A stretch of DNA of 64,000 nucleotides from the NCBI RefSeq assembly GCF_003399625.1, contig NZ_NBXA01000022.1, positions 186,001 through 250,000 on the forward strand, read 5' to 3'. Below the pieces are notes generated by a model that did no database searches, was not told where the DNA came from, and was given only the letters and a program-made list of their open reading frames with translations. Source of the DNA: Subtercola boreus. Its GTDB lineage: Bacteria; Actinomycetota; Actinomycetes; Actinomycetales; Microbacteriaceae. Position numbers and translations under genes: made by a program. This document shows, one piece after another, positions 1 through 64,000 of this stretch (positions are counted from its first letter, which is position 1; the number at the start of each line of letters is the position of its first letter).

Positions 1-148
1 CGGCGTAATCGCCTCGACCGCCTCGCCCGCCCGGATCCCCGCGGCATTGCGGCGCTGTCCGGGTAGGTCCTGTCCCAATCTGCGGAGATCGTTCCCTCGT
101 CACCCGGCCACTGGACGAGACGACCGGCTTCCGCACTACCGGGGCCCT

Positions 149-334
149 ATGAAGATCGAGTGCCTGATCGACGGGTGCGACGCCGACCCGTCCGAGGAGT
201 TGAGGCTCGACGAGGGCGGCCTCGGCGTCGCCTATGCGATCTGTAGGGCGCACGCCGAGGAGGTCCGCAGCGGCGCCATGTTCGCCCAGGGGGCCGACCC
301 GTCCCGAGGGTTACTTGGCCTCCGCGACGTGTAA
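149..334 (+). CDS. Small Cys/His-rich hypothetical protein
   Basis: A 61-residue reading frame with no recognised family. It carries C5, C10, C32 and H35 in a C-x4-C ... C-x2-H pattern, compatible with a small zinc-binding fold, followed by a short variable tail. The ATG is preceded by only a weak purine run, so the start is uncertain. It sits at the left edge of a segment with unusual small genes. Coding status is inferred from the clean acidic composition and the spaced metal-type residues. It could be a chance frame. Confidence 0.35.
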   Translation: MKIECLIDGCDADPSEELRLDEGGLGVAYAICRAHAEEVRSGAMFAQGADPSRGLLGLRDV

Positions 335-339
335 ACGGC

Positions 340-564
340 TTAGGCGTTCGCGGCGACGTACTCGGCGATCTGTTCCTCAGTGCGCGGGACCCATTGCGAG
401 CTCGACCTGTCGCGGAAGACCGTCCAGGTCCCGCCCGCCGTCCGGCCGATCAGCGATCCGTCGACGCGGAGATGCTGGCTCCGTCGTTCCGGCCCGCCGT
501 GCACGACACCGGCCGCTTGGCGCAGCTCCTCGAATGTTGCTGTGTACTCTGCCGCTGCTGTCAT
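340..564 (-). CDS. Small hypothetical protein
   Basis: A 74-residue soluble protein of unknown function. A good Shine-Dalgarno sequence (GAGAAGGA) precedes the ATG, which supports translation. The N-terminus looks helical and acidic (residues 1-20), followed by a basic middle part ending in GTWTVFRDRSSSQWVPRT, reminiscent of a small beta-rich module. No domain is recognised. It lies between the Cys/His-rich ORF and an AT-richer non-coding stretch, within the accessory segment. Confidence 0.45.
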   Translation of the reverse strand: MTAAAEYTATFEELRQAAGVVHGGPERRSQHLRVDGSLIGRTAGGTWTVFRDRSSSQWVPRTEEQIAEYVAANA

Positions 565-681
565 GGTTCCTTCTCTCGCTCCGGCACCGTGCCGAGCGGT
601 TCGAGGTTAATTGAGACCGGCGCTATAAGTCAAACAATGCTCAACAACCGTAAGACATCTCACGCATCAGATCGGGCCATG

Positions 682-1128
682 CTAGCTCGGATCCCACTCC
701 AGGCCCGCGAACGAGTCCCCGATGACCTGAACGGCCGGGTCGCCGATCTTCACATATGAATCCGAGGGGCTCAGGTCCTGTTGGAGACGTCGCTCAGAGG
801 TCCGAAGTGTCTCCTGGCGATCCTCGCCAGTACCAAACGCAAAACCAAGCGCGGATATCGAGGTCCCTCGGCTCTTTATGGTGCGGAAAGTCCGACCGAC
901 AGCCACCTTCGGCTTGACGTCGACGATCTTGACGAAAGTCTTCGCCAGCTCGACCGAGTCGAGAATCTCGCCCGTATCCGGGTCCTTGATGTCCGCACCT
1001 CTTGGGCTCAGAATCGCAAAGCGCATTCCGATTCGGACACCCTGTAAAGAGCCGCGATTGATCACAAGATCCTGCTCTGTCAGTATCTGAGCGACCTTTC
1101 CTTCGATCCGATCCTCGGTGTCAGTCAT
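682..1128 (-). CDS. FlgT_C-like domain protein, second gene of a two-gene cassette
   Basis: About 148 residues, soluble. The first 60 residues (a VAQILTEQDLVINRGS-type stretch followed by GVRIGMRFAIL) resemble the C-terminal domain of flagellar protein FlgT, a small OB-like beta-barrel found in diverse bacterial proteins outside flagella. The rest is unassigned. The ATG at 1128 is chosen over an in-frame codon 15 nt upstream because AGGAAGG lies just before it. It overlaps the upstream membrane-protein gene by 8 nt, so the two are translationally coupled. No flagellar genes are in the window, so a flagellar role is unlikely. Confidence 0.6.
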   Translation of the reverse strand: MTDTEDRIEGKVAQILTEQDLVINRGSLQGVRIGMRFAILSPRGADIKDPDTGEILDSVELAKTFVKIVDVKPKVAVGRTFRTIKSRGTSISALGFAFGTGEDRQETLRTSERRLQQDLSPSDSYVKIGDPAVQVIGDSFAGLEWDPS

Positions 1129-1585
1129 TGCGTCCTTCCTCAATTGCTCGCAGTACCGCCGGGTGTAGGTTCGACCAGTCCTCGACGCTTTCGACGAGAT
1201 CCTCTTCGATGAAGCTGAGAGCGGTGCTCAACTCGCCGAGGGTATCGGCCTTCGCCCGCGCAGCGACCTCGTCGTTTCCGCGCTCGGCCATAAGCCTGGC
1301 GGAATTGATGCGAGTGGAGATCTTTAGAAGGCGCCTGAGCGCGATCTTCACCGCCTCCGGCTCTGCCCGATCTTTTTTCGCGAATGCCCAAATGCTTCCG
1401 CCCTGGAACACAGCCGCTACCAACACGAGAAAGGCGCTCTGAGCGCCTGAGGGAGGCTGGTCACTGCCGCCCGCAAACGCTAGAACCACGGTCGCTCCAA
1501 GACCGACCGCGAGAGAGAAAGATCCTCCTATGGCATATCGGTGCTTGCTCCAGCCCGAAACTACTGTGCCCCATCGATTCCCCAC
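1121..1585 (-). CDS. Small two-helix membrane protein, first gene of a two-gene cassette
   Basis: A 154-residue protein with two hydrophobic segments (about residues 18-40 and 49-69), then KKDR at the membrane boundary and a long helical cytoplasmic tail rich in Glu, Arg and Ala (75-154). No family recognised. The GTG start has TACCAT at 1597-1592, six nt upstream, the leaderless promoter pattern seen throughout the window. It overlaps the FlgT_C-like gene by 8 nt. The architecture suggests a membrane anchor for that partner, but function is unknown. Base composition is lower in GC than the conserved genes to the right. Confidence 0.6.
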   Translation of the reverse strand: MGNRWGTVVSGWSKHRYAIGGSFSLAVGLGATVVLAFAGGSDQPPSGAQSAFLVLVAAVFQGGSIWAFAKKDRAEPEAVKIALRRLLKISTRINSARLMAERGNDEVAARAKADTLGELSTALSFIEEDLVESVEDWSNLHPAVLRAIEEGRND

Positions 1586-1604
1586 AATCCGATGGTATCG
1601 GGCT

Positions 1605-1904
1605 CTAGCCGAGCGCCTCTTCGAGCCGGTCGAGTTTCGAAGTCAGCTCACCAGAGTAGCCAGGCCGAATGTCGGCCTTCAGCACAAGAGACACGCGCGA
1701 CCCGTACTCTCCGACCGCCTCGGTCGCCCGGCGAATGACGTCGAACACTTCCGCCCACTCTCCCTCGATCGTCGTAAACATCGAGTCGGTGTGGTTCGGG
1801 AGCCCGCTCTCGCGAACGATACGCACTGCGGCAGCGACGGCGTCGTGGACTGACCCGTCGGCGCGGCCGTCGCCGCTCGGCGCCACTGAAAATGCAACTA
1901 GCAT
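1605..1904 (-). CDS. Thiamine-binding protein family (MTH1187/YkoF-like, DUF77), complete copy
   Basis: A 99-residue protein of the MTH1187/YkoF-like family, ferredoxin-like proteins that bind thiamine or related ligands and usually multimerise. Length matches the family. Diagnostic stretches are [11 protein letters not shown] at the N-terminus, [17 protein letters not shown] in the middle and the [13 protein letters not shown] strand. The ATG at 1904 has GGAG six nt upstream. The first 48 residues are about 85% identical (41 of 48) to the truncated copy immediately upstream, whose stop codon overlaps this start by 7 nt, so this copy is probably translated by coupling. Its codon use is AT-richer (for example CTA, GTT, TCA) than the truncated copy, suggesting a different origin. 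Confidence 0.85.
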
Positions 1905-2080
1905 GCCATTCTCCAATGTCCTTCTTCTGCTAACGTGCCCTCGATCGTGGTGAACATCGAGTCGGTGTGGTTCGGCAGGCCCGATTCCCGCACCACGCGC
2001 ACGGCGGCCGCGACCGCATCGTGAACGGAGGCTTCGGGGCCCTCACCGCCCGAGGGAGCGACAGAGAATGCGACGAGCAT
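1898..2080 (-). pseudogene. Truncated 5' copy of the DUF77 thiamine-binding gene
   Basis: Sixty codons, of which the first 48 match the family and the downstream complete copy (41/48 residues). After the IEG motif the frame runs into unrelated sequence ([12 protein letters not shown]) and stops at 1898. The start overlaps the stop of the GT87 gene by one base (TGATG), and codon use is GC-rich like the right-hand neighbours, so this looks like the resident gene. The break at about 1936 marks the junction with the AT-richer segment. The fragment lacks the second half of the ferredoxin-like fold and is probably not functional by itself. Confidence 0.75.
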
Positions 2081-3408
2081 CAGGTGACCACCTTCACAGC
2101 GACAGGAGCGGAGACCGGCGCGCTCTTCTTCACGCGGGTCGTGACGAGCGCACGCACCGCGAGAACGAACAGAACGCAGACGAGGAGGTTCCGCACCGTC
2201 AGGGTGACGAGCATGAACGTGTTCAGTGAGATCAGCCAGTCGTAGTAGTACGGGTAGATGACCTGCGTCAGCAGGGCGAGCACGGCCGCGATGATCGCAA
2301 AGGTGCGGAACCGCTTGCCCTGCCAGATGATCCCCAGGATGACCGGGGCCGTCAGCCACAGCATGAACTGCGGGGAACCGACCTTGTTGAACACGATCAG
2401 CGCCGTCACCAGGGCCAGGGTGAGCGGCGGCAGCACCTCGGTCACCCGGGCACCCGAGCGCACCACCCAGACCCCGATCAACAGCAGGGCCAGCACCGCG
2501 AGCGCAAGGAGCGGCGTGGTCAGCACGTCGGCGATGGGGCCGCCCGCTCCCTTCACCTGGAACGTCAGGATGTCCTGGTCGTAGTAGACGACCGACCCGG
2601 GCAGCTTCAGGTAGGCACCCCACATGAACGGGGTGCTGATCGGTGCCTCGATCTGCAAGCCACGACCGGTCTGCTGGGTGACGAAGCTGATCAGGTTGGC
2701 GCCGGCACCGAGCGCCAGTCCCACGCCCGCGATGACGGCAGCGGTCACCGCTGCGGCGATGGCGACGCTCCAGCGCTTCTTCGCGGCGATCATGACCGCG
2801 ACGACCATGGCGATCGGCCAGACCTTCACCCAGGTGGCGGCGGCGAGCAGCGCCCCGGCGACGGCGGGGCGGCGGATGGCCAGCAGGAGCCCCACGATGA
2901 CGAGCGCCACCTCGAAGGTGTCGATGCGCCCGAGCGCGACAGGACCGAGCAGCAGCAGGGCCGCGAGCCACCACCAGGCGGCCACGAAACGGATGTTCGG
3001 GCCGAAGCCGGTCGGGCGGGCATCCGGTGCCGGCATGTGGTCGGGCCGGGTAGCCCGGTCGGGCGACCCCTCCCCAGCGGGCGCGACACGGGTCGCACGG
3101 GAGTTCAGGATGAACGCCAACACGGCCCCGTTCGCGAGCACCACCAGCACGAGCCAGGTGATGCCGTAGAGCGTCTTTCCGAACGCCGCCGCCGCGATCA
3201 TGGGTGCCAGGGCGAGGAGCGGATAGACCCACGGGCCGTCGATGCCGATCCAATATCCTTCGAACCCGTTCTGGATCCACGTGTTGTAGACCACAGTCAC
3301 ATCCCCCCAGGGCAGGGTCGGAGCCGTGAGGCCGACGTATCCGAGCCAGAGATGGATGGCGACGAAGACGGGCCAGATCAGCAGGGGGTTCGTAGCCAGT
3401 CGACGCAC
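2080..3408 (-). CDS. GT87-family polyprenol-phosphate-dependent mannosyltransferase (DUF2029)
   Basis: A 442-residue integral membrane protein with about ten to twelve hydrophobic segments and short loops. The first extracytoplasmic loop has [16 protein letters not shown], with the acidic residue typical of GT-C enzymes, and a later region has [11 protein letters not shown] and AATWVKVWP, features of the GT87/DUF2029 family. Such enzymes use lipid-linked mannose to extend cell-envelope glycans (PimE-like). The length fits. The GTG start follows the nnrD stop by 4 nt, and its own stop overlaps the next start, so nnrD, this gene and DUF77 are a likely operon. The exact acceptor cannot be told from sequence. 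Confidence 0.75.
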
Positions 3409-3412
3409 CCCG

Positions 3413-4255
3413 CTATCTTATGCGGCGGAGTTCTCCGATGACGGCCGGCACGGCCTCCGCAATGTCGAGCGCGACGATCGGCCCACCGCCCGAGGCGCGC
3501 TCGCCCGCGAGGCCGTGAAGCACCGCCGCCGCCGCAGCCAGTTCGGCGAGCAGGGCAGGTTCGGCATCCAGTCGCTCGCGGTGTGTGGCCACCAGAGCGC
3601 CGAGGATGCCCGCCAGCACATCGCCCGACCCCGCCGTGGCGAGCTCGGTGGTCGGCGCTGTGACCCGCAGGCGATGACCCACGCCCACGACGTGCGTGAC
3701 GTGCCCCTTCAGCAGCACGGTGACACCGAACAGCCGCGCCGCCTCCACCGCCCAGCGGGCCGGCTCCCGGGTCACCTGCTCCCGGCTGGCCTCGACCCCC
3801 CGGGATGCCAGCAGCGTCACCAGCTCCCCGGCGTGCGGGGTGATCACCACAGGGCCGGTCGCGTGCTCGAGCAGGTCGAGCGCGCCGGCGTCGACGACGG
3901 CCGGATCCCCCGAGCTGAGCGCCCCCACCAGCGCCGAGGTCACGTCGTCGCTGCGGGTGCGGGCATCCATTCCCGAACCCGTCAGCCACGCCTGCACGCG
4001 CCCCTCGGCCGTGACGACCTCGGGCCGGCGCTGCAGCACGAGCCGCGTTGCGCGCCCCGGCCCGATGTAGCGGAGCATACCGACCCCGGTGCGGCTCGCA
4101 CCCTCCACACCGAGCACGGCGGCGCCCGGGAAGCTCGCCGAGCCGGTCATCACGCCGAGCACACCGCGGGAGTACTTGTCGTCATGCTCCCCCGGCGGCT
4201 CGACGAAGGCCCGGGCATCCGCTGCGGTGAAATCGGTGAAGGGGTCGACGCTCAT
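3413..4255 (-). CDS. nnrD: ADP-dependent NAD(P)H-hydrate dehydratase
   Basis: A 280-residue ribokinase-fold enzyme that repairs NADHX and NADPHX, the hydrated damage forms of the cofactors, by ADP- or ATP-dependent dehydration. Visible motifs are KYSRG (27-31) with the following GVMTGS, TPHAGEL (139-145) and the nucleotide-binding ATAGSGDVLAG (206-216), all characteristic of the YjeF C-terminal domain. The N-terminal epimerase domain found in fused bacterial Nnr proteins is absent. TATCGT at 4267-4262 lies six nt before the ATG, suggesting a leaderless mRNA. First gene of a likely operon with the GT87 and DUF77 genes. Confidence 0.9.
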   Translation of the reverse strand: MSVDPFTDFTAADARAFVEPPGEHDDKYSRGVLGVMTGSASFPGAAVLGVEGASRTGVGMLRYIGPGRATRLVLQRRPEVVTAEGRVQAWLTGSGMDARTRSDDVTSALVGALSSGDPAVVDAGALDLLEHATGPVVITPHAGELVTLLASRGVEASREQVTREPARWAVEAARLFGVTVLLKGHVTHVVGVGHRLRVTAPTTELATAGSGDVLAGILGALVATHRERLDAEPALLAELAAAAAVLHGLAGERASGGGPIVALDIAEAVPAVIGELRRIR

Positions 4256-4295
4256 GATTCCACGATAGGTCGCGCCGGGATGCCGCCACCACCCT

Positions 4296-4353
4296 GCCGC
4301 GCCCCGTGCGCCACCTCCATGCCCGCCGCGCCCCGTGTGCCACCTCCATGCCC
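4296..4353. repeat. Two tandem copies of a 29-bp repeat
   Basis: Units at 4296-4324 and 4325-4353 differ at one position (GTGCGCC versus GTGTGCC). They lie between the divergent nnrD and Old Yellow Enzyme genes, 40 nt upstream of the latter's start. No similar unit was seen elsewhere. It may be a simple slippage duplication. Confidence 0.8.
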
Positions 4354-4394
4354 GCCCCGGAATATCTCGTTCGCCCGCTCGCTTCTACTCCCAC

Positions 4395-5480
4395 GTGACC
4401 TCCGCAACGCTCTTCAGCCCCCTGACCATCCGCGCGACAGAGTTCCGCAACAGACTGTGGGTCGCGCCTATGTGCCAGTACTCGGCCGAGAAGCAGGACG
4501 GCGTGCCGACCGACTGGCATCTCGCGCACCTCGGCTCGTTCGCAAGTGGCGGCGTCGGACTCATCATCACCGAGGCCACCGCGGTCACCCCCGAGGGGCG
4601 GATCTCCCTGCAGGATCTCGGGCTCTACACCGATGAGCAGCAGCAGGCGTTCGCCCGCATCAACACCCTGCTGCACGCCCAGGGCACCGCCACGGGCATC
4701 CAGCTCGCCCATGCCGGACGGAAGGCCTCGGTCTTCCGGCCCTGGGCCGACACGAAGGGCACCGTTCCCCTCGCGGAAGGCGGCTGGTCGACCGTCGCAC
4801 CGTCGGCTGTCGCCTTCCCGGGGTACGACGTGCCCGCAGAGCTCACCGTCGACGAGATCGCGCAGCTCGTCGAGGACTTCCGCGCCGCCGCCCGCCGCTC
4901 CGTCGACGCCGGCTTCGACGTGATCGAACTCCACGCTGCCCACGGGTACCTGATGCACCAGTTCCTCTCGCCGCTCAGCAACGAGCGCACCGACTCCTAC
5001 GGCGGGAGCCTGGAGAACCGGGCCCGTTTCGTGCTCGAGGTGGTCGCGGCCGTCCGGGCCGAGATCGGCGAGCTGATGCCGCTCTTCGTGCGCTTCTCGG
5101 GAACGGACTGGGCCGCCAGCGGTGGCTGGGACATCCAGCAGACCGTCACCGTCGCCGGCTGGGCGAAGGATGCCGGGGCCGACCTCTTCGACGTCTCGAG
5201 CGGCGGCAACGTGACCGGTGTGACGATCCCGGCCGCCCCGCTCTACCAGGTGGAGCTCGCCGAGACGCTGCGAACGGAGGCCGGCGTGCCGGTGAGCGCC
5301 GTCGGCCTCATCACGACGGCAGCCGAGGCAGCGGAGGTGGTGGCCTCCGGACGCGCCGACGCGGTGATGATGGCGCGGCAGTTCCTGCGCGATCCCCACT
5401 TCGCGCTCCGCGCCGCCCACGAACTCGGCGTCACCCTCGACTACTGGCCTCCCCAGTACACCCGCGCTGCCTTCCGCTAG
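4395..5480 (+). CDS. Old Yellow Enzyme, YqjM-like NADH:flavin oxidoreductase
   Basis: A 361-residue FMN-dependent ene-reductase of the thermophilic-like (YqjM) class, reducing activated C=C bonds with NAD(P)H. Evidence: APMCQYS with the redox-tuning Cys27, AHAGRKAS (105-112), the substrate-binding pair H180/H183 with Y185 in ELHAAHGYLMHQFLSP, and SYGGSLENR. Length is typical. The GTG at 4395 is chosen because the family motif begins directly after it. An ATG 60 nt upstream would add unrelated sequence overlapping a tandem repeat. No Shine-Dalgarno is evident. Natural substrate unknown. Confidence 0.9.
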   Translation: MTSATLFSPLTIRATEFRNRLWVAPMCQYSAEKQDGVPTDWHLAHLGSFASGGVGLIITEATAVTPEGRISLQDLGLYTDEQQQAFARINTLLHAQGTATGIQLAHAGRKASVFRPWADTKGTVPLAEGGWSTVAPSAVAFPGYDVPAELTVDEIAQLVEDFRAAARRSVDAGFDVIELHAAHGYLMHQFLSPLSNERTDSYGGSLENRARFVLEVVAAVRAEIGELMPLFVRFSGTDWAASGGWDIQQTVTVAGWAKDAGADLFDVSSGGNVTGVTIPAAPLYQVELAETLRTEAGVPVSAVGLITTAAEAAEVVASGRADAVMMARQFLRDPHFALRAAHELGVTLDYWPPQYTRAAFR

Positions 5481-5583
5481 CCCCCCCCCTCTCCCTCCCC
5501 TCCCCCTTCTCGCTCCCCGCCATCGACTCGGTAGTTTCTGTCGCTCCAGCGCTGTCTCACCGACAAGAACTCCCGAGTCGATG
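5480..5583. repeat. Composite hairpin element A1 (C-rich tract plus inverted repeat)
   Basis: A C-rich tract (5480-5520) is followed by an inverted repeat with 23-nt arms at 5521-5543 and 5561-5583 (20 of 23 positions pair, 17-nt loop). The arm core CATCGACTCGG.AGTT is shared with elements at 6609-6669 and 49012-49072. The right arm encodes the last eight residues and stop of the DUF559 gene, which is read on the opposite strand. There is no U-tract, so it is not a standard terminator. Confidence 0.7.
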
Positions 5584-6531
5584 TGGGTTCGGCGGCCGCC
5601 ACCCGGCGGCTGTGAGGGCGGTGCGCACATCGCAGAGCGTGACGGGGGCCTCCGAGCGGAGGCCCTCTATCCGCACGCGCTGAACGGTCTCGCCCGCTTC
5701 GATGAGTCGGGCGATCCGACGTTGATCCTCGGCGTAGATCTCACGATTGAATCGATGCTGCTCTCCGTCGTATTCGACGATGAGTCGGAACTCGGGATAG
5801 TAGAGGTCGGCACGACCGGCGAACCCCCCGCTCGGAGTGCGAATGTCGACGTTGACCTCGGGCTCCGGTAGTCCGTCTCGGATCAGGAGAAGACGCAGCG
5901 CGGTCTCCATCGGCGATTCGACGCCTTCCCGTACGAGGTCGAGCGCGGCCGCAAGACGGCGCTTCCCCCGGCCCCGGAACTCGTTCACGCGCACCCGGAG
6001 TCCATCGAGGTCGGCGAAGGGCCGAGCATCACCTCTCTTCGGATACCGCGGGCGGAATACCGCTGCATCACCCATTGCGATCAGTTCATCGAGGCCCGCT
6101 ACGCTTCCGAGCTGGATCCACGCGGACACCGCGTCGCAGACCGGAAGCCCGTCGAGTGTCGTAACGTCGGGCGGCCTTCCACCGACAACGTGACCGCTCA
6201 CCCCCCGGGCATCCGGAGGCCACCCGTTTCCGACTGAAACAGCGACATCCACCGCAGCCAGGCCGGAACGCCGCTCGTACGCAGGCAAGCCCCACAGCAG
6301 TGCAGCCGTGCGATGACTGAAATACTGACCGGGACGCAGCCGAGGAGCGTAGGCCTCGCACCGGCTCCGGATGTTCGAAGGGCGGTTCTCGAGTGAGACG
6401 CGCACCCCGCGAAACGGCGCCACAAGGTCTGATCGACGCAGCCGGTTATCGTCGATACCCCGACGGAGGGCATCAGACCGGCTGAAGGCGGCATTCCGGA
6501 ACGCGGGTGGCAGGTCGGTCGGTCGTCGCAT
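5557..6531 (-). CDS. AbiEi-like N-terminus plus DUF559 PD-(D/E)XK nuclease-like protein
   Basis: A 324-residue protein. Residues 10-60 resemble the winged-helix domain of AbiEi-type antitoxins (LRRGIDDNRLRRSDLVAPFRG). The C-terminal part is a DUF559 (Vsr-like) restriction-endonuclease fold, with ESPMET (205-210), GRADLYYPE (D242) and LIVEYDGEQH (250-259) giving an E...D...E-x-D-type metal site. Such genes are widespread in actinobacteria, with no established role. It is monocistronic. The 3' end lies inside hairpin element A1, and element A2 lies just upstream of the start, so the gene is bracketed by related inverted repeats. The ATG at 6531 is favoured over a codon 54 nt upstream because the conserved region starts there. 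A part in DNA repair, defence or mobilisation of the hairpins is inference. Confidence 0.8.
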   Translation of the reverse strand: MRRPTDLPPAFRNAAFSRSDALRRGIDDNRLRRSDLVAPFRGVRVSLENRPSNIRSRCEAYAPRLRPGQYFSHRTAALLWGLPAYERRSGLAAVDVAVSVGNGWPPDARGVSGHVVGGRPPDVTTLDGLPVCDAVSAWIQLGSVAGLDELIAMGDAAVFRPRYPKRGDARPFADLDGLRVRVNEFRGRGKRRLAAALDLVREGVESPMETALRLLLIRDGLPEPEVNVDIRTPSGGFAGRADLYYPEFRLIVEYDGEQHRFNREIYAEDQRRIARLIEAGETVQRVRIEGLRSEAPVTLCDVRTALTAAGWRPPNPHRLGSSCR

Positions 6532-6608
6532 ACCGCCAGTCTCGCCGCATCGGGGGCTCCGCCTGACGTTGTCCACAGGCCGCAAGAGCTTTCCACAGGC
6601 CGATAACG

Positions 6609-6711
6609 ATCGGCTAGGCAGTTGTGGTCGGAATTGGGAATGCGTACCGACCGAAACTCCCGACTCGATGAGACGGTGGGTGGGTGGGGGTGGGTGGGGG
6701 GCGGGGCGGGG
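6609..6711. repeat. Composite hairpin element A2 (inverted repeat plus G-rich tract)
   Basis: Arms at 6609-6631 and 6647-6669 (about 16 of 23 positions pair, 15-nt loop), with right-arm core ACTCCCGACTCGAT, the family-A motif. It is followed at 6676-6711 by a run of G3-G6 blocks separated by single bases, a clear G-quadruplex-forming pattern on the + strand, reaching to the stop codon of the CNNM gene. It is the mirror image of element A1: C-tract, hairpin, DUF559 gene, hairpin, G-tract. Confidence 0.65.
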
Positions 6712-7749
6712 TCAGATGCGGCGGGTCGCGTCCTGCACCTCGCCGACGAGCTCCTCGATCACGTCTTCGAGGAAGAGCACGCCGGTGGTGTCGCCCGAGG
6801 CGCTGAACGCGCGCGCGACGTGGGCGCCGGTGCGGCGCATGGTCGCGAGGGCGTCCTCCAGTTCGGTGCCGTCGTAGATCGACGCGAGTAAACGGATCCG
6901 CTTCGCGGGCACTGGCTGCTCGAACTCGTCGTCATCGAGGTCGATCACGTCTTTCAGGTGCAGGTAGCCGATCGGGTTCCCCGTGGCATCCACCATCACA
7001 TAGCGCGAGAAACCGTACTTCGAGACAGCGCGCTCGATGTCGGCCGGGGTCGCGGTGCGGTCGAGTGTGATCAGGCGGGCGACAGGAAGCGCCACCGACG
7101 CCACCGTCTTCTCGGTGAACTCGAACGCCGCGTGGAGGGCGCCCGAATTGTCGTCGAGCACACCCTCGCGGGTCGACTGCGCCACGATGCTCGACACCTC
7201 TTCGAGCGTGAACGAACTGGCCGCCTCGCTTTTCGGCTCGACCCCGAACAGCCGCACCACACCGTTCGCCGTGGCATTCAGCGACACGATCACGAAGCGG
7301 AAGATGCGCGCCACCCAGACGAGCGGCGGGGCGAGCAGCAGCACGGCCCGGTCGGGCACCGAGAACGACAGGTTCTTCGGCACCATCTCGCCGATCACGA
7401 CATGAAGGAACGACACCAGCACCAGGGTGATGACGAATGCCACCCCCGTGATGAGGTCTTCCGACCAGCCGGTGAGCCCGAGCGGCACTTCCAGCAGGTG
7501 GTGGATGGCCGGTTCCGACACATTCAGGATGAGCAGTGACGCGACGGTGATGCCGAGCTGGCTCGTGGCGAGCATGAGCGTCGCGTGCTCCATCGCCCAC
7601 AGCGCGGTCTTCGCGCGCTGCATGCCCGCCTCGGCGAGCGGCTCGATCTGGGAGCGGCGTGCAGAGATGACCGCGAACTCGGCCGCCACGAAGAAGGCGT
7701 TGACGAGCAGCAGCACGAAGAGCCAGACGATCCCGATCCAGTCGGCCAT
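6712..7749 (-). CDS. CNNM-family membrane protein with CBS domains (shorter partner, pair 1)
   Basis: A 345-residue CNNM/CorC-type (DUF21) protein. It has four hydrophobic segments in the first 150 residues with family motifs FFVAAEFAVISARRSQIE and GEMVPKNLSFS, then a CBS pair (about 200-340) ending in LFLEDVIEELVGEV. The C-terminal CorC/HlyC domain is absent. The family is implicated in Mg2+/Co2+ or Na+ transport. Its start overlaps the stop of the longer partner by one base (TGATG), so the two are coupled. A paralogous pair of the same order lies at 21817-24160. A heteromeric complex is inferred from the pairing. Confidence 0.88.
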   Translation of the reverse strand: MADWIGIVWLFVLLLVNAFFVAAEFAVISARRSQIEPLAEAGMQRAKTALWAMEHATLMLATSQLGITVASLLILNVSEPAIHHLLEVPLGLTGWSEDLITGVAFVITLVLVSFLHVVIGEMVPKNLSFSVPDRAVLLLAPPLVWVARIFRFVIVSLNATANGVVRLFGVEPKSEAASSFTLEEVSSIVAQSTREGVLDDNSGALHAAFEFTEKTVASVALPVARLITLDRTATPADIERAVSKYGFSRYVMVDATGNPIGYLHLKDVIDLDDDEFEQPVPAKRIRLLASIYDGTELEDALATMRRTGAHVARAFSASGDTTGVLFLEDVIEELVGEVQDATRRI

Positions 7750-9239
7750 CAGCGCTCGCCCCTCTCGCGGCCGGCATCTCGGCCGGCACCTGCACGGGTA
7801 CCCGCATCGAGCGAAACAGCAGCCTCATCGGCCAGCGATCCGCGGCCCGTTCCGGTGAGGTCATCCACCGATTCCGTGCGGAGCAGCTCCGCGTTCAGCG
7901 TCTCGGCGCCGCCCGCAGAGCCCGCGAGCGGTTCGGTGGGCGTCGGGGTGAACCTGATGCGATCGATTCTGCGGCCATCCATTCGTTCCACGCGCAGCTC
8001 TCCGTCGGGCAGCGCGACCGTGTCGTCGATCAGCGGCAGCCGGCCGAGTTCGCTCATCACGAAGCCGGCAACCGTCTCGTAGGGACCGTCTTCGGGCACG
8101 TGCACTCCCGCCCGGTCGAGCAGTTCGTCGGGACGCAGCTGCCCCGGGAACGAGATCGTGTTGCGGCTCCGGATGACGCCCGCACGGGTGCGGTCGTGCT
8201 CGTCGTCGAGTTCGCCGACGAGCTCCTCGACCAGGTCTTCGAGGGTGACGACGCCGGCCGTTCCGCCGTATTCGTCCATCACGATCGCCATCTGGTAGCC
8301 CTTGCCCCGGAGTTCTCCGAGCAGCACGTCGAGCTTCATCGTCTCGGGCACCCGCAGCGGCTCACTGAGCAGCGCGACCACCGGGACGTCGGCGCGCTTG
8401 TTCCGCGGCACAGACACGGCCTGCTTCACATGAGCGACGCCCACGACGTCGTCGATCGACTCGTCGACGATCGGGAAGCGGCTGTAACCGGTCGTGTTCG
8501 CCAGCCGGATGACGTCGCTCGCCGAGTCGGTTCGCTTCAGGGCGGCGATGCGCGGGCGCGGCGTCATCACATCTGATGCGTCATGCCCCGAGAACAGCAG
8601 CGTGCGGTTCAGCAGTGTGGCCGTGTCGACGTCGAGGCTTCCCTCGAGGGCCGAACGGCGAACGAGCGACGAGAGCTCCTCGGCGGTGCGCGCACCCGAG
8701 AGTTCCTCCTTGGGTTCGATGCCGAAGCTCCGGATGATCGCATTCGCACTATTGTTCAGCAGCAGCACCGCGGGGCGGAACACCGCGGTGAACACCCGCT
8801 GGAACGGGATGACGAGCTTCGCGGTCTGGATCGGCAGCGCGAGGGCGAAGTTCTTCGGCACAAGCTCGCCGACGATCATCGAGAGGAGGGTGGCGATGAC
8901 CACGGCGACGATCGAGGAGACGACCGTCGCGACGGTCTCGTCGATGCCCACCGCGTCGAAGAGCGGCCGGAGGAGACCGGCGAACGCGGGCTCCATGGTG
9001 TACCCGGTGAGGAGGGTGGTCAGGGTGATGCCGAGCTGGGCGCTCGAGAGATGGGTCGACGTGATCTTCAGCGCCGAGATGGTCTGGCCCAGACCCTTCT
9101 CGCCGCGCTCCTGGCGGCCTTCGAGGTCGCTGCGGTCGAGGTTCACGAGCGAGAACTCGCTGGCGACGAAGAAGCCGGTTCCAACCGTCAGGGCGAGGCC
9201 GACGAGCAGCAGGATGAGCTCAGAGCCCACGCGAATCAC
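7749..9239 (-). CDS. CNNM-family transporter with CBS and CorC_HlyC domains (longer partner, pair 1)
   Basis: A 496-residue protein with four transmembrane segments in a DUF21 domain (1-190, motifs [18 protein letters not shown] and [13 protein letters not shown]), a CBS pair (about 205-335, ending [19 protein letters not shown]) and a CorC_HlyC domain (350-440, [18 protein letters not shown]). A disordered tail of about 50 residues follows. Likely divalent-cation efflux or homeostasis at the membrane. The GTG start has no strong Shine-Dalgarno. It forms a tight pair with the shorter CNNM gene, duplicated elsewhere in the window (longer copy at 21817). Confidence 0.88.
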
Positions 9240-9329
9240 CCCGCGAGATCAGTGCCGGTGTCGTGGCGAAGGGAAGCGGGGAGGGTGAGGGAGGGTCATC
9301 CATGAGTACCGACAATTATACGGTCACAC

Positions 9330-10769
9330 TCACCAACTGACGGGCAGCGCCTTTCCCTCTTCATAGCCAGCCGCCGACTGCACGCCCACCCGCGCCCGGT
9401 CGTGGAACTCCTCTACCGACCGCGCGCCCGCATACGTGAACGAGCTCCGCACCCCCGACGTGATCATGTCGAGCAGGTCCTCCACCGACGGTCGGAGCGG
9501 ATCGAGGTAGATCATGCTCGAGGAGATCCCTTCGGCGAACAGCTGTTTGCGGGCCAACTCGAAGGCCCCGAGTCTCCCGAACCGGTCGGTCACCGCCTTG
9601 GCCGACGCCATCCCGTAGTTCTCCTTGTAGAGCCGGCCGGCCGCATCCTGCCGCAGCACCCCAGGCGCCTCGATCGTGCCGGCGAACCAGGATCCGATCA
9701 TGACGGATGCCGCACCGGCCGCCAGCGCGAGCGCGACGTCCCTCGGGTAGCGCACTCCCCCGTCGGCCCAGACGTGTGCGCCGTGCAGGGTCGCCGCGGC
9801 GGAGGTCTCGAGCACAGCGGAGAACTGCGGCCGACCCACCGCCGTCATCATGCGCGTGGTGCACATGGCGCCGGGGCCGACGCCCACCTTGATGATGTCC
9901 GCGCCGGCCTGCACGAGGTCCCGCACCCCCTCTACCGTCACCACGTTGCCGGCCACGATGGGCAGCGACAGCCCCGCAGAGCGCACGGCGCGGATGGCCC
10001 CGATCATGCCGTCCTGGTGCCCGTGCGCCGTGTCGAGCACGAGCACGTCGACGCCGGCCGACGCCAGCGCGCGAGCCTTGGCCGCGACGTCACCGTTGAT
10101 GCCGACCGCTGCCGCCACGCGGAGGCGCCCCTGGGCATCCACCGCCGGTTCGTAGATCGTCGAACGGAGCGCTCCGGTGCGACTGAGTGTGCCGATGACC
10201 TGGCCGTGCCGCATCACCGGCGCGAAGTCGAGTTCGGCCGCGACCATGGCCTCGAAGGCCTGGCGCGGGGTGTCGAAGTCGTCGGCCGCGAGCGAGGTCA
10301 GCGGGCCGTGCAGAAGATCGCCGAGCAGGGCGTCGGGAAGAGCAGACGCGAGGCGGAGCGCCGGGATGCAGCCGAGGAACCGTCCTTCGGCGTCGTGCAC
10401 CACGATGCCCTGGCCTGCGACGGCCGGCAGCACGGTGAGGGCCTCCTCGACCGTGGCCGAGGGCGGGAAGTCGAACGGTGAGTCGAAGAGTGGCGACTGC
10501 GCCTTCACCCAGCGGATGGCCGCGTCGAGGTCCTGCAGGTGCATGTCCTGCGGCAGCACACCCAGGCCGCCGCGCCGGGCGAGGGTCGCGGCCAGTCGCG
10601 GCCCGGTCACGGAGTTCATGTTCGCCGCGACGATCGGGATGGTGGCACCCGTCCCGTCGCCCGGCGCCAGCGACACATCGAGCCGGCTGCCGACGTTCGA
10701 GCGCGACGGCACGAGGAAAACGTCGGAATAGGTCAGATCGGTCTGCGAATGTGCGGTGAGGAACTCCAT
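9330..10769 (-). CDS. guaB1: GuaB1-type IMP dehydrogenase-family protein, probable GMP reductase
   Basis: A 479-residue (beta/alpha)8 enzyme with an inserted CBS region (about 95-205). Catalytic-loop sequence GVGPGAMCTTR carries the active-site Cys, with VLDTAHGHQDG and ADGGVRYPRD as further family signatures. Actinobacterial GuaB1 differs from true IMPDH (GuaB2), and the mycobacterial protein has been shown to be a GMP reductase (GMP to IMP, NADPH-dependent), recycling guanine nucleotides. TAGCGT at 10782-10777 lies seven nt before the ATG at 10769, favouring this start over a GTG nine nt upstream. Divergent from kgd. Confidence 0.88.
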   Translation of the reverse strand: MEFLTAHSQTDLTYSDVFLVPSRSNVGSRLDVSLAPGDGTGATIPIVAANMNSVTGPRLAATLARRGGLGVLPQDMHLQDLDAAIRWVKAQSPLFDSPFDFPPSATVEEALTVLPAVAGQGIVVHDAEGRFLGCIPALRLASALPDALLGDLLHGPLTSLAADDFDTPRQAFEAMVAAELDFAPVMRHGQVIGTLSRTGALRSTIYEPAVDAQGRLRVAAAVGINGDVAAKARALASAGVDVLVLDTAHGHQDGMIGAIRAVRSAGLSLPIVAGNVVTVEGVRDLVQAGADIIKVGVGPGAMCTTRMMTAVGRPQFSAVLETSAAATLHGAHVWADGGVRYPRDVALALAAGAASVMIGSWFAGTIEAPGVLRQDAAGRLYKENYGMASAKAVTDRFGRLGAFELARKQLFAEGISSSMIYLDPLRPSVEDLLDMITSGVRSSFTYAGARSVEEFHDRARVGVQSAAGYEEGKALPVSW

Positions 10770-10879
10770 GCGCCCCACGCTAGACCCGTAGGGTGACCGA
10801 ACACTCGGCGGGAGGGTTTAAGCTGGGCAAGCACGTGTCGGCGCGTGGATCTTGCTCTTCGGGTGTCTGGCACGGCATT

Positions 10880-10905
10880 CATACGTGACAACGCATACGT
10901 GACAA
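10880..10905. promoter_or_regulatory. Direct repeat upstream of kgd
   Basis: Two exact copies of CATACGTGACAA at 10880-10891 and 10894-10905, period 14, about 22 nt before the kgd GTG. The spacing (between one and two helical turns) is compatible with paired operator half-sites, or with duplicated promoter elements. No factor can be named. Confidence 0.4.
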
Positions 10906-10926
10906 ACGGAGAGTGGGCGATCGGCT

Positions 10927-13900
10927 GTGTCAAGCCAGTTGACCGGAACGGGAACTGACGACGGTTCGTCGGGCGAATTCGGAGCGAACGAGTGGCTCGT
11001 AGACGAACTCTACGAGCAGTACCTCGTCGACAAGAACTCAGTGGACCAGTCCTGGTGGGCGATCCTCGAGCACTACAAGCCGAGTGGCGGTGGCGAGGCA
11101 GGCGACGCGGCAGTGCCGGCAGCCGCCGAGAGCCCCGCAGCGTCCGCAGCCCCGGCCGCATCCGAGAGCCCCGCAGCATCCGCAGCTCCGGCCGCATCCG
11201 AGGCCCCCGCAGCCTCCGAGGCCCCCGCAGCCTCCGCAGCCCCGGCCACGCAGCCCGTGGCGCGCACCACCTCCCGCGAGCCCAGCCCCCAGCCGATCCC
11301 GGCCGAGGCGACCGTTCGTGCGCAGTCGGAGGACGACGCCGCCGAGCAGGACAAGGTGACGCCGCTCCGCGGCCCCGCGAAGTCGCTCGCCACCAACATG
11401 GATGCGAGCCTCACCGTTCCGACGGCGACGAGCGTGCGGAGCATCCCGGCGAAGCTCCTGATCGACAACCGCATCGTCATCAACTCGAACCTGAAGCGCG
11501 CCCGCGGCGGCAAGGTCAGTTTCACCCACCTCATCGGCTGGGCCCTGGTGCAGGTGCTGAAGGAGTTCCCGAGCCAGAACGTCTACTACGACGTGCAGAA
11601 CGACAAGCCCGTCGTGGTCTCCCCCGCGCACGTCGGACTCGGCATCGCCATCGACATGCCGAAGCCCGACGGAACCCGCTCGCTCGTCGTGCCCGCCATC
11701 AAGCGTGCAGACACCATGCACTTCGGTGAGTTCCTCGCCGCCTACGACGAGCTCGTGGCGAAGGCCCGCGGCGGCAAGCTGACGGCCGGCGACTTCCAGG
11801 GTGCGACGATCTCGCTCACGAACCCGGGCGGCATCGGCACCGTGCACTCGATCCCGCGTCTCATGAAGGGCTCGGGCGCCATCATCGGAGCCGGTGCCCT
11901 CGAGTACCCGGCCGAGTTCCAGGGCGCCTCATCGAAGACCCTGACCGATCTCGGCATCGGCAAGATCATCACGCTGACGAGCACCTACGACCACCGCGTC
12001 ATCCAGGGCGCCGGATCGGGCGAGTTCCTGAAGAAGGTGCACGAGCTGCTGATCGGCGAACGGGGCTTCTACGAGAACATCTTCGCGGAGCTCCGGATCC
12101 CCTACGTTCCGATCCACTGGAACTCCGACATCTCGGTCGACGTCAGCGACACGGTCAACAAGACGGCCCGGGTGCAGGAACTGATCAACTCGTTCCGCGT
12201 GCGCGGTCACCTGATGGCCGACATCGACCCGCTCGAGTACCGCCAACGCACCCACCCCGACCTCGACATCGAGAGCCACGGGCTCACCCTCTGGGATCTC
12301 GACCGGGAGTTCGTCACGGGCGGCCTCGGCAAGCCGTCGCTCCTGCTCCGCGACATCCTGGGCATCCTCCGTGACGCCTACTGCCGGAAGACCGGCATCG
12401 AGTACATGCACATCCAGGATCCCGAGCAGCGCAAGTGGATCCAGGAGAAGCTCGAACGCCCGTACGCGAAGCCCGGCCACGACGAGCAGATGCGCATCCT
12501 CTCGAAGCTGAACGAGTCCGAGGCGTTCGAGACGTTCCTGCAGACGAAGTACGTCGGCCAGAAGCGGTTCAGCCTCGAGGGCGGTGAGTCCACCATCGCC
12601 CTGCTGGATGCCGTGCTGCAGGCCGCGGCCGACGAAGGTCTCGACGAGGTCGCGATCGGCATGGCCCACCGCGGCCGCCTGAACGTGCTGACGAACATCG
12701 CGGGCAAGACCTACGGCCAGATCTTCCGCGAGTTCGAGGGCACGCAGGATCCGCGTACCGTGCAGGGCTCGGGAGACGTGAAGTACCACCTCGGCACCGA
12801 GGGCACCTTCACGGGCACCGAGGGCAGGGAGATCCCCGTGTACATCGCGGCGAACCCCTCCCACCTCGAGGCCGTCGACGGTGTGCTCGAGGGGATCGTC
12901 CGCGCCAAGCAGGACCGGAAGCCCAAGGGCACCTACTCGACACTTCCGATCCTGGTGCACGGCGACGCGGCCATGGCCGGACAGGGCATCGTCTACGAGA
13001 CCCTGCAGATGGAGAAGCTCCGCGGCTACAAGATCGGCGGAACGATCCACGTCAACATCAACAACCAGGTCGGCTTCACGACCCGGCCGAGCGACTCCCG
13101 CTCCTCGGTGTACTCCACCGACGTGGCGAAGTCGATCCAGGCTCCGATCTTCCACGTGAACGGTGACGATCCCGAGTCTGTGGTGCGCGTCGCGCAGCTC
13201 GCCTTCGAGTACCGCCAGCGCTTCCACGCCGACGTCGTGATCGACCTGATCTGCTACCGCCGTCGTGGGCACAACGAGGGCGACGACCCCTCGATGACCC
13301 AGCCGCTGATGTACAACCTGATCGAAGCCAAGCGCTCGGTGCGAAAGCTCTACACCGAGTCGCTCATCGGTCGTGGCGACATCAGCCAGGAGGAGTACGA
13401 GGCCGCGCACCGCGACTTCCAAGATCGCCTCGAGCGGGCCTTCGCCGAGACGCATGCCGCCCAGACCTCGTCGATCCCGATCATCACCGACGACATGAAC
13501 GCCGTCAGCGACCTCGAGCGCCCCGAGGCGCAGCAGGCCGACGACAGCGGGGTCGGCGAACCGGAGACGACCGGGGTGGCGGCATCCACCGTTGCCCTGA
13601 TCGGCGACGCGTTCAACAACCCGCCCGCCGGGTTCGCGGTCCACCCGAAGCTGCAGCAGCTGCTGCAGAAGCGCGTCGAGATGAGCCGCAACGGCGGCAT
13701 CGACTGGGCGTTCGGCGAACTGCTCGCGCTCGGCTCCCTGCTGCTCGAGGGCACTCCGGTGCGTTTCTCGGGCCAGGACACCCGCCGCGGCACCTTCGTG
13801 CAGCGCCACGCGGTGCTCCACGACCGCGACAACGGCCAGGAATGGATTCCGCTGGTCAACCTCAGCGACAACCAGGCCCGGTTCTGGATCTACGACTCGC

Positions 13901-14733
13901 TCCTCAGCGAATACGCGGCCATGGGCTTCGAGTACGGCTACTCGGTCGAGCGCCCCGATGCGCTCGTGCTCTGGGAGGCCCAGTTCGGCGACTTCGCCAA
14001 CGGCGCCCAGATCATCATCGACGAGTTCATCTCGTCGGCCGAGCAGAAGTGGGGCCAGCGCTCGTCGCTCGTGCTGCTGCTGCCGCACGGCTACGAGGGC
14101 CAGGGTCCCGACCACTCGTCGGCCCGCATCGAGCGCTACCTGCAGCTGTGTGCGGAGAACAACATGACCGTGGCGCGCCCGTCGACGCCCGCGTCGTACT
14201 TCCACCTGCTGCGCCGCCAGGCCTATGCCCGCCCGCGTCGCCCGCTGATCGTCTTCACCCCGAAGGCGATGCTGCGGCTCCGCGGTGCGACCAGCTCGGT
14301 CGACGATCTCACGCAGGGCAGGTTCGAGCCGGTTCTGGATGATCCCCGAACCGCGAGCGGCATCGACAAGTCGGGCGTGAAGCGTGTTCTGCTGATGGCC
14401 GGCAAGGTCTACTACGACCTGCTGAACGAGTTGCAGAAGACGCCGAACGATGAGATCGCGCTGGTTCGCCTCGAGCAGTACTACCCGCTGCCCGCCGCCG
14501 AGCTGAACGCGGTGATCGCCTCGTACCCGAACGCCGAGCTGGTGTGGGTGCAGGATGAGCCGCAGAACCAGGGCGCCTGGCCGTTCGTGTGCCTCGAGCT
14601 GGCGTCGCGCCTGCCCGCGGGCCGCACCGTGCGCGTCACCTCCCGCGCGGCAGCCGCCTCCCCGGCGGCCGGTTCGGCGAAGCGCCACGCCCGCGAGCAG
14701 GCCGACCTGCTGCAGCGCGCGCTGACCCTGTAG
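10927..14733 (+). CDS. kgd: Multifunctional 2-oxoglutarate metabolism enzyme (KGD)
   Basis: A 1268-residue actinobacterial fusion acting as 2-oxoglutarate decarboxylase and dehydrogenase E1 with a succinyltransferase domain in one chain. The order is an N-terminal helix (NEWLVDELYEQYLVDKNSVD), an Ala/Pro/Ser-rich linker with repeated APAASE units (about 55-115), a lipoyl-less E2-type catalytic domain (120-365, ending with the catalytic TYDHRVIQGAGSGEFL), and the ThDP-dependent E1 region (400-1268) with GMAHRGRLNVL, GDAAMAGQGIVYETLQ and NNQVGFTT. It feeds succinyl-CoA to the TCA cycle together with lipoylated AceF and Lpd, and is typically inhibited by the FHA protein GarA. The GTG start has GGAGAG upstream. 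A strong terminator follows. Confidence 0.97.
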   Translation: MSSQLTGTGTDDGSSGEFGANEWLVDELYEQYLVDKNSVDQSWWAILEHYKPSGGGEAGDAAVPAAAESPAASAAPAASESPAASAAPAASEAPAASEAPAASAAPATQPVARTTSREPSPQPIPAEATVRAQSEDDAAEQDKVTPLRGPAKSLATNMDASLTVPTATSVRSIPAKLLIDNRIVINSNLKRARGGKVSFTHLIGWALVQVLKEFPSQNVYYDVQNDKPVVVSPAHVGLGIAIDMPKPDGTRSLVVPAIKRADTMHFGEFLAAYDELVAKARGGKLTAGDFQGATISLTNPGGIGTVHSIPRLMKGSGAIIGAGALEYPAEFQGASSKTLTDLGIGKIITLTSTYDHRVIQGAGSGEFLKKVHELLIGERGFYENIFAELRIPYVPIHWNSDISVDVSDTVNKTARVQELINSFRVRGHLMADIDPLEYRQRTHPDLDIESHGLTLWDLDREFVTGGLGKPSLLLRDILGILRDAYCRKTGIEYMHIQDPEQRKWIQEKLERPYAKPGHDEQMRILSKLNESEAFETFLQTKYVGQKRFSLEGGESTIALLDAVLQAAADEGLDEVAIGMAHRGRLNVLTNIAGKTYGQIFREFEGTQDPRTVQGSGDVKYHLGTEGTFTGTEGREIPVYIAANPSHLEAVDGVLEGIVRAKQDRKPKGTYSTLPILVHGDAAMAGQGIVYETLQMEKLRGYKIGGTIHVNINNQVGFTTRPSDSRSSVYSTDVAKSIQAPIFHVNGDDPESVVRVAQLAFEYRQRFHADVVIDLICYRRRGHNEGDDPSMTQPLMYNLIEAKRSVRKLYTESLIGRGDISQEEYEAAHRDFQDRLERAFAETHAAQTSSIPIITDDMNAVSDLERPEAQQADDSGVGEPETTGVAASTVALIGDAFNNPPAGFAVHPKLQQLLQKRVEMSRNGGIDWAFGELLALGSLLLEGTPVRFSGQDTRRGTFVQRHAVLHDRDNGQEWIPLVNLSDNQARFWIYDSLLSEYAAMGFEYGYSVERPDALVLWEAQFGDFANGAQIIIDEFISSAEQKWGQRSSLVLLLPHGYEGQGPDHSSARIERYLQLCAENNMTVARPSTPASYFHLLRRQAYARPRRPLIVFTPKAMLRLRGATSSVDDLTQGRFEPVLDDPRTASGIDKSGVKRVLLMAGKVYYDLLNELQKTPNDEIALVRLEQYYPLPAAELNAVIASYPNAELVWVQDEPQNQGAWPFVCLELASRLPAGRTVRVTSRAAAASPAAGSAKRHAREQADLLQRALTL

Positions 14734-14747
14734 CGTCCGTCACCGCA

Positions 14748-14785
14748 AGGAAGCCCCGCCCACCGAACGGTGAGCGGGGCTTCCT
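14748..14785 (+). terminator. Intrinsic terminator of kgd
   Basis: Twelve-bp perfect stem (AGGAAGCCCCGC ... GCGGGGCTTCCT) with a 14-nt loop, 15 nt after the kgd stop. The T-run is short, as usual in actinobacteria. Confidence 0.85.
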
Positions 14786-15082
14786 CTGTGCCGGGGCTCC
14801 CTGTGTGGGGCCTCCGTTGCGCCCGCCCCGCCCCGCCCCGCCCCTCGCGTCGCGTCGCGCAAAAGAGGATCTCGAGGGGCGCTACGTCGCCTACGGCGCC
14901 ACCGGCCCCGTCATCCTCTTCCACGGAGCGGGAGACGGAGCGGGAGTGGCTTCCGCGGACGGAGGGCACCGGGGGCAGAGGGGGGCCGGGGCAGGGGGGC
15001 CGGGGCAGGGGGGGCCGGGGCAGGGGGGCGGAGGCAGAGGGCGGGCGCCACCGGGAAGCCGCCCGTCCAGACCCCGGACAGC
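14786..15082. repeat. G/C-tract and hairpin region between kgd and rsrA
   Basis: Within the 428-nt gap between convergent kgd and rsrA this stretch holds no convincing gene. It has a C-rich tract of CCCCG units (14822-14848), an inverted repeat (14863-14880 with 14905-14920, arms AAGAGGAT ... ATCCTCTT), and a G-rich tract (about 14965-15040) made of near-tandem GGCCGGGGCAGGGG units with strong G-quadruplex potential. The layout (C-tract, hairpin, G-tract) matches the composite elements elsewhere in the window, though the arms differ in sequence. Confidence 0.55.
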
Positions 15083-15121
15083 GAAAGGCCCCGCACACCG
15101 TGAGGTGAAGCGGGGCCTTTC
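15083..15121. terminator. Terminator of the sigR-rsrA operon, probably bidirectional
   Basis: Twelve-bp perfect stem (GAAAGGCCCCGC ... GCGGGGCCTTTC) with a 15-nt loop, 40 nt beyond the rsrA stop. An A-run on one side and a T-run on the other suit termination in both directions. Confidence 0.8.
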
Positions 15122-15161
15122 CCGACAGCGCAGGCGATGTGGCGTTGGTGGGTGCAGCCTG

Positions 15162-15404
15162 CTAGTGCGTGCTCTGGATCTGCCGGATGTTGAACAGCAC
15201 CTGGTCGCGCAGCTGCTCAGGCGCGATCTCCTTGCAGGCGCGCTGCACCGCCTCGGTCAGCACCACACCGATGTGCAGTTCCGACGAGCAGTCGGAGCAG
15301 CCCGCGAGGTGCTCGCGGATGTCGGCAGCGTCGTGGCTCTCGAGCTCGTTGTGCAGGTACTCCTCGAGCTCAGCCTTGGCTTTGGTGCAGCCGCAGTCGG
15401 TCAT
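15162..15404 (-). CDS. rsrA: Zinc-binding anti-sigma factor for SigR
   Basis: An 80-residue ZAS-family anti-sigma factor. The motif H32-x3-C36-x2-C39 (HLAGCSDC) with upstream C4/C6 forms the redox-sensing zinc site. In Streptomyces RsrA, thiol oxidation forms a disulfide, releases zinc and frees SigR. Length and order match the family. The ATG overlaps the sigR stop (ATGA, 4 nt), so anti-sigma and sigma are translated in a coupled way. The C-terminal helix pairs with SigR by analogy. Confidence 0.92.
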
Positions 15405-16180
15405 GTCGTGCTTCCCTTCGAACCGGCAGCGGTGGAACCTGCCGGAGTGGTCTTCTTCTGTCGTGCTCGGGTGGCGGGAGGCGGGGTGGATGTCTTCGTC
15501 GACTTCGCCCCCACGCTCTCCTTGGAGGGGACGGGGATGCCCCGGCCCTCTGCATACTCGGTCAGCAACCCGCGGAGCAGTCGCCGGCCACGGTGCAGGC
15601 GACTCATCACGGTTCCGACCGGAGTCTTCATGATGTCGGCGATCTCCTGGTAGGAGAAGCCCTCGACGTCGGCCAGGTAGACGGCCAGACGGAAGTCTTC
15701 GGGAATCGACTGCAGGGCATCCTTCACCGCACTGTCGGGCAGATGGTCGATGGCCTCCGCCTCGGCCGAACGCGACGACGTGCCGGTGGCCGTGGCCGAC
15801 TCGGCGTTGCCGAGCTGCCAGTCCTCGAGATCGCTCGTGGTGCCCTGGTAGGGGTCGCGCTGCTTCTTGCGGTACACGTTGATGAACGTGTTCGTCAGGA
15901 TGCGGTAGAGCCACGCCTTGAGGTTCGTGCCCTGCTCGAACTGGGCGAAGGCCGAGTAGGCCTTGACGAAGGTCTCCTGCACGAGGTCCTGCGCGTCGGC
16001 GGGGTTCCGGGTCATGCGGAGCGCGGCGCCATAGAGCTGGTCGAGGAAGGGGATGGCCTGCTCCTCGAAGAGCGCGCGGGGATCAGTGTTCAGGGTTGTC
16101 ATCACCGGCAAGTCTACGATGTGCTCTGCCCGAACGGACCGACTCCGGGGCCGCTCGAGGGTGCTTGCTGCAACTGCCAC
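15401..16180 (-). CDS. sigR: ECF sigma factor SigR (SigH-type), thiol-oxidative stress
   Basis: A group IV sigma factor. Region 2 is visible in [21 protein letters not shown] and [20 protein letters not shown], and region 4 in [20 protein letters not shown] and [16 protein letters not shown] Lys/Thr/Pro-rich tail of about 45 residues follows. Two starts are plausible: GTG at 16180, preceded by a perfect AAGGAGGG, giving 259 residues, and ATG at 16102, where the conserved domain begins, giving 233. Streptomyces SigR also exists as long and short isoforms. A SigR-type promoter 47 nt upstream of the GTG indicates autoregulation. Controlled by RsrA, encoded next. Confidence 0.93.
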
Positions 16181-16226
16181 GGTGACACCCTCCTTCGTGA
16201 ATGTGCGGATCGCCGATACTCTGGAC

Positions 16227-16252
16227 AACTGATGCTGATCTCGAGATATTCC
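16227..16252 (-). promoter_or_regulatory. SigR-dependent promoter of sigR-rsrA
   Basis: On the minus strand, GGAAT (16252-16248) and GTT (16229-16227) are separated by exactly 18 nt, matching the published SigR/SigH consensus GGAAT-N18/19-GTT. Transcription would start near 16219, about 39 nt before the GTG with its strong Shine-Dalgarno. The -35 element lies within codons 6-7 of the divergent aroA gene. Confidence 0.8.
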
Positions 16253-17683
16253 GCCCCCGACTTCAACCCGTACGGCGACACCGCCCCCGTGGAACCCGAT
16301 CGGGACTGGGCGGCACCGCGCGCCCGCGGCCCCCTGGCTGCCACGGTGGCCCTCCCCGGGTCGAAGAGCCTCACGAACCGGGAGCTCGTTCTCGCAGCCC
16401 TCGCCGACGGACCCTCCCGCCTTGCCGCACCGCTCCGGTCCCGGGACACCCAGCTGATGGCCGACGCTCTCCGCTCCCTCGGCGTCACGATCGACGACGA
16501 ACCTCCCGCACCCGGCCCCGCCGCCGGACGGTTCGGGCCGGACTGGCTGGTGACGCCCGCCGCCGAACTCCTCGGCAGCACCACAGTCGACTGTGGCCTC
16601 GCCGGCACGGTCATGCGCTTCCTGCCGCCTGTCGCCGCGCTCGCGCTCGGCCCCGTCGTGTTCGACGGTGACGAGGGAGCCCGCCGCCGCCCGATGGCCA
16701 CCACGATCTCCTCTCTCCGCTCGCTCGGCGTCGACATCAACGCCGACGGTCGCCAGAACCTCCCGTTCACCGTCTACGGCTCAGGGGCCGTCGACGGCGG
16801 CGAGATCACGATCGACGCCTCTGCCTCGTCGCAGTTCGTCTCCGGACTGCTGCTGGCGGCGGCCCGGTTCACGAATGGGCTGACCCTCCGGCACGAGGGT
16901 GAGCGCCTGCCGAGCCTGCCGCACATCGAGATGACGATCGCCGCTCTGGATGCCCGCGGCGTCAGCGTCACGTCACCCGAGCCCGGCGTCTGGCAGGTGG
17001 AGCCCGGCCCCATCGCCGCACACGACGTGGCGATCGAACCCGACCTCTCCAATGCGGCCCCGTTCCTCGCCGCCGCACTCGTCGCAGGTGGATCCGTGAC
17101 GTTCGCCGGCTGGCCGGTGTCCACCACGCAGGTGGGCGCCCATCTGGCCGACCTGCTGCCGCTCTTCGGCGCGACGGTCACCCGCGACGGCGACAGGCTG
17201 ACGGTCACCGGAGGGCCTGTCATCCACGGCGTCGAGCTCGATCTCTCGGCGGGCGGCGAACTCGCTCCGGCGATCGTAGCGATCGCCGCCCTCGCCGACT
17301 CCCCCAGCACGATCACGGGCATCGGGCACATCCGGCACCACGAGACCGACAGGCTCGCCGCCCTCGCCGCCGAGATCAATGCCCTCGGTGGAAGCGTCAC
17401 CGAACTGGGCGACGGACTCCGCGTCGAGCCGCGCCCGCTCTCCGGCGGCATCTGGCACACCTACGACGACCACCGGATGGCGCACGCCGGTGCGATCATC
17501 GGCCTCGCGGTCGACGGGGTCGTCGTCGAGAACATCGCCACGACGGCGAAGACCCTGCCCGAGTTCGCTGCCCTGTGGGAGGCGCTGGTGTTCGGCGAGC
17601 CCGGGCAGCGTGCCGTCACGAGTCTGGATGTCGCCACCCCGGCCGAGGCGCCGAATGATGCGAACCCGGAGCTGCCTGAGTGA
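16232..17683 (+). CDS. aroA: 3-phosphoshikimate 1-carboxyvinyltransferase (EPSP synthase)
   Basis: A 483-residue sixth-step enzyme of the shikimate pathway (shikimate-3-phosphate plus PEP gives EPSP). Family motifs are [20 protein letters not shown] (substrate and phosphate binding), [41 protein letters not shown] and the C-terminal [23 protein letters not shown] at 16215-16220, eleven nt before the ATG, is a plausible -10, giving a very short leader. The promoter overlaps the divergent SigR promoter. The stop overlaps the rsgA start (GTGA). The mildly extended Ala/Glu-rich C-terminus is unremarkable. Confidence 0.96.
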
Positions 17684-18738
17684 CCTGGTGGAGCGACGGG
17701 GCCGGCGACGAGCCCGACGAGTTCGACGAATTCGATGAGTCGAGCATCCGGAGCCGCCCGAATCCGAAGGGCAACCGGCCCCGCACCAAACAGCGGCCCG
17801 AGCACGCGGATGCCGTGAACGGCCGCATCCTCTCCGTCGACCGCGGACGCTTCGGGGTGCTCGTTCGCGAGAACGCCGAAGACGAGGCCGTGATCACGGC
17901 GTCGCGCGCCCGGGAACTCGGCCGCCTCGGCATCGTCACCGGCGACACGGTGCACCTCGTGGGCGACACCAGCGGCGCCGAAGGATCGCTCGCCCGCATC
18001 GTGCGGGTGGACGACCGGAAGACCCTGCTGCGCCGGAGCGCCGACGACTCCGACGCCGTCGAACGCGTGATCGTGGCGAACGCCGACCAGATGCTCATCG
18101 TGGTCGCCGCGGCGAACCCCGAGCCGCGGGCGAACCTCATCGACCGGTACCTCATCGCGGCGTTCGACGCGGGGCTCGCCCCCATCCTGTGCATCACGAA
18201 GACGGATGTCGCCGATCCCACCTCGTTCCTCGAGCAGTTCGACTGCTTCGACCTCGAGATCATCATGGGTGCGAAGGACGACTTTCCGCTGGATGCCCTC
18301 AAGACCCTGCTCGTCGGGCACACCACGGTCACCGTGGGGCACTCCGGCGTCGGTAAGTCGACGCTCGTGAACGCCCTCGTTCCCGGCACCGACCGGGCCG
18401 TCGGCCGGGTGAACGACGTCACCGGTCGCGGGAGGCACACGTCCTCCTCCACCGTCTGCCTGCGGGTGCGCGACCACAACGGCGACCCGGGCTGGATCAT
18501 CGACACCCCGGGCGTGCGCTCGTTCGGCCTCGGCCACGTGCAGCCCGCGAACATCCTGAAGTCGTTCGCGAACTATGCCATCCCCGCGGCGACGCTGCCG
18601 AAGTCGGCCGGCGGCATCGAGCTCAGCCAGGCCCACGACTGGGAGATCGTCGACCGTGTCTCGGCCGGCGAGCTCGGCGAGAGCGGCAAGGCGCGCCTCG
18701 AGTCCCTGCAGAAGATCATCACCACGCTCGAGAAGTAG
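17680..18738 (+). CDS. rsgA: Ribosome small-subunit-dependent GTPase A
   Basis: A 352-residue circularly permuted GTPase assisting late 30S maturation. The order is an acidic N-terminus, an OB-fold (about 45-115), then G4 first (TKTD, 173-176), Walker A GHSGVGKST (220-228), switch GRGRHTSSS (249-257) and G3 DTPGV (275-279). The odd feature is the C-terminal domain: the usual zinc ligands (Cys cluster with a His, present in most RsgA including mycobacterial ones) are missing, and residues 296-352 contain no cysteine. The GTG start overlaps the aroA stop, so the two are coupled. Confidence 0.93.
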   Translation: MTWWSDGAGDEPDEFDEFDESSIRSRPNPKGNRPRTKQRPEHADAVNGRILSVDRGRFGVLVRENAEDEAVITASRARELGRLGIVTGDTVHLVGDTSGAEGSLARIVRVDDRKTLLRRSADDSDAVERVIVANADQMLIVVAAANPEPRANLIDRYLIAAFDAGLAPILCITKTDVADPTSFLEQFDCFDLEIIMGAKDDFPLDALKTLLVGHTTVTVGHSGVGKSTLVNALVPGTDRAVGRVNDVTGRGRHTSSSTVCLRVRDHNGDPGWIIDTPGVRSFGLGHVQPANILKSFANYAIPAATLPKSAGGIELSQAHDWEIVDRVSAGELGESGKARLESLQKIITTLEK

Positions 18739-18774
18739 CCCCAGGGCCGGGTGTGACCCTCGGGCTGTCCGACG

Positions 18775-19110
18775 GGGGTATGGCCGACTGCGGGATGACG
18801 GGTGGGTTGCCAATGAGGCCGAACCCTTCGGCCAGGCGCACGACCGGTTCTTCGACCATGCGGTCGTCAGGGGCGAGGCCGAGATCAGCGGCACTTACGT
18901 CGTCAGTGAGCACTCGTGAATGAGAATGTGGAGGTGCAGCTCGATGCCGTGGTTCGGGGCTCAGCGACGGTGGCGGTCAGCTCACTGGTGGAAGACAACG
19001 CCATGATCGACGGTGAGGCTCGAATTGCCGATCACTCCTCCCCGTCGGGCACCTCCCGCGTCGGTGGCACCGATCGGATCACGGGCAGTGCACGACTTCC
19101 CCGTCCCCCA
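18775..19110 (+). pseudogene. Remnant of a hexapeptide-type repeat protein
   Basis: Two adjoining frames carry short repeat-like peptides: one ends in HAVVRGEAEISGTYVVSEHS at 18919, and the other (from 18916) continues with DAVVRGSATVAVSSLVEDNA and MIDGEARIADHS. The A-x-V-x-G-x-A pattern is typical of left-handed beta-helix repeat proteins. The frames are offset by one base near 18917, no long frame spans both and no start signal is seen, so it reads as a degraded gene. Most of the 586-nt rsgA-hisN gap is this remnant plus the hairpin element at 19173. Confidence 0.35.
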
Positions 19111-19172
19111 CCGTTTCGAGGCCGACGGCGACTCGATAGGTGAAACGCTCTCCAGATCCCATTCCATCGCGC

Positions 19173-19290
19173 CCGTTTGTCGCATCCGCGCGCGTTCGTC
19201 GCATCCGCGGGTGCGCGCCGACGCGCGGAGGCGACAAACGGTGGCGGAACGCGTGCGGGCGGCGAGCGGGGGGAGGGAGGGGCGGGCGAT
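19173..19290. repeat. Composite hairpin element B1 (inverted repeat plus G-rich tract)
   Basis: Arms at 19173-19192 and 19222-19241 pair at 19 of 20 positions (core TTTGTCGC.TCCGCGCG). The 29-nt loop carries an additional direct copy of GTCGCATCCGCG. A G-rich tract with G3-G6 blocks follows at 19253-19290. The core recurs at 63044-63083. It ends about 20 nt before the -10 hexamer of hisN. Confidence 0.7.
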
Positions 19291-19324
19291 GATGGCGCGC
19301 AGCCCGCCTCGGTACGCTGGGGAG

Positions 19325-20176
19325 GTGACCGAACAGAACGAACACAGCCTCGCCGACGACCTCCGCCTCGCCCTCGACCTGGCCGACGCGGCCGACGCGA
19401 TCTCTGCCGAGCGGTTCCGCTCTCTCGACCTCGTGGTGGAGCAGAAGCCCGACCGCACGCCGGTGACGGATGCCGACAGGGCCGTGGAGCTCGCGATCCG
19501 TGACGGGCTCGCGAGGGAGCGCCCGGGCGACGCGATCCTCGGCGAGGAGTTCGGCGAGCAGCCGGGCACCGGGGGCACCGGCAACCCCGCGGGCACTGGT
19601 GACTCCAGAGGCACCGGGCCCCACCGCCAGTGGATCATCGACCCGATCGACGGCACCGCCAACTTCCTCCGCGGGGTGCCGGTCTGGGCCACCCTGATCG
19701 CGCTCGTGGTCGACGGGGTGCCGGTACTCGGCGTCGTGAGCTCCCCGGCTTTCCAGAAGCGCTGGTGGGCATCCACCGGGCAGGGCGCCTGGCTGAGTGA
19801 GCAGAGCGGTCCACCGCGCCGGCTCGCTGTGTCGAAGGTGGCGACGCTCGCCGACGCCTCGATCAGCTACAACTCGCTGAAGGGCTGGGACGAGGCTGGC
19901 CGGCTCGACGCGCTGCTGGAACTGTCGCGGGCGGTCTGGCGAACGCGTGCCTATGGCGAGATGTGGTCCTACATGATGGTGGCCGAGGGCCTCCTGGACG
20001 TCTCGGGCGAATACGACCTGCAGCCGTACGACGTCGCCGCGCTCATCCCGATCGTCGAGGAGGCGGGCGGCCGCTTCACCGGGCTCGCGGGCGAAGACGC
20101 ACTCTGGTCTGGCAGTGCGCTGGCAACGAACGGCGTCTTGCACGAAGACACGCTCACCCTACTGGACGAAAGCTAG
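19325..20176 (+). CDS. hisN: Histidinol-phosphatase, inositol monophosphatase family
   Basis: A 283-residue Mg2+-dependent phosphatase of the IMPase fold. Metal-site motifs are EE (74-75) in GEEFGEQ and IIDPIDGTANF (104-114), with the C-terminal YDLQPYDVAALIPIVEEAGG. In actinobacteria this branch supplies histidinol-phosphatase (histidine biosynthesis). Other phosphate-ester substrates cannot be excluded. Odd feature: a Gly/Thr-rich insertion (81-99, GTGGTGNPAGTGDSRGTGP) before the catalytic motif. TACGCT at 19313-19318 lies six nt before the GTG, indicating a leaderless transcript. A much longer upstream frame is rejected because it crosses the hairpin element. Confidence 0.85.
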   Translation: MTEQNEHSLADDLRLALDLADAADAISAERFRSLDLVVEQKPDRTPVTDADRAVELAIRDGLARERPGDAILGEEFGEQPGTGGTGNPAGTGDSRGTGPHRQWIIDPIDGTANFLRGVPVWATLIALVVDGVPVLGVVSSPAFQKRWWASTGQGAWLSEQSGPPRRLAVSKVATLADASISYNSLKGWDEAGRLDALLELSRAVWRTRAYGEMWSYMMVAEGLLDVSGEYDLQPYDVAALIPIVEEAGGRFTGLAGEDALWSGSALATNGVLHEDTLTLLDES

Positions 20177-20185
20177 GCTGGGATC

Positions 20186-21121
20186 ATGTCCCGCATCTAC
20201 GACAACATCACCGACCTCGTCGGCCACACCCCGCTCGTTCGCCTGAACCGCGTCACCGAGGGGTCGGGCGCCACGATCCTCGCGAAGCTCGAGTTCTACA
20301 ACCCGGCGAACAGCGTGAAGGACCGCATCGGTGTGGCCATCGTCGAAGCGGCCGAGAAGGCCGGTGCACTGAAGCCCGGCGGCACCATCGTCGAGGGCAC
20401 CAGCGGGAACACCGGCATCGCCCTCGCCATGGTCGGTGCAGCCCGCGGCTACAAGGTGATCCTCGCGATGCCCGAGTCGATGAGCATGGAGCGCCGCGTG
20501 CTGCTCCGCGCGTACGGAGCCGAGCTCGTGCTCACCCCCGGCCCCGACGGCATGCGCGGCGCGGTCGCGACTGCCGAGCGCATCGCAGCAGAGACCGAGG
20601 GCGCCATCCTCGCCCACCAGTTCGAGAACGAGGCCAACCCCGCGATCCACAGGGCGACGACCGGCCCCGAGATCTGGGACGACACCGACGGCACCGTCGA
20701 CATCTTCATCGCAGGCATCGGCACGGGCGGCACCATCACCGGTGTCGGCCAGTACCTCAAGGGCAAGAACCCCGGGATCCAGGTCATCGGCGTGGAGCCG
20801 AAGGACAGCCCGATCCTGAACGGCGGCGCCCCCGGCCCCCACAAGATCCAGGGCATCGGAGCGAACTTCGTGCCCGACATCCTCGACACCACGATCTACG
20901 ACGAGGTCATCGACGTGACACTGGATGACTCGATCCGCCTTGCACGCCAGCTGGCCACCGACGAGGGGATCCTCTCCGGCATCTCCTCGGGCGCCATCCT
21001 CTGGGCGGCCCTCGAGGTGGCGAAGCGGCCCGAGAATGCCGGCAAGACCATCGTGGCGATCGTCTGCGACTTCGGAGAGCGTTACGTGTCGTCGGTGCTC
21101 TACGACGACCTCGGAGGCTGA
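20186..21121 (+). CDS. cysK: Cysteine synthase A (O-acetylserine sulfhydrylase)
   Basis: A 311-residue PLP enzyme making cysteine from O-acetylserine and sulfide. PLP lysine K45 in NSVKDRIG, phosphate/substrate loop [11 protein letters not shown] (70-80), and [19 protein letters not shown] near the C-terminus. Length is typical. TAGGCT (20174-20179), which overlaps the hisN stop codon, lies six nt before the ATG, so cysK may have its own leaderless promoter in addition to hisN read-through. cysE follows after 7 nt, a normal cysK-cysE cysteine operon. Confidence 0.95.
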
Positions 21122-21128
21122 TTCGGCC

Positions 21129-21653
21129 TTGGGCTTCTTCTCCCGCCTCCGCGAAGACCTCGCGACGGCGAAGAGGCGGGACCCGGCCGCGCGTTCGAAG
21201 CTCGAGGTTCTGCTCGCCTACTCGGGCATGCACGCGCTCTGGATGCACCGCCTCACCCATGCGCTCTGGATCCGGCCGGGGCTGAAGCTGCCGGCTCGGC
21301 TTCTCTCCCAGCTCGCGCGGTCGCTGACGGGGGTCGAGATCCATCCCGGGGCGATCATCGGACGGCGGGTCTTCATCGACCACGGCATGGGTGTCGTGAT
21401 CGGTGAGACGGCGCGGATCGGCGACGACGTGCTGATCTACCACGGAGTCACGCTCGGCGGAGTCGGCCCGGTTGCGGGCATCCGACACCCGACCGTCGGG
21501 GACAACGTGCTGCTGGGGGCCGGGGCGAAGCTCCTCGGACCCATCGTCATCGGCGACGGGAGTGCCGTCGGCGCGAACGCGGTCGTGCTGCAGGATGCTC
21601 CCCCGCACTCGCTCGTCGTCGGGGTTCCGGCGACCAGCCGGCCGCGGGGGTAG
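21129..21653 (+). CDS. cysE: Serine O-acetyltransferase
   Basis: A 174-residue short-form (EpsC-type) serine acetyltransferase giving O-acetylserine for CysK. It has an N-terminal helical part (1-60) and a left-handed beta-helix of hexapeptide repeats with [20 protein letters not shown], containing the catalytic His-Asp pair (DHGMG), then [10 protein letters not shown]. The TTG start is chosen because GGAGG at the end of cysK sits ten nt upstream and the family N-terminus begins there. An ATG far upstream would run through cysK. The C-terminus ends after [12 protein letters not shown], the usual CoA-site tail. Confidence 0.92.
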
Positions 21654-21736
21654 CTGGCTCTCCCGGACGCCAGCCGGCGGCTCTGCCGAACGCCGCTCTC
21701 GGCATCATTGGAGCTTTCTCATCTAGGGTTTTCCTC

Positions 21737-21820
21737 ATGGACGACCCTCCTGCTGCCCACCATCCCCCGCCCACCGATTCGAAGGCCCTCGAGGCTGCCT
21801 CCGTCGGGGGGCTGCTGTGA
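21737..21820 (+). CDS. Proline-rich 27-residue upstream ORF of CNNM pair 2
   Basis: A short frame beginning MDDPPAAHHPPPTDSK and ending at a TGA that overlaps the GTG of the CNNM gene (GTGA). TAGGGT (21724-21729) lies seven nt before its ATG, the leaderless pattern, so this ORF, not the CNNM gene, is at the 5' end of the predicted mRNA. The three-proline run is the kind that slows ribosomes. It could be a leader peptide coupling translation to the transporter genes. It could equally be a chance frame. Confidence 0.4.
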   Translation: MDDPPAAHHPPPTDSKALEAASVGGLL

Positions 21821-23121
21821 ACGAATGGGTGATGGTCGGCCTCGGCCTGCTGCTCACCGTCGGCACCGGTCTCTTCGTGGCCTCCGAGTTCGCCCTCGTC
21901 AACCTCGACCGGAGTGACCTCGAGAAGCGCCGGGACCGCGGCGAGAAACGCCTCCAACCGACGATCAGTGCGCTCCGCATCACCTCCACCCACCTCTCGA
22001 GTGCCCAGCTCGGCATCACGCTGACGACCCTCCTCACCGGCTACACCTTCGAGCCGGCCATCAGCTCCCTGCTGGCTGGGCCGCTCACGGCCCTCGGCAT
22101 TCCTGCCGCCGCCGTGCCCGTCGCCGGCGCCGTGATCGGTGTGCTGCTGGCGACCCTCTTCTCGATGGTGATCGGCGAGCTGGTGCCGAAGAACTTCGCC
22201 CTCGCGCTGCCACTGGCCACCGCCAGGGTCGTCATCCCGTTCCAGACCCTCTTCACCGCCGTGTTCAAGCCGATCATCCTGCTGCTTAACAACACTGCCA
22301 ACGCCCTGATCCGCGCTCTGGGGATCGAGCCGAAGGAGGAGCTCTCCGGCGCCCGGAGCGCCGACGAACTGTCGTACCTCATCCGGCACTCGGCCACCGC
22401 CGGCCTGCTCGACCGGAGCGACGCCGCCCTCCTCGGCCGCACGCTCCGGTTCTCCCAGCGCGACGCCGGAAGCGTCATGACGCCCCGGGTGAGGATGAAT
22501 TCCGTGGCGCTCACGGATGACGCCGCCATGATCATCCGACTCTGCGGAGCGACAGGACACTCGCGGTTTCCGGTGATCGACGGCACACCCGATGTCGTCG
22601 TCGGGTTCGTGCACGTCAAGCAGGCCTTCGCGGTCGACCTCGACAGACGCGAATCGGTGACCGCCGCCGACCTCCTCTCCGAGGCGGTGCGCGTGCCGGA
22701 GACGATGGGCGTGGATGCCCTGCTCACCCTCTTACGGAGGGAGGGCCTGCAGATCGCCGTCGTCAGCGACGAACACGGCGGCACTGCAGGCATCGTCACG
22801 CTCGAAGACCTGATCGAGGAGATCGTCGGCGAGCTGGAGGACGAACACGACCGCCACCCGTCCGGCGCGACCCGGCGAGGCCGATCGGTGACCTTCGATG
22901 CGCGCTGGCGCCCCGACGAGCTGCTGGACCGCACCGGCATCGAGGTGCCCGACGACGGCGACTACGACACGGTCGGCGGCTTCGTGACCGATCAACTGGG
23001 CAGACTCCCCGAGCTCGGCGATGAGGTACTCCTCGCGGGTTCGACGCTGCGGGTCGAGCGTGTCGACGGCGCCCGCATCGTGCGACTGCGCCACACCCCG
23101 ACGGAGTTCGCCCATGAGTGA
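21817..23121 (+). CDS. CNNM-family transporter with CBS and CorC_HlyC domains (longer partner, pair 2)
   Basis: A 434-residue paralogue of the gene at 7749-9239, with the same layout: DUF21 membrane domain (motifs [19 protein letters not shown] and [13 protein letters not shown]), CBS pair ending GGTAGIVTLEDLIEEIVGE, and CorC_HlyC domain (GDYDTVGGFVTDQLGRLP). It lacks the disordered tail of the other copy. The GTG start overlaps the stop of a short upstream ORF. Its stop overlaps the start of the shorter partner by 8 nt. Probable metal-cation homeostasis. The substrate cannot be read from the sequence. Confidence 0.88.
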   Translation: MNEWVMVGLGLLLTVGTGLFVASEFALVNLDRSDLEKRRDRGEKRLQPTISALRITSTHLSSAQLGITLTTLLTGYTFEPAISSLLAGPLTALGIPAAAVPVAGAVIGVLLATLFSMVIGELVPKNFALALPLATARVVIPFQTLFTAVFKPIILLLNNTANALIRALGIEPKEELSGARSADELSYLIRHSATAGLLDRSDAALLGRTLRFSQRDAGSVMTPRVRMNSVALTDDAAMIIRLCGATGHSRFPVIDGTPDVVVGFVHVKQAFAVDLDRRESVTAADLLSEAVRVPETMGVDALLTLLRREGLQIAVVSDEHGGTAGIVTLEDLIEEIVGELEDEHDRHPSGATRRGRSVTFDARWRPDELLDRTGIEVPDDGDYDTVGGFVTDQLGRLPELGDEVLLAGSTLRVERVDGARIVRLRHTPTEFAHE

Positions 23122-24160
23122 GTACCTGCCCGGCCTGGTCTGGCTTGTGGTGCTGCTGATCGGCAACGCCTTCTTCGTGGGGGCCGAGTTCGCCGTGATC
23201 TCCGCCCGCCGTTCGCAGATCGAGCCGATGGCTGCCGCTGGAAGCCGGGCTGCAAAGACCACGCTCTGGGCCATGGAGCATGCGACGCTGATGCTGGCGA
23301 CCAGCCAGCTCGGCATCACCGTGTGCTCTCTGCTCATCCTGAGCGTCTCCGAGCCTGCGATCCATCACCTGCTCGAGATCCCGCTCGGCCTGACTCCGCT
23401 CAGCGCCGACCTGGTCGGCGTGATCGCCTTCGTCGTGGCCCTGGTGCTGGTGACGTTCCTGCACGTGGTGTTCGGTGAGATGGTGCCGAAGAACCTGTCG
23501 TTCTCGGTGCCCGATCGCGCGGCCCTGCTGCTCGCGCCACCGCTGGTGTTCGTGTCGAAGGCGCTCTCCCCCGTGATCTGGGCCCTGAACGGTATTGCGA
23601 ACGGTGTGCTGCTGCTCTTCCGGGTACAGCCGAAGAACGAGGCCACAAGCACCTACACGCTCGACCAGGTGGCGAACATCGTCGAGCAGTCGAGAAGGGA
23701 GGGACTGCTGAGCGACGCTTCGGGCACCCTCGCGGGCGCGTTCGAGTTCACCTCACAGCACGTCTCCGACGTGGATGTGCCGCTCTCCCGGACGATCCTG
23801 CTCCCGGCGGAGGCGACTCCGGCCGACGTGCAGCGAGCCGTTGCCGAACACGGCTTCTCCCGCTACGTGCTCACCGGCCCGGATGGCGAGCCGTCGTTCT
23901 ACATCCACCTGAAGGATGTGCTCGACCTCACGGGAGCCGAGTTCGAACGCCCCCTTCCGACCAAGCGACTGCGCCGGCTCAGTGCCGTCTCCCGGGGTGC
24001 GGAACTCGAGAACGCGATGGAGGTGATGCGCCGCCACGGCGCGCACGTGGCCCGTACCCTCGACCCGGATGGCAGGACCGTCGGGCTGCTGTACCTCGAA
24101 GACGTGCTCGAGGTTCTCGTCGGCGAGGTGAGCGCCGCGACCGCCGTGCAGGAGCGGTAG
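23114..24160 (+). CDS. CNNM-family membrane protein with CBS domains (shorter partner, pair 2)
   Basis: A 348-residue paralogue of the gene at 6712-7749. DUF21 membrane domain (FFVGAEFAVISARRSQIE, GEMVPKNLSFSVPDRA) and a CBS pair ending LLYLEDVLEVLVGEV, without the CorC_HlyC domain. The ATG at 23114 lies inside the end of the preceding gene, giving an 8-nt overlap and translational coupling. An upstream in-frame codon at 23021 would add residues unrelated to the family. A bidirectional terminator follows at 24190. Confidence 0.88.
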   Translation: MSEYLPGLVWLVVLLIGNAFFVGAEFAVISARRSQIEPMAAAGSRAAKTTLWAMEHATLMLATSQLGITVCSLLILSVSEPAIHHLLEIPLGLTPLSADLVGVIAFVVALVLVTFLHVVFGEMVPKNLSFSVPDRAALLLAPPLVFVSKALSPVIWALNGIANGVLLLFRVQPKNEATSTYTLDQVANIVEQSRREGLLSDASGTLAGAFEFTSQHVSDVDVPLSRTILLPAEATPADVQRAVAEHGFSRYVLTGPDGEPSFYIHLKDVLDLTGAEFERPLPTKRLRRLSAVSRGAELENAMEVMRRHGAHVARTLDPDGRTVGLLYLEDVLEVLVGEVSAATAVQER

Positions 24161-24189
24161 GAGCGGTAGGAGTAGACCCTCCACAGACG

Positions 24190-24228
24190 CCAGAAGCCCC
24201 CGTCGCAGAGTGCGGCGGGGGCTTCTGG
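24190..24228. terminator. Bidirectional terminator between CNNM pair 2 and the small membrane protein
   Basis: Near-perfect hairpin, stem CCAGAAGCCCCCG with CGGGGGCTTCTGG and a 13-nt loop, in the 78-nt gap between converging genes. Its sequence resembles the two stems near kgd (AAGCCCCG type). Confidence 0.85.
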
Positions 24229-24238
24229 AGCGGCTCGA

Positions 24239-24400
24239 TCAGACCTTGCGGCCGGTGATGAAGCGCAACAGGAACACGATGAGGGCGATGACGAGCAGAA
24301 CGACACCCACCCAGATCAGGAAGCTGAGCGACGACGAGACGCCGCCGGTGATGAGCAGAACGATCGCGATGATCGCGATGATTGCTACGAGAATGTTCAT
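24239..24400 (-). CDS. Small hydrophobic membrane protein
   Basis: 53 residues, almost entirely two transmembrane helices (about 2-20 and 27-47) joined by GGVSSS, ending in RFITGRKV with a positively charged cytoplasmic tail. An excellent Shine-Dalgarno (AGGAGGGG, about eight nt before the ATG) shows it is a real gene. An upstream in-frame start would add MATATHIAGGVSL but lacks such a signal. Similar small hydrophobic proteins are common in Microbacteriaceae. No function is known. Confidence 0.75.
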   Translation of the reverse strand: MNILVAIIAIIAIVLLITGGVSSSLSFLIWVGVVLLVIALIVFLLRFITGRKV

Positions 24401-24515
24401 GAGTGAAACCCCTCCTGCGATGTGTGTGGCGGTGGCCACGCTCTCATTTTATTCGCAGCCTGTGCCCCCGGCTGGGTCTTGCGTCCTGCTACGGTTCTGC
24501 GCTATCGGGCCAGCG

Positions 24516-25658
24516 CTATCGGGCCAGCGCCCGCACCGCACGGAAAGCCCGTCCCACGGCCCCGATCGTCTCCTCGATCTCCGGCGCGGTCGTCGAAGCG
24601 CCCAGTGTGAACCGCACGGCCGTCTGCGCCAGCGCCGGTTCGTACCCCAGCGCCAGCAAGACGTGCGACGGCTCATCGCTGCCCGCCGCACAGGCTGAAC
24701 CGCTGGAGCAGACGATGCCGTCCCGCTCCAGTTCGAGCAGCAGGGCCTCACCGCTCGTGCCGGGGAAGCAGAAGGAGGCGTTGCCGGGCAACCGGGCCGT
24801 CGGATGACCGGTGAGCCGGGCATCCGGAACACCGCTGAGCACACCGGCGATCAGCGCGTCGCGGAGCAGTGCGGTGCGGGACGCATCGACCGTGCGCGTC
24901 TGCTCGGCGAGCGTGAGAGCCACGGCAAGGCCCACCGCGCCCGCGACGTTCTCGGTGCCGGAGCGGTGACCGCGCTCCTGGCCTCCGCCGTGGAGCACAG
25001 GCTCGAGCGGCAGGCGGCCCCGGGTGAAGAGCACGCCCACGCCTTTCGGCGCGCCGAGTTTGTGGCCCGAGAAGCTCAGCGCGTCGACTCCGAGCTCCGC
25101 GACATCCAGCGACAACCAGCCGGCCGCCTGCACGGCGTCGGTGTGCAGCGGCACCCGCACCGCCCGGGCGATCCCGGCGAGCTCAGCGAGGCTCTGCACG
25201 GTGCCGACCTCGTTGTTCGCGAACATCACCGAGGCGAGGGTCGTCTGCGGGGTGACGAGGGCGGCGAAGTGTTCGCGATCGACGAGTCCTGTGCTGTCGA
25301 CCCCCACCTCATCGACGCGGAAGCCGTGGTGCCGGCGCAGGTAGTCCGCCGACTCGAGCACCGCCTCGTGCTCGATCGGCGTGATCACCAGGTGCCGGCC
25401 GCGCGGTGCGCCCAGTGCGATCCCCTTCACCGCGAGGTTGTCGGCTTCGGTGCCGCCCGACGTGAAGACGATCTCGCTGGAACGCGCGCCGAGCACGCGG
25501 GCGACGGATGCCCGGGCCTCCGCCAGGGCGTCAGCCGCGCGCTCGCCGAGCGAGTGGGTGCTCGACGGATTGCCGAAATCGCCGGTGAGGTAGGGCCACA
25601 TCGCCTCGAGCACCTCCCGGCGCACCGGGGTGGTGGCCGCCGAGTCGAGGTAGATCAC
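24516..25658 (-). CDS. nadS: Cysteine desulfurase of the NAD operon
   Basis: A 380-residue NifS/IscS-type PLP enzyme that releases sulfur from cysteine. PLP lysine K200 in SFSGHKLGAPKG, catalytic loop CSSGSACAAG (C323), substrate motif GTEADNLAV. The position at the end of nadA-nadB-nadC implies it supplies the [4Fe-4S] cluster of NadA, as proposed for NadS in Corynebacterium and NifS beside nadB in Bacillus. The GTG start overlaps the nadC stop (GTGA). The last codons lie in a short direct repeat (GCGCTATCGGGCCA twice). Confidence 0.9.
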   Translation of the reverse strand: MIYLDSAATTPVRREVLEAMWPYLTGDFGNPSSTHSLGERAADALAEARASVARVLGARSSEIVFTSGGTEADNLAVKGIALGAPRGRHLVITPIEHEAVLESADYLRRHHGFRVDEVGVDSTGLVDREHFAALVTPQTTLASVMFANNEVGTVQSLAELAGIARAVRVPLHTDAVQAAGWLSLDVAELGVDALSFSGHKLGAPKGVGVLFTRGRLPLEPVLHGGGQERGHRSGTENVAGAVGLAVALTLAEQTRTVDASRTALLRDALIAGVLSGVPDARLTGHPTARLPGNASFCFPGTSGEALLLELERDGIVCSSGSACAAGSDEPSHVLLALGYEPALAQTAVRFTLGASTTAPEIEETIGAVGRAFRAVRALAR

Positions 25659-26554
25659 GGCGCCGGAGTGGTGTGCGGCGCCGTCAGCGTCACATCGAGC
25701 CCCAGGTCGAGCGATCGCACGCTGTGGGTCAGCGCCCCCACCGAGATGATGTCGACCCCGGTGGCGGCGATGCCGGCCACCGTCCCCAGGTTCACCGAGC
25801 CGCTCGCCTCGACGATGGCGCGGCCGGCCACCTGCTCCACGCCTGCCCGCAGGTCGGCGAGCGAGAAGTTGTCGAGCATGATGGTGTCGACCCCGCCGGC
25901 CAGCACCGGCTCGATCTGTTCGAGCCGGTCGACCTCGGCCTCGAGGTGGGTGGTGTGGGAGAGCTGGGCGCGAACGGCGAGCAGGGCATCCGTCACCGAC
26001 AGCCCGCCCTGCGTGAGCACGGCCAGGTGGTTGTCCTTCGCCATCACCGCATCGCTCAGTGAGAAACGGTGGTTGTGACCGCCTCCGGAGCGCACAGCGT
26101 GGCGTTCGAAGACCCGGAGGCCGGGCGTGGTCTTCCGGGTGTCGACGATGCGGGCCCCTGTTCCGGCCGCGAGCGCCACATACTCCGCCGTCAGGGTGGC
26201 GATGCCGGAGAGCCGCTGCACGAAGTTCAGCGCGATCCGCTCGGACTGCAGCACCGACCGGGCCGACCCCGACACGGTGGCGAGGATCGCTCCCCGCTCG
26301 AACGCGGTGCCGTCGGGCACGAGCACCCGGGCCGTGACCGACTCGTCGACCAGACGGAAGGCCGCGGCGAAGACGTCTCCGCCGCTGAAGACGCCGGCCT
26401 CTCGTGCCACCAGCGCGGCGTGGGCGTGCGCGTCCGCGGGAAGAAGGGTCTGCGACGTCAGATCGCCCCAGGGCGCGTCTTCCTCGAGCGCCATCAGCAC
26501 CACGGGGTCGATCTGGCGCCGGGTGAGGGCGGGTGTTGCAGCTGTGACTGTCAT
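25655..26554 (-). CDS. nadC: Carboxylating nicotinate-nucleotide diphosphorylase
   Basis: A 299-residue quinolinate phosphoribosyltransferase (quinolinate plus PRPP gives nicotinate mononucleotide). Motifs: EDAPWGDLTSQTLLP, ERIALNFVQRLSGIATLT, DTRKTTPGLR, the His-rich GGGHNHRFSLSDAVMAKDNH, and EASGSVNLGTVAGIAATGVD. The ATG overlaps the nadB stop and the stop overlaps the nadS start, so it is embedded in a fully overlapping operon. Confidence 0.96.
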   Translation of the reverse strand: MTVTAATPALTRRQIDPVVLMALEEDAPWGDLTSQTLLPADAHAHAALVAREAGVFSGGDVFAAAFRLVDESVTARVLVPDGTAFERGAILATVSGSARSVLQSERIALNFVQRLSGIATLTAEYVALAAGTGARIVDTRKTTPGLRVFERHAVRSGGGHNHRFSLSDAVMAKDNHLAVLTQGGLSVTDALLAVRAQLSHTTHLEAEVDRLEQIEPVLAGGVDTIMLDNFSLADLRAGVEQVAGRAIVEASGSVNLGTVAGIAATGVDIISVGALTHSVRSLDLGLDVTLTAPHTTPAP

Positions 26555-28209
26555 AGGGTTTCGAGCACTCTCCGGTCGGAACGGGCGACGAGATGATGAC
26601 CGAACGCGTCATCGGTCTCCGGGAAGTCGGAACGGAAGTGCGCGCCGCGCGACTCCCGACGGGCGAGCGCCGCCGTGGTGGCGAGCCGGGCGAGCAGCAG
26701 CAGGTTGTCATCCTCGAGCACCCGGAAGGCGTCCGGCTCAGCCCTGCTGCCTGAAGTGCTGCTTCCGATGGTGCGTCCGGTTCCGGATGATCGCCCCTCG
26801 GCCCACGCCGCGAACTGTTCGAGCGCGTCGGCCAGCCGCGAACCGTCGCGGTGCACCCCCACGGCATCCCACATCAGCTGCTGCAGCGCATCGCGGCTGA
26901 ACGGTCGCGTCTCCGCCCGGCCTCGAAGAGACCCGAATCGTCCCTCCCGCTCGGGGATGGCGCGATCGGCGCCCCCGGCCCACGGCGCGGCACCGCCGCT
27001 CCACGCCGACGCGATCGCCGCCCCCGAGTCCGCCCCCGCCGCCGCCGCCGACCCCTGCAGGGCCTCGACCGCCCGCCAGGCGTACACAACCGACTCGAGC
27101 AGCGAGTTCGACGCCAGCCGGTTCGCGCCGTGCACGCCCGTGCACGCGGCCTCGCCCACCGCGTAGAGACCCGGGAGCGTCGTTCGCCCCCGGTCGTCGG
27201 TGCTCACGCCGCCCATCCAGTAGTGCGCCGCCGGTGTGACGCGGATCGGCTCCGTACCGGGGTCGACGCCGTTGCGGCGGCACGCGGCGGAGATGCTCGG
27301 AAACCGCTGGGCGAAGAACTCGGATCCGAGGCCGGTGGCGTCGAGCAGCACCCCGCGCCCGCCCTGCAGCTCCATCTGCCGCGCGATCGCCCGCGCCACG
27401 ACGTCGCGCGGAGCGAGTTCGGCGTCGGGGTGCGCGTCGAGCATGAACCGGTGGCCGTCCTCGGCGCGGAGCACAGCGCCTTCGCCCCGCACGGCCTCCG
27501 AGACGAGGAAGTTGCCGGGGGCATCCATCGACGTCGGGTGGAACTGGAAGAACTCCAGATCGGCGAGCTCGGCACCGGCCCGGTAGGCGGCAGCGACCCC
27601 GTCGCCGGTCGTCACCCGCGGGTTCGTGGTGTGGCTGTAGAGCTGCCCTGCTCCCCCGCTCGCGAGCACGACGGCATCGGCCCGAAGCGTTCGGCGTTCG
27701 CCCGAGCGCAGCACGACGTGCACTCCGGCGACCCTGCCGCCTTCGACGAGAAGGTCGCTCACGAAGGTGTCTTCGAGCAGAGTGGACGCGGTCCCCCGCA
27801 CCGCATCGACGAGCGCCCTCTCGACGGCGGAACCGGTCGCATCCCCGCCGGCGTGCAGGATGCGCGGAAACCCGTGCGCCGCTTCGAGTCCATGGGCGAG
27901 CACACCGCCCTCCCCGTCGAACTCGACGCCGAGCCGGATCAGATCGCGGATGCGGGCGGGACCCTCCGCGCAGAGCACCTCCACCGCAGCCCGCCGGTTC
28001 AGCCCGGCCCCGGCGGCGAGGGTGTCGGCGACGTGGGAGGCGACGGAATCCTCGGCAAACATCGCGGCCGCGATGCCGCCCTGCGCGTAACGGGTGTTGC
28101 TCTCGCCGAGCTCCGCCTTGGTGATCAGGGTCACCTCGTGGGTGCGGCTCGCCTCGATGGCGACCACCAGCCCCGCGATGCCGCTGCCGACCACCACGAG
28201 CGCACTCAC
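26551..28209 (-). CDS. nadB: L-aspartate oxidase
   Basis: A 552-residue FAD enzyme oxidising aspartate to iminoaspartate, the substrate of NadA. Dinucleotide-binding VVVGSGIAGLVVAIEAS at the N-terminus, NTRYAQGGIAAAM, a second FAD region in TLPGLYAVGEAACTGVHGA, and NRLASNSLLESVVYAW. A low-complexity Ala/Gly insertion follows (about 390-410, SAAAAGADSGAAIAS). Overlaps nadA (ATGA) and nadC. Corynebacterium glutamicum has the same operon without nadB, so this version is more complete. Confidence 0.96.
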   Translation of the reverse strand: MSALVVVGSGIAGLVVAIEASRTHEVTLITKAELGESNTRYAQGGIAAAMFAEDSVASHVADTLAAGAGLNRRAAVEVLCAEGPARIRDLIRLGVEFDGEGGVLAHGLEAAHGFPRILHAGGDATGSAVERALVDAVRGTASTLLEDTFVSDLLVEGGRVAGVHVVLRSGERRTLRADAVVLASGGAGQLYSHTTNPRVTTGDGVAAAYRAGAELADLEFFQFHPTSMDAPGNFLVSEAVRGEGAVLRAEDGHRFMLDAHPDAELAPRDVVARAIARQMELQGGRGVLLDATGLGSEFFAQRFPSISAACRRNGVDPGTEPIRVTPAAHYWMGGVSTDDRGRTTLPGLYAVGEAACTGVHGANRLASNSLLESVVYAWRAVEALQGSAAAAGADSGAAIASAWSGGAAPWAGGADRAIPEREGRFGSLRGRAETRPFSRDALQQLMWDAVGVHRDGSRLADALEQFAAWAEGRSSGTGRTIGSSTSGSRAEPDAFRVLEDDNLLLLARLATTAALARRESRGAHFRSDFPETDDAFGHHLVARSDRRVLETL

Positions 28210-29477
28210 GGCCGGGCCGCCAGCATCCGCTCGAGCGCCACCCGGGCGGGTGCCGCCACGCTCTCGTCGACCGAGATGCGGTTCAGCACCTCGCCGCCGA
28301 CGAGCGCCTCGAGCACCCAGGCCAGGTAGCCGGGGTGGATGCGGTACATCGTCGAGCAGGGGCAGACCACCGGGTCGAGGCAGAAGATCGTGTGCTCCGG
28401 ATGCTCGGCCGCCAGCCTCTGCACCATGTTGATCTCCGTGCCGATCGCGAAGACCTGGCCGGGTTCCGCCGCGAGAATCGCCTTCTGGATGTAGTCGGTC
28501 GAACCCGCCTCATCCGCCGCATCGACAACAGGCATCGGGCACTCGGGGTGCACGATCACGCGCACGCCCGGAAAGTCGGCACGCGCCTTCTCGATCTGGG
28601 CGACAGTGAACCGCTTGTGAACGGAGCAGAATCCGTGCCACAGGATGACCCGGGCATCCAGCACCGCCTGCTCGTCGTTGCCGCCGAGCGGCTTTCTCGG
28701 GTTCCACATCGGCATGCGCTCGAGCGGCACACCCATGGCCTTCGCGGTGTTGCGGCCGAGGTGCTGGTCGGGGAAGAAGAGCACGCGCTGGCCGCGCTCG
28801 AACGCCCACTCGAGCACCGTCGCAGCGTTCGAGGAGGTGCAGACGATGCCGCCGTGCTCGCCACAGAAACCCTTCAGCGCGGCGGAGGAGTTCATGTAGG
28901 TCACCGGGATGACCGGCACCCGCCCGCTCGCATCGGGCTCGGTTCCGTAGAGTTCCTCGAGCTGCTCCCAGCACTCGGTGACCGAGTCGATGTCGGCCAT
29001 GTCGGCCATCGAGCAGCCCGCCGCGAGGTTCGGCAGAATGACCTGCTGGTCGGCGTTCGAGACGATGTCGGCGGTCTCAGCCATGAAGTGCACCCCGCAG
29101 AAGACGATGGCCTCGGCGGCCGGCCGGCTGCGCGCAGCGTTCGCGAGCTGGAAGGAGTCGCCCACGAAGTCGGCATACTTCACGACCTCATCCCGCTGGT
29201 AGAAGTGACCGAGCACCACCACGCGGTCGCCGAGCGTCGCCTTCGCGGCCAGGATGCGCCGGTCGAGTTCTTCGTCTGTCGCGGTGCGGTACTCGGCCGG
29301 GATCTCGCCCTGGCGGGGAGTGTCCGCGGGAGCCACATCGGCCATCGACGACCCCGGACCGTAAGCCGGAACGGGCACGGCGTCGAAGTTCCACGGCGCA
29401 TCCTTCAGAGCCGGGCTGCAACTGGTGACGGCTCCGCCGGGGCGGATCAGGTTCAGGGTGGTGGCGACGGATGGCAT
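28206..29477 (-). CDS. nadA: Quinolinate synthase, [4Fe-4S]
   Basis: A 423-residue enzyme condensing iminoaspartate with DHAP to quinolinate. Three-fold repeated domains. Candidate cluster cysteines are in IVFCGVHFMAET, GIVCTSSN and DPVVCPCSTMYR. Other motifs are LGHFYQRDEVVKYAD and HPECPMPVV. The N-terminal extension of about 65 residues before the core is usual for actinobacteria. The ATG at 29477 has AAGGAG seven nt upstream. First structural gene after the NrtR-type regulator. The overlap with nadB indicates coupling. Confidence 0.95.
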   Translation of the reverse strand: MPSVATTLNLIRPGGAVTSCSPALKDAPWNFDAVPVPAYGPGSSMADVAPADTPRQGEIPAEYRTATDEELDRRILAAKATLGDRVVVLGHFYQRDEVVKYADFVGDSFQLANAARSRPAAEAIVFCGVHFMAETADIVSNADQQVILPNLAAGCSMADMADIDSVTECWEQLEELYGTEPDASGRVPVIPVTYMNSSAALKGFCGEHGGIVCTSSNAATVLEWAFERGQRVLFFPDQHLGRNTAKAMGVPLERMPMWNPRKPLGGNDEQAVLDARVILWHGFCSVHKRFTVAQIEKARADFPGVRVIVHPECPMPVVDAADEAGSTDYIQKAILAAEPGQVFAIGTEINMVQRLAAEHPEHTIFCLDPVVCPCSTMYRIHPGYLAWVLEALVGGEVLNRISVDESVAAPARVALERMLAARP

Positions 29478-29514
29478 GACGTGCTCCTTGCAGAAGACAG
29501 TGGCGGGGGGGGTG

Positions 29515-30198
29515 TCAGGCGTGTGGCAGCGGGCCGTTGTCGGCCAGGTCGAAAGACTCGTTGTAGCGGAAGAGCCGGGGCGGCCTGTGACGACCACCCG
29601 ACTGCCGCTCCTCCGTCGCGACGACGGATTTGGTGGCCTCGATCTGGCGCCGGAAGTTCGCCGGATCCAGAGGCCGCCCGAGCACCGCCTCGTACACCTC
29701 CCGCAGCTGCGCGAGCGTGAACCTCTCGCCCAGGAACGCGTGAGCGATACGGCTGTACTCCATCTTGTTGCGGAGCCGCCAGAGCGCGTAGCCGACGATT
29801 GCGTTGTGGTCGAAGGCGAGCTCCGGCAGGTCATCGGCCGGAAACCAGCGCACATTCTCCCCTTCCGCTGCCCGCTCGGCCTCCTCTGCCTCCACGAGCG
29901 CCCAGTAGACGATCGAGACGACCCGGGTGCCCGGAGAACGCTCGACCGTGCCGAACGCGTAGAGCTGCTCGAGGTACTGCGGAGTGAGCGCCGTTGTCTC
30001 CAGGAGGTTTCGCCCCGCCGCATCCGACAGGCTCTCGGATGCCCGGATCGGGCCGCCCGGAAGCGCCCACCTGCCCCCGAACGGTTCACGGATGCGTCGC
30101 ACGAGGGGGAGCCAGAGCGTCGCGGGGCTCTCCGCGCCCGTTTTGCGGAGCGCGAAGATCACGGTGGAGACCGCGAGCTGTGGCTGGGTGGAGAGCAT
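29515..30198 (-). CDS. nrtR: Nudix-related NAD transcriptional regulator (NrtR/NdnR type)
   Basis: About 227 residues: an N-terminal Nudix-like domain (LAVSTVIFALRK, GRWALPGGPIRASESLSDAA) whose Nudix box lacks a full set of catalytic glutamates, then a winged-helix C-terminus (about 150-215, AHAFLGERFTLAQLREVYEAV and FRRQIEATKSVV). This is the NrtR architecture: ADP-ribose or NAD-derived ligands release DNA. In Corynebacterium the equivalent NdnR represses nadA-nadC-nadS. Being first in this operon fits an autoregulated repressor. The ATG at 30198 is preferred. A TTG at 30231 in frame would include the candidate operator in the coding region. Confidence 0.85.
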   Translation of the reverse strand: MLSTQPQLAVSTVIFALRKTGAESPATLWLPLVRRIREPFGGRWALPGGPIRASESLSDAAGRNLLETTALTPQYLEQLYAFGTVERSPGTRVVSIVYWALVEAEEAERAAEGENVRWFPADDLPELAFDHNAIVGYALWRLRNKMEYSRIAHAFLGERFTLAQLREVYEAVLGRPLDPANFRRQIEATKSVVATEERQSGGRHRPPRLFRYNESFDLADNGPLPHA

Positions 30199-30215
30199 CT
30201 GCTGGATCCGGTCGA

Positions 30216-30239
30216 CTAAGTAAAGGTACAAATGACTAG
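30216..30239. promoter_or_regulatory. Candidate NrtR operator / promoter of the NAD operon
   Basis: An AT-rich interrupted inverted repeat with outer CTAAG ... CTAG and a central GGTAC, standing out from GC-rich surroundings and directly before the nrtR start. Symmetry is partial. Assignment to NrtR is by position only. Confidence 0.4.
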
Positions 30240-30555
30240 AACAGATGATACAACCCCCGTGGCCCTCTGCGCCACCGCGCCCACACGGAGTGAGAGAGGT
30301 TAGATCACGGCAGGGATCCCGTCAAGCCTCATCCCGGTGACTTGTGAGCCGTCGCCGAAGGGCGGATAGTTCATACCGACGCACCGCCGCTCCCCCCACG
30401 AAGGCGGTGCATCCGGAGTTCCCCTAGCGGTGACCGAGCGAGTTCTGACGCTCCGTGGCTGCGCGAATTCCCGCGGTCTGGCTCCCGGCAATCGGGTAGT
30501 CGGAGGCCAGGCCGCACTCCTCCCCGTCTCCTTTTGCGGGCCCTTCGACCGCGGC
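30232..30555. other. Intergenic region without recognised gene
   Basis: 324 nt between the start of nrtR and the end of the AraC-type gene. Apart from the AT-rich promoter end (30232-30260) no gene, repeat or clear hairpin is seen. Short frames here show no family or composition support. Confidence 0.5.
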
Positions 30556-31539
30556 TCAGCCGATGAGGGTGAGTCTGTCGATCGTGTCCTCGGGCGTGCC
30601 GAGCGGGCGGCCGGCAAGCAGTTCGCGCGGGGTGATCCCGTAACTCGCGCGGAGGGCGTGCCGAAGTTCCTTCACGCTCGAGAACCCCGCCTGCGCCGCG
30701 ATCTCTCCCACTGAGCGCGGCGCGTGCGAGGCGAGACGGAGTGCTGCCAGCGCAGTCTCCAGACGCTTCGCCCTGATCACCTCGGCGGGCCCCACACCCT
30801 GCGAGGAGAAGCTCCTCTGCAGGTGACGGAGAGAGACGCTCAGCAGCTCGGCGAGCACTTGCGGGGTGAAATCCGGATCGTGGGAGCGGCGGGCGATCAG
30901 AACCTCAGCCCGTGCTCGGAGACCCTGTGGGAGAACCTCGGCATCGGAGCGGTGACCGGCGCCCTCGAGGAAGAGTCCGGCCAGCAGCTGGGCAAGCACC
31001 ATCGTGGTGGCCTCGGTGGCCATCGGTCGCTCGCCTGCAGCGGCGAACTCCTCCATCAGCGCGAGGAGGAAGGCGAGGGCGGGACGACGCAGCCGCGATG
31101 CATCGGGAAAGCTGCCGATCCGCTCGGGAACGGTGACCCCGTGTGCGGCCAGCAGATCACGATGGATCGAGACCATGGCCACCCGCGACTTGACCAGGTT
31201 GACAGCCTCGACCTCTTCCCAGCCCGCCATGTAACCGGCCTGGCCCGGTTCGAACCGGAACGTCCGGCCGGCTTCGTACAGTTCGAAGATGCCCTGTCGG
31301 ACGAACACGATACTCACGAAGTCGCGCTGCTCCGGATCCCGACCCGAAGGCGAGATCTGCAGCGGGGTCTGCGCGACGTCGGTGATGATGACTCCGGGAA
31401 GCGACCACCGCCGCCCCCGTGCCTGGAAGTCTTCGGGTCTCTCCGACACGAGGTGCGGTCCGAGGGCGCGAAGACCCTCCACCCCCTCCAGCGTCCAGCG
31501 GGACGGCTGCACCTCTGTGAAGCCGGGTTCCTGCACCAT
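30556..31539 (-). CDS. AraC-family transcriptional regulator
   Basis: About 327 residues. The N-terminal cupin-like ligand domain (about 30-190; RRWSLPGVIITDVAQ, FELYEAGRTFRFEPGQAGYM) resembles AraC_binding_2-type regulators. The C-terminal double helix-turn-helix is seen in LAELLSVSLRHLQRSF and SVGEIAAQAGFSSVKELRHA with YGITPRELL. The start is uncertain: ATG 31539 or a GTG 24 nt upstream. The inducer and targets are unknown. Monocistronic, divergent from the LuxR-type regulator, and neither neighbour is an obvious enzyme target. Confidence 0.85.
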   Translation of the reverse strand: MVQEPGFTEVQPSRWTLEGVEGLRALGPHLVSERPEDFQARGRRWSLPGVIITDVAQTPLQISPSGRDPEQRDFVSIVFVRQGIFELYEAGRTFRFEPGQAGYMAGWEEVEAVNLVKSRVAMVSIHRDLLAAHGVTVPERIGSFPDASRLRRPALAFLLALMEEFAAAGERPMATEATTMVLAQLLAGLFLEGAGHRSDAEVLPQGLRARAEVLIARRSHDPDFTPQVLAELLSVSLRHLQRSFSSQGVGPAEVIRAKRLETALAALRLASHAPRSVGEIAAQAGFSSVKELRHALRASYGITPRELLAGRPLGTPEDTIDRLTLIG

Positions 31540-31759
31540 GGTGTCGTCTTTCACGCCCCGCACGGCCTGCTCACACGGTGCGGACTGGATCTGCTGAACC
31601 CCTCAGGCTCTCAGGTTACCCCCAGCGACATGCAAATGACCACTGGCGACCCTGCGGGGGACCGTTCGGACGGTCCTGCTCTGTTCGGGTGATAGTAAGT
31701 CAACTCGAAAGCCGACGTCGTACCCGCGACTCCAAGCGCGAGAGGAATGGGGGTTCCGA

Positions 31760-32524
31760 ATGAGATCCAGACGCTCGATGGTCATCATGGACGACCGTGC
31801 CGTGCTCGTGGAGGGAATCGCGACCGTTCTGCAGTTCACGCATCCCGAACTGCAGCTCTCGACCGGTTCTGAGGGCCTGGGCCACCTCGTGTCCGCATCC
31901 AGGCCGGCCCGCGCGTCCGACGGGGCCCCGGTTATCGTGGCGGGCGGATCCGCTCTGGCGACGCTCCCGGAGTCCCGTGCGCTGCAGGGTCTCATCGGTG
32001 CCGGCGCTGCGATTGTCGCCATCCTGGGCTGTTCGAACCAGGCCAGCGCGTACACCTTGAGGGCGGTCGGCGTGAGCGCGTTCGTCTGCGAGTCAGAGGG
32101 CATCAACGAGCTGTTGCGGGCCATCGAGAAGGTACTCGAGTGCTCGACGCACCTCTCCCCCGACGCCGAGGTGATCTTCTCCAAGCCCGCACGCCGGGCC
32201 CCCCGCCTCAGCCCCCGCGAACGCCAGATCGTGCTGCTCTACCTCTCGGAGAACGACTGGAGCGTCGACGACGTCGCCCGCATGCTGCAGATCAGCGCGC
32301 AGACGGTGCGCTCGCACCTCGCCAGGCTCCGTAGCCACTTCACCGCCGCAGGATTCACGGTGCGGAACAGGCTAGAACTCCGACAGGCCCTCGTCGAGAT
32401 CGGGGTTCTCGAAGCCGGCACACCGGTCGCCCCGTATGCCCTTCCCGCCGCCCAGTCCGCTCCGCGGGGCCTCAGCCGGTTCCGCTACGCCGACGACACC
32501 GCGCCCACCACGAAGGCCGGCTGA
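31760..32524 (+). CDS. LuxR/NarL-type regulator with degenerate receiver domain
   Basis: 254 residues. The C-terminal LuxR helix-turn-helix (about 150-205) is clear: LSPRERQIVLLYLSENDWSV followed by ISAQTVRSHLARLRSHF. The N-terminal part (1-125) has a receiver-like pattern beginning MVIMDDRAVLVEGI, keeping the acidic pair, but the position expected to hold the phosphoacceptor Asp reads APVIVAGGSALA, with no Asp. It is therefore probably phosphorylation-independent, like other atypical actinobacterial response regulators. A Pro/Arg-rich tail follows. AGAGGA precedes the ATG. No histidine kinase gene is adjacent. Confidence 0.82.
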   Translation: MRSRRSMVIMDDRAVLVEGIATVLQFTHPELQLSTGSEGLGHLVSASRPARASDGAPVIVAGGSALATLPESRALQGLIGAGAAIVAILGCSNQASAYTLRAVGVSAFVCESEGINELLRAIEKVLECSTHLSPDAEVIFSKPARRAPRLSPRERQIVLLYLSENDWSVDDVARMLQISAQTVRSHLARLRSHFTAAGFTVRNRLELRQALVEIGVLEAGTPVAPYALPAAQSAPRGLSRFRYADDTAPTTKAG

Positions 32525-32585
32525 GCGAGGGCGCCGAACTGTGGCGCCGAGCTGTGGTGCCGAGTGATGGTCTAACATCGCAGGT

Positions 32586-32933
32586 GTGACAGCAGCAGGC
32601 GGAATCGATCCCGACGTGGCACCGAGTGGAACCGACTGCGTCGAGTGCGACGCTCAGGGGCTCTGGTGGTTCCATCTCCGCCGGTGCGCCGAATGCGGGC
32701 ATGTCGGCTGCTGCGACGATTCCCTGGCCAAGCATGCGACTGCCCACTTCCGCGAGACGGGGCACCCTGTCATCCAGAGCTTCGAACCGGGTGAGACCTG
32801 GATGTTCGACTACCGCACCGAGGCGGTCTTCGAGGGTCCGTCGCTCGCCGCACCGACCCATCATCCCCTCGGCCAGACCACGCCCGGCCCTGCCGATCGC
32901 GTGCCCACCGACTGGGAATCGCAGCTCGGCTGA
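32586..32933 (+). CDS. UBP-type zinc-finger protein
   Basis: 115 residues holding one ZnF-UBP domain: C18-x2-C21, LWWFHLRRCAECGHVGCCDD, then HATAHFRETGHPV and WMFDYRTE. In eukaryotes this domain binds the ubiquitin C-terminus. Free-standing bacterial versions occur in actinobacteria with unknown ligands. The His/Cys spacing is intact, so zinc binding is expected. TAACAT (32573-32578) lies seven nt before the GTG, suggesting a leaderless mRNA. The C-terminus (85-115) is Pro-rich and disordered. Confidence 0.85.
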   Translation: MTAAGGIDPDVAPSGTDCVECDAQGLWWFHLRRCAECGHVGCCDDSLAKHATAHFRETGHPVIQSFEPGETWMFDYRTEAVFEGPSLAAPTHHPLGQTTPGPADRVPTDWESQLG

Positions 32934-33007
32934 TGGCAGGAGGTTCGCCGACCACCTGACGCGCGGACGGATCGGCTGGAACGTCGTGTCGAGCGACATG
33001 CAGACCG

Positions 33008-35686
33008 CTAGCCCGTGTTCTGCAGTCCCGCTGCCACACCGTTCACGGCGAGAAGAAGCAGCTGGTGCGGCTCGTCGAGCGGATCGGCGCTGCCGGATGC
33101 GCGGATGTCCCTGAGCGCCCGGAGCTGAAGCAGCGACAGGGCGTCGACGTACGGGCTCCGCAGCCGCACGGCCCGTCGCAGAACGGGTCGCGCCTCGAGC
33201 AGGGCATCGTGGCCGGTCGTCCGCTGCACCCAGTCGCGGGTGAGTTCCATCTCCTCGAGCACGAGTTCTGCAAGATCGGCGCGGTCACCGAGGGCGAGGT
33301 AGCGCTTCGCCAACCGCAGGTCGGTCTTCGCCAGAGACATCTCGACGTTGTTGATCATGGCTGTGAACAGCGGCCAGCGCGAATAGGCATCCTGCAGCAC
33401 CCCGACGTCGCCGACGGCGGCGAGCGCGGAGCCGAGACCGAACCACCCCGTGAGGTTGATGCGCGCCTGCGTCCAGGCGAACACCCACGGGATCGCGCGG
33501 AGGTCCTCGAGCGACTCGATCGAGAGGCCGCGACGGGCGGGCCGCGAGCCGAGTGCCAGCAGGCCGACCTCCTCGAGGGGCGTGACCTGCGCGAACCAGG
33601 GCGCGAAACCGTCGCTCTTGATGAGCTCGTAGAACCTCTCGCGTGAGCGGGCATCCATTGTCGCCGCGACGTCGCTGAAGTCCTCGGTCGCCGACTGGTT
33701 CGCCTGCTCGTTCGACGGAGTCGAGGCGAGCAGGGTCGCGGCGGCCATCTGCTCGATGTGCCGGGCGGCGATGGTCTTGTCGCCGTACTGCGCGAAGATC
33801 ACCTCGCCCTGCTCGGTGAGCTTGAAGCGGCCGTCGACCGATCCGGGCGGCTGCGCCAGCACGGCCTCGTTGGCCGGCCCGCCGCCGCGCCCGAGGGCAC
33901 CACCCCGACCGTGGAACAGCGTGAGCACGATGTCGTTGTCAGCCGCCCACTGCGTGATGCGCTGCTGCGCCGAGTAGAGCGCGAGCGTTGCCGAGACCGG
34001 GCCGACATCCTTCGAGGAGTCGGAGTAGCCGAGCATCACTTCGAGTCGTCGCCCTGTCGCATCGAGCCGGGCCTTCACCTCGGGCAGATCGATCATCTCG
34101 GCGAGGATCGTCGTCGACGCGGCAAGATCGTCGAACGTCTCGAACAGGGGCACCGCATCCAGAACCGGCGCGGCTTCGGGCGAACCCATCGCGGCCTCCG
34201 CCAGCGCGTACACCGTGGCGAGGTCGGCGGAGGACTGCGTGAACGACACGATGTAGCGCCTCGAGGCCCGCACCCCGTACCTGCGCTGCAGGAACGCGAT
34301 CGTGCGATAGACGTCGAGCACCTCGAGCGTCATCTCGCTGAGCTTCCCGCCGGCCCGCACCTCGGCGAGCGCCTCACGGTGCACCTTCGAGTGCTGGCGC
34401 ACCTCGAGCTCGGCGAGGTGGAATCCGAAGGTCTCGACCTGCCAGATGAGGTTCTGGAGCTCTCCGTTCGCACTCCGGAGGGCTCCGGCGTCGCGGAGCG
34501 AGTGCTGGATGACCCTCAGGTCGGTGAGCAGTTCCTCGGGGCCCCGGTAGCCGAGGTCGGCGTCCCGCCGTCGGGTCGCAGCGATGCGCTCGGCGACCAC
34601 CAGCAGCACTCGTCGATGAGGCTCGTTCGGTGCGCGGGTGCCGATCTGCGAGGTGATCTCCACCGCGAAGCTCCGCTGCGTCTCCCAGAGGCCGTCGAGC
34701 GCCCGGCTCGGCGGGGTGTCGACCTCGTCGAGGGTGAGCGTCCGGCCGATGCGGGTGGCCGCGTGTTCGAGCCCGAGCAGGATGTGCTCCGACGCGATCG
34801 CGGCGGCCTGCCGGGTGACGGCCGCGGTCACGAACGGGTTCCCGTCGCGGTCGGCAGCGATCCAGCTGCCGAGGCGGAGGAACGCGGGCGCTTCGGCAGG
34901 CCGGGCGCCGGCGGCGTTCCCGAGCAGCCAGTCGTCGAGCATCCGGTACACCTTCGGCACCACCTCGAACAGGGTCTGGTCGAAGATGCTCATGGCGGTG
35001 CGCACCTCGTCGAGCGGCGTCGGCCTGGTCGTTCGAAGCGGTGAAGTGCGCCAGAGCACGTCGATCTCCTCGAGGAGGCGACGGTCGTTCTCGGCCGTCG
35101 TGAGGGTGCCCTGGCGCAGTTGGTCGCGATGCTCGAGCAGTTCGCTGATGCGGCGGATCCCGGAAGCGACGGCCCTCCGGCGCGCCTCGGTCGGGTGGGC
35201 GGTCAGTACCGGGTGGAACCGCAGGCCGCGGAGCCGCTCGGCGGCCTCCTCCGTGCCCACCTCAGCCACCAGCTGCTCGATCGCGCCCGGCAACGAGTCG
35301 GTGACGACCGCGTCGCTCGCGCCGTCACGGGCCCGCAGAACCCGCACGCGGTGATGCTCCTCGGCGAGGTTCGAGAGATGGAAGTAGCAGGTGAAGGCGC
35401 GGGCGACCTGTTCGGCGCGCTCGGGTGTGAACGAGTCGACGAGGCGCTCGGCGTCTTCGATCGACACCGTGCCGGCCGACGCGCCTGCCGCTCCGCCCTG
35501 GGCGTTCGTCTCGTAGGCCGCGATGGTCAGAGCTCGGAGCGCCTCCACGTCGCGGAGCAGATCATCGCCCCCCGCCTCGGTGAGCACACGGCCGAGCAGC
35601 GCCCCCAGGCGGCGCACGTCGCTCCGCAGGTCTTCGTCGACTTCGTCGCGGATGTCTCGCCTGGTCTGGTCTTCGGATGTGCTCAC
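33008..35686 (-). CDS. ppc: Phosphoenolpyruvate carboxylase
   Basis: An 892-residue anaplerotic enzyme making oxaloacetate from PEP and bicarbonate. Catalytic motifs: LTAHPTEARRRAV (active His), VMLGYSDSSKDVG, TLFHGRGGALGRGGGP, and the invariant C-terminal QNTG. Length is normal. TAGCGT at 35698-35693, six nt before the GTG start, indicates a leaderless transcript. Monocistronic. Allosteric regulation (acetyl-CoA, aspartate) is expected from the family. Confidence 0.97.
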   Translation of the reverse strand: MSTSEDQTRRDIRDEVDEDLRSDVRRLGALLGRVLTEAGGDDLLRDVEALRALTIAAYETNAQGGAAGASAGTVSIEDAERLVDSFTPERAEQVARAFTCYFHLSNLAEEHHRVRVLRARDGASDAVVTDSLPGAIEQLVAEVGTEEAAERLRGLRFHPVLTAHPTEARRRAVASGIRRISELLEHRDQLRQGTLTTAENDRRLLEEIDVLWRTSPLRTTRPTPLDEVRTAMSIFDQTLFEVVPKVYRMLDDWLLGNAAGARPAEAPAFLRLGSWIAADRDGNPFVTAAVTRQAAAIASEHILLGLEHAATRIGRTLTLDEVDTPPSRALDGLWETQRSFAVEITSQIGTRAPNEPHRRVLLVVAERIAATRRRDADLGYRGPEELLTDLRVIQHSLRDAGALRSANGELQNLIWQVETFGFHLAELEVRQHSKVHREALAEVRAGGKLSEMTLEVLDVYRTIAFLQRRYGVRASRRYIVSFTQSSADLATVYALAEAAMGSPEAAPVLDAVPLFETFDDLAASTTILAEMIDLPEVKARLDATGRRLEVMLGYSDSSKDVGPVSATLALYSAQQRITQWAADNDIVLTLFHGRGGALGRGGGPANEAVLAQPPGSVDGRFKLTEQGEVIFAQYGDKTIAARHIEQMAAATLLASTPSNEQANQSATEDFSDVAATMDARSRERFYELIKSDGFAPWFAQVTPLEEVGLLALGSRPARRGLSIESLEDLRAIPWVFAWTQARINLTGWFGLGSALAAVGDVGVLQDAYSRWPLFTAMINNVEMSLAKTDLRLAKRYLALGDRADLAELVLEEMELTRDWVQRTTGHDALLEARPVLRRAVRLRSPYVDALSLLQLRALRDIRASGSADPLDEPHQLLLLAVNGVAAGLQNTG

Positions 35687-35789
35687 CCGTCCACGCTAGC
35701 GCTCCCAGATTGACAGCATGTTACGGGCGGGCACCCCGAACATCTCCGGCGCAGGGATCATCCAGCTTCATCCGACAGATTGGGAGTCT

Positions 35790-36989
35790 ATGGAAATCGC
35801 CGTCGACCTCGTGCTCGCAGTTGCAGGCCTCCTGGCGATCATCGCCGGCTGGGGCCGCGGCCTGCTGGTGATGGCGGCGTCTCTCGTCGGCATCGCGCTC
35901 GGCGCCTGGGTCGCCACGCTCGCTGCTCCCTCGGTGGTGACCCTGCTCGCCGACCACGGCTGGACGAGCTCACTCCAGCGGTCGATCGCGGCCGGCGTCG
36001 TCTTCGTGCTGTGCATCGTGATCGCCTCGACCGTGCTCGGCTCGCTCGCCCTCGTCATCCGGCGCACCATCGGCCGGGTGAAGGTGGTACGTGGAATCGA
36101 CTCCCTCGGCGGCGCCCTTCTCGGCGCGCTGGCCTGGGCCGTCATCGTCTGGCTCGCGGGCGGTTTCCTGCTCTCGACGGGTCAGCTCCAGGCAACCCAG
36201 CTGGTGAACGCGTCGAAGATCGTCAGCACGCTCAACAGCATCTCGCCTGTTCCGGCGACCACAGCGCTCGGCACCCTCGACCAGGCCCTCGGCAGCGCGG
36301 GCTTCCCCACCGTCTTCGCCGACGGGGCGGAGATCATCGCCGGCGCACAGGCACCCGAGCAGGGCGTGCCGGCCGCGGTCGACAACGCCTCACAGGGGGT
36401 CGTGAAGATCCTCTCCTCTGCGCCCAACTGCAACACCGATGCAGAGGGCAGTGGCTGGGTGGTCTCCGACGGGCGGATCATCACGAACGCGCACGTCGTC
36501 GCCGGCAGCAGCGAGATCTACGTGCAGGTCGCGGGCTCGGGCGCTCTCCTTCCTGCCCGGCTCATGGTCTACGACCCGCAGCGCGACCTCGCGGTGCTCG
36601 ACGTGGCGAACCTCGGGGTCGCTCCCCTGACTCTCGGCACCGATCTCGCGGCCTCCGCCTCCGCCGTGGTCGCCGGCTACCCCGAGAACGGGCCCTTCGT
36701 GACCGCCCCGGCACGCGTCCGCCAGATCGTCGAGGCGACCGGGCTCGACATCTACGGCACCGAAGACGTCACCCGCGAGATCTACTCCCTCCGCGGCACG
36801 GTGCTTCCCGGCAACTCGGGCGGCCCGCTCTTCGATACCGCCGGCGACGTCGTCGGCGTGGTGTTCGCCCGCTCGACCACCGACGCCGACACCGGCTACG
36901 CGATGACCCTGGCTGAGATCGCCCCGGTCGTGCAGGCGGCAGCCGGGGCGACCGCTGCGGTCAGCTCTGGGGCCTGCCAGACCGACTGA
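35790..36989 (+). CDS. marP: MarP-type membrane serine protease
   Basis: A 399-residue CvpA-like membrane domain with four helices (about 3-130) followed by an extracytoplasmic chymotrypsin-like protease. Triad: H235 in ITNAHVVAG, D266 in YDPQRDLAVL and S343 in GNSGGPLF. C214 and C396 are placed like the disulfide that controls mycobacterial MarP. In Mycobacterium MarP confers acid and oxidative stress resistance by cleaving cell-wall hydrolases. The ATG at 35790 is preceded by GGGAG and begins the first membrane helix. An upstream ATG at 35718 would add a non-homologous 24 residues. Confidence 0.92.
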   Translation: MEIAVDLVLAVAGLLAIIAGWGRGLLVMAASLVGIALGAWVATLAAPSVVTLLADHGWTSSLQRSIAAGVVFVLCIVIASTVLGSLALVIRRTIGRVKVVRGIDSLGGALLGALAWAVIVWLAGGFLLSTGQLQATQLVNASKIVSTLNSISPVPATTALGTLDQALGSAGFPTVFADGAEIIAGAQAPEQGVPAAVDNASQGVVKILSSAPNCNTDAEGSGWVVSDGRIITNAHVVAGSSEIYVQVAGSGALLPARLMVYDPQRDLAVLDVANLGVAPLTLGTDLAASASAVVAGYPENGPFVTAPARVRQIVEATGLDIYGTEDVTREIYSLRGTVLPGNSGGPLFDTAGDVVGVVFARSTTDADTGYAMTLAEIAPVVQAAAGATAAVSSGACQTD

Positions 36990-37122
36990 GCCGCGGGGCC
37001 GGAACCTCGCTGCGGGCACAGTCGACGGCGTCAGCGAACACGCGGAAGACATGGTCCTCGGGCTGGAACGCGCTGTCGACCCGGATCGCCGTCATCATGC
37101 GGAGGCCCGCATCGGAAGTCGA

Positions 37123-37638
37123 TCAGGTTACAGCGGGCTCGGCCCGTCGATCGCATTCGAGCAGCACCCGGCGGAGCGCGCCCTCGAGCTCCTGGCGCTC
37201 CGGCGCGCCGAGCACTCCGACCAGCTCCCGCTCGAGCGTCAGCTGGTCAGGCAACGCGCCGTCGATGCGCTCCCTGCCCTCCGGCGTGACAACCACCTTC
37301 ACCACCCGCCGGTCGCCCGTGCTCCGTTCGCGGAGCACGAGGCCCGCCGCCTCGAGGGCCCCCACCCGCTTCGTGATCGAGGCGTTCGACGCTGCGATTG
37401 ACCTCGCGAGCTGTGACGGAGTGGGCGGCTCGGCGGCTCGGCGAACGGCTGACAGAACGTCGAACTCGCCGCGGGTGAGCCCGTGTGCCTTCAGGAGCTC
37501 GTCGCTCAGGAGCGTCGCGAGACGCGCGATCCGCAGGATCCGGCCCATCGTACCCATCGGGGCCGTGTCGAGATCGGGCGCGATGACGCGCCAGTCGGAG
37601 CGGGTGTCGTCGAGCGCATCGACGCGAGCGGTGGTCAT
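37123..37638 (-). CDS. MarR-family transcriptional regulator
   Basis: 171 residues with a winged helix (about 60-130): SDELLKAHGLTRGEFDVLSA, then TPSQLARSIAASNASITKRV with the wing RSTGDRRVVKVVVTPEG. Probably a homodimeric repressor released by small aromatic ligands. TAAAAT at 37650-37645 lies six nt before the ATG and within a perfect palindrome shared with the divergent FUSC exporter gene, so it likely represses both itself and the exporter. Confidence 0.9.
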   Translation of the reverse strand: MTTARVDALDDTRSDWRVIAPDLDTAPMGTMGRILRIARLATLLSDELLKAHGLTRGEFDVLSAVRRAAEPPTPSQLARSIAASNASITKRVGALEAAGLVLRERSTGDRRVVKVVVTPEGRERIDGALPDQLTLERELVGVLGAPERQELEGALRRVLLECDRRAEPAVT

Positions 37639-37641
37639 GTC

Positions 37642-37663
37642 ACTATTTTACTAGTAAAATAGT
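37642..37663. promoter_or_regulatory. 22-bp perfect palindrome, MarR operator overlapping two promoters
   Basis: Half-site ACTATTTTACT followed by its exact complement. Each strand carries TAAAAT (37650-37645 minus, 37655-37660 plus) exactly six nt from a start codon (marR ATG at 37638, a GTG at 37667 on the plus strand). A dimeric MarR bound here would cover both -10 boxes. Confidence 0.85.
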
Positions 37664-37666
37664 TTC

Positions 37667-37759
37667 GTGCAGCGCGGCATCCCTTCTCTCGCCAACCCTC
37701 CATCGAACAGGATCCCGTGTCGACCAGCACCCTTCTCCCCTATGCCCGCTCGGTCGTGA
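37667..37759 (+). CDS. Possible 30-residue leader ORF ahead of the FUSC exporter
   Basis: GTG six nt after the plus-strand TAAAAT, i.e. at the expected +1 of a leaderless mRNA. The frame runs 30 codons (starting VQRGIPSLANPPSNR) and ends 42 nt inside the exporter gene in another frame. No homology. It may be a regulatory leader peptide or coincidence. Confidence 0.25.
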   Translation: MQRGIPSLANPPSNRIPCRPAPFSPMPARS

Positions 37760-38811
37760 CAGTGGGCGAACACGGCGGCGCGCACCGCGCGGCCATCCGC
37801 GCCGGGCTGTCGATCCTCATTCCCTTCCTCGTGCTTCTCGCGCTCGGTCATGTCGAGTGGTCGATCTACGCAGCCTTCGGCGCCTTCACCTCCGTCTACG
37901 GCCGGAACTCCTCCCGCTCGGGCCGGCTCCGCATGCAGGCTGCGGCCGCCGTGGTCATGGTCAGCGCGGTGCTGCTCGGCAGCCTCGTCGCGATGCTGCC
38001 CGGACGGGAGTGGCTGGCGGTGCTTGTCGCGAGCATCGTGGCGGTCGTCGCGGCGCGGGTCTCCGACATCTTCGGTTTTCTGCCTCCCGGCCCCCTGTTC
38101 GCCGTGTTCGCGCTCTGCGCCATCGCCTCCGTGCCGGGCACGGCAGCGAACCTCCCGATCGCCTTCACGGTGGCCGGGGCATCCGCGCTGCTCGCCGTGG
38201 TCATCGGGCAGGCAGGACGAGTGCGTCTCGTGACTCCGGGGCGGCCGGATGCCCGGGGAGCCATCGGGCCGAGCGCCGACCTCCGACCGGCGGCGCCCCC
38301 GGCGTCTCGGGCCGCGTCACCCCTCGCGTTCCGTCCGTTCCACTATCTCCGCTTCGGAGTCGCTGCCGCGGTGGCGGGCTCCCTCTCGACCGCGCTCGGA
38401 ATCGGGCACCCCTATTGGGCGATGGTCGCAGCGATCGTGCCCCTGGTCGCCGCCGACCTGCCCAACGCCTTCGTTCGGGGAACCCACCGCGTGCTCGGCA
38501 CCGTCGTCGGTCTGGCTCTCGCGTGGCTGCTGCTGCTCCTGCAACCGTCGGGTCTCGTCGCGATCCTCCTGGTCGTCGGTCTGCAGATGGCCGCGGAGCT
38601 TCTCATCATGCGAAACTACGGCCTCGCCCTCGTCTTCGTGACGCCGCTCGCCCTGCTGATGATCGATCTGGTGCACCCGGGCGACCCCACACAACTCATC
38701 ACCGACCGGGGGCTCGAGACGCTCCTGGGAACCGCTGTGGCCATCGTGATCGCCTGGGTGACGTGGCTCGCATCGCGGCGCCCAGTGGCCACCACCGGCC
38801 CACTCGCATAG
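37717..38811 (+). CDS. FUSC-family inner-membrane protein, probable aromatic compound exporter
   Basis: A 364-residue protein with two homologous bundles of hydrophobic helices (about 25-165 and 210-350), joined by a Pro/Ala-rich linker. The FUSC motif AFGAFTSVYGRN is followed by RLRMQ, and it is repeated in spirit as FVRGTHRVLGTVVGLALAW. FUSC proteins include p-hydroxybenzoate efflux AaeB and related exporters. Regulation by the divergent MarR through the shared operator fits export of aromatic acids. Substrate is inferred. GTG start without a strong Shine-Dalgarno. Confidence 0.85.
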   Translation: MSTSTLLPYARSVVTVGEHGGAHRAAIRAGLSILIPFLVLLALGHVEWSIYAAFGAFTSVYGRNSSRSGRLRMQAAAAVVMVSAVLLGSLVAMLPGREWLAVLVASIVAVVAARVSDIFGFLPPGPLFAVFALCAIASVPGTAANLPIAFTVAGASALLAVVIGQAGRVRLVTPGRPDARGAIGPSADLRPAAPPASRAASPLAFRPFHYLRFGVAAAVAGSLSTALGIGHPYWAMVAAIVPLVAADLPNAFVRGTHRVLGTVVGLALAWLLLLLQPSGLVAILLVVGLQMAAELLIMRNYGLALVFVTPLALLMIDLVHPGDPTQLITDRGLETLLGTAVAIVIAWVTWLASRRPVATTGPLA

Positions 38812-38820
38812 TCTGGACGA

Positions 38821-39420
38821 ATGGCTCAACGCTCGCGCGGAAGAACTCCGTGGATCATCGCCGGCCTGATCGTCTTCGTTCTCGCCGACCTCGCACTCGT
38901 AGCATTCGCGCTCAGCGGGCCTTCCGTCGACGGTGACCAGGTCAGCGCCGCGGAGCCCACCTTCGTGGCGACGCCTGCACCCACGACTGACGCTCCCACC
39001 ACATCCACCGCCTCGCCGACCGCTTCGCCCACCCCGACTGCGACGAGCACCGCACCGTCGACGACTGCGCCCAGCACGCCCGCTCCGTCCACTTCTGTTC
39101 CATCCACCTCCGCTCCGGCGTCGCTCAGCGGCATGGCCGATGCGAAGGTCGGCTACCGTGCCACAGCCGGAACCTGCACCGGAGACAGCACCGCCACCGA
39201 CTCGGTCATCGAACTCACCACAGACGGCGGCGCCACCTGGACGAAGGTGAACCCCACCGATCTCCGCATCCGTACCGTCGAGAAGCTCATCGTCGTCGAC
39301 GAATCCCACGTCGACCTGCTCGCCACCTACGGGGCCGGCTGCACCGAATCGGCGATCAGCACCTTCACGCAGGGCGAGTTCTGGCAGGCCTACCCCGACC
39401 GCACGGCCGCCCTCAAATAG
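38821..39420 (+). CDS. Membrane-anchored protein with Thr/Pro/Ser linker
   Basis: 199 residues. One N-terminal membrane helix (about 11-31) preceded by RSRGR, a 60-residue Thr/Pro/Ser/Ala stalk (45-102), then a compact extracytoplasmic domain (103-199) with C117/C119-type and C158 cysteines and a beta-rich sequence containing ELTTDGGATWTKV, which resembles a single sialidase-like (BNR) repeat. Likely displayed outside the membrane. Function unknown. TAGTCT (38809-38814), formed partly by the upstream stop codon, lies six nt before the ATG. Confidence 0.75.
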   Translation: MAQRSRGRTPWIIAGLIVFVLADLALVAFALSGPSVDGDQVSAAEPTFVATPAPTTDAPTTSTASPTASPTPTATSTAPSTTAPSTPAPSTSVPSTSAPASLSGMADAKVGYRATAGTCTGDSTATDSVIELTTDGGATWTKVNPTDLRIRTVEKLIVVDESHVDLLATYGAGCTESAISTFTQGEFWQAYPDRTAALK

Positions 39421-39437
39421 CCCTGTCTGAACGACGA

Positions 39438-39468
39438 AGGCCCGCGCCCCCTGGGGGGTCGCGGGCCT
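39438..39468. terminator. Bidirectional terminator between the stalked protein and ssrA
   Basis: Hairpin with AGGCCCGCG pairing CGCGGGCCT and an inner CCCC/GGGG stretch, between converging transcription units. Confidence 0.75.
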
Positions 39469-39500
39469 CATGACAGGCGGTTCGCAACAGCGGCCGGCGG

Positions 39501-39893
39501 TGGAGATGCGGGGAATTGAACCCCGGTCCACTGCTGTGGTCGTATGCCTTCTACGGGCGTAGCCAGCAAGATGTTCTACTCGGCTCCGGAAGTTGTCGCT
39601 GGCACCTGATCCGACGAGCCCAGCCCGAGTGCAAGTCCCTGTGCGCCCTCAGGCGTGACGCACAAGCAATCCCTCTAGATAACGCCAGGATCCGGGTAGA
39701 GGGCATTCCCGGTCTGACGGTTCCTTATGCGGCTAGCTGGTGCTTAGGCTGCGAGAGCGAAAGCGGCCTGCTTGGCCGGAACAGTGCTGTTTTGATTGGC
39801 ACTTATTGTTTGCGCGGATCGTTTACGAGATAACCGTGCGTCCTCGGCCCGCTTCTCACACTCACTCAGGCAATGTCGAAACCGATCATCCCC
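39501..39893 (-). ncRNA. ssrA: Transfer-messenger RNA (tmRNA)
   Basis: The 5' end GGGGATGATCGGTTTCGACA and the 3' end TTCAATTCCCCGCATCTCCA form the tRNA-Ala-like half, with a 7-bp acceptor stem and the GGTTCAATTCC T-arm. CCA is not encoded. At 393 nt it is normal size. The tag frame (39800-39744) reads ANQNSTVPAKQAAFALAA and stops with TAA, ending in the classic ALAA degradation signal. TTGACA at 39942-39937 is a good -35, implying a short 5' leader removed by RNase P. Partner protein gene smpB lies 3 kb away. Confidence 0.95.
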
Positions 39894-39992
39894 GCGAGCA
39901 GCTGAAGAGCTGGACCACTGCTGCACACTGTTGAATTGTCAAGGTCGCCGCCCTCTCAGGCAGCCCTCCACTGTAACAGCTAATGTCGGCTC

Positions 39993-40916
39993 ATGACGAC
40001 TCCCCGCTGGACCCCGGCCCTCCTTCCCTCCCTCAGCGGCAAGACCTTCGTGGTCACCGGCGGGAACGCCGGGCTCGGCTACTGGGCATCCGAGCTCCTC
40101 GCCAGGCGCGGTGCCTCCGTGATCATCGCCGCACGCAACGAACAGAAGGCCAGCCGCGCGATCGCGTCGATCCTCACCCGCGCCCCGCTCGGCAGCGTGC
40201 GCTCCGTGAAGCTCGACCTGGCCGACCTGGCCTCAGTGGAAACGGCAGTCGCAGAACTGTCGACGGGCCCCATCGACGGCCTCATCCTGAACGCCGGACT
40301 CACCGAGTCGTCGAAACGCGCCTTCACAACCGACGGTTTCGAGATCATGTTCGGCACCAACTTCCTCGGCCACTTCGTGCTCACCGCAGGGCTCATGCCG
40401 ACGCTGCTCGCCACGGCCGGCTCGAGGGTGGTCTCGCTCGGCAGCATCAGCCACGAATTCTTCGAACTCGATCTGGATGACCTGCAGAGCGAGCACTATT
40501 CGAGCTTCCGCACCTACGGCCGCTCGAAACTCAGCGTGATGCTCTTCGGATTCGAGCTCGACCGTCGCCTCCGGAAGGCGAGCCACAGCACCCGGAGCCT
40601 CGTCGCCCACCCCGGATTCGCGCTCGACGGACTGAGCGCTTCACGCCCGGGCATCGGCGCGAAACGCTCGAACGCCGCAGTGCGCACGGGCCTCGCCACG
40701 TTCGCACAGGGCAAGGATGCCGGCGCCCTGCCGATCGTTCGCGCCGCCGCCGATCCGCTGGCCGCGGGCGGCGACTACTGGGGCCCCGACGGCTGGCGCC
40801 AACTGAAGGGCGACCCGACGGTGGTCAGGGCCAGAACCCGGGCCCGCGACATCCGCACAGCCAGCGCGCTCTGGAGCATCGCCGAGAACCTCACGGGCAC
40901 GTCCCTCACGCTCTGA
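39993..40916 (+). CDS. SDR-family NAD(P)-dependent oxidoreductase
   Basis: 307 residues. Rossmann motif VVTGGNAGLG near residue 22, NAG (LILNAGL) and the catalytic Y-x3-K in YGRSKLSVM. Most like retinol-dehydrogenase/WW-domain-type SDRs acting on lipophilic alcohols or ketones. Substrate unknown. TAATGT (39981-39986) is six nt from the ATG, so a leaderless transcript divergent from ssrA is likely. Confidence 0.88.
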   Translation: MTTPRWTPALLPSLSGKTFVVTGGNAGLGYWASELLARRGASVIIAARNEQKASRAIASILTRAPLGSVRSVKLDLADLASVETAVAELSTGPIDGLILNAGLTESSKRAFTTDGFEIMFGTNFLGHFVLTAGLMPTLLATAGSRVVSLGSISHEFFELDLDDLQSEHYSSFRTYGRSKLSVMLFGFELDRRLRKASHSTRSLVAHPGFALDGLSASRPGIGAKRSNAAVRTGLATFAQGKDAGALPIVRAAADPLAAGGDYWGPDGWRQLKGDPTVVRARTRARDIRTASALWSIAENLTGTSLTL

Positions 40917-40920
40917 CCTG

Positions 40921-41778
40921 TCACCGCGAACTCACCGTGCGGAACTTCCGCACACTCAAGGGAATGAACACCGCCAGCAGCACGACGATGCCGATGAACA
41001 CCGTCAGCACCGGATGCTGCTGCGTCCAGACGTCGGCCACCGGCGTGCCGGGCGGCACGTTGCCGAACAGCGTTCGAGCCGCCTGCACCAGCGCCGAGAC
41101 CGGGTTGTACTCCGCGAAGATGCGAAGCGGAGTCGGCAGCGTGTCGCTCGGCACGAACGCGTTCGAGATGAACGTGAGCGGGAACAGAACCAGGAACGAC
41201 ACGTTGTTGATGACCTCGGGGCTCCGCACGCTCATTCCGATGAACGCCATCACCCACGAGAACGCGTAGGCGAAGAGCAGCAGCAGTACCACCGCCGCCG
41301 CAGCCTCGAGAAAACTCGATCGCACCCGCCAGCCCACGATGAACCCCGTCGTCATCATCACCGCCATCGAGATCGTGTTGATCAGCAGGTCGCCCGTGGT
41401 TCGCCCGATCAGCACGGAGGCCTGGTTCATCGGCAGGGTGCGGAAGCGGTCGATGATTCCGTCCTTCAGATCCTGCGCCATCGCCGAGCCCGAGTATGTG
41501 GAGCCGAAGACGACAGTCTGGGCGAAGATGCCCGCCATGATGAACTCGGTGTAACTGCTGCCCGGAATGTCGATCACGCCGGCATACACGTAGCTGAAGA
41601 GCAGCACGAACATGATCGGCTGGAGCAGCGTGAACACGAGGATGTCGGGCACCCGTTTGATCTTGATGAGGTTGCGGCGGGTCGTGATCCAGCCGTCGTT
41701 CAGCAGGTTGCCGATGCGGGAGGTGGATGCGGCGGGGTTGGCTGTCGCGGGCGTGAGGGCTGCCGGCGTGGCGCTCAT
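40921..41778 (-). CDS. ABC-2 type transporter permease (DrrB-like)
   Basis: 285 residues with six hydrophobic segments, including LLQPIMFVLLFSYVYAG and the ABC-2 signature region around LPLTFISNAFVPSDTLPTPLR with FAEYNPVSALVQAAR. Partner of the upstream ATPase, with a 4-nt overlap. The family exports hydrophobic drugs or lipids (daunorubicin-resistance type). Four nt separate its stop from that of the converging SDR gene. Confidence 0.88.
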   Translation of the reverse strand: MSATPAALTPATANPAASTSRIGNLLNDGWITTRRNLIKIKRVPDILVFTLLQPIMFVLLFSYVYAGVIDIPGSSYTEFIMAGIFAQTVVFGSTYSGSAMAQDLKDGIIDRFRTLPMNQASVLIGRTTGDLLINTISMAVMMTTGFIVGWRVRSSFLEAAAAVVLLLLFAYAFSWVMAFIGMSVRSPEVINNVSFLVLFPLTFISNAFVPSDTLPTPLRIFAEYNPVSALVQAARTLFGNVPPGTPVADVWTQQHPVLTVFIGIVVLLAVFIPLSVRKFRTVSSR

Positions 41779-42749
41779 GCGGCCGCCTCCTCGTCGGCGG
41801 TCGCCATGTGGCCGGTGAGCGTCAGGAACACGTCGTCGAGCGTGGGTCTCCGCATCCCGGCATCGAAGAGCGGGATGCCGAGTCTCTCGAACTCGCCGAG
41901 CACCTCCCGCAGGGCGGCCGGCGCATCGGTGGCATTGACGGTCAGCTCACGCCCATCGTCGGAGACGGTCGGCGCCGCACTGCCCACGCGGGCCAGCACA
42001 TCGCGTGCCGACGCACTGTCTTCTGAGCGTACGAGACTGATCTCGACACGCTGGCCGCCGATCGACGCCTTGAGTTCGTCGGAGGTGCCTTCGGCGATCA
42101 CCTTCCCGTCGTCGATCACCGAGATGCTGTCGGCGAGCTGGTCGGCCTCCTCCAGATACTGGGTGGTCAGGAGCACCGTGGTGCCCTCGCCCACCAGCGT
42201 GGTGATGATGTCCCACATGCCGAGCCGGGAGCGCGGATCGAGCCCCGTCGTCGGCTCGTCGAGAAAGAGCACCTGCGGCCGGGACACCAGCGCCCCGGCG
42301 AGGTCGATCCGGCGCCGCATGCCACCGGAGAATCCCTTGACGGGTCGGTTCTGGGCCTCCGTGAGGTCGAAGAGTTCGATCAGTTCGGTGGCCCTGGCCC
42401 GTGATGCCCGGGAACCAAGATGATAGAGGCGCCCCACCATGTCGAGATTCTCGAAGCCGGTCAGGTTCTCATCGACCGCCGCGTACTGGCCGGACACCCC
42501 GATGATCGGCCGGATGCGCTCCGGTTGCCGCACCACGTCGATTCCGCCGATCGTGGCGCTGCCCGAGTCGGGGCTCGTGAGGGTCGTCAGCACTTTCACG
42601 GTCGTGGTCTTGCCCGCTCCGTTCGGGCCGAGGAGCGCGGTGACAGTGCCCTGCGGCACCTCGAGGTCCAGCCCGTCGAGCGCATGCACGGGGCCTGCCC
42701 CGCGGGGCGTGTAGGTCTTTCGGAGCCCGCTGGCGATGATGAAGGTCAT
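41775..42749 (-). CDS. ABC transporter ATP-binding protein (DrrA-like)
   Basis: 324 residues. Walker A GPNGAGKTTTV, signature FSGGMRRRIDLAGAL, Walker B VLFLDEPTTGLDPR, then the C-terminal domain of about 80 residues typical of DrrA/CcmA exporters. The start at 42749 is supported by TACTCT at 42761-42756, six nt upstream. An in-frame codon 45 nt earlier lies upstream of that promoter and is rejected. Forms an exporter with the overlapping permease gene. Confidence 0.9.
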   Translation of the reverse strand: MTFIIASGLRKTYTPRGAGPVHALDGLDLEVPQGTVTALLGPNGAGKTTTVKVLTTLTSPDSGSATIGGIDVVRQPERIRPIIGVSGQYAAVDENLTGFENLDMVGRLYHLGSRASRARATELIELFDLTEAQNRPVKGFSGGMRRRIDLAGALVSRPQVLFLDEPTTGLDPRSRLGMWDIITTLVGEGTTVLLTTQYLEEADQLADSISVIDDGKVIAEGTSDELKASIGGQRVEISLVRSEDSASARDVLARVGSAAPTVSDDGRELTVNATDAPAALREVLGEFERLGIPLFDAGMRRPTLDDVFLTLTGHMATADEEAAA

Positions 42750-42828
42750 GCGCCGAGAGTAACCAGCACCACCGACATCCACAATGGTGGACACCGTTCA
42801 CATCGTAACGAGCTGATCACGACTCAGT

Positions 42829-43305
42829 TCAGTCCCCGAGGTTCCGCTGCGTTCCCATCGCACGGTCGGCCTCGCGCTTGTCCTGTCGCTCCCGAAGCGT
42901 CTGGCGCTTGTCGTATTCGCGCTTGCCCTTCGCTACCGCGAGCTCGACCTTCGCCTTGCCGTCGCTGAAGTACAGCCGCAGCGGCACAAGCGTATAGCCG
43001 CCCTCTTTCACCTTGTTGTGGATCTTGAGGATCTGCGCCTTGTGCAGCAGCATCTTGCGCTTCCGGCGCGGCGGGTGGTTGTTCCACGAGCCCTGGTTGA
43101 ACTCGGGGATGTGCACCGCGTCCAGCCACGCCTCTCCCCCATCGATGTAGCCGTAGCCGTCGACGAGGGACGCCCGACCGGCCCGCAGCGACTTGACCTC
43201 GGTGCCGGTGAGCACGAGGCCTGCCTCATACGTGTCTTCGATGCTGTAGTCGTGGCGGGCCTTGCGGTTGGTCGCGACGACCTTTTCTCCGCGTTCGCGT
43301 GGCAC
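42829..43305 (-). CDS. smpB: SsrA-binding protein
   Basis: 158 residues, normal length. The OB-fold includes [51 protein letters not shown], and the basic tail [20 protein letters not shown] that enters the ribosomal decoding centre. Essential partner of tmRNA in trans-translation. GTG at 43305 is chosen because AGGAG lies eight nt upstream. A longer GTG start 42 nt earlier adds an unrelated peptide. Order prfB-ftsE-ftsX-smpB is widely conserved. Confidence 0.96.
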
Positions 43306-43381
43306 GAGCACTCCTGGAAGATCGGTGGTGGATGAGCTGCGCGGCACGCAGCAGCCCTCCAGTCTATGCCGTTCGAACTGC

Positions 43382-44299
43382 TCAGACCTTCAGGTACCGG
43401 GTGATGGCGAACTTGGCGGAGAACGCGGCGAGCACAACCGAGAGCACGATGAGCGTCGGCACCACGAAGAGCAGCGCATCGTTGTCGGTCACGAAGGCGG
43501 TGAAGGGCAGTGCTGTCTGCAGATAGCCCTGCACGAAGAAGTGAACCACCCCCCAGACGGCCGCACCGGCCAGCACCGATCCGATGAGCGCGGCGATCAC
43601 ACCCTCGAGGATGAACGGCGTCTGGATGAACCGGTTGGATGCCCCCACCAGCCTCATGATGCCGATCTCCCGTCTTCGGGAGAACGCCGACAGCCGGATC
43701 GTGGTCGCGATCAGCAGCACCGCGGCCACCAGCATCAGCACAGCGATCCCGATGGCGGTGTAGCTCGCCGCGTTGAGGATCGAGAAGATCTGCTCGAGGT
43801 AGCTGCGCTGGTCGACCACGCTGTCCACCCCCGGGAGGCCAGACAGGCTCTCGACGAGCACCGCCGACTGCTGCGGGTCGACCATGTTGATCCAGAAGGT
43901 CTGGTTGAGCAGGTCGGGCGTCACGTACTGGGCGACATCGTTGCCCGCGAACTGCTGCTTGAACTTCTCGTAGGCCTGCTCGTGCGTCTCGAAGTAGTAC
44001 TGCTGGATGAAGGGCGACAGCGTCGGCGACTTCAGCTGGGCATCCACCGCCGCGATCTGGTCGTCGGTGGCCTCACCGTTCGTGCAGTTCGCGCCTCCTG
44101 AGGTCGTCGTGCACATGTACACGGCGACCTGCGCCTTGTCGTACCAGTAGCTCTTCATCTGGCCGATCTGCATCTGGAGAAGAATGGCGGCGCCCACGAA
44201 GGTGAGCGAGATGAAGGTCACCAGCACGACGGAGACGACCATGGACATGTTGCGGCGAAGGCCTGTGCCGACCTCGCCGAGGATGAGTGCGAGTCTCAC
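43382..44299 (-). CDS. ftsX: Cell-division protein FtsX
   Basis: 305 residues. N-terminal helix (about 20-42, [20 protein letters not shown]), a large extracytoplasmic domain (45-180) and three C-terminal helices, the permease topology of FtsX. C63 and C71 may form a disulfide in the loop. With FtsE it activates peptidoglycan hydrolases (RipC-type in actinobacteria) at division. Overlaps ftsE by 4 nt. Confidence 0.95.
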
Positions 44300-45465
44300 T
44301 GGGTCGGCCCCACGTTCTGGTCAGCGGCCCTGTCGTGGTTCTCGCCGCGCGCACGAAGTCCGAGCGTCTCGGCCAGGCTGATCTGCCCGGTCATCAGCGA
44401 ATCCCTGTCGTCTGCGGGTGCTGCTCCAGGCTCGGGCTCCGGATCGGGCTGTGTGGGTTGCGCAGCTCCGCTGTGCACTGCTGTGGAGAGCGCAGCCGCG
44501 GGCTCCGTCGTGGCCACACCCCGGGCATCCGGAGCCTCGACCTCGCCGGTGTCGGCCGGTGGGAAGAAGAACGGGGTGTCGTCGGAGACATCCTCGATGA
44601 CCGCGGTGGTTCCGGCAGCGGGCAGCGGCATGCCGACAGGCTGCACGAGCACCTGCTGCCCGGTCTCGGTCGTGGCGAAGACGGGTCGTTCGATCGCTCC
44701 CGTCGCCTGCATGCGGAGGGAGAGCGGATCGGGACGGGTGATCTCCGCGGTCATGCCGGAGTCCTGCAGGCTGATCTCGGTGGTCGCACCGTAGCCGCCC
44801 TGGCGGTCGTCCCGCACGACCTGGCCGCTGACGAGTTCGACGACCCGGCGCTGCATCTGGTCGACAATCGCGTTGTCGTGGGTGGCCATGATGATCGTGG
44901 TGCCGCCGGCATTGATGCGGTCGAGCACGTTCATGATTCCGGCACTCGTCACGGGGTCGAGGTTTCCTGTCGGTTCGTCGGCCAGCAGGATGGCGGGCTT
45001 GTTGACCACGGCGCGGGCGATGGCCACGCGCTGCTGCTCACCGCCCGAGAGCTCGTGGGGCAGTCGGCCGGCCTTTTCGGCGAGGCCGACCATGGCGAGC
45101 ACGTCGGGCACGGCCTCCTGGATGAATCCCCGGGACTTGCCGATGACCTGGAGCGTGAACGCCACATTGTCGAAGACGTTCTTGTTCGGCAGCAGACGGA
45201 AGTCCTGGAACACGACGCCGAGATTCCGGCGGAAGTAGGGCACCTTGCGGGACGAGATCGACCCGAGGTCCTGGCCCAGGACGTGGATGTTCCCGCTCGA
45301 GGGGCGATCCTCCTTCAGCACGAGGCGGAGGAAACTCGACTTGCCGGAGCCTGAGGCACCCACGAGGAAGACGAACTCACCCCGCAGGATCTCGAGGTCG
45401 ATCGTGTTGAGCGCCGGCTTGGCCGTGCCCCTGTACATCTTGCTTACCTGGTCAAATCGAATCAT
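44296..45465 (-). CDS. ftsE: Cell-division ATP-binding protein FtsE with long C-terminal extension
   Basis: 389 residues. Core FtsE (1-225) has Walker [10 protein letters not shown] (36-44), [14 protein letters not shown] and [13 protein letters not shown]. The rest (about 230-389) is a disordered Ala/Pro/Thr/Asp-rich extension absent from standard FtsE (about 230 residues), ending in a basic-acidic mixture. TAGGCT at 45480-45475 is nine nt before the ATG. Energises FtsX, and the extension might contact division proteins (inference). Confidence 0.95.
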
Positions 45466-45563
45466 GGCGACGTCAGCCTAAGCAGCACCTGCGGGCAATC
45501 CGCCCAGCGACATGCCCAATACCCAACCGCGCCGCCGAAGCTGGGAAGTGGCTCGGTGATCCC

Positions 45564-46670
45564 TCAGTCCTGCTTGCGCTTGCGCCAGCGGATGCCCGCC
45601 GAGATGAACCCGTCGAGGTCGCCGTCGAACACGTTGGAGGGGTTGTTCACCTCGTAGTCGGTGCGGAGATCCTTCACCATCTGGTACGGGGCGAGCACAT
45701 AGCTCCGCATCTGGTCACCCCAGCTCGCGGTGATGTTGCCCGCCAGCTCCTTCTTCGTGGCATTCTCCTGCTCGCGCTGGAGCAGCAACAGCCGCGACTG
45801 CAGCACCCGGAGCGCCGCAGCACGGTTCTGGATCTGGCTCTTCTCGTTCTGGCAGCTCACCACGATCCCCGTCGGCAGGTGGGTGATGCGCACAGCGGAG
45901 TCGGTGGTGTTGACCGACTGGCCACCCGGCCCGCTCGAACGGAACACGTCGACCCGGATGTCGTTCTCGGGCACCTCGACCACGTCGGTGGTCTCGATCA
46001 ACGGAACGACCTCGACGGCCGCGAAGCTCGTCTGGCGCTTGCCCGCCGAGTTGAACGGGCTCATCCGCACCAGGCGATGAGTGCCCGCCTCGACGGAGAG
46101 GGTTCCGAAGGCATAGGGCGAGTCGATCTCGATCGTCGCACTCTTGATGCCCGCCTCTTCGGCGTAGCTGGTGTCGAGCACGGTCGACTTGTGGCCGTGC
46201 TGCTCGGCCCAGCGAAGGTACATGCGCAACAGCATCTCGGCGAAGTCGGAGGCGTCGACCCCGCCCGCGCCGGCACGGATCGTCACGACCGCCGGCCTCG
46301 GGTCGTACTCGCCGTTCAACAGCGTCTGCACCTCGAGTTCGCCGAGGAGCTTCGTGATGCTCCGGAGCTCGGTCTGAGCTTCGAGCACGGCGTCTTCGTC
46401 GGATTCGTCGTTCGCCAGTTCGACCATGATCTCGAGGTCGTCGAGCCTGGAGTTGATGCTCACGATCTTGGCGAGCTCGGCCTGCCGATGAGAGAGGTCG
46501 CTGGTGACCTTCTGCGCTTTCTCGGTGTCGTTCCAGAGGTCGGGCACCCCGGCCTGCTCGCTGAGCTCGGAGATCTGGACCTTGAGCCCCTCGACGTCGA
46601 CCACCGACTGGATGTCGCCGAAGGTGGAACGGAGGGCACTGATCTGCTCAGAGAGGTCGAGTTCTAACAC
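45564..46670 (-). CDS. prfB: Peptide chain release factor 2
   Basis: 368 residues. Tripeptide anticodon SPF (204-206) in [15 protein letters not shown] marks RF2 (UAA/UGA), and GGQ (249-251) in [10 protein letters not shown] is the catalytic motif. The reading frame is continuous from the GTG, so there is no programmed +1 frameshift site. TAAGCT at 46684-46679 is eight nt before the GTG, supporting this start. Upstream of ftsE with a 98-nt gap, and ftsE has its own promoter. Confidence 0.97.
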
Positions 46671-46696
46671 GATCCCCGAGCTTACCCGCTCCACCT

Positions 46697-46745
46697 CTCG
46701 GCTGGCCGGGTGGTGCTGGCCGGGTGCTGCTGGCCGGGTGCCGGG
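46697..46745. repeat. Short tandem repeat GCTGGCCGGGTG
   Basis: Three near-identical 12-15 nt units of GCTGGCCGGGTG in the gap between divergent prfB and the MFS gene, upstream of both promoters. No known factor site recognised. Confidence 0.55.
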
Positions 46746-46784
46746 CGCCGGGCTGAGGCGCCGCGCACCTAAACTGGTTGCCTG

Positions 46785-48047
46785 ATGAGTACTTCCGAAC
46801 CGGCGCCCGCCTTCCGCATCCGGTCGGTGGCGGCATCCGCCCTCATCCCGGCGCTGCTCTTCGCGATCGGCGAGGGCGCGATCATCCCGATCATCCCTGC
46901 GGTTGCCGGCAACCTCGGCGCCGGCCTCGCCCTGGCGGGTTTCATCGCGGGCATGACCATGATCGGCGAGCTGGTCGGGGACATCCCGAGCGGGTGGGTC
47001 GTCTCGAAGATCGGCGAACGCCGGTCGATGATCTACGCCGCTGTGCTCTCGATCGCTGCGATCATCCTGTGCCTGCTCGCCCGCGAGCCGCTGCTGTTCG
47101 GCATCGGCATCTTCCTGCTCGGGCTGTCGGCGGCGGTCTTCGCGCTCGCCCGCCACGCGTTCATGACGAGTTTCGTGCCCGTCGAATTCCGGGCGCGCGC
47201 GCTCTCGACGCTCGGCGGGACATTCCGGGCCGGCTGGTTCATCGGCCCGTTCCTCGGGGCGGGCATCATCGCGCTGACCGGCTCTGCCCTCTCGGTCTTC
47301 TTCGTCATGGGCGTCTGCGGTGTCGCCATCATCGTGCTGCTGCTGGTCGTCGACGACCCGACCGAAAAGCTGCTGAAGCCTGATACCGGCCAGACTCTCG
47401 TCGCGGCCGAAGCAGCGGGACTGTTCCCCACCATCTGGGCCCACCGGCAGGTGCTGACACGGATCGGGCTGGGCGTCGCCATCGTCAGCGCGCTGCGGGC
47501 GAGCCGCACCGTCGTCCTCCCTCTCTGGGCACTGAGTCTCGGACTGAGCGAGAGCACGACCGCACTCATCGTCGGACTCGGCGCGGCAATCGACTTCGCG
47601 CTTTTCTATACCAGCGGCCAGATCATGGACCGGTTCGGCCGGCTGTGGAGCGCGCTGCCGTCGATGATCGGGATGGGTGCCTGCCTGCTGGTCCTGTCGT
47701 TCACGCACGATCTCAGCCATGCCCTCGGCTGGTTCATCGTGCTCACGATCCTGCTCGGGCTCTCGAACGGCATCTCCAGCGGAATCGTGATGACGCTCGG
47801 TGCGGATCTCGCACCAAAGGGCTCACCGGCCCCGTTCCTCGGTGCCTTCCGATTCACGGGGGACCTCGGATCCGCCACCGCGCCGGTGCTCATCGCGGCC
47901 GTTGTCGCCGTTGCGGGGCTGCCACTCGCCGTCGGAACCATCGGTGTGATCGGCTTCTTCGGGGCGGGTGTGATGCTCCGCTACATCCCGCGATTCGTAC
48001 CGCGGAGCCTTTCTCACAAATCGCTGGGATTACGAGCGAGGGCCTGA
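46785..48047 (+). CDS. MFS transporter
   Basis: 420 residues, about twelve membrane helices. MFS motif A is visible in [18 protein letters not shown], with a second in [17 protein letters not shown] after the central loop. The fold resembles drug-efflux MFS proteins. No substrate can be named. TAAACT (46770-46775) nine nt before the ATG suggests a leaderless or near-leaderless transcript. The tRNA-Leu gene follows by 30 nt. Confidence 0.88.
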
Positions 48048-48077
48048 ACCCCAACCATTACACTGGGGGTGTTCTAC

Positions 48078-48159
48078 GCGGGAGTGGTGAAATTGGTATA
48101 CACGCAGGTTTTAGGTACCTGTGCTTTCGAGCGTGAGGGTTCAAGTCCCTTCTCCCGCA
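48078..48159 (+). tRNA. tRNA-Leu (anticodon UAG)
   Basis: 82 nt. Acceptor stem GCGGGAG / CTCCCGC with discriminator A, D-arm GGTGAAATTGG, anticodon stem CAGGT / ACCTG with loop TTTAGGT giving anticodon UAG, a long variable arm as in class II tRNAs, and T-arm GGGTTCAAGTCCC. CCA is not encoded. Reads CUA/CUN leucine codons. Confidence 0.96.
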
Positions 48160-48218
48160 CGCGAGAAAGCCGATTCCCCGCGGCCGGCCGCTGAGATCCC
48201 GACGACTGGAGCTAGACC

Positions 48219-48983
48219 ATGCACGCAGCCCTGATCCCCTGGCTCGACCCGAACACGCTCATCAACGGTTTCGGGCCGTTCGCGCTGCTCGGCATCTGCT
48301 TCATCATCTTCGCCGAGACCGGCCTGCTCGTGGGCTTCGTGCTCCCCGGCGACACGCTGCTCTTCTTCACGGGCCTCCTCACCTTCACCGGCACCATCGG
48401 CGTGCCCATCTACTTCGTCGCACCCGCCATCGCCCTCGCCGCCTTCATCGGCGGTGAGGTCGGCTACCTCATCGGCCGGAAGGCCGGCCCCCGCATCTTC
48501 GAACGCAAGGAGTCGGGCTTCTTCAGCATCAAGAACGTCGAGCGCACCAACGCCTTCTTCGAGCGGTTCGGCGGCTTCGCCGTCATCGTCGCGCGCTTCG
48601 TCCCGGTCGTCCGAACCTTCGCCCCGATCGCAGCCGGTGTCGGCAAGATGGATCCCCGCAAGTACAGCTTCTACAACGCCATCGGCGCCCTCATCTGGGG
48701 TGGCGGCATCGTCATGCTGGGCTTCTTCCTCGGCCAGATCCCGATGGTGAAGGACTTCACCGAGAAGTACATCGACGTCGTGCTGCTCGCCGTCGTGGTG
48801 CTCACCCTGGTTCCGACCGTCTTCCACACCATCCAGTCCTCCCGGAAGGCCAAGAAGGCCGCCGCCGCGGGCGACTCCGAAGACGACGCCGAAAGAGTGG
48901 AGGCGACCGGCGCTGCCGAGGAGCTGCTACTCGACCCCACCGTCTTCGACCGCGGCGCTCACGGAGCCCACGACGCCAAGTAA
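48219..48983 (+). CDS. DedA-family membrane protein
   Basis: 254 residues with the DedA (SNARE-associated/VTT) motifs FAETGLLVGFVLPGDTLLFF, GGEVGYLIGRKAG and FARFVPVVRTFAPIAAG-like RFVPVVRTFAPIAAGVGKM. Five or so hydrophobic segments, and a charged C-terminal tail (about 210-254, Lys then Asp/Glu-rich). Recent work links DedA proteins to recycling of undecaprenyl or other lipids across the membrane and to antimicrobial peptide resistance. Starts 60 nt after the tRNA. Confidence 0.9.
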   Translation: MHAALIPWLDPNTLINGFGPFALLGICFIIFAETGLLVGFVLPGDTLLFFTGLLTFTGTIGVPIYFVAPAIALAAFIGGEVGYLIGRKAGPRIFERKESGFFSIKNVERTNAFFERFGGFAVIVARFVPVVRTFAPIAAGVGKMDPRKYSFYNAIGALIWGGGIVMLGFFLGQIPMVKDFTEKYIDVVLLAVVVLTLVPTVFHTIQSSRKAKKAAAAGDSEDDAERVEATGAAEELLLDPTVFDRGAHGAHDAK

Positions 48984-49011
48984 GCCGGCCCTCTGCCGTC
49001 GCCCGAGTGTC

Positions 49012-49108
49012 ATCGAGTGGGCAGTTCGGGCCCTGAAGTCCACGTGCGAAGGGCCCAAACTGCCCACTCGATTGATATGGCGGGGTGGATGGGCGGGGGT
49101 GGGCGGGT
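49012..49108. repeat. Composite hairpin element A3 (inverted repeat plus G-rich tract)
   Basis: Arms at 49012-49033 and 49051-49072 pair at 21 of 22 positions (core ATCGAGTGGGCAGTT), with a 17-nt loop, the same loop length as element A1. A G-rich tract with G3-G5 blocks follows at 49079-49107. It lies between converging DedA and CDF genes and reaches almost to the CDF stop. The core matches elements A1 and A2 near the DUF559 gene. Confidence 0.75.
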
Positions 49109-49115
49109 GACGGTG

Positions 49116-50039
49116 CTAGCGGTGCTGCTCGTTCTCGTGTCCCGCGTGCTCCGCGGGCTCGAGCTGGAAGGTCGAGTGCTCCACATCGAAGTGCGACGTG
49201 AGGCACCCCTCCAGCCGATCGAGTAGCGCGCCCGTCTCACCGTCGGCGAAGACCTGCTTGTCGACGACCACGTGAGCCGAGAACACCGGCTCCCCTGAGG
49301 TGATCGCCCAGACATGCACGTCATGCACTTCGAGTACGCCCTCTGTCTCGAGGATGTGACGGCGGATCTGCTGCACGTCCGTCTCTTTCGGAGCCGACTG
49401 GATGAGCACCGCCACCACATCACGGATGAGCACGAAGGCGCGCGGCACGATCATCACCGCGATGGCGAGGGAGGCGATCGCGTCCGCAGCCACCAGGCCC
49501 GTCGTGATGATCACGATGCCCGCGATGATCACAGCGATGGAGCCGAGAGCGTCGCCCAGCACCTCGAGGTAGGCGCCCCGCATGTTGAACGATGTGCGGT
49601 CACCACCGCGGAGCACCAGGAGCGCCGCGACGTTCGCCACGAGGCCGATCGAGGCGATGATGAGCATCGGCGTGCCCTGCACGTGGTCGGTCTCGGGCGA
49701 CAGCAACCGCGAGACACCCTCGATGCCGACGAAGACAGCGACCACGACCAGGATCAGCCCGTTGGCGAGGGCAGCCAGCACCTCCGCCCGCTGGAACCCG
49801 AACGTGTGACGGTCGGATGCCGGTCGGAGAGCGATGATCGACGCGACGAGAGCGATCACCAACCCGAAGAGATCGGAGAGCATGTGGCCGGCATCGGCCA
49901 GCAGCGCCAGCGAGCCGCTGGCCAGCGCACCGACGACCTCGACGATCAACACGAGGGTGACGATGCCGATGGCGATCAGCAGGCGCGTGCGGTTCGTCGA
50001 ACCCGTCGCGTGGCTGTGGCCTTCACTGTGAGTGCTCAT
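49116..50039 (-). CDS. Cation diffusion facilitator family transporter
   Basis: 307 residues, six membrane helices. The CDF metal site shows as LLADAGHMLSDLFGL (D/H-x3-D) and MRGAYLEVLGDALGSIAVI. A His-containing N-terminus (HSEGHSHATG) is typical of zinc transporters, and a cytoplasmic ferredoxin-like domain spans about 215-295 with EVHDVHVWAITSGE. Likely Zn2+/Cd2+/Co2+ efflux by H+ antiport. TATCCT at 50052-50047, seven nt before the ATG, marks a leaderless promoter. Confidence 0.92.
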   Translation of the reverse strand: MSTHSEGHSHATGSTNRTRLLIAIGIVTLVLIVEVVGALASGSLALLADAGHMLSDLFGLVIALVASIIALRPASDRHTFGFQRAEVLAALANGLILVVVAVFVGIEGVSRLLSPETDHVQGTPMLIIASIGLVANVAALLVLRGGDRTSFNMRGAYLEVLGDALGSIAVIIAGIVIITTGLVAADAIASLAIAVMIVPRAFVLIRDVVAVLIQSAPKETDVQQIRRHILETEGVLEVHDVHVWAITSGEPVFSAHVVVDKQVFADGETGALLDRLEGCLTSHFDVEHSTFQLEPAEHAGHENEQHR

Positions 50040-50085
50040 CGCTTACAGGATAGGGCGGGAAACCGAGGCGCCGGGCCCCGCTGGG

Positions 50086-50715
50086 CTACTTGGGAATGAC
50101 GTTCATTCTCAGCAGGGGGATGACGTTCTCGAACGCCAGGGCGCGGTGGCTGATCGCGTTCTTCTCGTCAGCGCTGAGTTCGGCCGCGGTGACGTCGAGC
50201 CCGGTCGGCACAAACACGGGATCGTAGCCGAAACCGTTCGTCCCCCGCGCCTCACGGATCACCGCGCCGCGCCAGAAGCCCGACGCCACGTCTTCGAAGG
50301 CCACGGCATCCGGCTCGCTTCCTGCACCCGCAGGCACGACGACAGCGATGTGGCACACGAAGGCGGCCCCTCGCTGGTCGTCGTGGATGTCGGCGAGCTG
50401 GTCGAGCAGGAGTTCGCGGTTCGCGACGTCGCCCTTTCCGTGCCCTGCCCATCGCGCGGAGAAGATTCCGGGAGACCCGCCGAGGATGTCCACGGCGATG
50501 CCCGAGTCGTCGGCCAACGCGGGTAGCCCGGTGTGGAGGGCTGCTGCCCGCGCCTTGATCAGGGAGTTCGCGGCGAACGTGGTCCCGTCCTCGATCGGCT
50601 CCGGGCCCTCGTACTTCACGATCTCGAGTTCGGGGAGCCTCGCCCCGAGGATCTTCTGGAACTCGTCGACTTTGTGCTGGTTGTGCGTGGCCAGCACGAC
50701 GCGCACGCGGGTCAC
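50086..50715 (-). CDS. rdgB: RdgB/HAM1 family non-canonical purine NTP pyrophosphatase
   Basis: 209 residues that hydrolyse XTP/dITP to monophosphates, cleaning the nucleotide pool. Motifs: [16 protein letters not shown] at the N-terminus, [29 protein letters not shown] and [13 protein letters not shown] with the [14 protein letters not shown] signature. Last gene of a murI-rph-rdgB operon, overlapping rph by 4 nt. Confidence 0.95.
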
Positions 50716-51473
50716 GCGGCCGCACCGGAGGTGAGGGCGGCGGTCTGGGCCGCGGTGAGTTCAGTCGTTCCGATCAGGGCCAGATCCAGGAGCGCGTTCA
50801 GTTCCGAACGGTCGAACGGCGCGCCCTCGGCGGTGCCCTGCACCTCGACGAAGAGGCCGCGGCCGGTCACGACGACGTTCATGTCGGTTTCGGCACGCAC
50901 GTCTTCGACATATGCCAGATCGAGCATGGGCGATCCGTCGATGATTCCCACCGAGATCGCGGCGACGCTGTCGATGAGCGGCTGGGCCTTCTGGCCGATG
51001 AACTTGCGACCCCTCGCCCACTCGATCGCGTCGACCATCGCCACATAGGCGCCGGTGATCGCTGCGGTGCGCGTGCCACCGTCGGCCTGCAGCACGTCAC
51101 AGTCGATCACGATGGTGTTCTCGCCCAGCGCCTTCATGTCGACGACCGCGCGGAGCGAACGCCCGATCAGGCGCGAGATCTCGTGGGTGCGACCGCCGAT
51201 CCTGCCCTTCACCGATTCCCGGTCCATGCGGCTGTTCGTCGACCGCGGCAGCATCGCGTACTCGGCAGTGACCCAGCCCTTGCCCTTCCCCGACATCCAG
51301 CGGGGCACGCCATTGGTGAACGATGCCGTGCAGAGCACCTTCGTGTTTCCGAACGAGATGAGTGCCGATCCCTCGGCCTGGCTGCTCCAGCCGCGCTCGA
51401 TCGTCACGGGGCGGAGGTCGGCGGCGCTGCGGCCGTCGGCGCGCACGAGCGGGGAGGAAGTGGTGTCGGTCAT
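50712..51473 (-). CDS. rph: Ribonuclease PH
   Basis: 253 residues, phosphate-dependent 3'-5' exoribonuclease trimming tRNA 3' ends. Motifs: [47 protein letters not shown] and [25 protein letters not shown] precedes the ATG at 51473 closely. The start overlaps the murI stop (ATGA) and the stop overlaps the rdgB start, a tight operon. Confidence 0.96.
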
Positions 51474-52372
51474 GGGTTCTCCTTGAAACGGGGGTGGGGT
51501 CGGATGCCGGGGCGCTCCGTGGACTGCTCGGCGAGGGCGGCACGAACGAGAGCGATGTCGGGAAGCGAGATCGCGCCGGTCTCGACGAGGTCGACCGCCG
51601 AGACCTGCGGGCCGAGGAACCTGTTCGCCAGCCGGAGGAACTCCTCCGCGCTCTCGCCCGTCGCTTCGTATCGGTATGTCGGTGCATCCTTCGCGGTGCG
51701 TTGGATGCCCAACTGCACCAATTCGCGATAGACATCGTTCGCGGTCTGGGTGTCGCTCGACACCAGCGTCACGCCGTCGCCCATCACCACGCTGATCGCG
51801 CCCTTCAGGAACGGATAGTGCGTGCATCCGAGAACCAGCGTGTCGACGCCTGCCTCGCCGAGCGGCGCCAGGTAGGTGGCGGCCACCGCGAGAAGTTCCG
51901 GGCTCGAGGTGTCGCCGCTCTCGACGAAGTCGACGAACCGCGGGCAGGCTTCGCTGAACAGTTCGAGGTGGGGGGCCGCGGCGAACGCGTCGTTGTAGGC
52001 CCGGGAGGTGATGGTCGCCGTAGTGCCGATGACCCCCACGCGGTGGTTCCGAGTGGCCGTCACGGCGGCGCGGACGGCAGGCTGGATGACCTCGACGACG
52101 GGCACCGAATAGCGTTCCCGGGCATCCCGGAGCATCGCGGCCGACGCCGTGTTGCAGGCGATGACCAGCATCTTGACGCCCTCGTCGACCAGATCGTCGA
52201 GCACTGCCAGCGCGAAGCGACGCACATCGGCGAGCGGTTTCGGCCCGTACGGCGAGTGCGCGGTGTCACCCACATAGAGGAGCGATTCGTTCGGCAACTG
52301 GTCGCGAATGGCCCGGGCGACGGTCAGGCCGCCCACTCCGGAATCGAAGATGCCAATCGGTGCGTCGCTCAC
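51470..52372 (-). CDS. murI: Glutamate racemase
   Basis: 300 residues making D-glutamate for peptidoglycan. Catalytic cysteines C73 ([11 protein letters not shown]) and C183 (LGCTHYPFL), N-terminal [20 protein letters not shown] at 52372 has TAGGCT at 52386-52381, eight nt upstream, so a leaderless promoter. A longer frame upstream lies beyond that promoter and is rejected. First gene of the murI-rph-rdgB operon, divergent from pncB. Confidence 0.96.
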
Positions 52373-52408
52373 AACTGACGAGCCTACCCGCAGGCTACGC
52401 TCGATCCT

Positions 52409-53881
52409 GTGAGCTCCTCCCCCGCGGTTCCCTCGTCCACCCCGCCTCTCGTGTCTCCGGTGCCCCGCAGCTCGTCGGCCTTCCTCACCGACCGGTACGA
52501 GCTCACGATGCTCGACGCCGCTCTCGCTGACGGCACTGTCGACCGGGCGTGCCTGTTCGAGGTGTTCGCCCGGAGCCTTCCGCACGGAAGGCGCTACGGG
52601 GTCGTGGCCGGCACGGGGCGGGTGCTCGAACTCATCGGCGACTTCCGCTTCGGTGAGCCGGAGCTCGACTGGCTCCGCGAGAACGACGTGGTGCGCCCGG
52701 CGACGCTCGACTGGCTCGCTGACTACCGCTTCCGGGGCACGGTGCGGGGATACCGGGAGGGAGAGCTGTACTTTCCCGGCTCGCCGATCCTCACCGTCGA
52801 GGCATCATTCGGCGAAGGCGTCATCCTCGAGACACTCGTGCTGAGCGTGCTGAACTACGACTCGTCGGTGGCGGGAGCCGCCGCGCGCATGGTGTCGGCG
52901 GCTGGCGGTCGCCCGCTGGCCGAGATGGGCTCCCGGCGCACCGGTGAGCGGTCGGCCGTCGCGGCAGCCCGCGCGGCCTACATCGCCGGCTTCGCGGCCA
53001 CCTCGAACCTGGAGGCGGGGCGATCGTGGGGCGTACCGACCATGGGCACGGCCGCACACGCCTTCACGCTGCTTCACGACTCCGAAGAAGACGCGTTCCG
53101 TTCGCAGATCGAGGCGATGGGTCCCGGGACGACCCTCCTGATCGACACCTACGACGTCGAGCACGCCACCGAGCTCGCCGTCGAGGTGGCGGGCCCCGGC
53201 CTCGGAGCCGTGCGGCTCGATTCGGGCGACCTCCCCGCACTCGTCGCCTCTGTTCGGACGCATCTCGACTCCCTCGGGAACCACGACACGAAGATCACCG
53301 TCACCAACGATCTCGACGAGTACACGATCGCCGCCCTCGCGGCCACCCCGGTCGACTCCTACGGCGTCGGAACCTCGGTCGTCACCGGCTCGGGTTCGGT
53401 CGCAGCCGGCATGGTCTACAAGCTGGTTGCGCATCGCCTCGATGACGGCGAATGGATGTCGGTGGCCAAACGGTCGGCGAAGAAGAGCACGGTCGGCGGG
53501 CGGAAGAACGCAGCCAGGCGACTCGACGCCTCCGGCACGGCCACAGCAGAGGTGCTCTATGTCGAGGGGGGCGCCGCGGGCGGAGCCCATGACGGGATCG
53601 TGGGTGACGAGGCATCCGCAGCCAACCCGCAGGCTGCGACGCTGCCGACGGCGGGAACGGCGGCAATGGCAGGAACGGCGGCAACGGCAGGATCCGAACG
53701 CCCTCTCCTTGTCGACCTGATCGTCGACGGAGTGGTGGTCGGCGATCACGTCGGCCCGGTCGGCGTCAAGCGAGCCCGCGAGCACCACGCCGAAGTGCGG
53801 AGGGAGCTGGCCCCGAGCGCCTTCCGGCTCTCGCGGGGCGGCGAAGCGATCATCCCGACCATGTACGCCGCAGGCAGCTAG
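52409..53881 (+). CDS. pncB: Nicotinate phosphoribosyltransferase
   Basis: 490 residues, NAD salvage from nicotinate (Preiss-Handler pathway). Motifs: [15 protein letters not shown], the catalytic-loop region [38 protein letters not shown] and [13 protein letters not shown] low-complexity insertion (about 405-430, Ala/Thr/Gly-rich) interrupts the C-terminal domain and is not typical of the family. TACGCT (52396-52401) lies seven nt before the GTG, so a leaderless transcript. Complements the nadABC operon at 24.5-30 kb. Confidence 0.93.
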
Positions 53882-53921
53882 ACAGCCGCCGCTCGGCAGC
53901 CGACCATTCCAGCGACACAAC

Positions 53922-54200
53922 CTACTCGTCGGCGATGAGGCCCTCGTAGATGTCCTTGCAGGTCGGGCAGACCGGGAACTTGTCGGGGTCGCGGCCAGGC
54001 ACCCAGGTCTTGCCGCAGAGGGCCTTCACCGGAGCCCCGCTCAGCGCGGACTCGAGGATCTTCTCCTTCTGCACGTAGTGCGAGAAGCGGTCGTGGTCCC
54101 CGGGATCGATCTGCTCGGCGTCGAGAAGTTCTTCGAGCTCACGGTCGAGCGTTGCGGTTCCGCCACCATCGGGCAGTCCGCCCGGCTCTGAAATACTCAT
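53922..54200 (-). CDS. DUF3039-family protein
   Basis: A 92-residue actinobacterial protein of unknown function. Acidic helical N-terminal half, then a zinc-ribbon-like C-terminus with ALCGKTWVPGRDPDKFPVCP and CPTCKDIYEG (C-x..-C-x2-C). TAGACT at 54212-54207 lies six nt before the ATG and includes the stop codon of the upstream ABC permease, so the gene can be transcribed on its own. Confidence 0.88.
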   Translation of the reverse strand: MSISEPGGLPDGGGTATLDRELEELLDAEQIDPGDHDRFSHYVQKEKILESALSGAPVKALCGKTWVPGRDPDKFPVCPTCKDIYEGLIADE

Positions 54201-54209
54201 GCGAAAAGT

Positions 54210-55787
54210 CTAGCCGCGAACGGAGGCCGCGAGGATCTCCGGCCCCCGTCGGTTGAACACCGCGCCTCCCGCCAGCGTGCCGAGCACGAGCACGAGCACG
54301 CCGATCGGCACACCCCACCAGAGGGCGGTCCAGTAGAGGTCGGGCTGCCCGAGCAGGATGGCCTGCACGCCGAAGACGACGGCTGGCGTGGAGACGGCGA
54401 GCGTTCCCACCAGGGTTCCCACCTGAACGAACACCGACGTCGAACCGGTGAGCTGGGGCTGCGTGAAGGGGCTCTCGCCCGGCCGGGTGGCCGCGTAGGG
54501 GAACCTCGCCGAGATCAGGTTGCCGAAGCCGACGGAGGCGAACAGCAGACACGAGCTCACACCGAGCAGGGCGGGCAGGGCATCCGCGTTCCGCGAGACG
54601 AAGACCGTGACGACCGAGCCGATGCCGATCAGCGGGAGGCCGATGAGCAGAACCGGGGCCAGACGGCCGAGCCGGTCGGCCAGCCCCCGCCTGCCGGAGA
54701 CGATGTGGAGCCACACCGCCGTGTTGTCAAGGGCCACGTCGTCGTGGATGGCAAAACCGAGGAAGAGGCACATGATCGGCAGGGGTACGAGCGCGTAGTA
54801 CTCCAGCGGGAAGCCGACGACCAGCAGCGGAATCGCCAGGATCACCGGAACTATCGGCACGATGATCAACGGAACGTAGTAGCGCGGGTCGCGGGCCCAG
54901 TAGGTGAGGCTTCGCGCCGCAACGGCGGCGGCTGGCGTCGACGGAAGGCTGCCGAACCAACCGAGCCCGCCCGGCTGGGCCTGTTCCACACTCTCGGAGC
55001 GCGTCGAGGTGAGCATGAGCGTAACGAGCGATCGCCAGACCAGCCAGAGCACGGCTACCGTGACGACGGCGATCAGGAAGCAGAGCAGCGCACCGCCCGA
55101 GTCTCCGTTCGCGGCCGCCGCAGGGATGGCCCACGCGGCGCCCAGGGGGGTGAAGCCCAGCAGGAGGGCGACACTCAGGCTGAGACTGGATGCCGCGAGG
55201 CCCCAGTTGACGGTGAGTGCGAGGGCGACCCCCGGGGCCAGCAGCACCAGCACGAAGACCCCGACCACACCGGCGACCTCCCGGGAGCGACGGGTCACGA
55301 GCACCAGGGCGGAGATCGACGAGAAGATGAGCCCGCAGAGCACGCAGGTGGCCACCCCGAGCACCGACCCGACCAACGCCAGGAGCACGCCGAGCGGCGT
55401 GGGCGACCATGCGACGACCGTGGCCACCGCGAACACGACGACCGCGACGACGGGCAACGCCACCAGTGCGCTCACCGCTTCGGCCAGCGCAAGCCGGGGG
55501 GCGGGGATGCCGAACAGCGCGAACCGTCTGGGATCCATCGGGTCGTCCCGCTGTATCAGCAGCGGCACCAGCACGAACGCGAGCACGATGGCCGAGCCGC
55601 CGATCACGATCTCGTTTCGCGCGAGCACGACATCCAGGCTCGCGAGTCCCGAGATGCGGAGGAAGACCGCGATCACCGCGATGAGCCCCGCCAGCAATCC
55701 GACACCCACGCCGAAGAGCCGGGCGCGGGATCCGGCGAAGATGTTCCTGAGGAGCGCGAGCCTCAGTCCAACGAGCTGAGCAACCAT
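54210..55787 (-). CDS. ABC exporter permease, large multi-helix type
   Basis: 525 residues with about twelve hydrophobic segments, the layout of ABC-2-type permeases that act as single large proteins in actinobacteria. The N-terminus (LVGLRLALLRNIFAGSRARL) is typical. Its gene overlaps that of the preceding ATPase by 25 nt, so they form one exporter. No substrate can be inferred. Confidence 0.82.
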   Translation of the reverse strand: MVAQLVGLRLALLRNIFAGSRARLFGVGVGLLAGLIAVIAVFLRISGLASLDVVLARNEIVIGGSAIVLAFVLVPLLIQRDDPMDPRRFALFGIPAPRLALAEAVSALVALPVVAVVVFAVATVVAWSPTPLGVLLALVGSVLGVATCVLCGLIFSSISALVLVTRRSREVAGVVGVFVLVLLAPGVALALTVNWGLAASSLSLSVALLLGFTPLGAAWAIPAAAANGDSGGALLCFLIAVVTVAVLWLVWRSLVTLMLTSTRSESVEQAQPGGLGWFGSLPSTPAAAVAARSLTYWARDPRYYVPLIIVPIVPVILAIPLLVVGFPLEYYALVPLPIMCLFLGFAIHDDVALDNTAVWLHIVSGRRGLADRLGRLAPVLLIGLPLIGIGSVVTVFVSRNADALPALLGVSSCLLFASVGFGNLISARFPYAATRPGESPFTQPQLTGSTSVFVQVGTLVGTLAVSTPAVVFGVQAILLGQPDLYWTALWWGVPIGVLVLVLGTLAGGAVFNRRGPEILAASVRG

Positions 55788-57256
55788 TCCATGCCTCTGA
55801 CTGCTTTGTGCCCACCGGCGAGCTCGATGAACCGGTCTTCCAGGGTGGAACCCTCGCGTACTTCGTCGACGGTGCCGCTTGCGAGAACCTTGCCGTGCAC
55901 GATGATGGCCACGCCGTCGCAGACGCGCTCGATCATGTCCATGCTGTGGCTCGAGAGAACGACCGTGCCACCGGCACTGACGTAGCGCTGGAGGATCTCG
56001 GTGACGGTGTCGGCCGAGACCGGATCGACCGCCTCGAACGGTTCGTCGAGCACCAGGAGCCGCGGGGAGTGGATCATCGAGGCGGCGAGGGCCACCTTCT
56101 TCGTCATGCCGGCCGAGTAGTCGGAGACGAGCCTGCCCAGGGCATCCTGGAGCCCGAACGCCTCGGCGAGTTCGTCGGCACGTTCCCGGACGGCCCGACC
56201 GTCGAGGCCCCGGAGAGAGCCGGAGTAATGCAGCAGCTGCCGACCCGTCAACCGGTCGAAGAGGCGGAGCTTGTCGGGGAGCACCCCGATCGAGCGCTTG
56301 GCCGCAACCGGATCGGCCCAGACATCCAGACCGTTCACGCGGATCTCGCCCGAGTCGGGCCGGAGAAGCCCGGTGATCATCGACAGCGTCGTGGTCTTGC
56401 CCGCACCGTTCGGCCCCACGATGCCGTAGAAGCCGCCCCGTTGCACCTCGAGGTCGACACCGTCGACGGCGACAGTCGAACCGAAACGCTTCACGAGCCC
56501 CACGAGCGACAGAGCGGCTACCGGAGGCACAGTGACCGCTTCGGCAGCATCGACAGCGACCCGGTCGTCAGTAGCTGCAGCATGTGCGACAACAGCCGCA
56601 TCGACGTCTTCGTCGGCGTCAGCAGGCGCCTCTCCGACCACCGGCTCGTCGGTCACTGCCTCGTCGACCACCGGCTCATCGACCACCGCCACGTCGACCA
56701 CTGCCTCGTCGACCACCGGCTCATCGACCACGGCCTCATCGGCCACTGCCTCGTCAATCACGGCAGCATCGACCACCAGCACGTCTTCGACGACCACCAC
56801 CTCCGGCGCCTCAGGTGCGACCTCAGGCGGAGTGACAGTGCTCGCGGCCGACGCACGGGGCGTGGTGGTGCGCGGCGTGGTGGTGCGCGGTGTACTGGTT
56901 CGCGGAGTCGTGGTGCGGGGCGTCGTGGTGCGCGGCGTCGTAGTGCGGGGCGTCGTCGTTCGCGGCGCAGCCGGCCGCGGCGTCGTCGTGCGCGGTGCAG
57001 CACTGCGTGGCGCCCTGGCCGCAGCGGGCTTCCGCGGGGCGGACGGCTTCTTCGCCGTCGCGGCTCCGTCGCCGGTAGCGGCATCCGCGCCCTCTGCCGG
57101 CCGATCCTTCTGCACCCGACCCGAAGCAGCACCGGTCGTGGCCCGCGGCCTGGCCGGCGCACGGCGCACCGGGGTGCGGCCTGATGCGGCGGAGGCGGGC
57201 GCACCGGAAAGCGACTGGTCGCTCCCGGTCGCGGAGGGCTCTGCTTCTGGACTCAC
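55763..57256 (-). CDS. ABC transporter ATP-binding protein with long two-armed N-terminal extension
   Basis: 497 residues. The ATPase core (about 246-497) has Walker A GPNGAGKTTTL (280-290), signature YSAGMTKKVALAASM and Walker B LLVLDEPFEAVD. The first 245 residues are unlike normal ABC ATPases: a basic Arg/Lys/Pro/Thr arm with seven to eight TTPR repeats (88-134), then an acidic arm with repeated VVDEA/VVDEP units (160-210). The opposite charges could fold back on each other or bind partners. TAGGTT at 57268-57263 lies six nt before the GTG, supporting the long start. Paired with the overlapping permease gene. Confidence 0.85.
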   Translation of the reverse strand: MSPEAEPSATGSDQSLSGAPASAASGRTPVRRAPARPRATTGAASGRVQKDRPAEGADAATGDGAATAKKPSAPRKPAAARAPRSAAPRTTTPRPAAPRTTTPRTTTPRTTTPRTTTPRTSTPRTTTPRTTTPRASAASTVTPPEVAPEAPEVVVVEDVLVVDAAVIDEAVADEAVVDEPVVDEAVVDVAVVDEPVVDEAVTDEPVVGEAPADADEDVDAAVVAHAAATDDRVAVDAAEAVTVPPVAALSLVGLVKRFGSTVAVDGVDLEVQRGGFYGIVGPNGAGKTTTLSMITGLLRPDSGEIRVNGLDVWADPVAAKRSIGVLPDKLRLFDRLTGRQLLHYSGSLRGLDGRAVRERADELAEAFGLQDALGRLVSDYSAGMTKKVALAASMIHSPRLLVLDEPFEAVDPVSADTVTEILQRYVSAGGTVVLSSHSMDMIERVCDGVAIIVHGKVLASGTVDEVREGSTLEDRFIELAGGHKAVRGMEWLLSSLD

Positions 57257-57459
57257 TGCTTAAACCTATCAATCCCCGTGGTGCTGTGCGGAGGGTCAGG
57301 CCGTGCCCGTTCGCTGGGCTGACCGATACCCCCGACAGCGCTGAAGCAAGCTCCGACCCAGCATGTATATCACAGAGTCTCCGGCGCACGCTGGGCCTCG
57401 AAGCCTCACAGAGACCGCCTTAGAATTGCGGCTCACCGTGATTGGGAAGGCACCACACC

Positions 57460-58332
57460 ATGGCAACAAGCGAGAAGACCCTTCCGCCGTCGGTGAACCC
57501 GAATGTGCTCAAGGGCATCGACCGGGTGCTGAGCATCCATCGGCCTGTCGTGCTTGCCCACATCAGGAACATGAGAAGGCGCCACCCCGGATTCACACCG
57601 GCCCAGCTCATCTCGGCGCTCGAACGGCACTACCTCGCCGCAGTGACGACGGGCGGCGCGGCCGTGGGTGCGTCCGCCGCGATCCCGGCCGTCGGTACGG
57701 CGGCGTCACTGGCACTGACCGGCGTCGAGACGCTCGGTTTTCTCGAGGCCACGGCACTGTTCTCCCAGTCCGTCACCGAGGTGCACGGAATCTCCATGGA
57801 GGATCCGGATCGTGCACGTGCCCTCGTCATGAGCCTCCTGATGGGCGGCGGCGGCGCCGATCTGGTGCAGCAGCTCGCGCGGCAGGCCGGTGGCGCCGGC
57901 GGGCCCCGCTCGGAGTTCTGGGGCACCATGGTGACCAAGAGCCTCCCCCAGGCGGCGGTGGGCCCTGTCGCCGACCAGGTCAAGAAGACCTTCCTCAAAC
58001 ATTTCCTGGCGTGGACGGGATCCACTGCGGTGGGACGCCTGCTGCCGTTCGGTGTCGGCGCCGTGGTCGGTGGAGCCGGCAACCATGTGCTGGGTCGCCG
58101 GGTCGTGAAGAGCGCCCGTTCAGCCTTCGGCCCTGCTCCGACGGTGTTCCCGGCGAGCCTCGAGCCGAGGATCGTGCTGCGCGAGAAGCCACCGAAGGCT
58201 CTGAAGATGCCGAAGCCACCGAAACCGACCAAGCAGGACAAGCCCGGCAAGGCTCCGAAGATCCCCAAGACTCCCAAGACCCGGACAGCCCCGCCGCCCT
58301 ACACGAACTCGACCCCGCCCGACACCGCCTGA
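57460..58332 (+). CDS. EcsC-like hypothetical protein with basic Pro/Lys tail
   Basis: 290 residues. Residues 60-95 (a GGAAVGASAAIPAVGTAASL stretch) and the later GADLVQQLARQ resemble the hydrophobic core of EcsC-like proteins. A second glycine-rich hydrophobic patch is near 195-220. The last 60 residues are a Lys/Pro repeat (KPPKALKMPKPPKPTKQDK), suited to binding nucleic acid or acidic surfaces. The ATG at 57460 has GGGAAGG upstream and is preferred over one 18 nt earlier. Function unknown. Membrane association is inferred. Confidence 0.6.
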   Translation: MATSEKTLPPSVNPNVLKGIDRVLSIHRPVVLAHIRNMRRRHPGFTPAQLISALERHYLAAVTTGGAAVGASAAIPAVGTAASLALTGVETLGFLEATALFSQSVTEVHGISMEDPDRARALVMSLLMGGGGADLVQQLARQAGGAGGPRSEFWGTMVTKSLPQAAVGPVADQVKKTFLKHFLAWTGSTAVGRLLPFGVGAVVGGAGNHVLGRRVVKSARSAFGPAPTVFPASLEPRIVLREKPPKALKMPKPPKPTKQDKPGKAPKIPKTPKTRTAPPPYTNSTPPDTA

Positions 58333-58410
58333 CCCGGCCTGACCCCACCAGACCCCGGGTACGCGCTGATCGGAAACGTCAGTGTCGGAGGGCCGACATA
58401 CCCTTCCAGC

Positions 58411-58722
58411 ATGCTCGCCAGCCGAACCGCCGCCGCCACGTCCAACCCCTGGGCCGAGGCGGCCTATGCGGTTCCGCTCCGGGTCGACAGATCCGCGGCT
58501 CCCGTCTACCGCATCGTCAACCTGGGCCACGAACCGCTCGAGGGGCTGACCTTCTGCCTGCTCGGCTCCGGCGTGATGAACGCCGGCACACCACGGTCGC
58601 TCGATGTCGGTGCGACACTCGAGGTGACGATCCGCGGCGAAGACCTGGCGAGGCGGAGTGTGCTGGTCGTCCGGTGGTTCAGGCCCTCCGGTGAGGAATA
58701 CCTCTGGCGGGTGAGCTTCTGA
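58411..58722 (+). CDS. Small hypothetical protein, beta-rich
   Basis: 103 residues with no recognised family, predicted beta-rich. A stretch VYRIVNLGHEPLEGLTFCLL followed by a repeated polar/hydrophobic alternation (LEVTIRGEDLARRSVLVVRW) resembles an immunoglobulin-like or small beta-sandwich fold. TACCCT (58399-58404) six nt before the ATG supports expression as a leaderless mRNA. Same orientation as the EcsC-like gene, 78 nt downstream. Confidence 0.6.
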   Translation: MLASRTAAATSNPWAEAAYAVPLRVDRSAAPVYRIVNLGHEPLEGLTFCLLGSGVMNAGTPRSLDVGATLEVTIRGEDLARRSVLVVRWFRPSGEEYLWRVSF

Positions 58723-58772
58723 CAGGGGCTGCCGAAGCGAGGACGCCTGGCCGCCGTTACGCGTGGTCGCCG

Positions 58773-59864
58773 TTACGCGTGGTCGAGGTTCACGATGACC
58801 GTGTCTGCAGCGCCCTCGAGATTGAAGAACCCAGCCAGGAAGCCGAAACCCCAGCTGTAGTGCACGAGGGGAAGCGCGATGGCGAACCACGCGCCGGTTC
58901 TGACATCGTCGCGGGAGGCCGCAGCGATTCCCAGAACGACGAGACCGACCACGTAGACGACAGGGAGGAGGAGCAGGGCGAGCAGCATCCAGGAGATCAC
59001 GGCCGCGACGCCGAGAGCGCCCGCCACCAGCCCGAAGAGCCCACCGGCACCGAGGACGAAGCCGAGGATCGTTCCGAGCACGAGGACGGGTGGCAGTGGG
59101 AAGCGCAACTCCTTCTGCTCGGGGAAGGCCCGGGCGAACTCTCCGCGCCACAGCCCTTCAGCGAACGATCCGCGCGTGAGATCTACCACCCGGGACGGCG
59201 GCCGGTAGGTCACCTCGAGTTCGGGCACGAAGGCGACCTGGTGACCCGCCTCACGGAGCCGGGCGTTCAGCTCCCACGTCTGCCCGTGGCGGATCTCCTC
59301 ATCGAAGAGCCCGGCCTCGATGAACATCCGGCGACGAATCACATGGTCCTCCGGAATGCTGGTCGGGCCCGCCCCGTTCGCACGCTTCAACGGATCGGCC
59401 GACAGACCGTACCGGTGCGTGAAGACCCGCGCGACGGCACGCTCGAACGCGTTCACGCCGACAGGCGTCGTTCGCCCGACGAGGGCCGCGGCATCCGTTC
59501 TCACCATCGCCTCCACAGCGCGGCGCGTGTAGTCGACCGGCAGCTCGGCGCGGGGATCCACGCGGATGATCAGCGAACTCCGGGCTGCGGCGATGGCCTC
59601 GTTCAGACCGATGACGACTGAGGCCGATGTGGTGGTGATCACACTCAGCCGGGGGTTGAGGCTGGCGGCGTATTCGATGAACTGGCTGGTGCCGTCGGTG
59701 TTCGGGCCGACGGAGACGATGATGTCGAGCCCCAGCGGGTAGCTCTGGGCTGCGATGCTCTGGAGTGCTGCCTCGATCGTCGTGCGATCGTTCCGAGCGA
59801 CAAGGATCGCCGTCACGGGCGGAAGCACAGACGAGGAGGGGGAAGCAGGAAGGGAGTCGTTCAT
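58773..59864 (-). CDS. Family 2 glycosyltransferase, membrane-bound (ExoA-like)
   Basis: About 363 residues. GT-A domain (15-250): TAILVARNDRTTIEAALQSI, the DXD-like RVDPRAELP, and the acceptor-site region RHGQTWELNARLREAG. Three to four C-terminal membrane helices (about 260-340) resemble succinoglycan glucosyltransferase ExoA. Likely adds a sugar to a lipid-linked cell-surface glycan. The ATG at 59864 is preferred to a more upstream in-frame codon because the added residues are not conserved in the family. Confidence 0.82.
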   Translation of the reverse strand: MNDSLPASPSSSVLPPVTAILVARNDRTTIEAALQSIAAQSYPLGLDIIVSVGPNTDGTSQFIEYAASLNPRLSVITTTSASVVIGLNEAIAAARSSLIIRVDPRAELPVDYTRRAVEAMVRTDAAALVGRTTPVGVNAFERAVARVFTHRYGLSADPLKRANGAGPTSIPEDHVIRRRMFIEAGLFDEEIRHGQTWELNARLREAGHQVAFVPELEVTYRPPSRVVDLTRGSFAEGLWRGEFARAFPEQKELRFPLPPVLVLGTILGFVLGAGGLFGLVAGALGVAAVISWMLLALLLLPVVYVVGLVVLGIAAASRDDVRTGAWFAIALPLVHYSWGFGFLAGFFNLEGAADTVIVNLDHA

Positions 59865-59984
59865 TCGGTCCGCTCGGTGTTTCGGGGAGAAGCCGCCAGA
59901 GTGGAGGCCGCCGGACACACCGATAGGCCCCCGCGTGCAGTCGCAGCAAGCGATGAGCCTATCAGGTGGGTTTCCGGATGCCGG

Positions 59985-61637
59985 TCAGCTGGCGAGCTGG
60001 CCCAGCGTGACGTCGACCGTCTTCGACGTTGTGCCGCGGAGGTAGGTCACCTTCGCGGTGCCTCCGGCGGGCAGCACCCGCACCTGGGCGGTCAGGTCGG
60101 TCGCGTCGGTGATCGCGATGCCGTTGAAGGCGGTGATGATGTCGCCCTTCTCGAGCCCGGCAGCAGCAGCCGCACCGCCATCGGTGACCGCCACGACGTT
60201 TGCCCCGACGACAGTCTGGGTGGCGCTGGCAGCCGCACCGATCGAGGCGCCGAGCAGGCCGTGCGTGGCCGATCCGTTCTTGATGATCTCGTCGGAGATG
60301 CGCTTGGCAAAGTTGGCCGGAATCGAGAAGCCCACCCCGATGTTGCCCGACTGGCCGCCCGATGAGCTGGAGCTGCCGGCGCTGGCGATCGCCACGTTGA
60401 TGCCGATCAGTTTGCCCTCAGAATCGAGCAGGGCGCCACCCGAGTTGCCGGGGTTGATTGCAGCATCGGTCTGGATGACAGCCAGCGAGATCGTGCTCGT
60501 GGCCGTCGACGGGGTCTGAGACTGGCCCTGGCCCGGAATGTCGAAGTTCCAGAAGTCGTAGGGGCTGCCGGTGCTGTTCGGGTCGGGAGTAGCCTGCTCG
60601 CCGCTCGTCTTGGGAGCCGCCGACGACGCGACCGTGATGCTGCGGTTCAGCGAGCTCACGATTCCGTTGGTCACCGTTCCGGAGAGGCCGAGGGGTGCAC
60701 CGATCGCGATTGCCGTGTCGCCGACGTTCAGCTTCGACGAGTCTCCGAACTCGATCGGGGTGAGGCCCGAGGCATCCTGCAGCTTGACGACCGCGAGGTC
60801 GGCCACGGGGTCGGTGCCGACGACCTTCCCCACGTAGATCTTGCCGTCGGCGGCGGTCACCGAGATGGTGGGGTTCGCAGTGGCACCGTCGAGGGTCACC
60901 ACGTGCGTGTTGGTCAGGATGTAACCGTCGGCGCTCAGGATCACGCCTGAACCGGTACCGGACGTGGTGGTTCCGTCGGAGACCGAGAGGGTGACGACCG
61001 ACGGGGACGCCTTCGCAGCCACCGCGGTGATCAGGTTGGCGGAATTCGGGTTGTTGACAGTGATCGTCTGGGGGCTGGACGCCTGGCTGGTCGAGTTCTG
61101 GTTGTTGCCCGACATGGCCCAGACGCTGATACCCGCTCCGGATGCTCCACCGATCAGTGCGCCGATCGCGAGCGCTGCGACGAGGGCGACACCACCGCGG
61201 CGCTTCGGAGCATCGGAACGGGATTCTGCGCCCGCGACATCCGGCTGGCCGGGCTGCTGCCCGAAGGCGCCGTTGCCGTAGTTCGGCAGAGGGGTGGTCG
61301 GCTGTGTGGCCTGGGCGTAGCCGGGCTGGGCGTAACCGGGCTGGGGGTAGCCGGCGGGCTGGGCGTAACCGGGAGTCTGGGCGTAACCGGGGTGGGCCTG
61401 CACGGGCGGCTGCGGCTGCGCGGGCGGCCGTGCCTGGGCAGGAGCCTGCGCCTGGGTAGGCGCCTGCGCCTGCGCCTGGGCAGGAGCGACAGGAGCGGGA
61501 GCCACCGGGGCAACAGGAGCGACGGGCGTCTCAGCAGCTGCGCTGAGGTTCTCGGTCGGGTTCTCGCTGGCGCCGTGTTCGGGCTCGTTCGGTCGACGGT
61601 CCGGAATGTCTGCGGGGTTTTCGGTGCTGTCGGTCAA
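59985..61637 (-). CDS. HtrA-like serine protease with PDZ domain
   Basis: 550 residues. A long disordered cytoplasmic N-terminus (1-145) with Ala/Gln/Pro runs and repeated GYAQP units, one membrane helix (149-172), a trypsin-like protease domain (about 195-440; H245 in TNTHVV, D280 in DPVADLAVV, S399 in NPGNSGGALL) and a C-terminal PDZ domain (about 455-545). Type II membrane orientation places the protease outside. Family role: quality control of extracytoplasmic proteins. The TTG start has AAAGGAG eight nt upstream. Confidence 0.93.
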   Translation of the reverse strand: MTDSTENPADIPDRRPNEPEHGASENPTENLSAAAETPVAPVAPVAPAPVAPAQAQAQAPTQAQAPAQARPPAQPQPPVQAHPGYAQTPGYAQPAGYPQPGYAQPGYAQATQPTTPLPNYGNGAFGQQPGQPDVAGAESRSDAPKRRGGVALVAALAIGALIGGASGAGISVWAMSGNNQNSTSQASSPQTITVNNPNSANLITAVAAKASPSVVTLSVSDGTTTSGTGSGVILSADGYILTNTHVVTLDGATANPTISVTAADGKIYVGKVVGTDPVADLAVVKLQDASGLTPIEFGDSSKLNVGDTAIAIGAPLGLSGTVTNGIVSSLNRSITVASSAAPKTSGEQATPDPNSTGSPYDFWNFDIPGQGQSQTPSTATSTISLAVIQTDAAINPGNSGGALLDSEGKLIGINVAIASAGSSSSSGGQSGNIGVGFSIPANFAKRISDEIIKNGSATHGLLGASIGAAASATQTVVGANVVAVTDGGAAAAAGLEKGDIITAFNGIAITDATDLTAQVRVLPAGGTAKVTYLRGTTSKTVDVTLGQLAS

Positions 61638-61785
61638 GTGGTGCTCCTTTCAAGCATCTCCAGCCTTCCCGTGTCACCTGAGCATTCTCTATGCGTGGGC
61701 TGCGAGCAGACTGTTGTTTCAATTGTGCACTCCGGCGCGGTGCCCGGCGCTCCGCCGCCGAGGGGCTTGACGGTAGATTGGGACG

Positions 61786-62982
61786 ATGTCGATCAGTGGA
61801 CCCTGGCAGCGAACCGCGGTAGGAGCCGGCCTCCTGGGGGCCGACGGAGTCATCCGACCCACGATCTTTGCCGAGATGAGTGCACTCGCGGCGGCGACGG
61901 GAGCAATCAACCTGGGGCAGGGGTTCCCCGACGAAGACGGTCCCGCCGAGGTTCTGGATGCAGCACGCCGCGCGATCAGCGAGGGGCTCAACCAGTACCC
62001 ACCCGGCCTGGGGATGCCGGTGCTCCGCGAGGCGATCGCCGACCACCAACGCCGGTTCTACGGCCTCGACGTCGACCCCGACAGGCAGGTGCTGGTCACC
62101 GCGGGCGCCACGGAGGCCCTCGCGGCGGTCATCCTGGCGTTCGTCGACGACGGCGACGAGGTGGTCACGCTCGAACCCTTCTACGACGCCTACGGTGGGC
62201 TGATCGCCCTCAGCGGCGGCGAGCATCGCACCGTGCCGCTCCGGCTGCCCGACTTCCTGCCCGACCACGACGACCTGCGCGCTGCCGTCACGGATCGCAC
62301 GAAGCTGATCGTCATCAACAACCCGCACAACCCGACCGGCACGGTGCTCCCCCGGGAGACGCTCGAACTGATCGTCGAGCTGGCCCACGAGCACGACGCA
62401 CTGATCGTCACCGACGAGGTCTACGAGCACCTCACCTTCGGGCGCCAGCACATCCCGATCGCGACGCTGCCGGGCGCCTGGCAGCGCACCATCACCATCT
62501 CCTCAGGGGGCAAGACGTTCAACACCACCGGCTGGAAGGTCGGCTGGATCACGGCACGCCACAAGCTCATCACCGCCATCGTCGCGGTGAAGCAGTTCCT
62601 CACCTATGTGAACGCCGCGCCCTTCCAGCCGGCGATCGCGGTCGGCCTCGGCCTGCCGGATGAGTACTTCGCCGGAATCGCCGACGACCTCCGCCAGAAG
62701 CGCGATGTGCTCTCGGCAGGCCTCGCGAAAGCCGGTTTCGGGGTCTTCGAGTCGCAGGCGAGCTACTTCGTCGTCGCCGACGCCGCACCCCTCGGCTTCA
62801 GCGACGGTATGGAGCTCTGCCGCCAGCTGCCCGAGCTCGCGGGGGTCGTCGCGGTGCCGATCTCGGCGTTCTGCCACGACGAGCTGGGCGCCGAGTACTC
62901 GTCCCTGGTGCGTTTCGCGTTCTGCAAACGCGTCGACGTGCTCGAGCTCGCCGCGAAGCAGCTCTCCCGCCTCGGGCGCTGA
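61786..62982 (+). CDS. PLP-dependent class I/II aminotransferase (YbdL/KAT-like)
   Basis: 398 residues. Fold-type I aminotransferase with NNPHNPTGTVL, the PLP lysine in SSGGKTFNTTGWKVGW, and GLNQYPPGLGMPVLREAIADH near the substrate site, typical of methionine/glutamine:keto-acid transaminases of the kynurenine-aminotransferase group. TAGATT (61774-61779) lies six nt before the ATG, a leaderless transcript. It converges with a nitrilase-family gene. Confidence 0.9.
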   Translation: MSISGPWQRTAVGAGLLGADGVIRPTIFAEMSALAAATGAINLGQGFPDEDGPAEVLDAARRAISEGLNQYPPGLGMPVLREAIADHQRRFYGLDVDPDRQVLVTAGATEALAAVILAFVDDGDEVVTLEPFYDAYGGLIALSGGEHRTVPLRLPDFLPDHDDLRAAVTDRTKLIVINNPHNPTGTVLPRETLELIVELAHEHDALIVTDEVYEHLTFGRQHIPIATLPGAWQRTITISSGGKTFNTTGWKVGWITARHKLITAIVAVKQFLTYVNAAPFQPAIAVGLGLPDEYFAGIADDLRQKRDVLSAGLAKAGFGVFESQASYFVVADAAPLGFSDGMELCRQLPELAGVVAVPISAFCHDELGAEYSSLVRFAFCKRVDVLELAAKQLSRLGR

Positions 62983-62984
62983 CC

Positions 62985-63086
62985 CGCGCTGCGCTCCCCC
63001 CGCGCTGCGCTCCCCCGCCCGCATCCCGCATCCCGCTACACAATGTCGCTTCCGCGCCCGCGCGCGCACTCGCGGATGCGACAAAT
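62985..63086. repeat. Composite hairpin element B2 (C-rich tandem repeats plus inverted repeat)
   Basis: Two tandem CGCGCTGCGCTCCCCC units (62985-63016) and a further C-rich stretch to about 63036, then an inverted repeat with arms TGTCGCTTCCGCG (63044-63056) and CGCGGATGCGACA (63071-63083), 12 of 13 positions pairing, 14-nt loop. The core is shared with element B1. Located between converging aminotransferase and nitrilase genes. Confidence 0.65.
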
Positions 63087-63160
63087 GGGCGCAGATCACC
63101 GGGAGCGCGGCACCGGCGCCGGGCCAGCACGAGGGGCGGGCCCGGCGGGCGGCTGAAGCG

Positions 63161-63976
63161 TCAGCGCGGCACGACGCCGAAACGCCGGAGGTCGAGCGCC
63201 GGGTTCACACGCCGCACCTCTGTGAGCCGTGACGGCTCGATGAACGCCACCGCCACGCCGGCCTCGGATCCGAGCGCCGCCACCGTCACACCGGTCGGGT
63301 CGATCACCCGGCTGAGGCCCACCCCACCGGGTGCAGTGTGGTCTGCCGCCGCGACGAAGACCGTGTTCTCGATGGCCCGCACCTCGAGCAGGCTCGTCCA
63401 GTGCCGTTCCTTCGTCGGCCCTGGAACCCACTCCGCGGGCACCAGCACGAGGTCCACCCCCGCATCGACAAGCCACCGGGTCACCTCGGGGAACCGGATA
63501 TCGTAACACGTCTGCAGCCCCACCGTGAAGCCGGCCACGCCGAACGTCTGCGGATGCGCGATGGTGCCGTGCTGCATCCACTCGCTCTCGCGAGCGCCGT
63601 AAGCGTCATAGAGGTGCAACTTGCGGTAACGCGCAACGACCGCACCCTCTGGCGACAGCGCGACAAGCGTGTTGTGCACCCGCGGCCCGTCGGCCTTCTC
63701 GATGATGCCGGCGACGAGGTGGATGCCGAACTCCACCGCGAGCGCACCGAGCGCCGTGACGAACTCCCCATCGACTATTTCGGCGGCCCCGAGGGTCTGG
63801 CTGCCGAGCGGCGCCACGAAGTGCATCGAGTACTCCGGGAGCACCACGAGCGATGCCCCCCGGGCCACAGCAGCTTCGATGAGCACGCGGATCGCCGCGA
63901 GGTTCGCCGCCTTGTCGCCGCCCGGCGCGAACTGCGCCACGGCGATCCCGAGAGGGGCAGGAGCAGGCGCACTCAT
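63161..63976 (-). CDS. Nitrilase-superfamily carbon-nitrogen hydrolase (omega-amidase/Nit-like)
   Basis: 271 residues. Catalytic triad E-K-C: VVLPEYSMHF, YRKLHLYDAYG and LQTCYDIRFPEVTRWL. Closest to the Nit1/Nit2-type branch, which deaminates omega-amides such as alpha-ketoglutaramate or deaminated glutathione. The start at 63976 begins the family N-terminus (GIAVAQFAPGGDKAANLA). Converging with a glutamine-transaminase-like gene, whose product is a plausible source of its substrate (inference). Confidence 0.88.
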   Translation of the reverse strand: MSAPAPAPLGIAVAQFAPGGDKAANLAAIRVLIEAAVARGASLVVLPEYSMHFVAPLGSQTLGAAEIVDGEFVTALGALAVEFGIHLVAGIIEKADGPRVHNTLVALSPEGAVVARYRKLHLYDAYGARESEWMQHGTIAHPQTFGVAGFTVGLQTCYDIRFPEVTRWLVDAGVDLVLVPAEWVPGPTKERHWTSLLEVRAIENTVFVAAADHTAPGGVGLSRVIDPTGVTVAALGSEAGVAVAFIEPSRLTEVRRVNPALDLRRFGVVPR

Positions 63977-64000
63977 GACAGGTGCGCGATCGCTTTGATG

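Follow-up and report, generated by a model that had tools for sequence, protein, structure and literature searches.

Hairpin-bracketed genes for Vsr-like nucleases in some actinobacteria look like a new, unrelated counterpart of REP-repeat systems. We put the probability at roughly 0.6 that they represent pairs of a repeat and a nuclease, REP/RAYT-like in their working and built on an unrelated Vsr-type enzyme. The gene at the center of our analysis lies in a 64,000-nucleotide stretch of the Subtercola boreus genome, referred to here as the window, with the following features.

5521–5583, no strand assigned: type A hairpin across the 3ʹ end of the window gene (arms 5521–5543 and 5561–5583, loop of 17 nt)
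5557–6531, minus strand: the window gene, encoding a Vsr-type (DUF559/REase_MTES_1575-like) nuclease of 324 aa, between type A hairpins
6608–6670, no strand assigned: degenerate type A hairpin 76 nt upstream of the window gene's start codon
49012–49072, no strand assigned: solo type B hairpin (z −8.0), of the type that brackets a paralog elsewhere in the genome

The original prediction described mirror-image hairpins with a common core, the left of which supplies the last codons of the gene. The overlap of the left hairpin with the 3ʹ end of the gene was indeed seen. This hairpin has 20 of 23 arm positions matched and folds as single-stranded DNA at −16.4 kcal/mol (z −4.8), a value equalled by none of 200 shuffles. 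Both hairpins are of type A, but the right one is degenerate, with 16 of 23 arm matches and a z of −1.3; 23 of 200 shuffles fold equally well, and one of its arms, ATCGGCTAGGCAGTTG, is 3 mismatches from the predicted arm core. It falls below the detector threshold (score ≥12) and would be inconspicuous if taken alone. Nonetheless, the window hairpins are not a product of chance, because the arm core has 92 matches with up to 2 mismatches across the 4.12 Mb genome versus 3 for a reversed control, and many of the matches are opposite-strand pairs whose starts are 44–45 nt apart. A second hairpin family, type B, brackets a paralog of the window gene in the same genome. An Rfam search of the region returned one sub-threshold match and none that was relevant.

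A C-tract after the stop of the gene at 4335–5480 and a G-tract before the stop of the gene at 6712–7749 are both present, but their proposed membership in the element is unsupported, and they are probably the C-rich 3ʹ ends of the neighboring genes. The tracts may be partly linked to hairpins, since, in the 40 nt past stops at convergent junctions, 20 gene ends with a hairpin have a C-skew of 0.29 and 72 that lack one have 0.13.

The pairing of gene and hairpin is more general than the single window locus. Our homolog search covered 60 genomes and found homologs in 42, including the window's own. A first set of 71 loci comprised L002, 30 loci returned by this search and 40 that were fetched; the remaining matches, most of them partial or weaker, were set aside, as were loci without enough flanking sequence in the hairpin counts. 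With hairpins called at the detector threshold, 46 of 70 5ʹ flanks and 53 of 70 3ʹ flanks contain one, compared with 6/148 and 5/207 for segments farther away in the same loci. An unrelated control gene (OYE, three occupied junctions left out) has a hairpin in 1/27 cases on the 5ʹ side and 8/25 on the 3ʹ side. Hairpins occur on both sides at 38 of the 71 loci, and the two sides have arm sequence in common in 36 of these 38; the figure for cross-gene pairs is 33/1406. In the 36 arm-sharing genes the median hairpin distance is 73 nt upstream of the start and 2 nt from the stop. For a second set we took the best 80 of at least 539 listed relatives (named loci) and removed 9 that repeated the first set, leaving 71. 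Within this selection, hairpins are found in 51/64 and 44/69 flanks (controls, 7/190 and 9/272), and arms are common to 30 of 33 same-gene pairs versus 30 of 1056 cross pairs. A check of related genes for hairpins, as the original prediction had suggested, therefore revealed gene-specific bracketing in both sets.

Bracketing is not universal. At threshold, at least one side lacks a hairpin in 33/71 first-set homologs, including the window gene and two loci with sequence on one side only, and in 38/71 of the second set drawn from the best 80 of at least 539 relatives. Of 20 loci fetched from beyond the order, 15 were analyzed and 5 were without an ORF; for one of the 15, L309, the wrong ORF was picked. 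These have a 5ʹ hairpin in 5/15 cases and a 3ʹ hairpin in 2/15 (controls, 3/59). L297 has the only matched pair; a 5ʹ hairpin alone occurs in L292, L296 and L302, and a short 3ʹ hairpin in L293. Hence, the predicted link between DUF559 genes and hairpins holds for one part of the DUF559/MTES_1575 family, but not for the other members tested, with a matched pair in 1/15 beyond the order. Across 66 genes, hairpin similarity correlates weakly with protein similarity (rho 0.13; as high in 4 of 2000 permutations), most closely in a middle region at about residues 80–190 of the type B protein. A coupling of protein and hairpin is seen between G000 and G009: type B proteins, which have the same hairpin, are 92% identical, window-locus proteins, which have different hairpins, 53%, and a neighboring enzyme 94%. 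The type B gene, with dN of 0.04 and dS of 0.25 between these genomes, is by this measure under purifying selection.

Copies of the palindromes are also dispersed away from the genes, at about 7 to 45 hairpins per genome; 26 of 28 lie outside ORFs called by a crude gene caller. Type B elements have sharp ends, a length of 60–61 bp and conserved 22-nt arms, with variable loops and flanks. They are multi-copy in 4 of 60 genomes, exactly the ones in which a homolog reaches 65% identity to the type B gene. Counting gene-flanking copies, these four have 86, 90, 23 and 14 arms; among the remaining 56 genomes, two have a single arm and the others zero. The next relative of the type B gene, in G005, is 60–62% identical and has a different hairpin. 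Similarly, G040-type arms number 24 in G040, 5 in G058, where they flank the homolog on both sides, and at most 1 in each of 58 others. Hairpin multiplicity thus tracks the cognate gene at least for type B and the G040 type. The expectation that hairpins would be rarer without their cognate gene fails for types A and E, which are about equally frequent in a relative with another hairpin at the window locus: type A arms number 25 in G000, 24 in G009 and 14 in G001, and the window-locus genes of G009 and G001 carry other hairpins; type E arms number 24 in G009 and 22 in G000. Types A and D/E break strict co-occurrence of gene and hairpin.

Orthologous sites of related species, two of which were covered for G009, have a hairpin in one species and none in another; the solo type B hairpin at 49012–49072 is missing from the orthologous site in two relatives. 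Clean insertions or excisions do not account for the empty sites; at site 160016, a loss in G009 would fit as well as a gain. D/E-type copies from three species (L312–L314) can be aligned over about 62 nt only, their flanks being unalignable. One orthologous site has type A in G000 (C22:84144) and type D in G001. We do not claim this as a conversion, because A and D/E adjoin elsewhere (L311 and L312), so that one of two neighbors may equally well have been lost. An apparent excess of compensatory changes, with both arms altered at 23 positions against 4.5 expected, was also discarded as evidence because types A and B were pooled in that set of 41.

What kind of protein accompanies these palindromes? 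The window protein matches Pfam DUF559 weakly, at 18.4 bits (E 0.002) against a curated cut-off of 20.6; it also has a weak PvuRts1I-like_N match and, in the same Pfam profile search, no match to PF01797. Among 64 homologs, 53 match REase_MTES_1575 and 43 match DUF559 at E ≤0.01. Residues E209, D242, H259 and D269 are invariant across the 64, and E253 is kept in at least 90%; in the DUF559/MTES_1575 family, such acidic and histidine residues have a catalytic role. A profile search with the window protein matched 3hrl at E 4.7e-5 and, weakly, the mobile-intron protein 3r3p at E 0.026. Judged by its sequence, the window gene probably encodes a divergent member of the DUF559/MTES_1575 Vsr-type nucleases, possibly with a Vsr/PD-(D/E)XK fold. 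Viral contigs contain at least 8 short C-terminal matches to the nuclease.

We propose that each member gene encodes a Vsr-type nuclease with its own cognate palindrome, of which one copy lies some 70 nt before the gene, one at or near the stop codon, and others between genes. The nuclease would most likely recognize both arms at fixed spacing, whether these form an extruded hairpin or, in duplex DNA, a dimer site, and would nick or cut at the recognized palindrome. Host repair could then copy or rewrite palindromes between genes, at sites either new or old. The gene itself would stay put, kept by selection and perhaps autoregulated through the bracketing hairpins. We infer binding, cleavage, copying and autoregulation, as we do the recognition and mobilization of hairpins that had been predicted. 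PD-(D/E)XK-type hydrolases are not known to transfer strands in the way that HUH enzymes do, which leaves the copying step unaccounted for.

An alternative explanation is that the palindromes serve as operators or terminators and the protein acts chiefly by binding DNA, regulating its own gene and those close to the dispersed copies, with the nuclease domain uninvolved in spread. The 5ʹ hairpins are about as far from the gene as a promoter would be (median 73 nt), and the 3ʹ ones lie near the stop; arms at fixed spacing suit a dimer site; and the 27 placeable solo or bracketing hairpins have a terminator-like distribution, with 15 at tandem, 12 at convergent and none at divergent junctions. 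However, the four nuclease-domain residues are invariant in 64 homologs, plain terminators have no need of gene-specific sequence, and copies in unrelated flanks, present in one species and absent from another, resemble mobile repeats. We consider this explanation unlikely.

The repeat and nuclease pair that we favor is also distinct from an autonomous transposon, in which the hairpins would be the ends, the nuclease the transposase and the solo hairpins MITE-like remnants. Matched repeats around the gene and matched solo repeats elsewhere are what such an element would leave, but every hairpin is a complete palindrome, and within-genome paralogs are at most 68.9% identical (71 first-set loci), with no near-identical gene-bearing units. 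Furthermore, the window gene, which sits between two convergent genes at a junction that is occupied in some relatives and empty in others, keeps its position in three species. Matches in phage and plasmid records number 1 (partial) and 4, respectively, all below 60% identity, and a phage or plasmid origin was rejected. Copy number and fixed position disfavor a transposon with terminal repeats, which we regard as very improbable. The prediction of a REP/RAYT-like unit consequently stands as to bracketing, gene-specific arms and dispersal, but not as a proliferating transposon.

We give a similarly low probability to an enzyme of defense or quality control whose cutting depends on the state of its palindromes or on their absence; the palindromes would serve as self marks or decoys and hence co-evolve with it. 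Vsr-type REase domains named MTES_1575 occur within a conflict-system protein, as described in part of PMC3710099. The window protein has a weak match (residues 241–288, E 4.8e-5, 20.8 bits) to the PADLOC model of a methyl-directed restriction enzyme, but four neighboring window proteins match no PADLOC family at E ≤0.01, and the hairpins are sparse for such a role. The rapid divergence of the window locus would also fit. Finally, there is next to no chance that ordinary intergenic terminator hairpins lie near the gene by coincidence: control-gene 3ʹ ends do have hairpins in 8/25 cases, but the arms are gene-specific on both flanks (36/38, and 30/33 from the best 80 of at least 539) and dispersed genome-wide in multiple copies.

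In the parts of the literature cited here, published REP repeats with an identified partner gene have HUH transposases as the partner, and our searches of open-access papers listed no report of a nuclease–hairpin pairing of the present sort. We suggest, tentatively and at slightly less than even odds, that actinobacteria have evolved a second class of repeat-spreading system, independent of RAYT, in which a Vsr-type nuclease recognizes its own palindrome in hairpin or cruciform form and both spreads and rewrites it genome-wide by cut-and-repair, and protein and palindrome switch specificity together. If so, the layout of a bracketed gene with dispersed palindromes has more than one origin and can be driven by hydrolytic chemistry. 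Many uncharacterized DUF559/MTES_1575 proteins, with homologs in 42 of 60 genomes, would gain a predicted substrate, to be deduced from the flanking DNA, and the protein–palindrome pairs would be a ready-made specificity series for biochemistry.

Several known systems share features with this one. EDxHD homing endonucleases are suggested by the weak match to 3r3p, which we take to be I-Bth0305I, and by the conserved E, D, H and D residues, which we read as the EDxHD motif; in contrast to these, no intron was seen around the window gene, and the partner is a dispersed palindrome. DUF559/REase_MTES_1575 Vsr-like endonucleases share the type of C-terminal domain and the conserved residues, but beyond the order only L297 of 15 members has a matched hairpin pair; the MTES_1575 founder is described in part of PMC3710099 as a large multidomain protein. 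CGTC-tagged REPs are, like the hairpins here, palindromic repeats without a transposase partner, according to a section of PMC3733652. However, that section names no nuclease partner, and the CGTC tag that defines those repeats is not enriched here (5/66 hairpin sets; shuffles mean 8.1).

REP/RAYT systems (REPtrons) are similar in layout and evolution and differ in their components. The partner here is a Vsr-type nuclease rather than a Y1/HUH transposase: none of the 12 genus genomes searched has the RAYT-type Y1 transposase (PF01797), and 3 of the full 60 do. The foot motif is CGAG (32/66 hairpin sets; shuffles mean 8.4, maximum 16) and not the GTAG of REP (1/66; shuffles mean 5.2), copies number about 7–45 per genome, and type B elements, at 60–61 bp with 22-nt arms, are longer than the 20–40 bp given for REPs in a section of PMC3733652. 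Nonetheless, as described in parts of PMC2817692 and PMC8266576, RAYT genes are bracketed by cognate palindromes that are also dispersed between genes, and RAYT orthologs keep their place, diverge faster than their neighbors and change together with their repeats. In the nuclease genes described here we see the same arrangement, a gene between two copies of its cognate palindrome with others dispersed intergenically, and the same combination of place-keeping orthologs, faster divergence than neighbors and joint change of repeat and protein.

Two type A hairpins flank the nuclease gene, as the original prediction held, and the left one reaches into its last codons. The right one is recognisable by family likeness only, given its poorly matched arms and its z (fold energy relative to shuffles).

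Features of the window locus
4335-5480, plus strand: OYE, the Oxidored_FMN (Old Yellow Enzyme-type) neighbour
5521-5583: type A hairpin at the 3' end of the gene, covering its last codons; arms 20/23 matched, loop 17 nt, z -4.8
5557-6531, minus strand: the window gene, 324 aa
6608-6670: type A hairpin, 76 nt upstream of the gene start; arms 16/23, z -1.3
6712-7749, minus strand: CNNM/CBS protein neighbour

The OYE and CNNM/CBS genes are convergent, and the window gene sits between them. C-rich tracts lie 3' of both neighbours' stops (5481-5511 and 6677-6711), and at convergent junctions the C-skew past stops is 0.29 where a hairpin is near, versus 0.13 elsewhere; our guess is a Rho-type termination signal. 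Elsewhere in the window, a near-identical stretch is common to ORFs 1605-1916 and 1898-3280, as if a small gene had been partly duplicated in tandem.

In the loci studied, a gene bracketed by its own matching hairpins is the general rule. Among 71 homologous loci, a hairpin (score of at least 12) was found in 46/70 5' flanks and 53/70 3' flanks. The controls gave 6/148 and 5/207 for segments of the same loci more than 700 bp away, and 1/27 (5') and 8/25 (3') for flanks of the unrelated OYE gene. No hairpin was detected at 10/71 loci, and the window gene is sub-threshold on one side. In the 36 genes whose flanks share arms, the hairpins lie a median of 73 nt before the start and 2 nt from the stop. 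To form a second set, 71 named loci were taken from the best 80 of at least 539 relatives, minus nine repeats of the first set (Subtercola, Herbiconiux, Cryobacterium, Curtobacterium, Rathayibacter, Agromyces, Leifsonia and other genera). These best-ranked relatives carried hairpins in 51/64 5' and 44/69 3' flanks (controls 7/190 and 9/272), with 9/71 lacking any. The proposed search for hairpin arms near related genes bore out gene-specific hairpins: where both flanks had one, arm sequence was common to both in 36/38 and 30/33 genes, versus 33/1406 and 30/1056 cross-gene pairs in the two sets. Many of the 33 join loci with type B (described below) or a TTGCGCAAAAGCACC type. Outside the order, one of 15 loci analysed (L297) had a matched pair; its genome holds 24 arms of that type, four at the gene (control, 2 matches).

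Within the S. boreus genome (G000), the arm core has 92 matches at up to two mismatches, versus three for a reversed control. Two types make up these matches, A (ATCGACTCGGGAGTT...) and, more common, B (ATCGAGTGGGCAGTT...). Type B brackets a paralog of 46% identity (C3:94854-95810), one hairpin upstream and the other 13 nt beyond the stop, so that paralog and hairpin type go together in this genome. A third DUF559 gene (L001, C7:278649-278894) has an inverted repeat with 28-nt arms nearby; a matched second hairpin was not among the repeats listed for that locus.

Type B arms number 86 in G000 and 90, 23 and 14 in its congeners G001, G009 and G011; of the remaining 56 genomes, 54 have none and two a single arm each. 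All four genomes with multiple copies encode a homolog with 65-92% identity to the type B gene in G000, G001 or G009; among the loci studied, the nearest gene after these, in congener G005 (60-62%), has a hairpin of another type. Likewise, the type found in G040 has 24 arms there, five in its congener G058 and at most one elsewhere. Type D arms number 23 in G001, 7 in G011 and 4 each in G000 and G009. The idea that hairpins do not reach like density without a bracketing gene holds for type B and the G040 type, but not strictly for types A (G000 25, G009 24, G001 14) and E (G009 24, G000 22, G001 2). The latter counts speak against a strict gene-hairpin rule, since the window-locus genes of these three species carry different hairpin types. 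We tentatively read these copies as older populations that outlived a change of the locus gene. Besides type B, another palindrome conserved between genomes is a TTGCGCA(A/G)AAGCACC-type hairpin common to L045, L048, L070, L078 and L097, in five genomes of the same genus (G008, G002, G010, G006 and G005).

Of 35 distinct type B elements, 29 measure 60 bp and six 61 bp. They show strong conservation in arms of ~22 nt that ends abruptly at the foot, and a loop of near-fixed length and unconserved sequence. Copies of types D and E in G000, G009 and G001 align over ~62 nt only; their flanks do not align. The foot motif CGAG occurs in 32/66 hairpin sets (shuffles: mean 8.4, maximum 16) and GTAG in 1/66. 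In 524 kb of G000, in stretches partly picked for holding hairpins and annotated with a crude gene caller, 26 of the 28 hairpins of types A and B fall outside called ORFs; by junction, 12 are convergent, 15 tandem and none divergent, and one is unplaced (all junctions: 72, 245 and 65, respectively).

Comparison of orthologous sites, a check suggested with the original prediction, found type B hairpins present in one genome and absent from another. On the G000 contig holding the window (C22), the hairpin at 118738 is absent from G001, that at 235012 (window 49012) from G001 and from G009, where the sequence differs, and that at 160016 is shared with G001 and absent from G009; those at 113983 and 130836 are present in G000 and G001. 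Conversely, one at G001 C1:767403 is absent from G000 and G009. The G009 gap opposite window 49012 (L164, C29:71376-71495) holds a tandem repeat of ~60 nt.

G000, G001 and G009 have a gene at the window locus. Seven congeners (G002, G004, G005, G006, G007, G008 and G010) have none there, and in G003 and G011 the site is unreadable because the contig ends. Identity between G000 and G009 is 94% for the neighbour and 92% for the type B proteins, whose hairpins are of the same type; it is 53% for the window-locus proteins, whose hairpins differ. Hairpin similarity shows a weak correlation with protein similarity across 66 genes (rho 0.13, above 1996/2000 permutations); among pairs with 60-80% protein identity (n = 20), 70% have a hairpin in common, and among those with 35-40% (n = 890), 0.2% do. 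Purifying selection acts on the type B gene, with a dN of 0.04 and a dS of 0.25. Phage and plasmid records rarely contain the gene. The layout had been likened to a transposable unit; the matched hairpins on both flanks fit, but the gene itself seems not to have proliferated: among the 71 loci of the first set, within-genome paralogs reach at most 68.9% identity.

What might the nuclease do? Against Pfam, the window protein scores 18.4 bits with DUF559, a weak match under the cut-off of 20.6. Sequence comparison finds E209, D242, H259 and D269 invariant across 64 homologs, of which 53 match REase_MTES_1575 (E<=0.01), described as a Vsr-type REase in the portion of PMC3710099 available. In the PDB, profile comparison matched 3hrl (E 4.7e-5) and 3r3p, a mobile-intron protein (E 0.026). 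Pfam gave no match for the N-terminal 200 residues, for which a DNA-binding role is a guess. Since the arms are conserved, the spacing fixed and the loops free, the nuclease may recognise two half-sites of the palindrome, as a cruciform or dimer site; because its nuclease-domain residues are invariant, that domain would cut or nick. Hairpins could then spread by repair synthesis, and the gene may be autoregulated through its upstream hairpin. As a whole, we favour, with a probability of roughly 0.6, a repeat and Vsr-type nuclease pair working like REP/RAYT. Against this we weigh a PADLOC match of the window protein and the 38/71 second-set loci that do not have hairpins on both sides.

Searches of open PMC papers listed no report of this gene-hairpin association. 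Type A and D/E-type hairpins adjoin, ~20-120 nt apart, at L311 273-503 (G000 C26) and L312 333-473 (G000 C2), and resemble composite elements of REP systems. TnpA-REP processes single-stranded cognate REP, according to the part of PMC8266576 available. The suggested parallel with REP/RAYT holds for the layout, which is that of a REPtron (a RAYT gene with its REP palindromes), but not for the defining Y1 transposase: a PF01797 search matched 0/12 genus genomes and 3/60 genomes overall. Because the layout is the same and that enzyme absent, the system would appear, by analogy, to work like a REPtron without being one.
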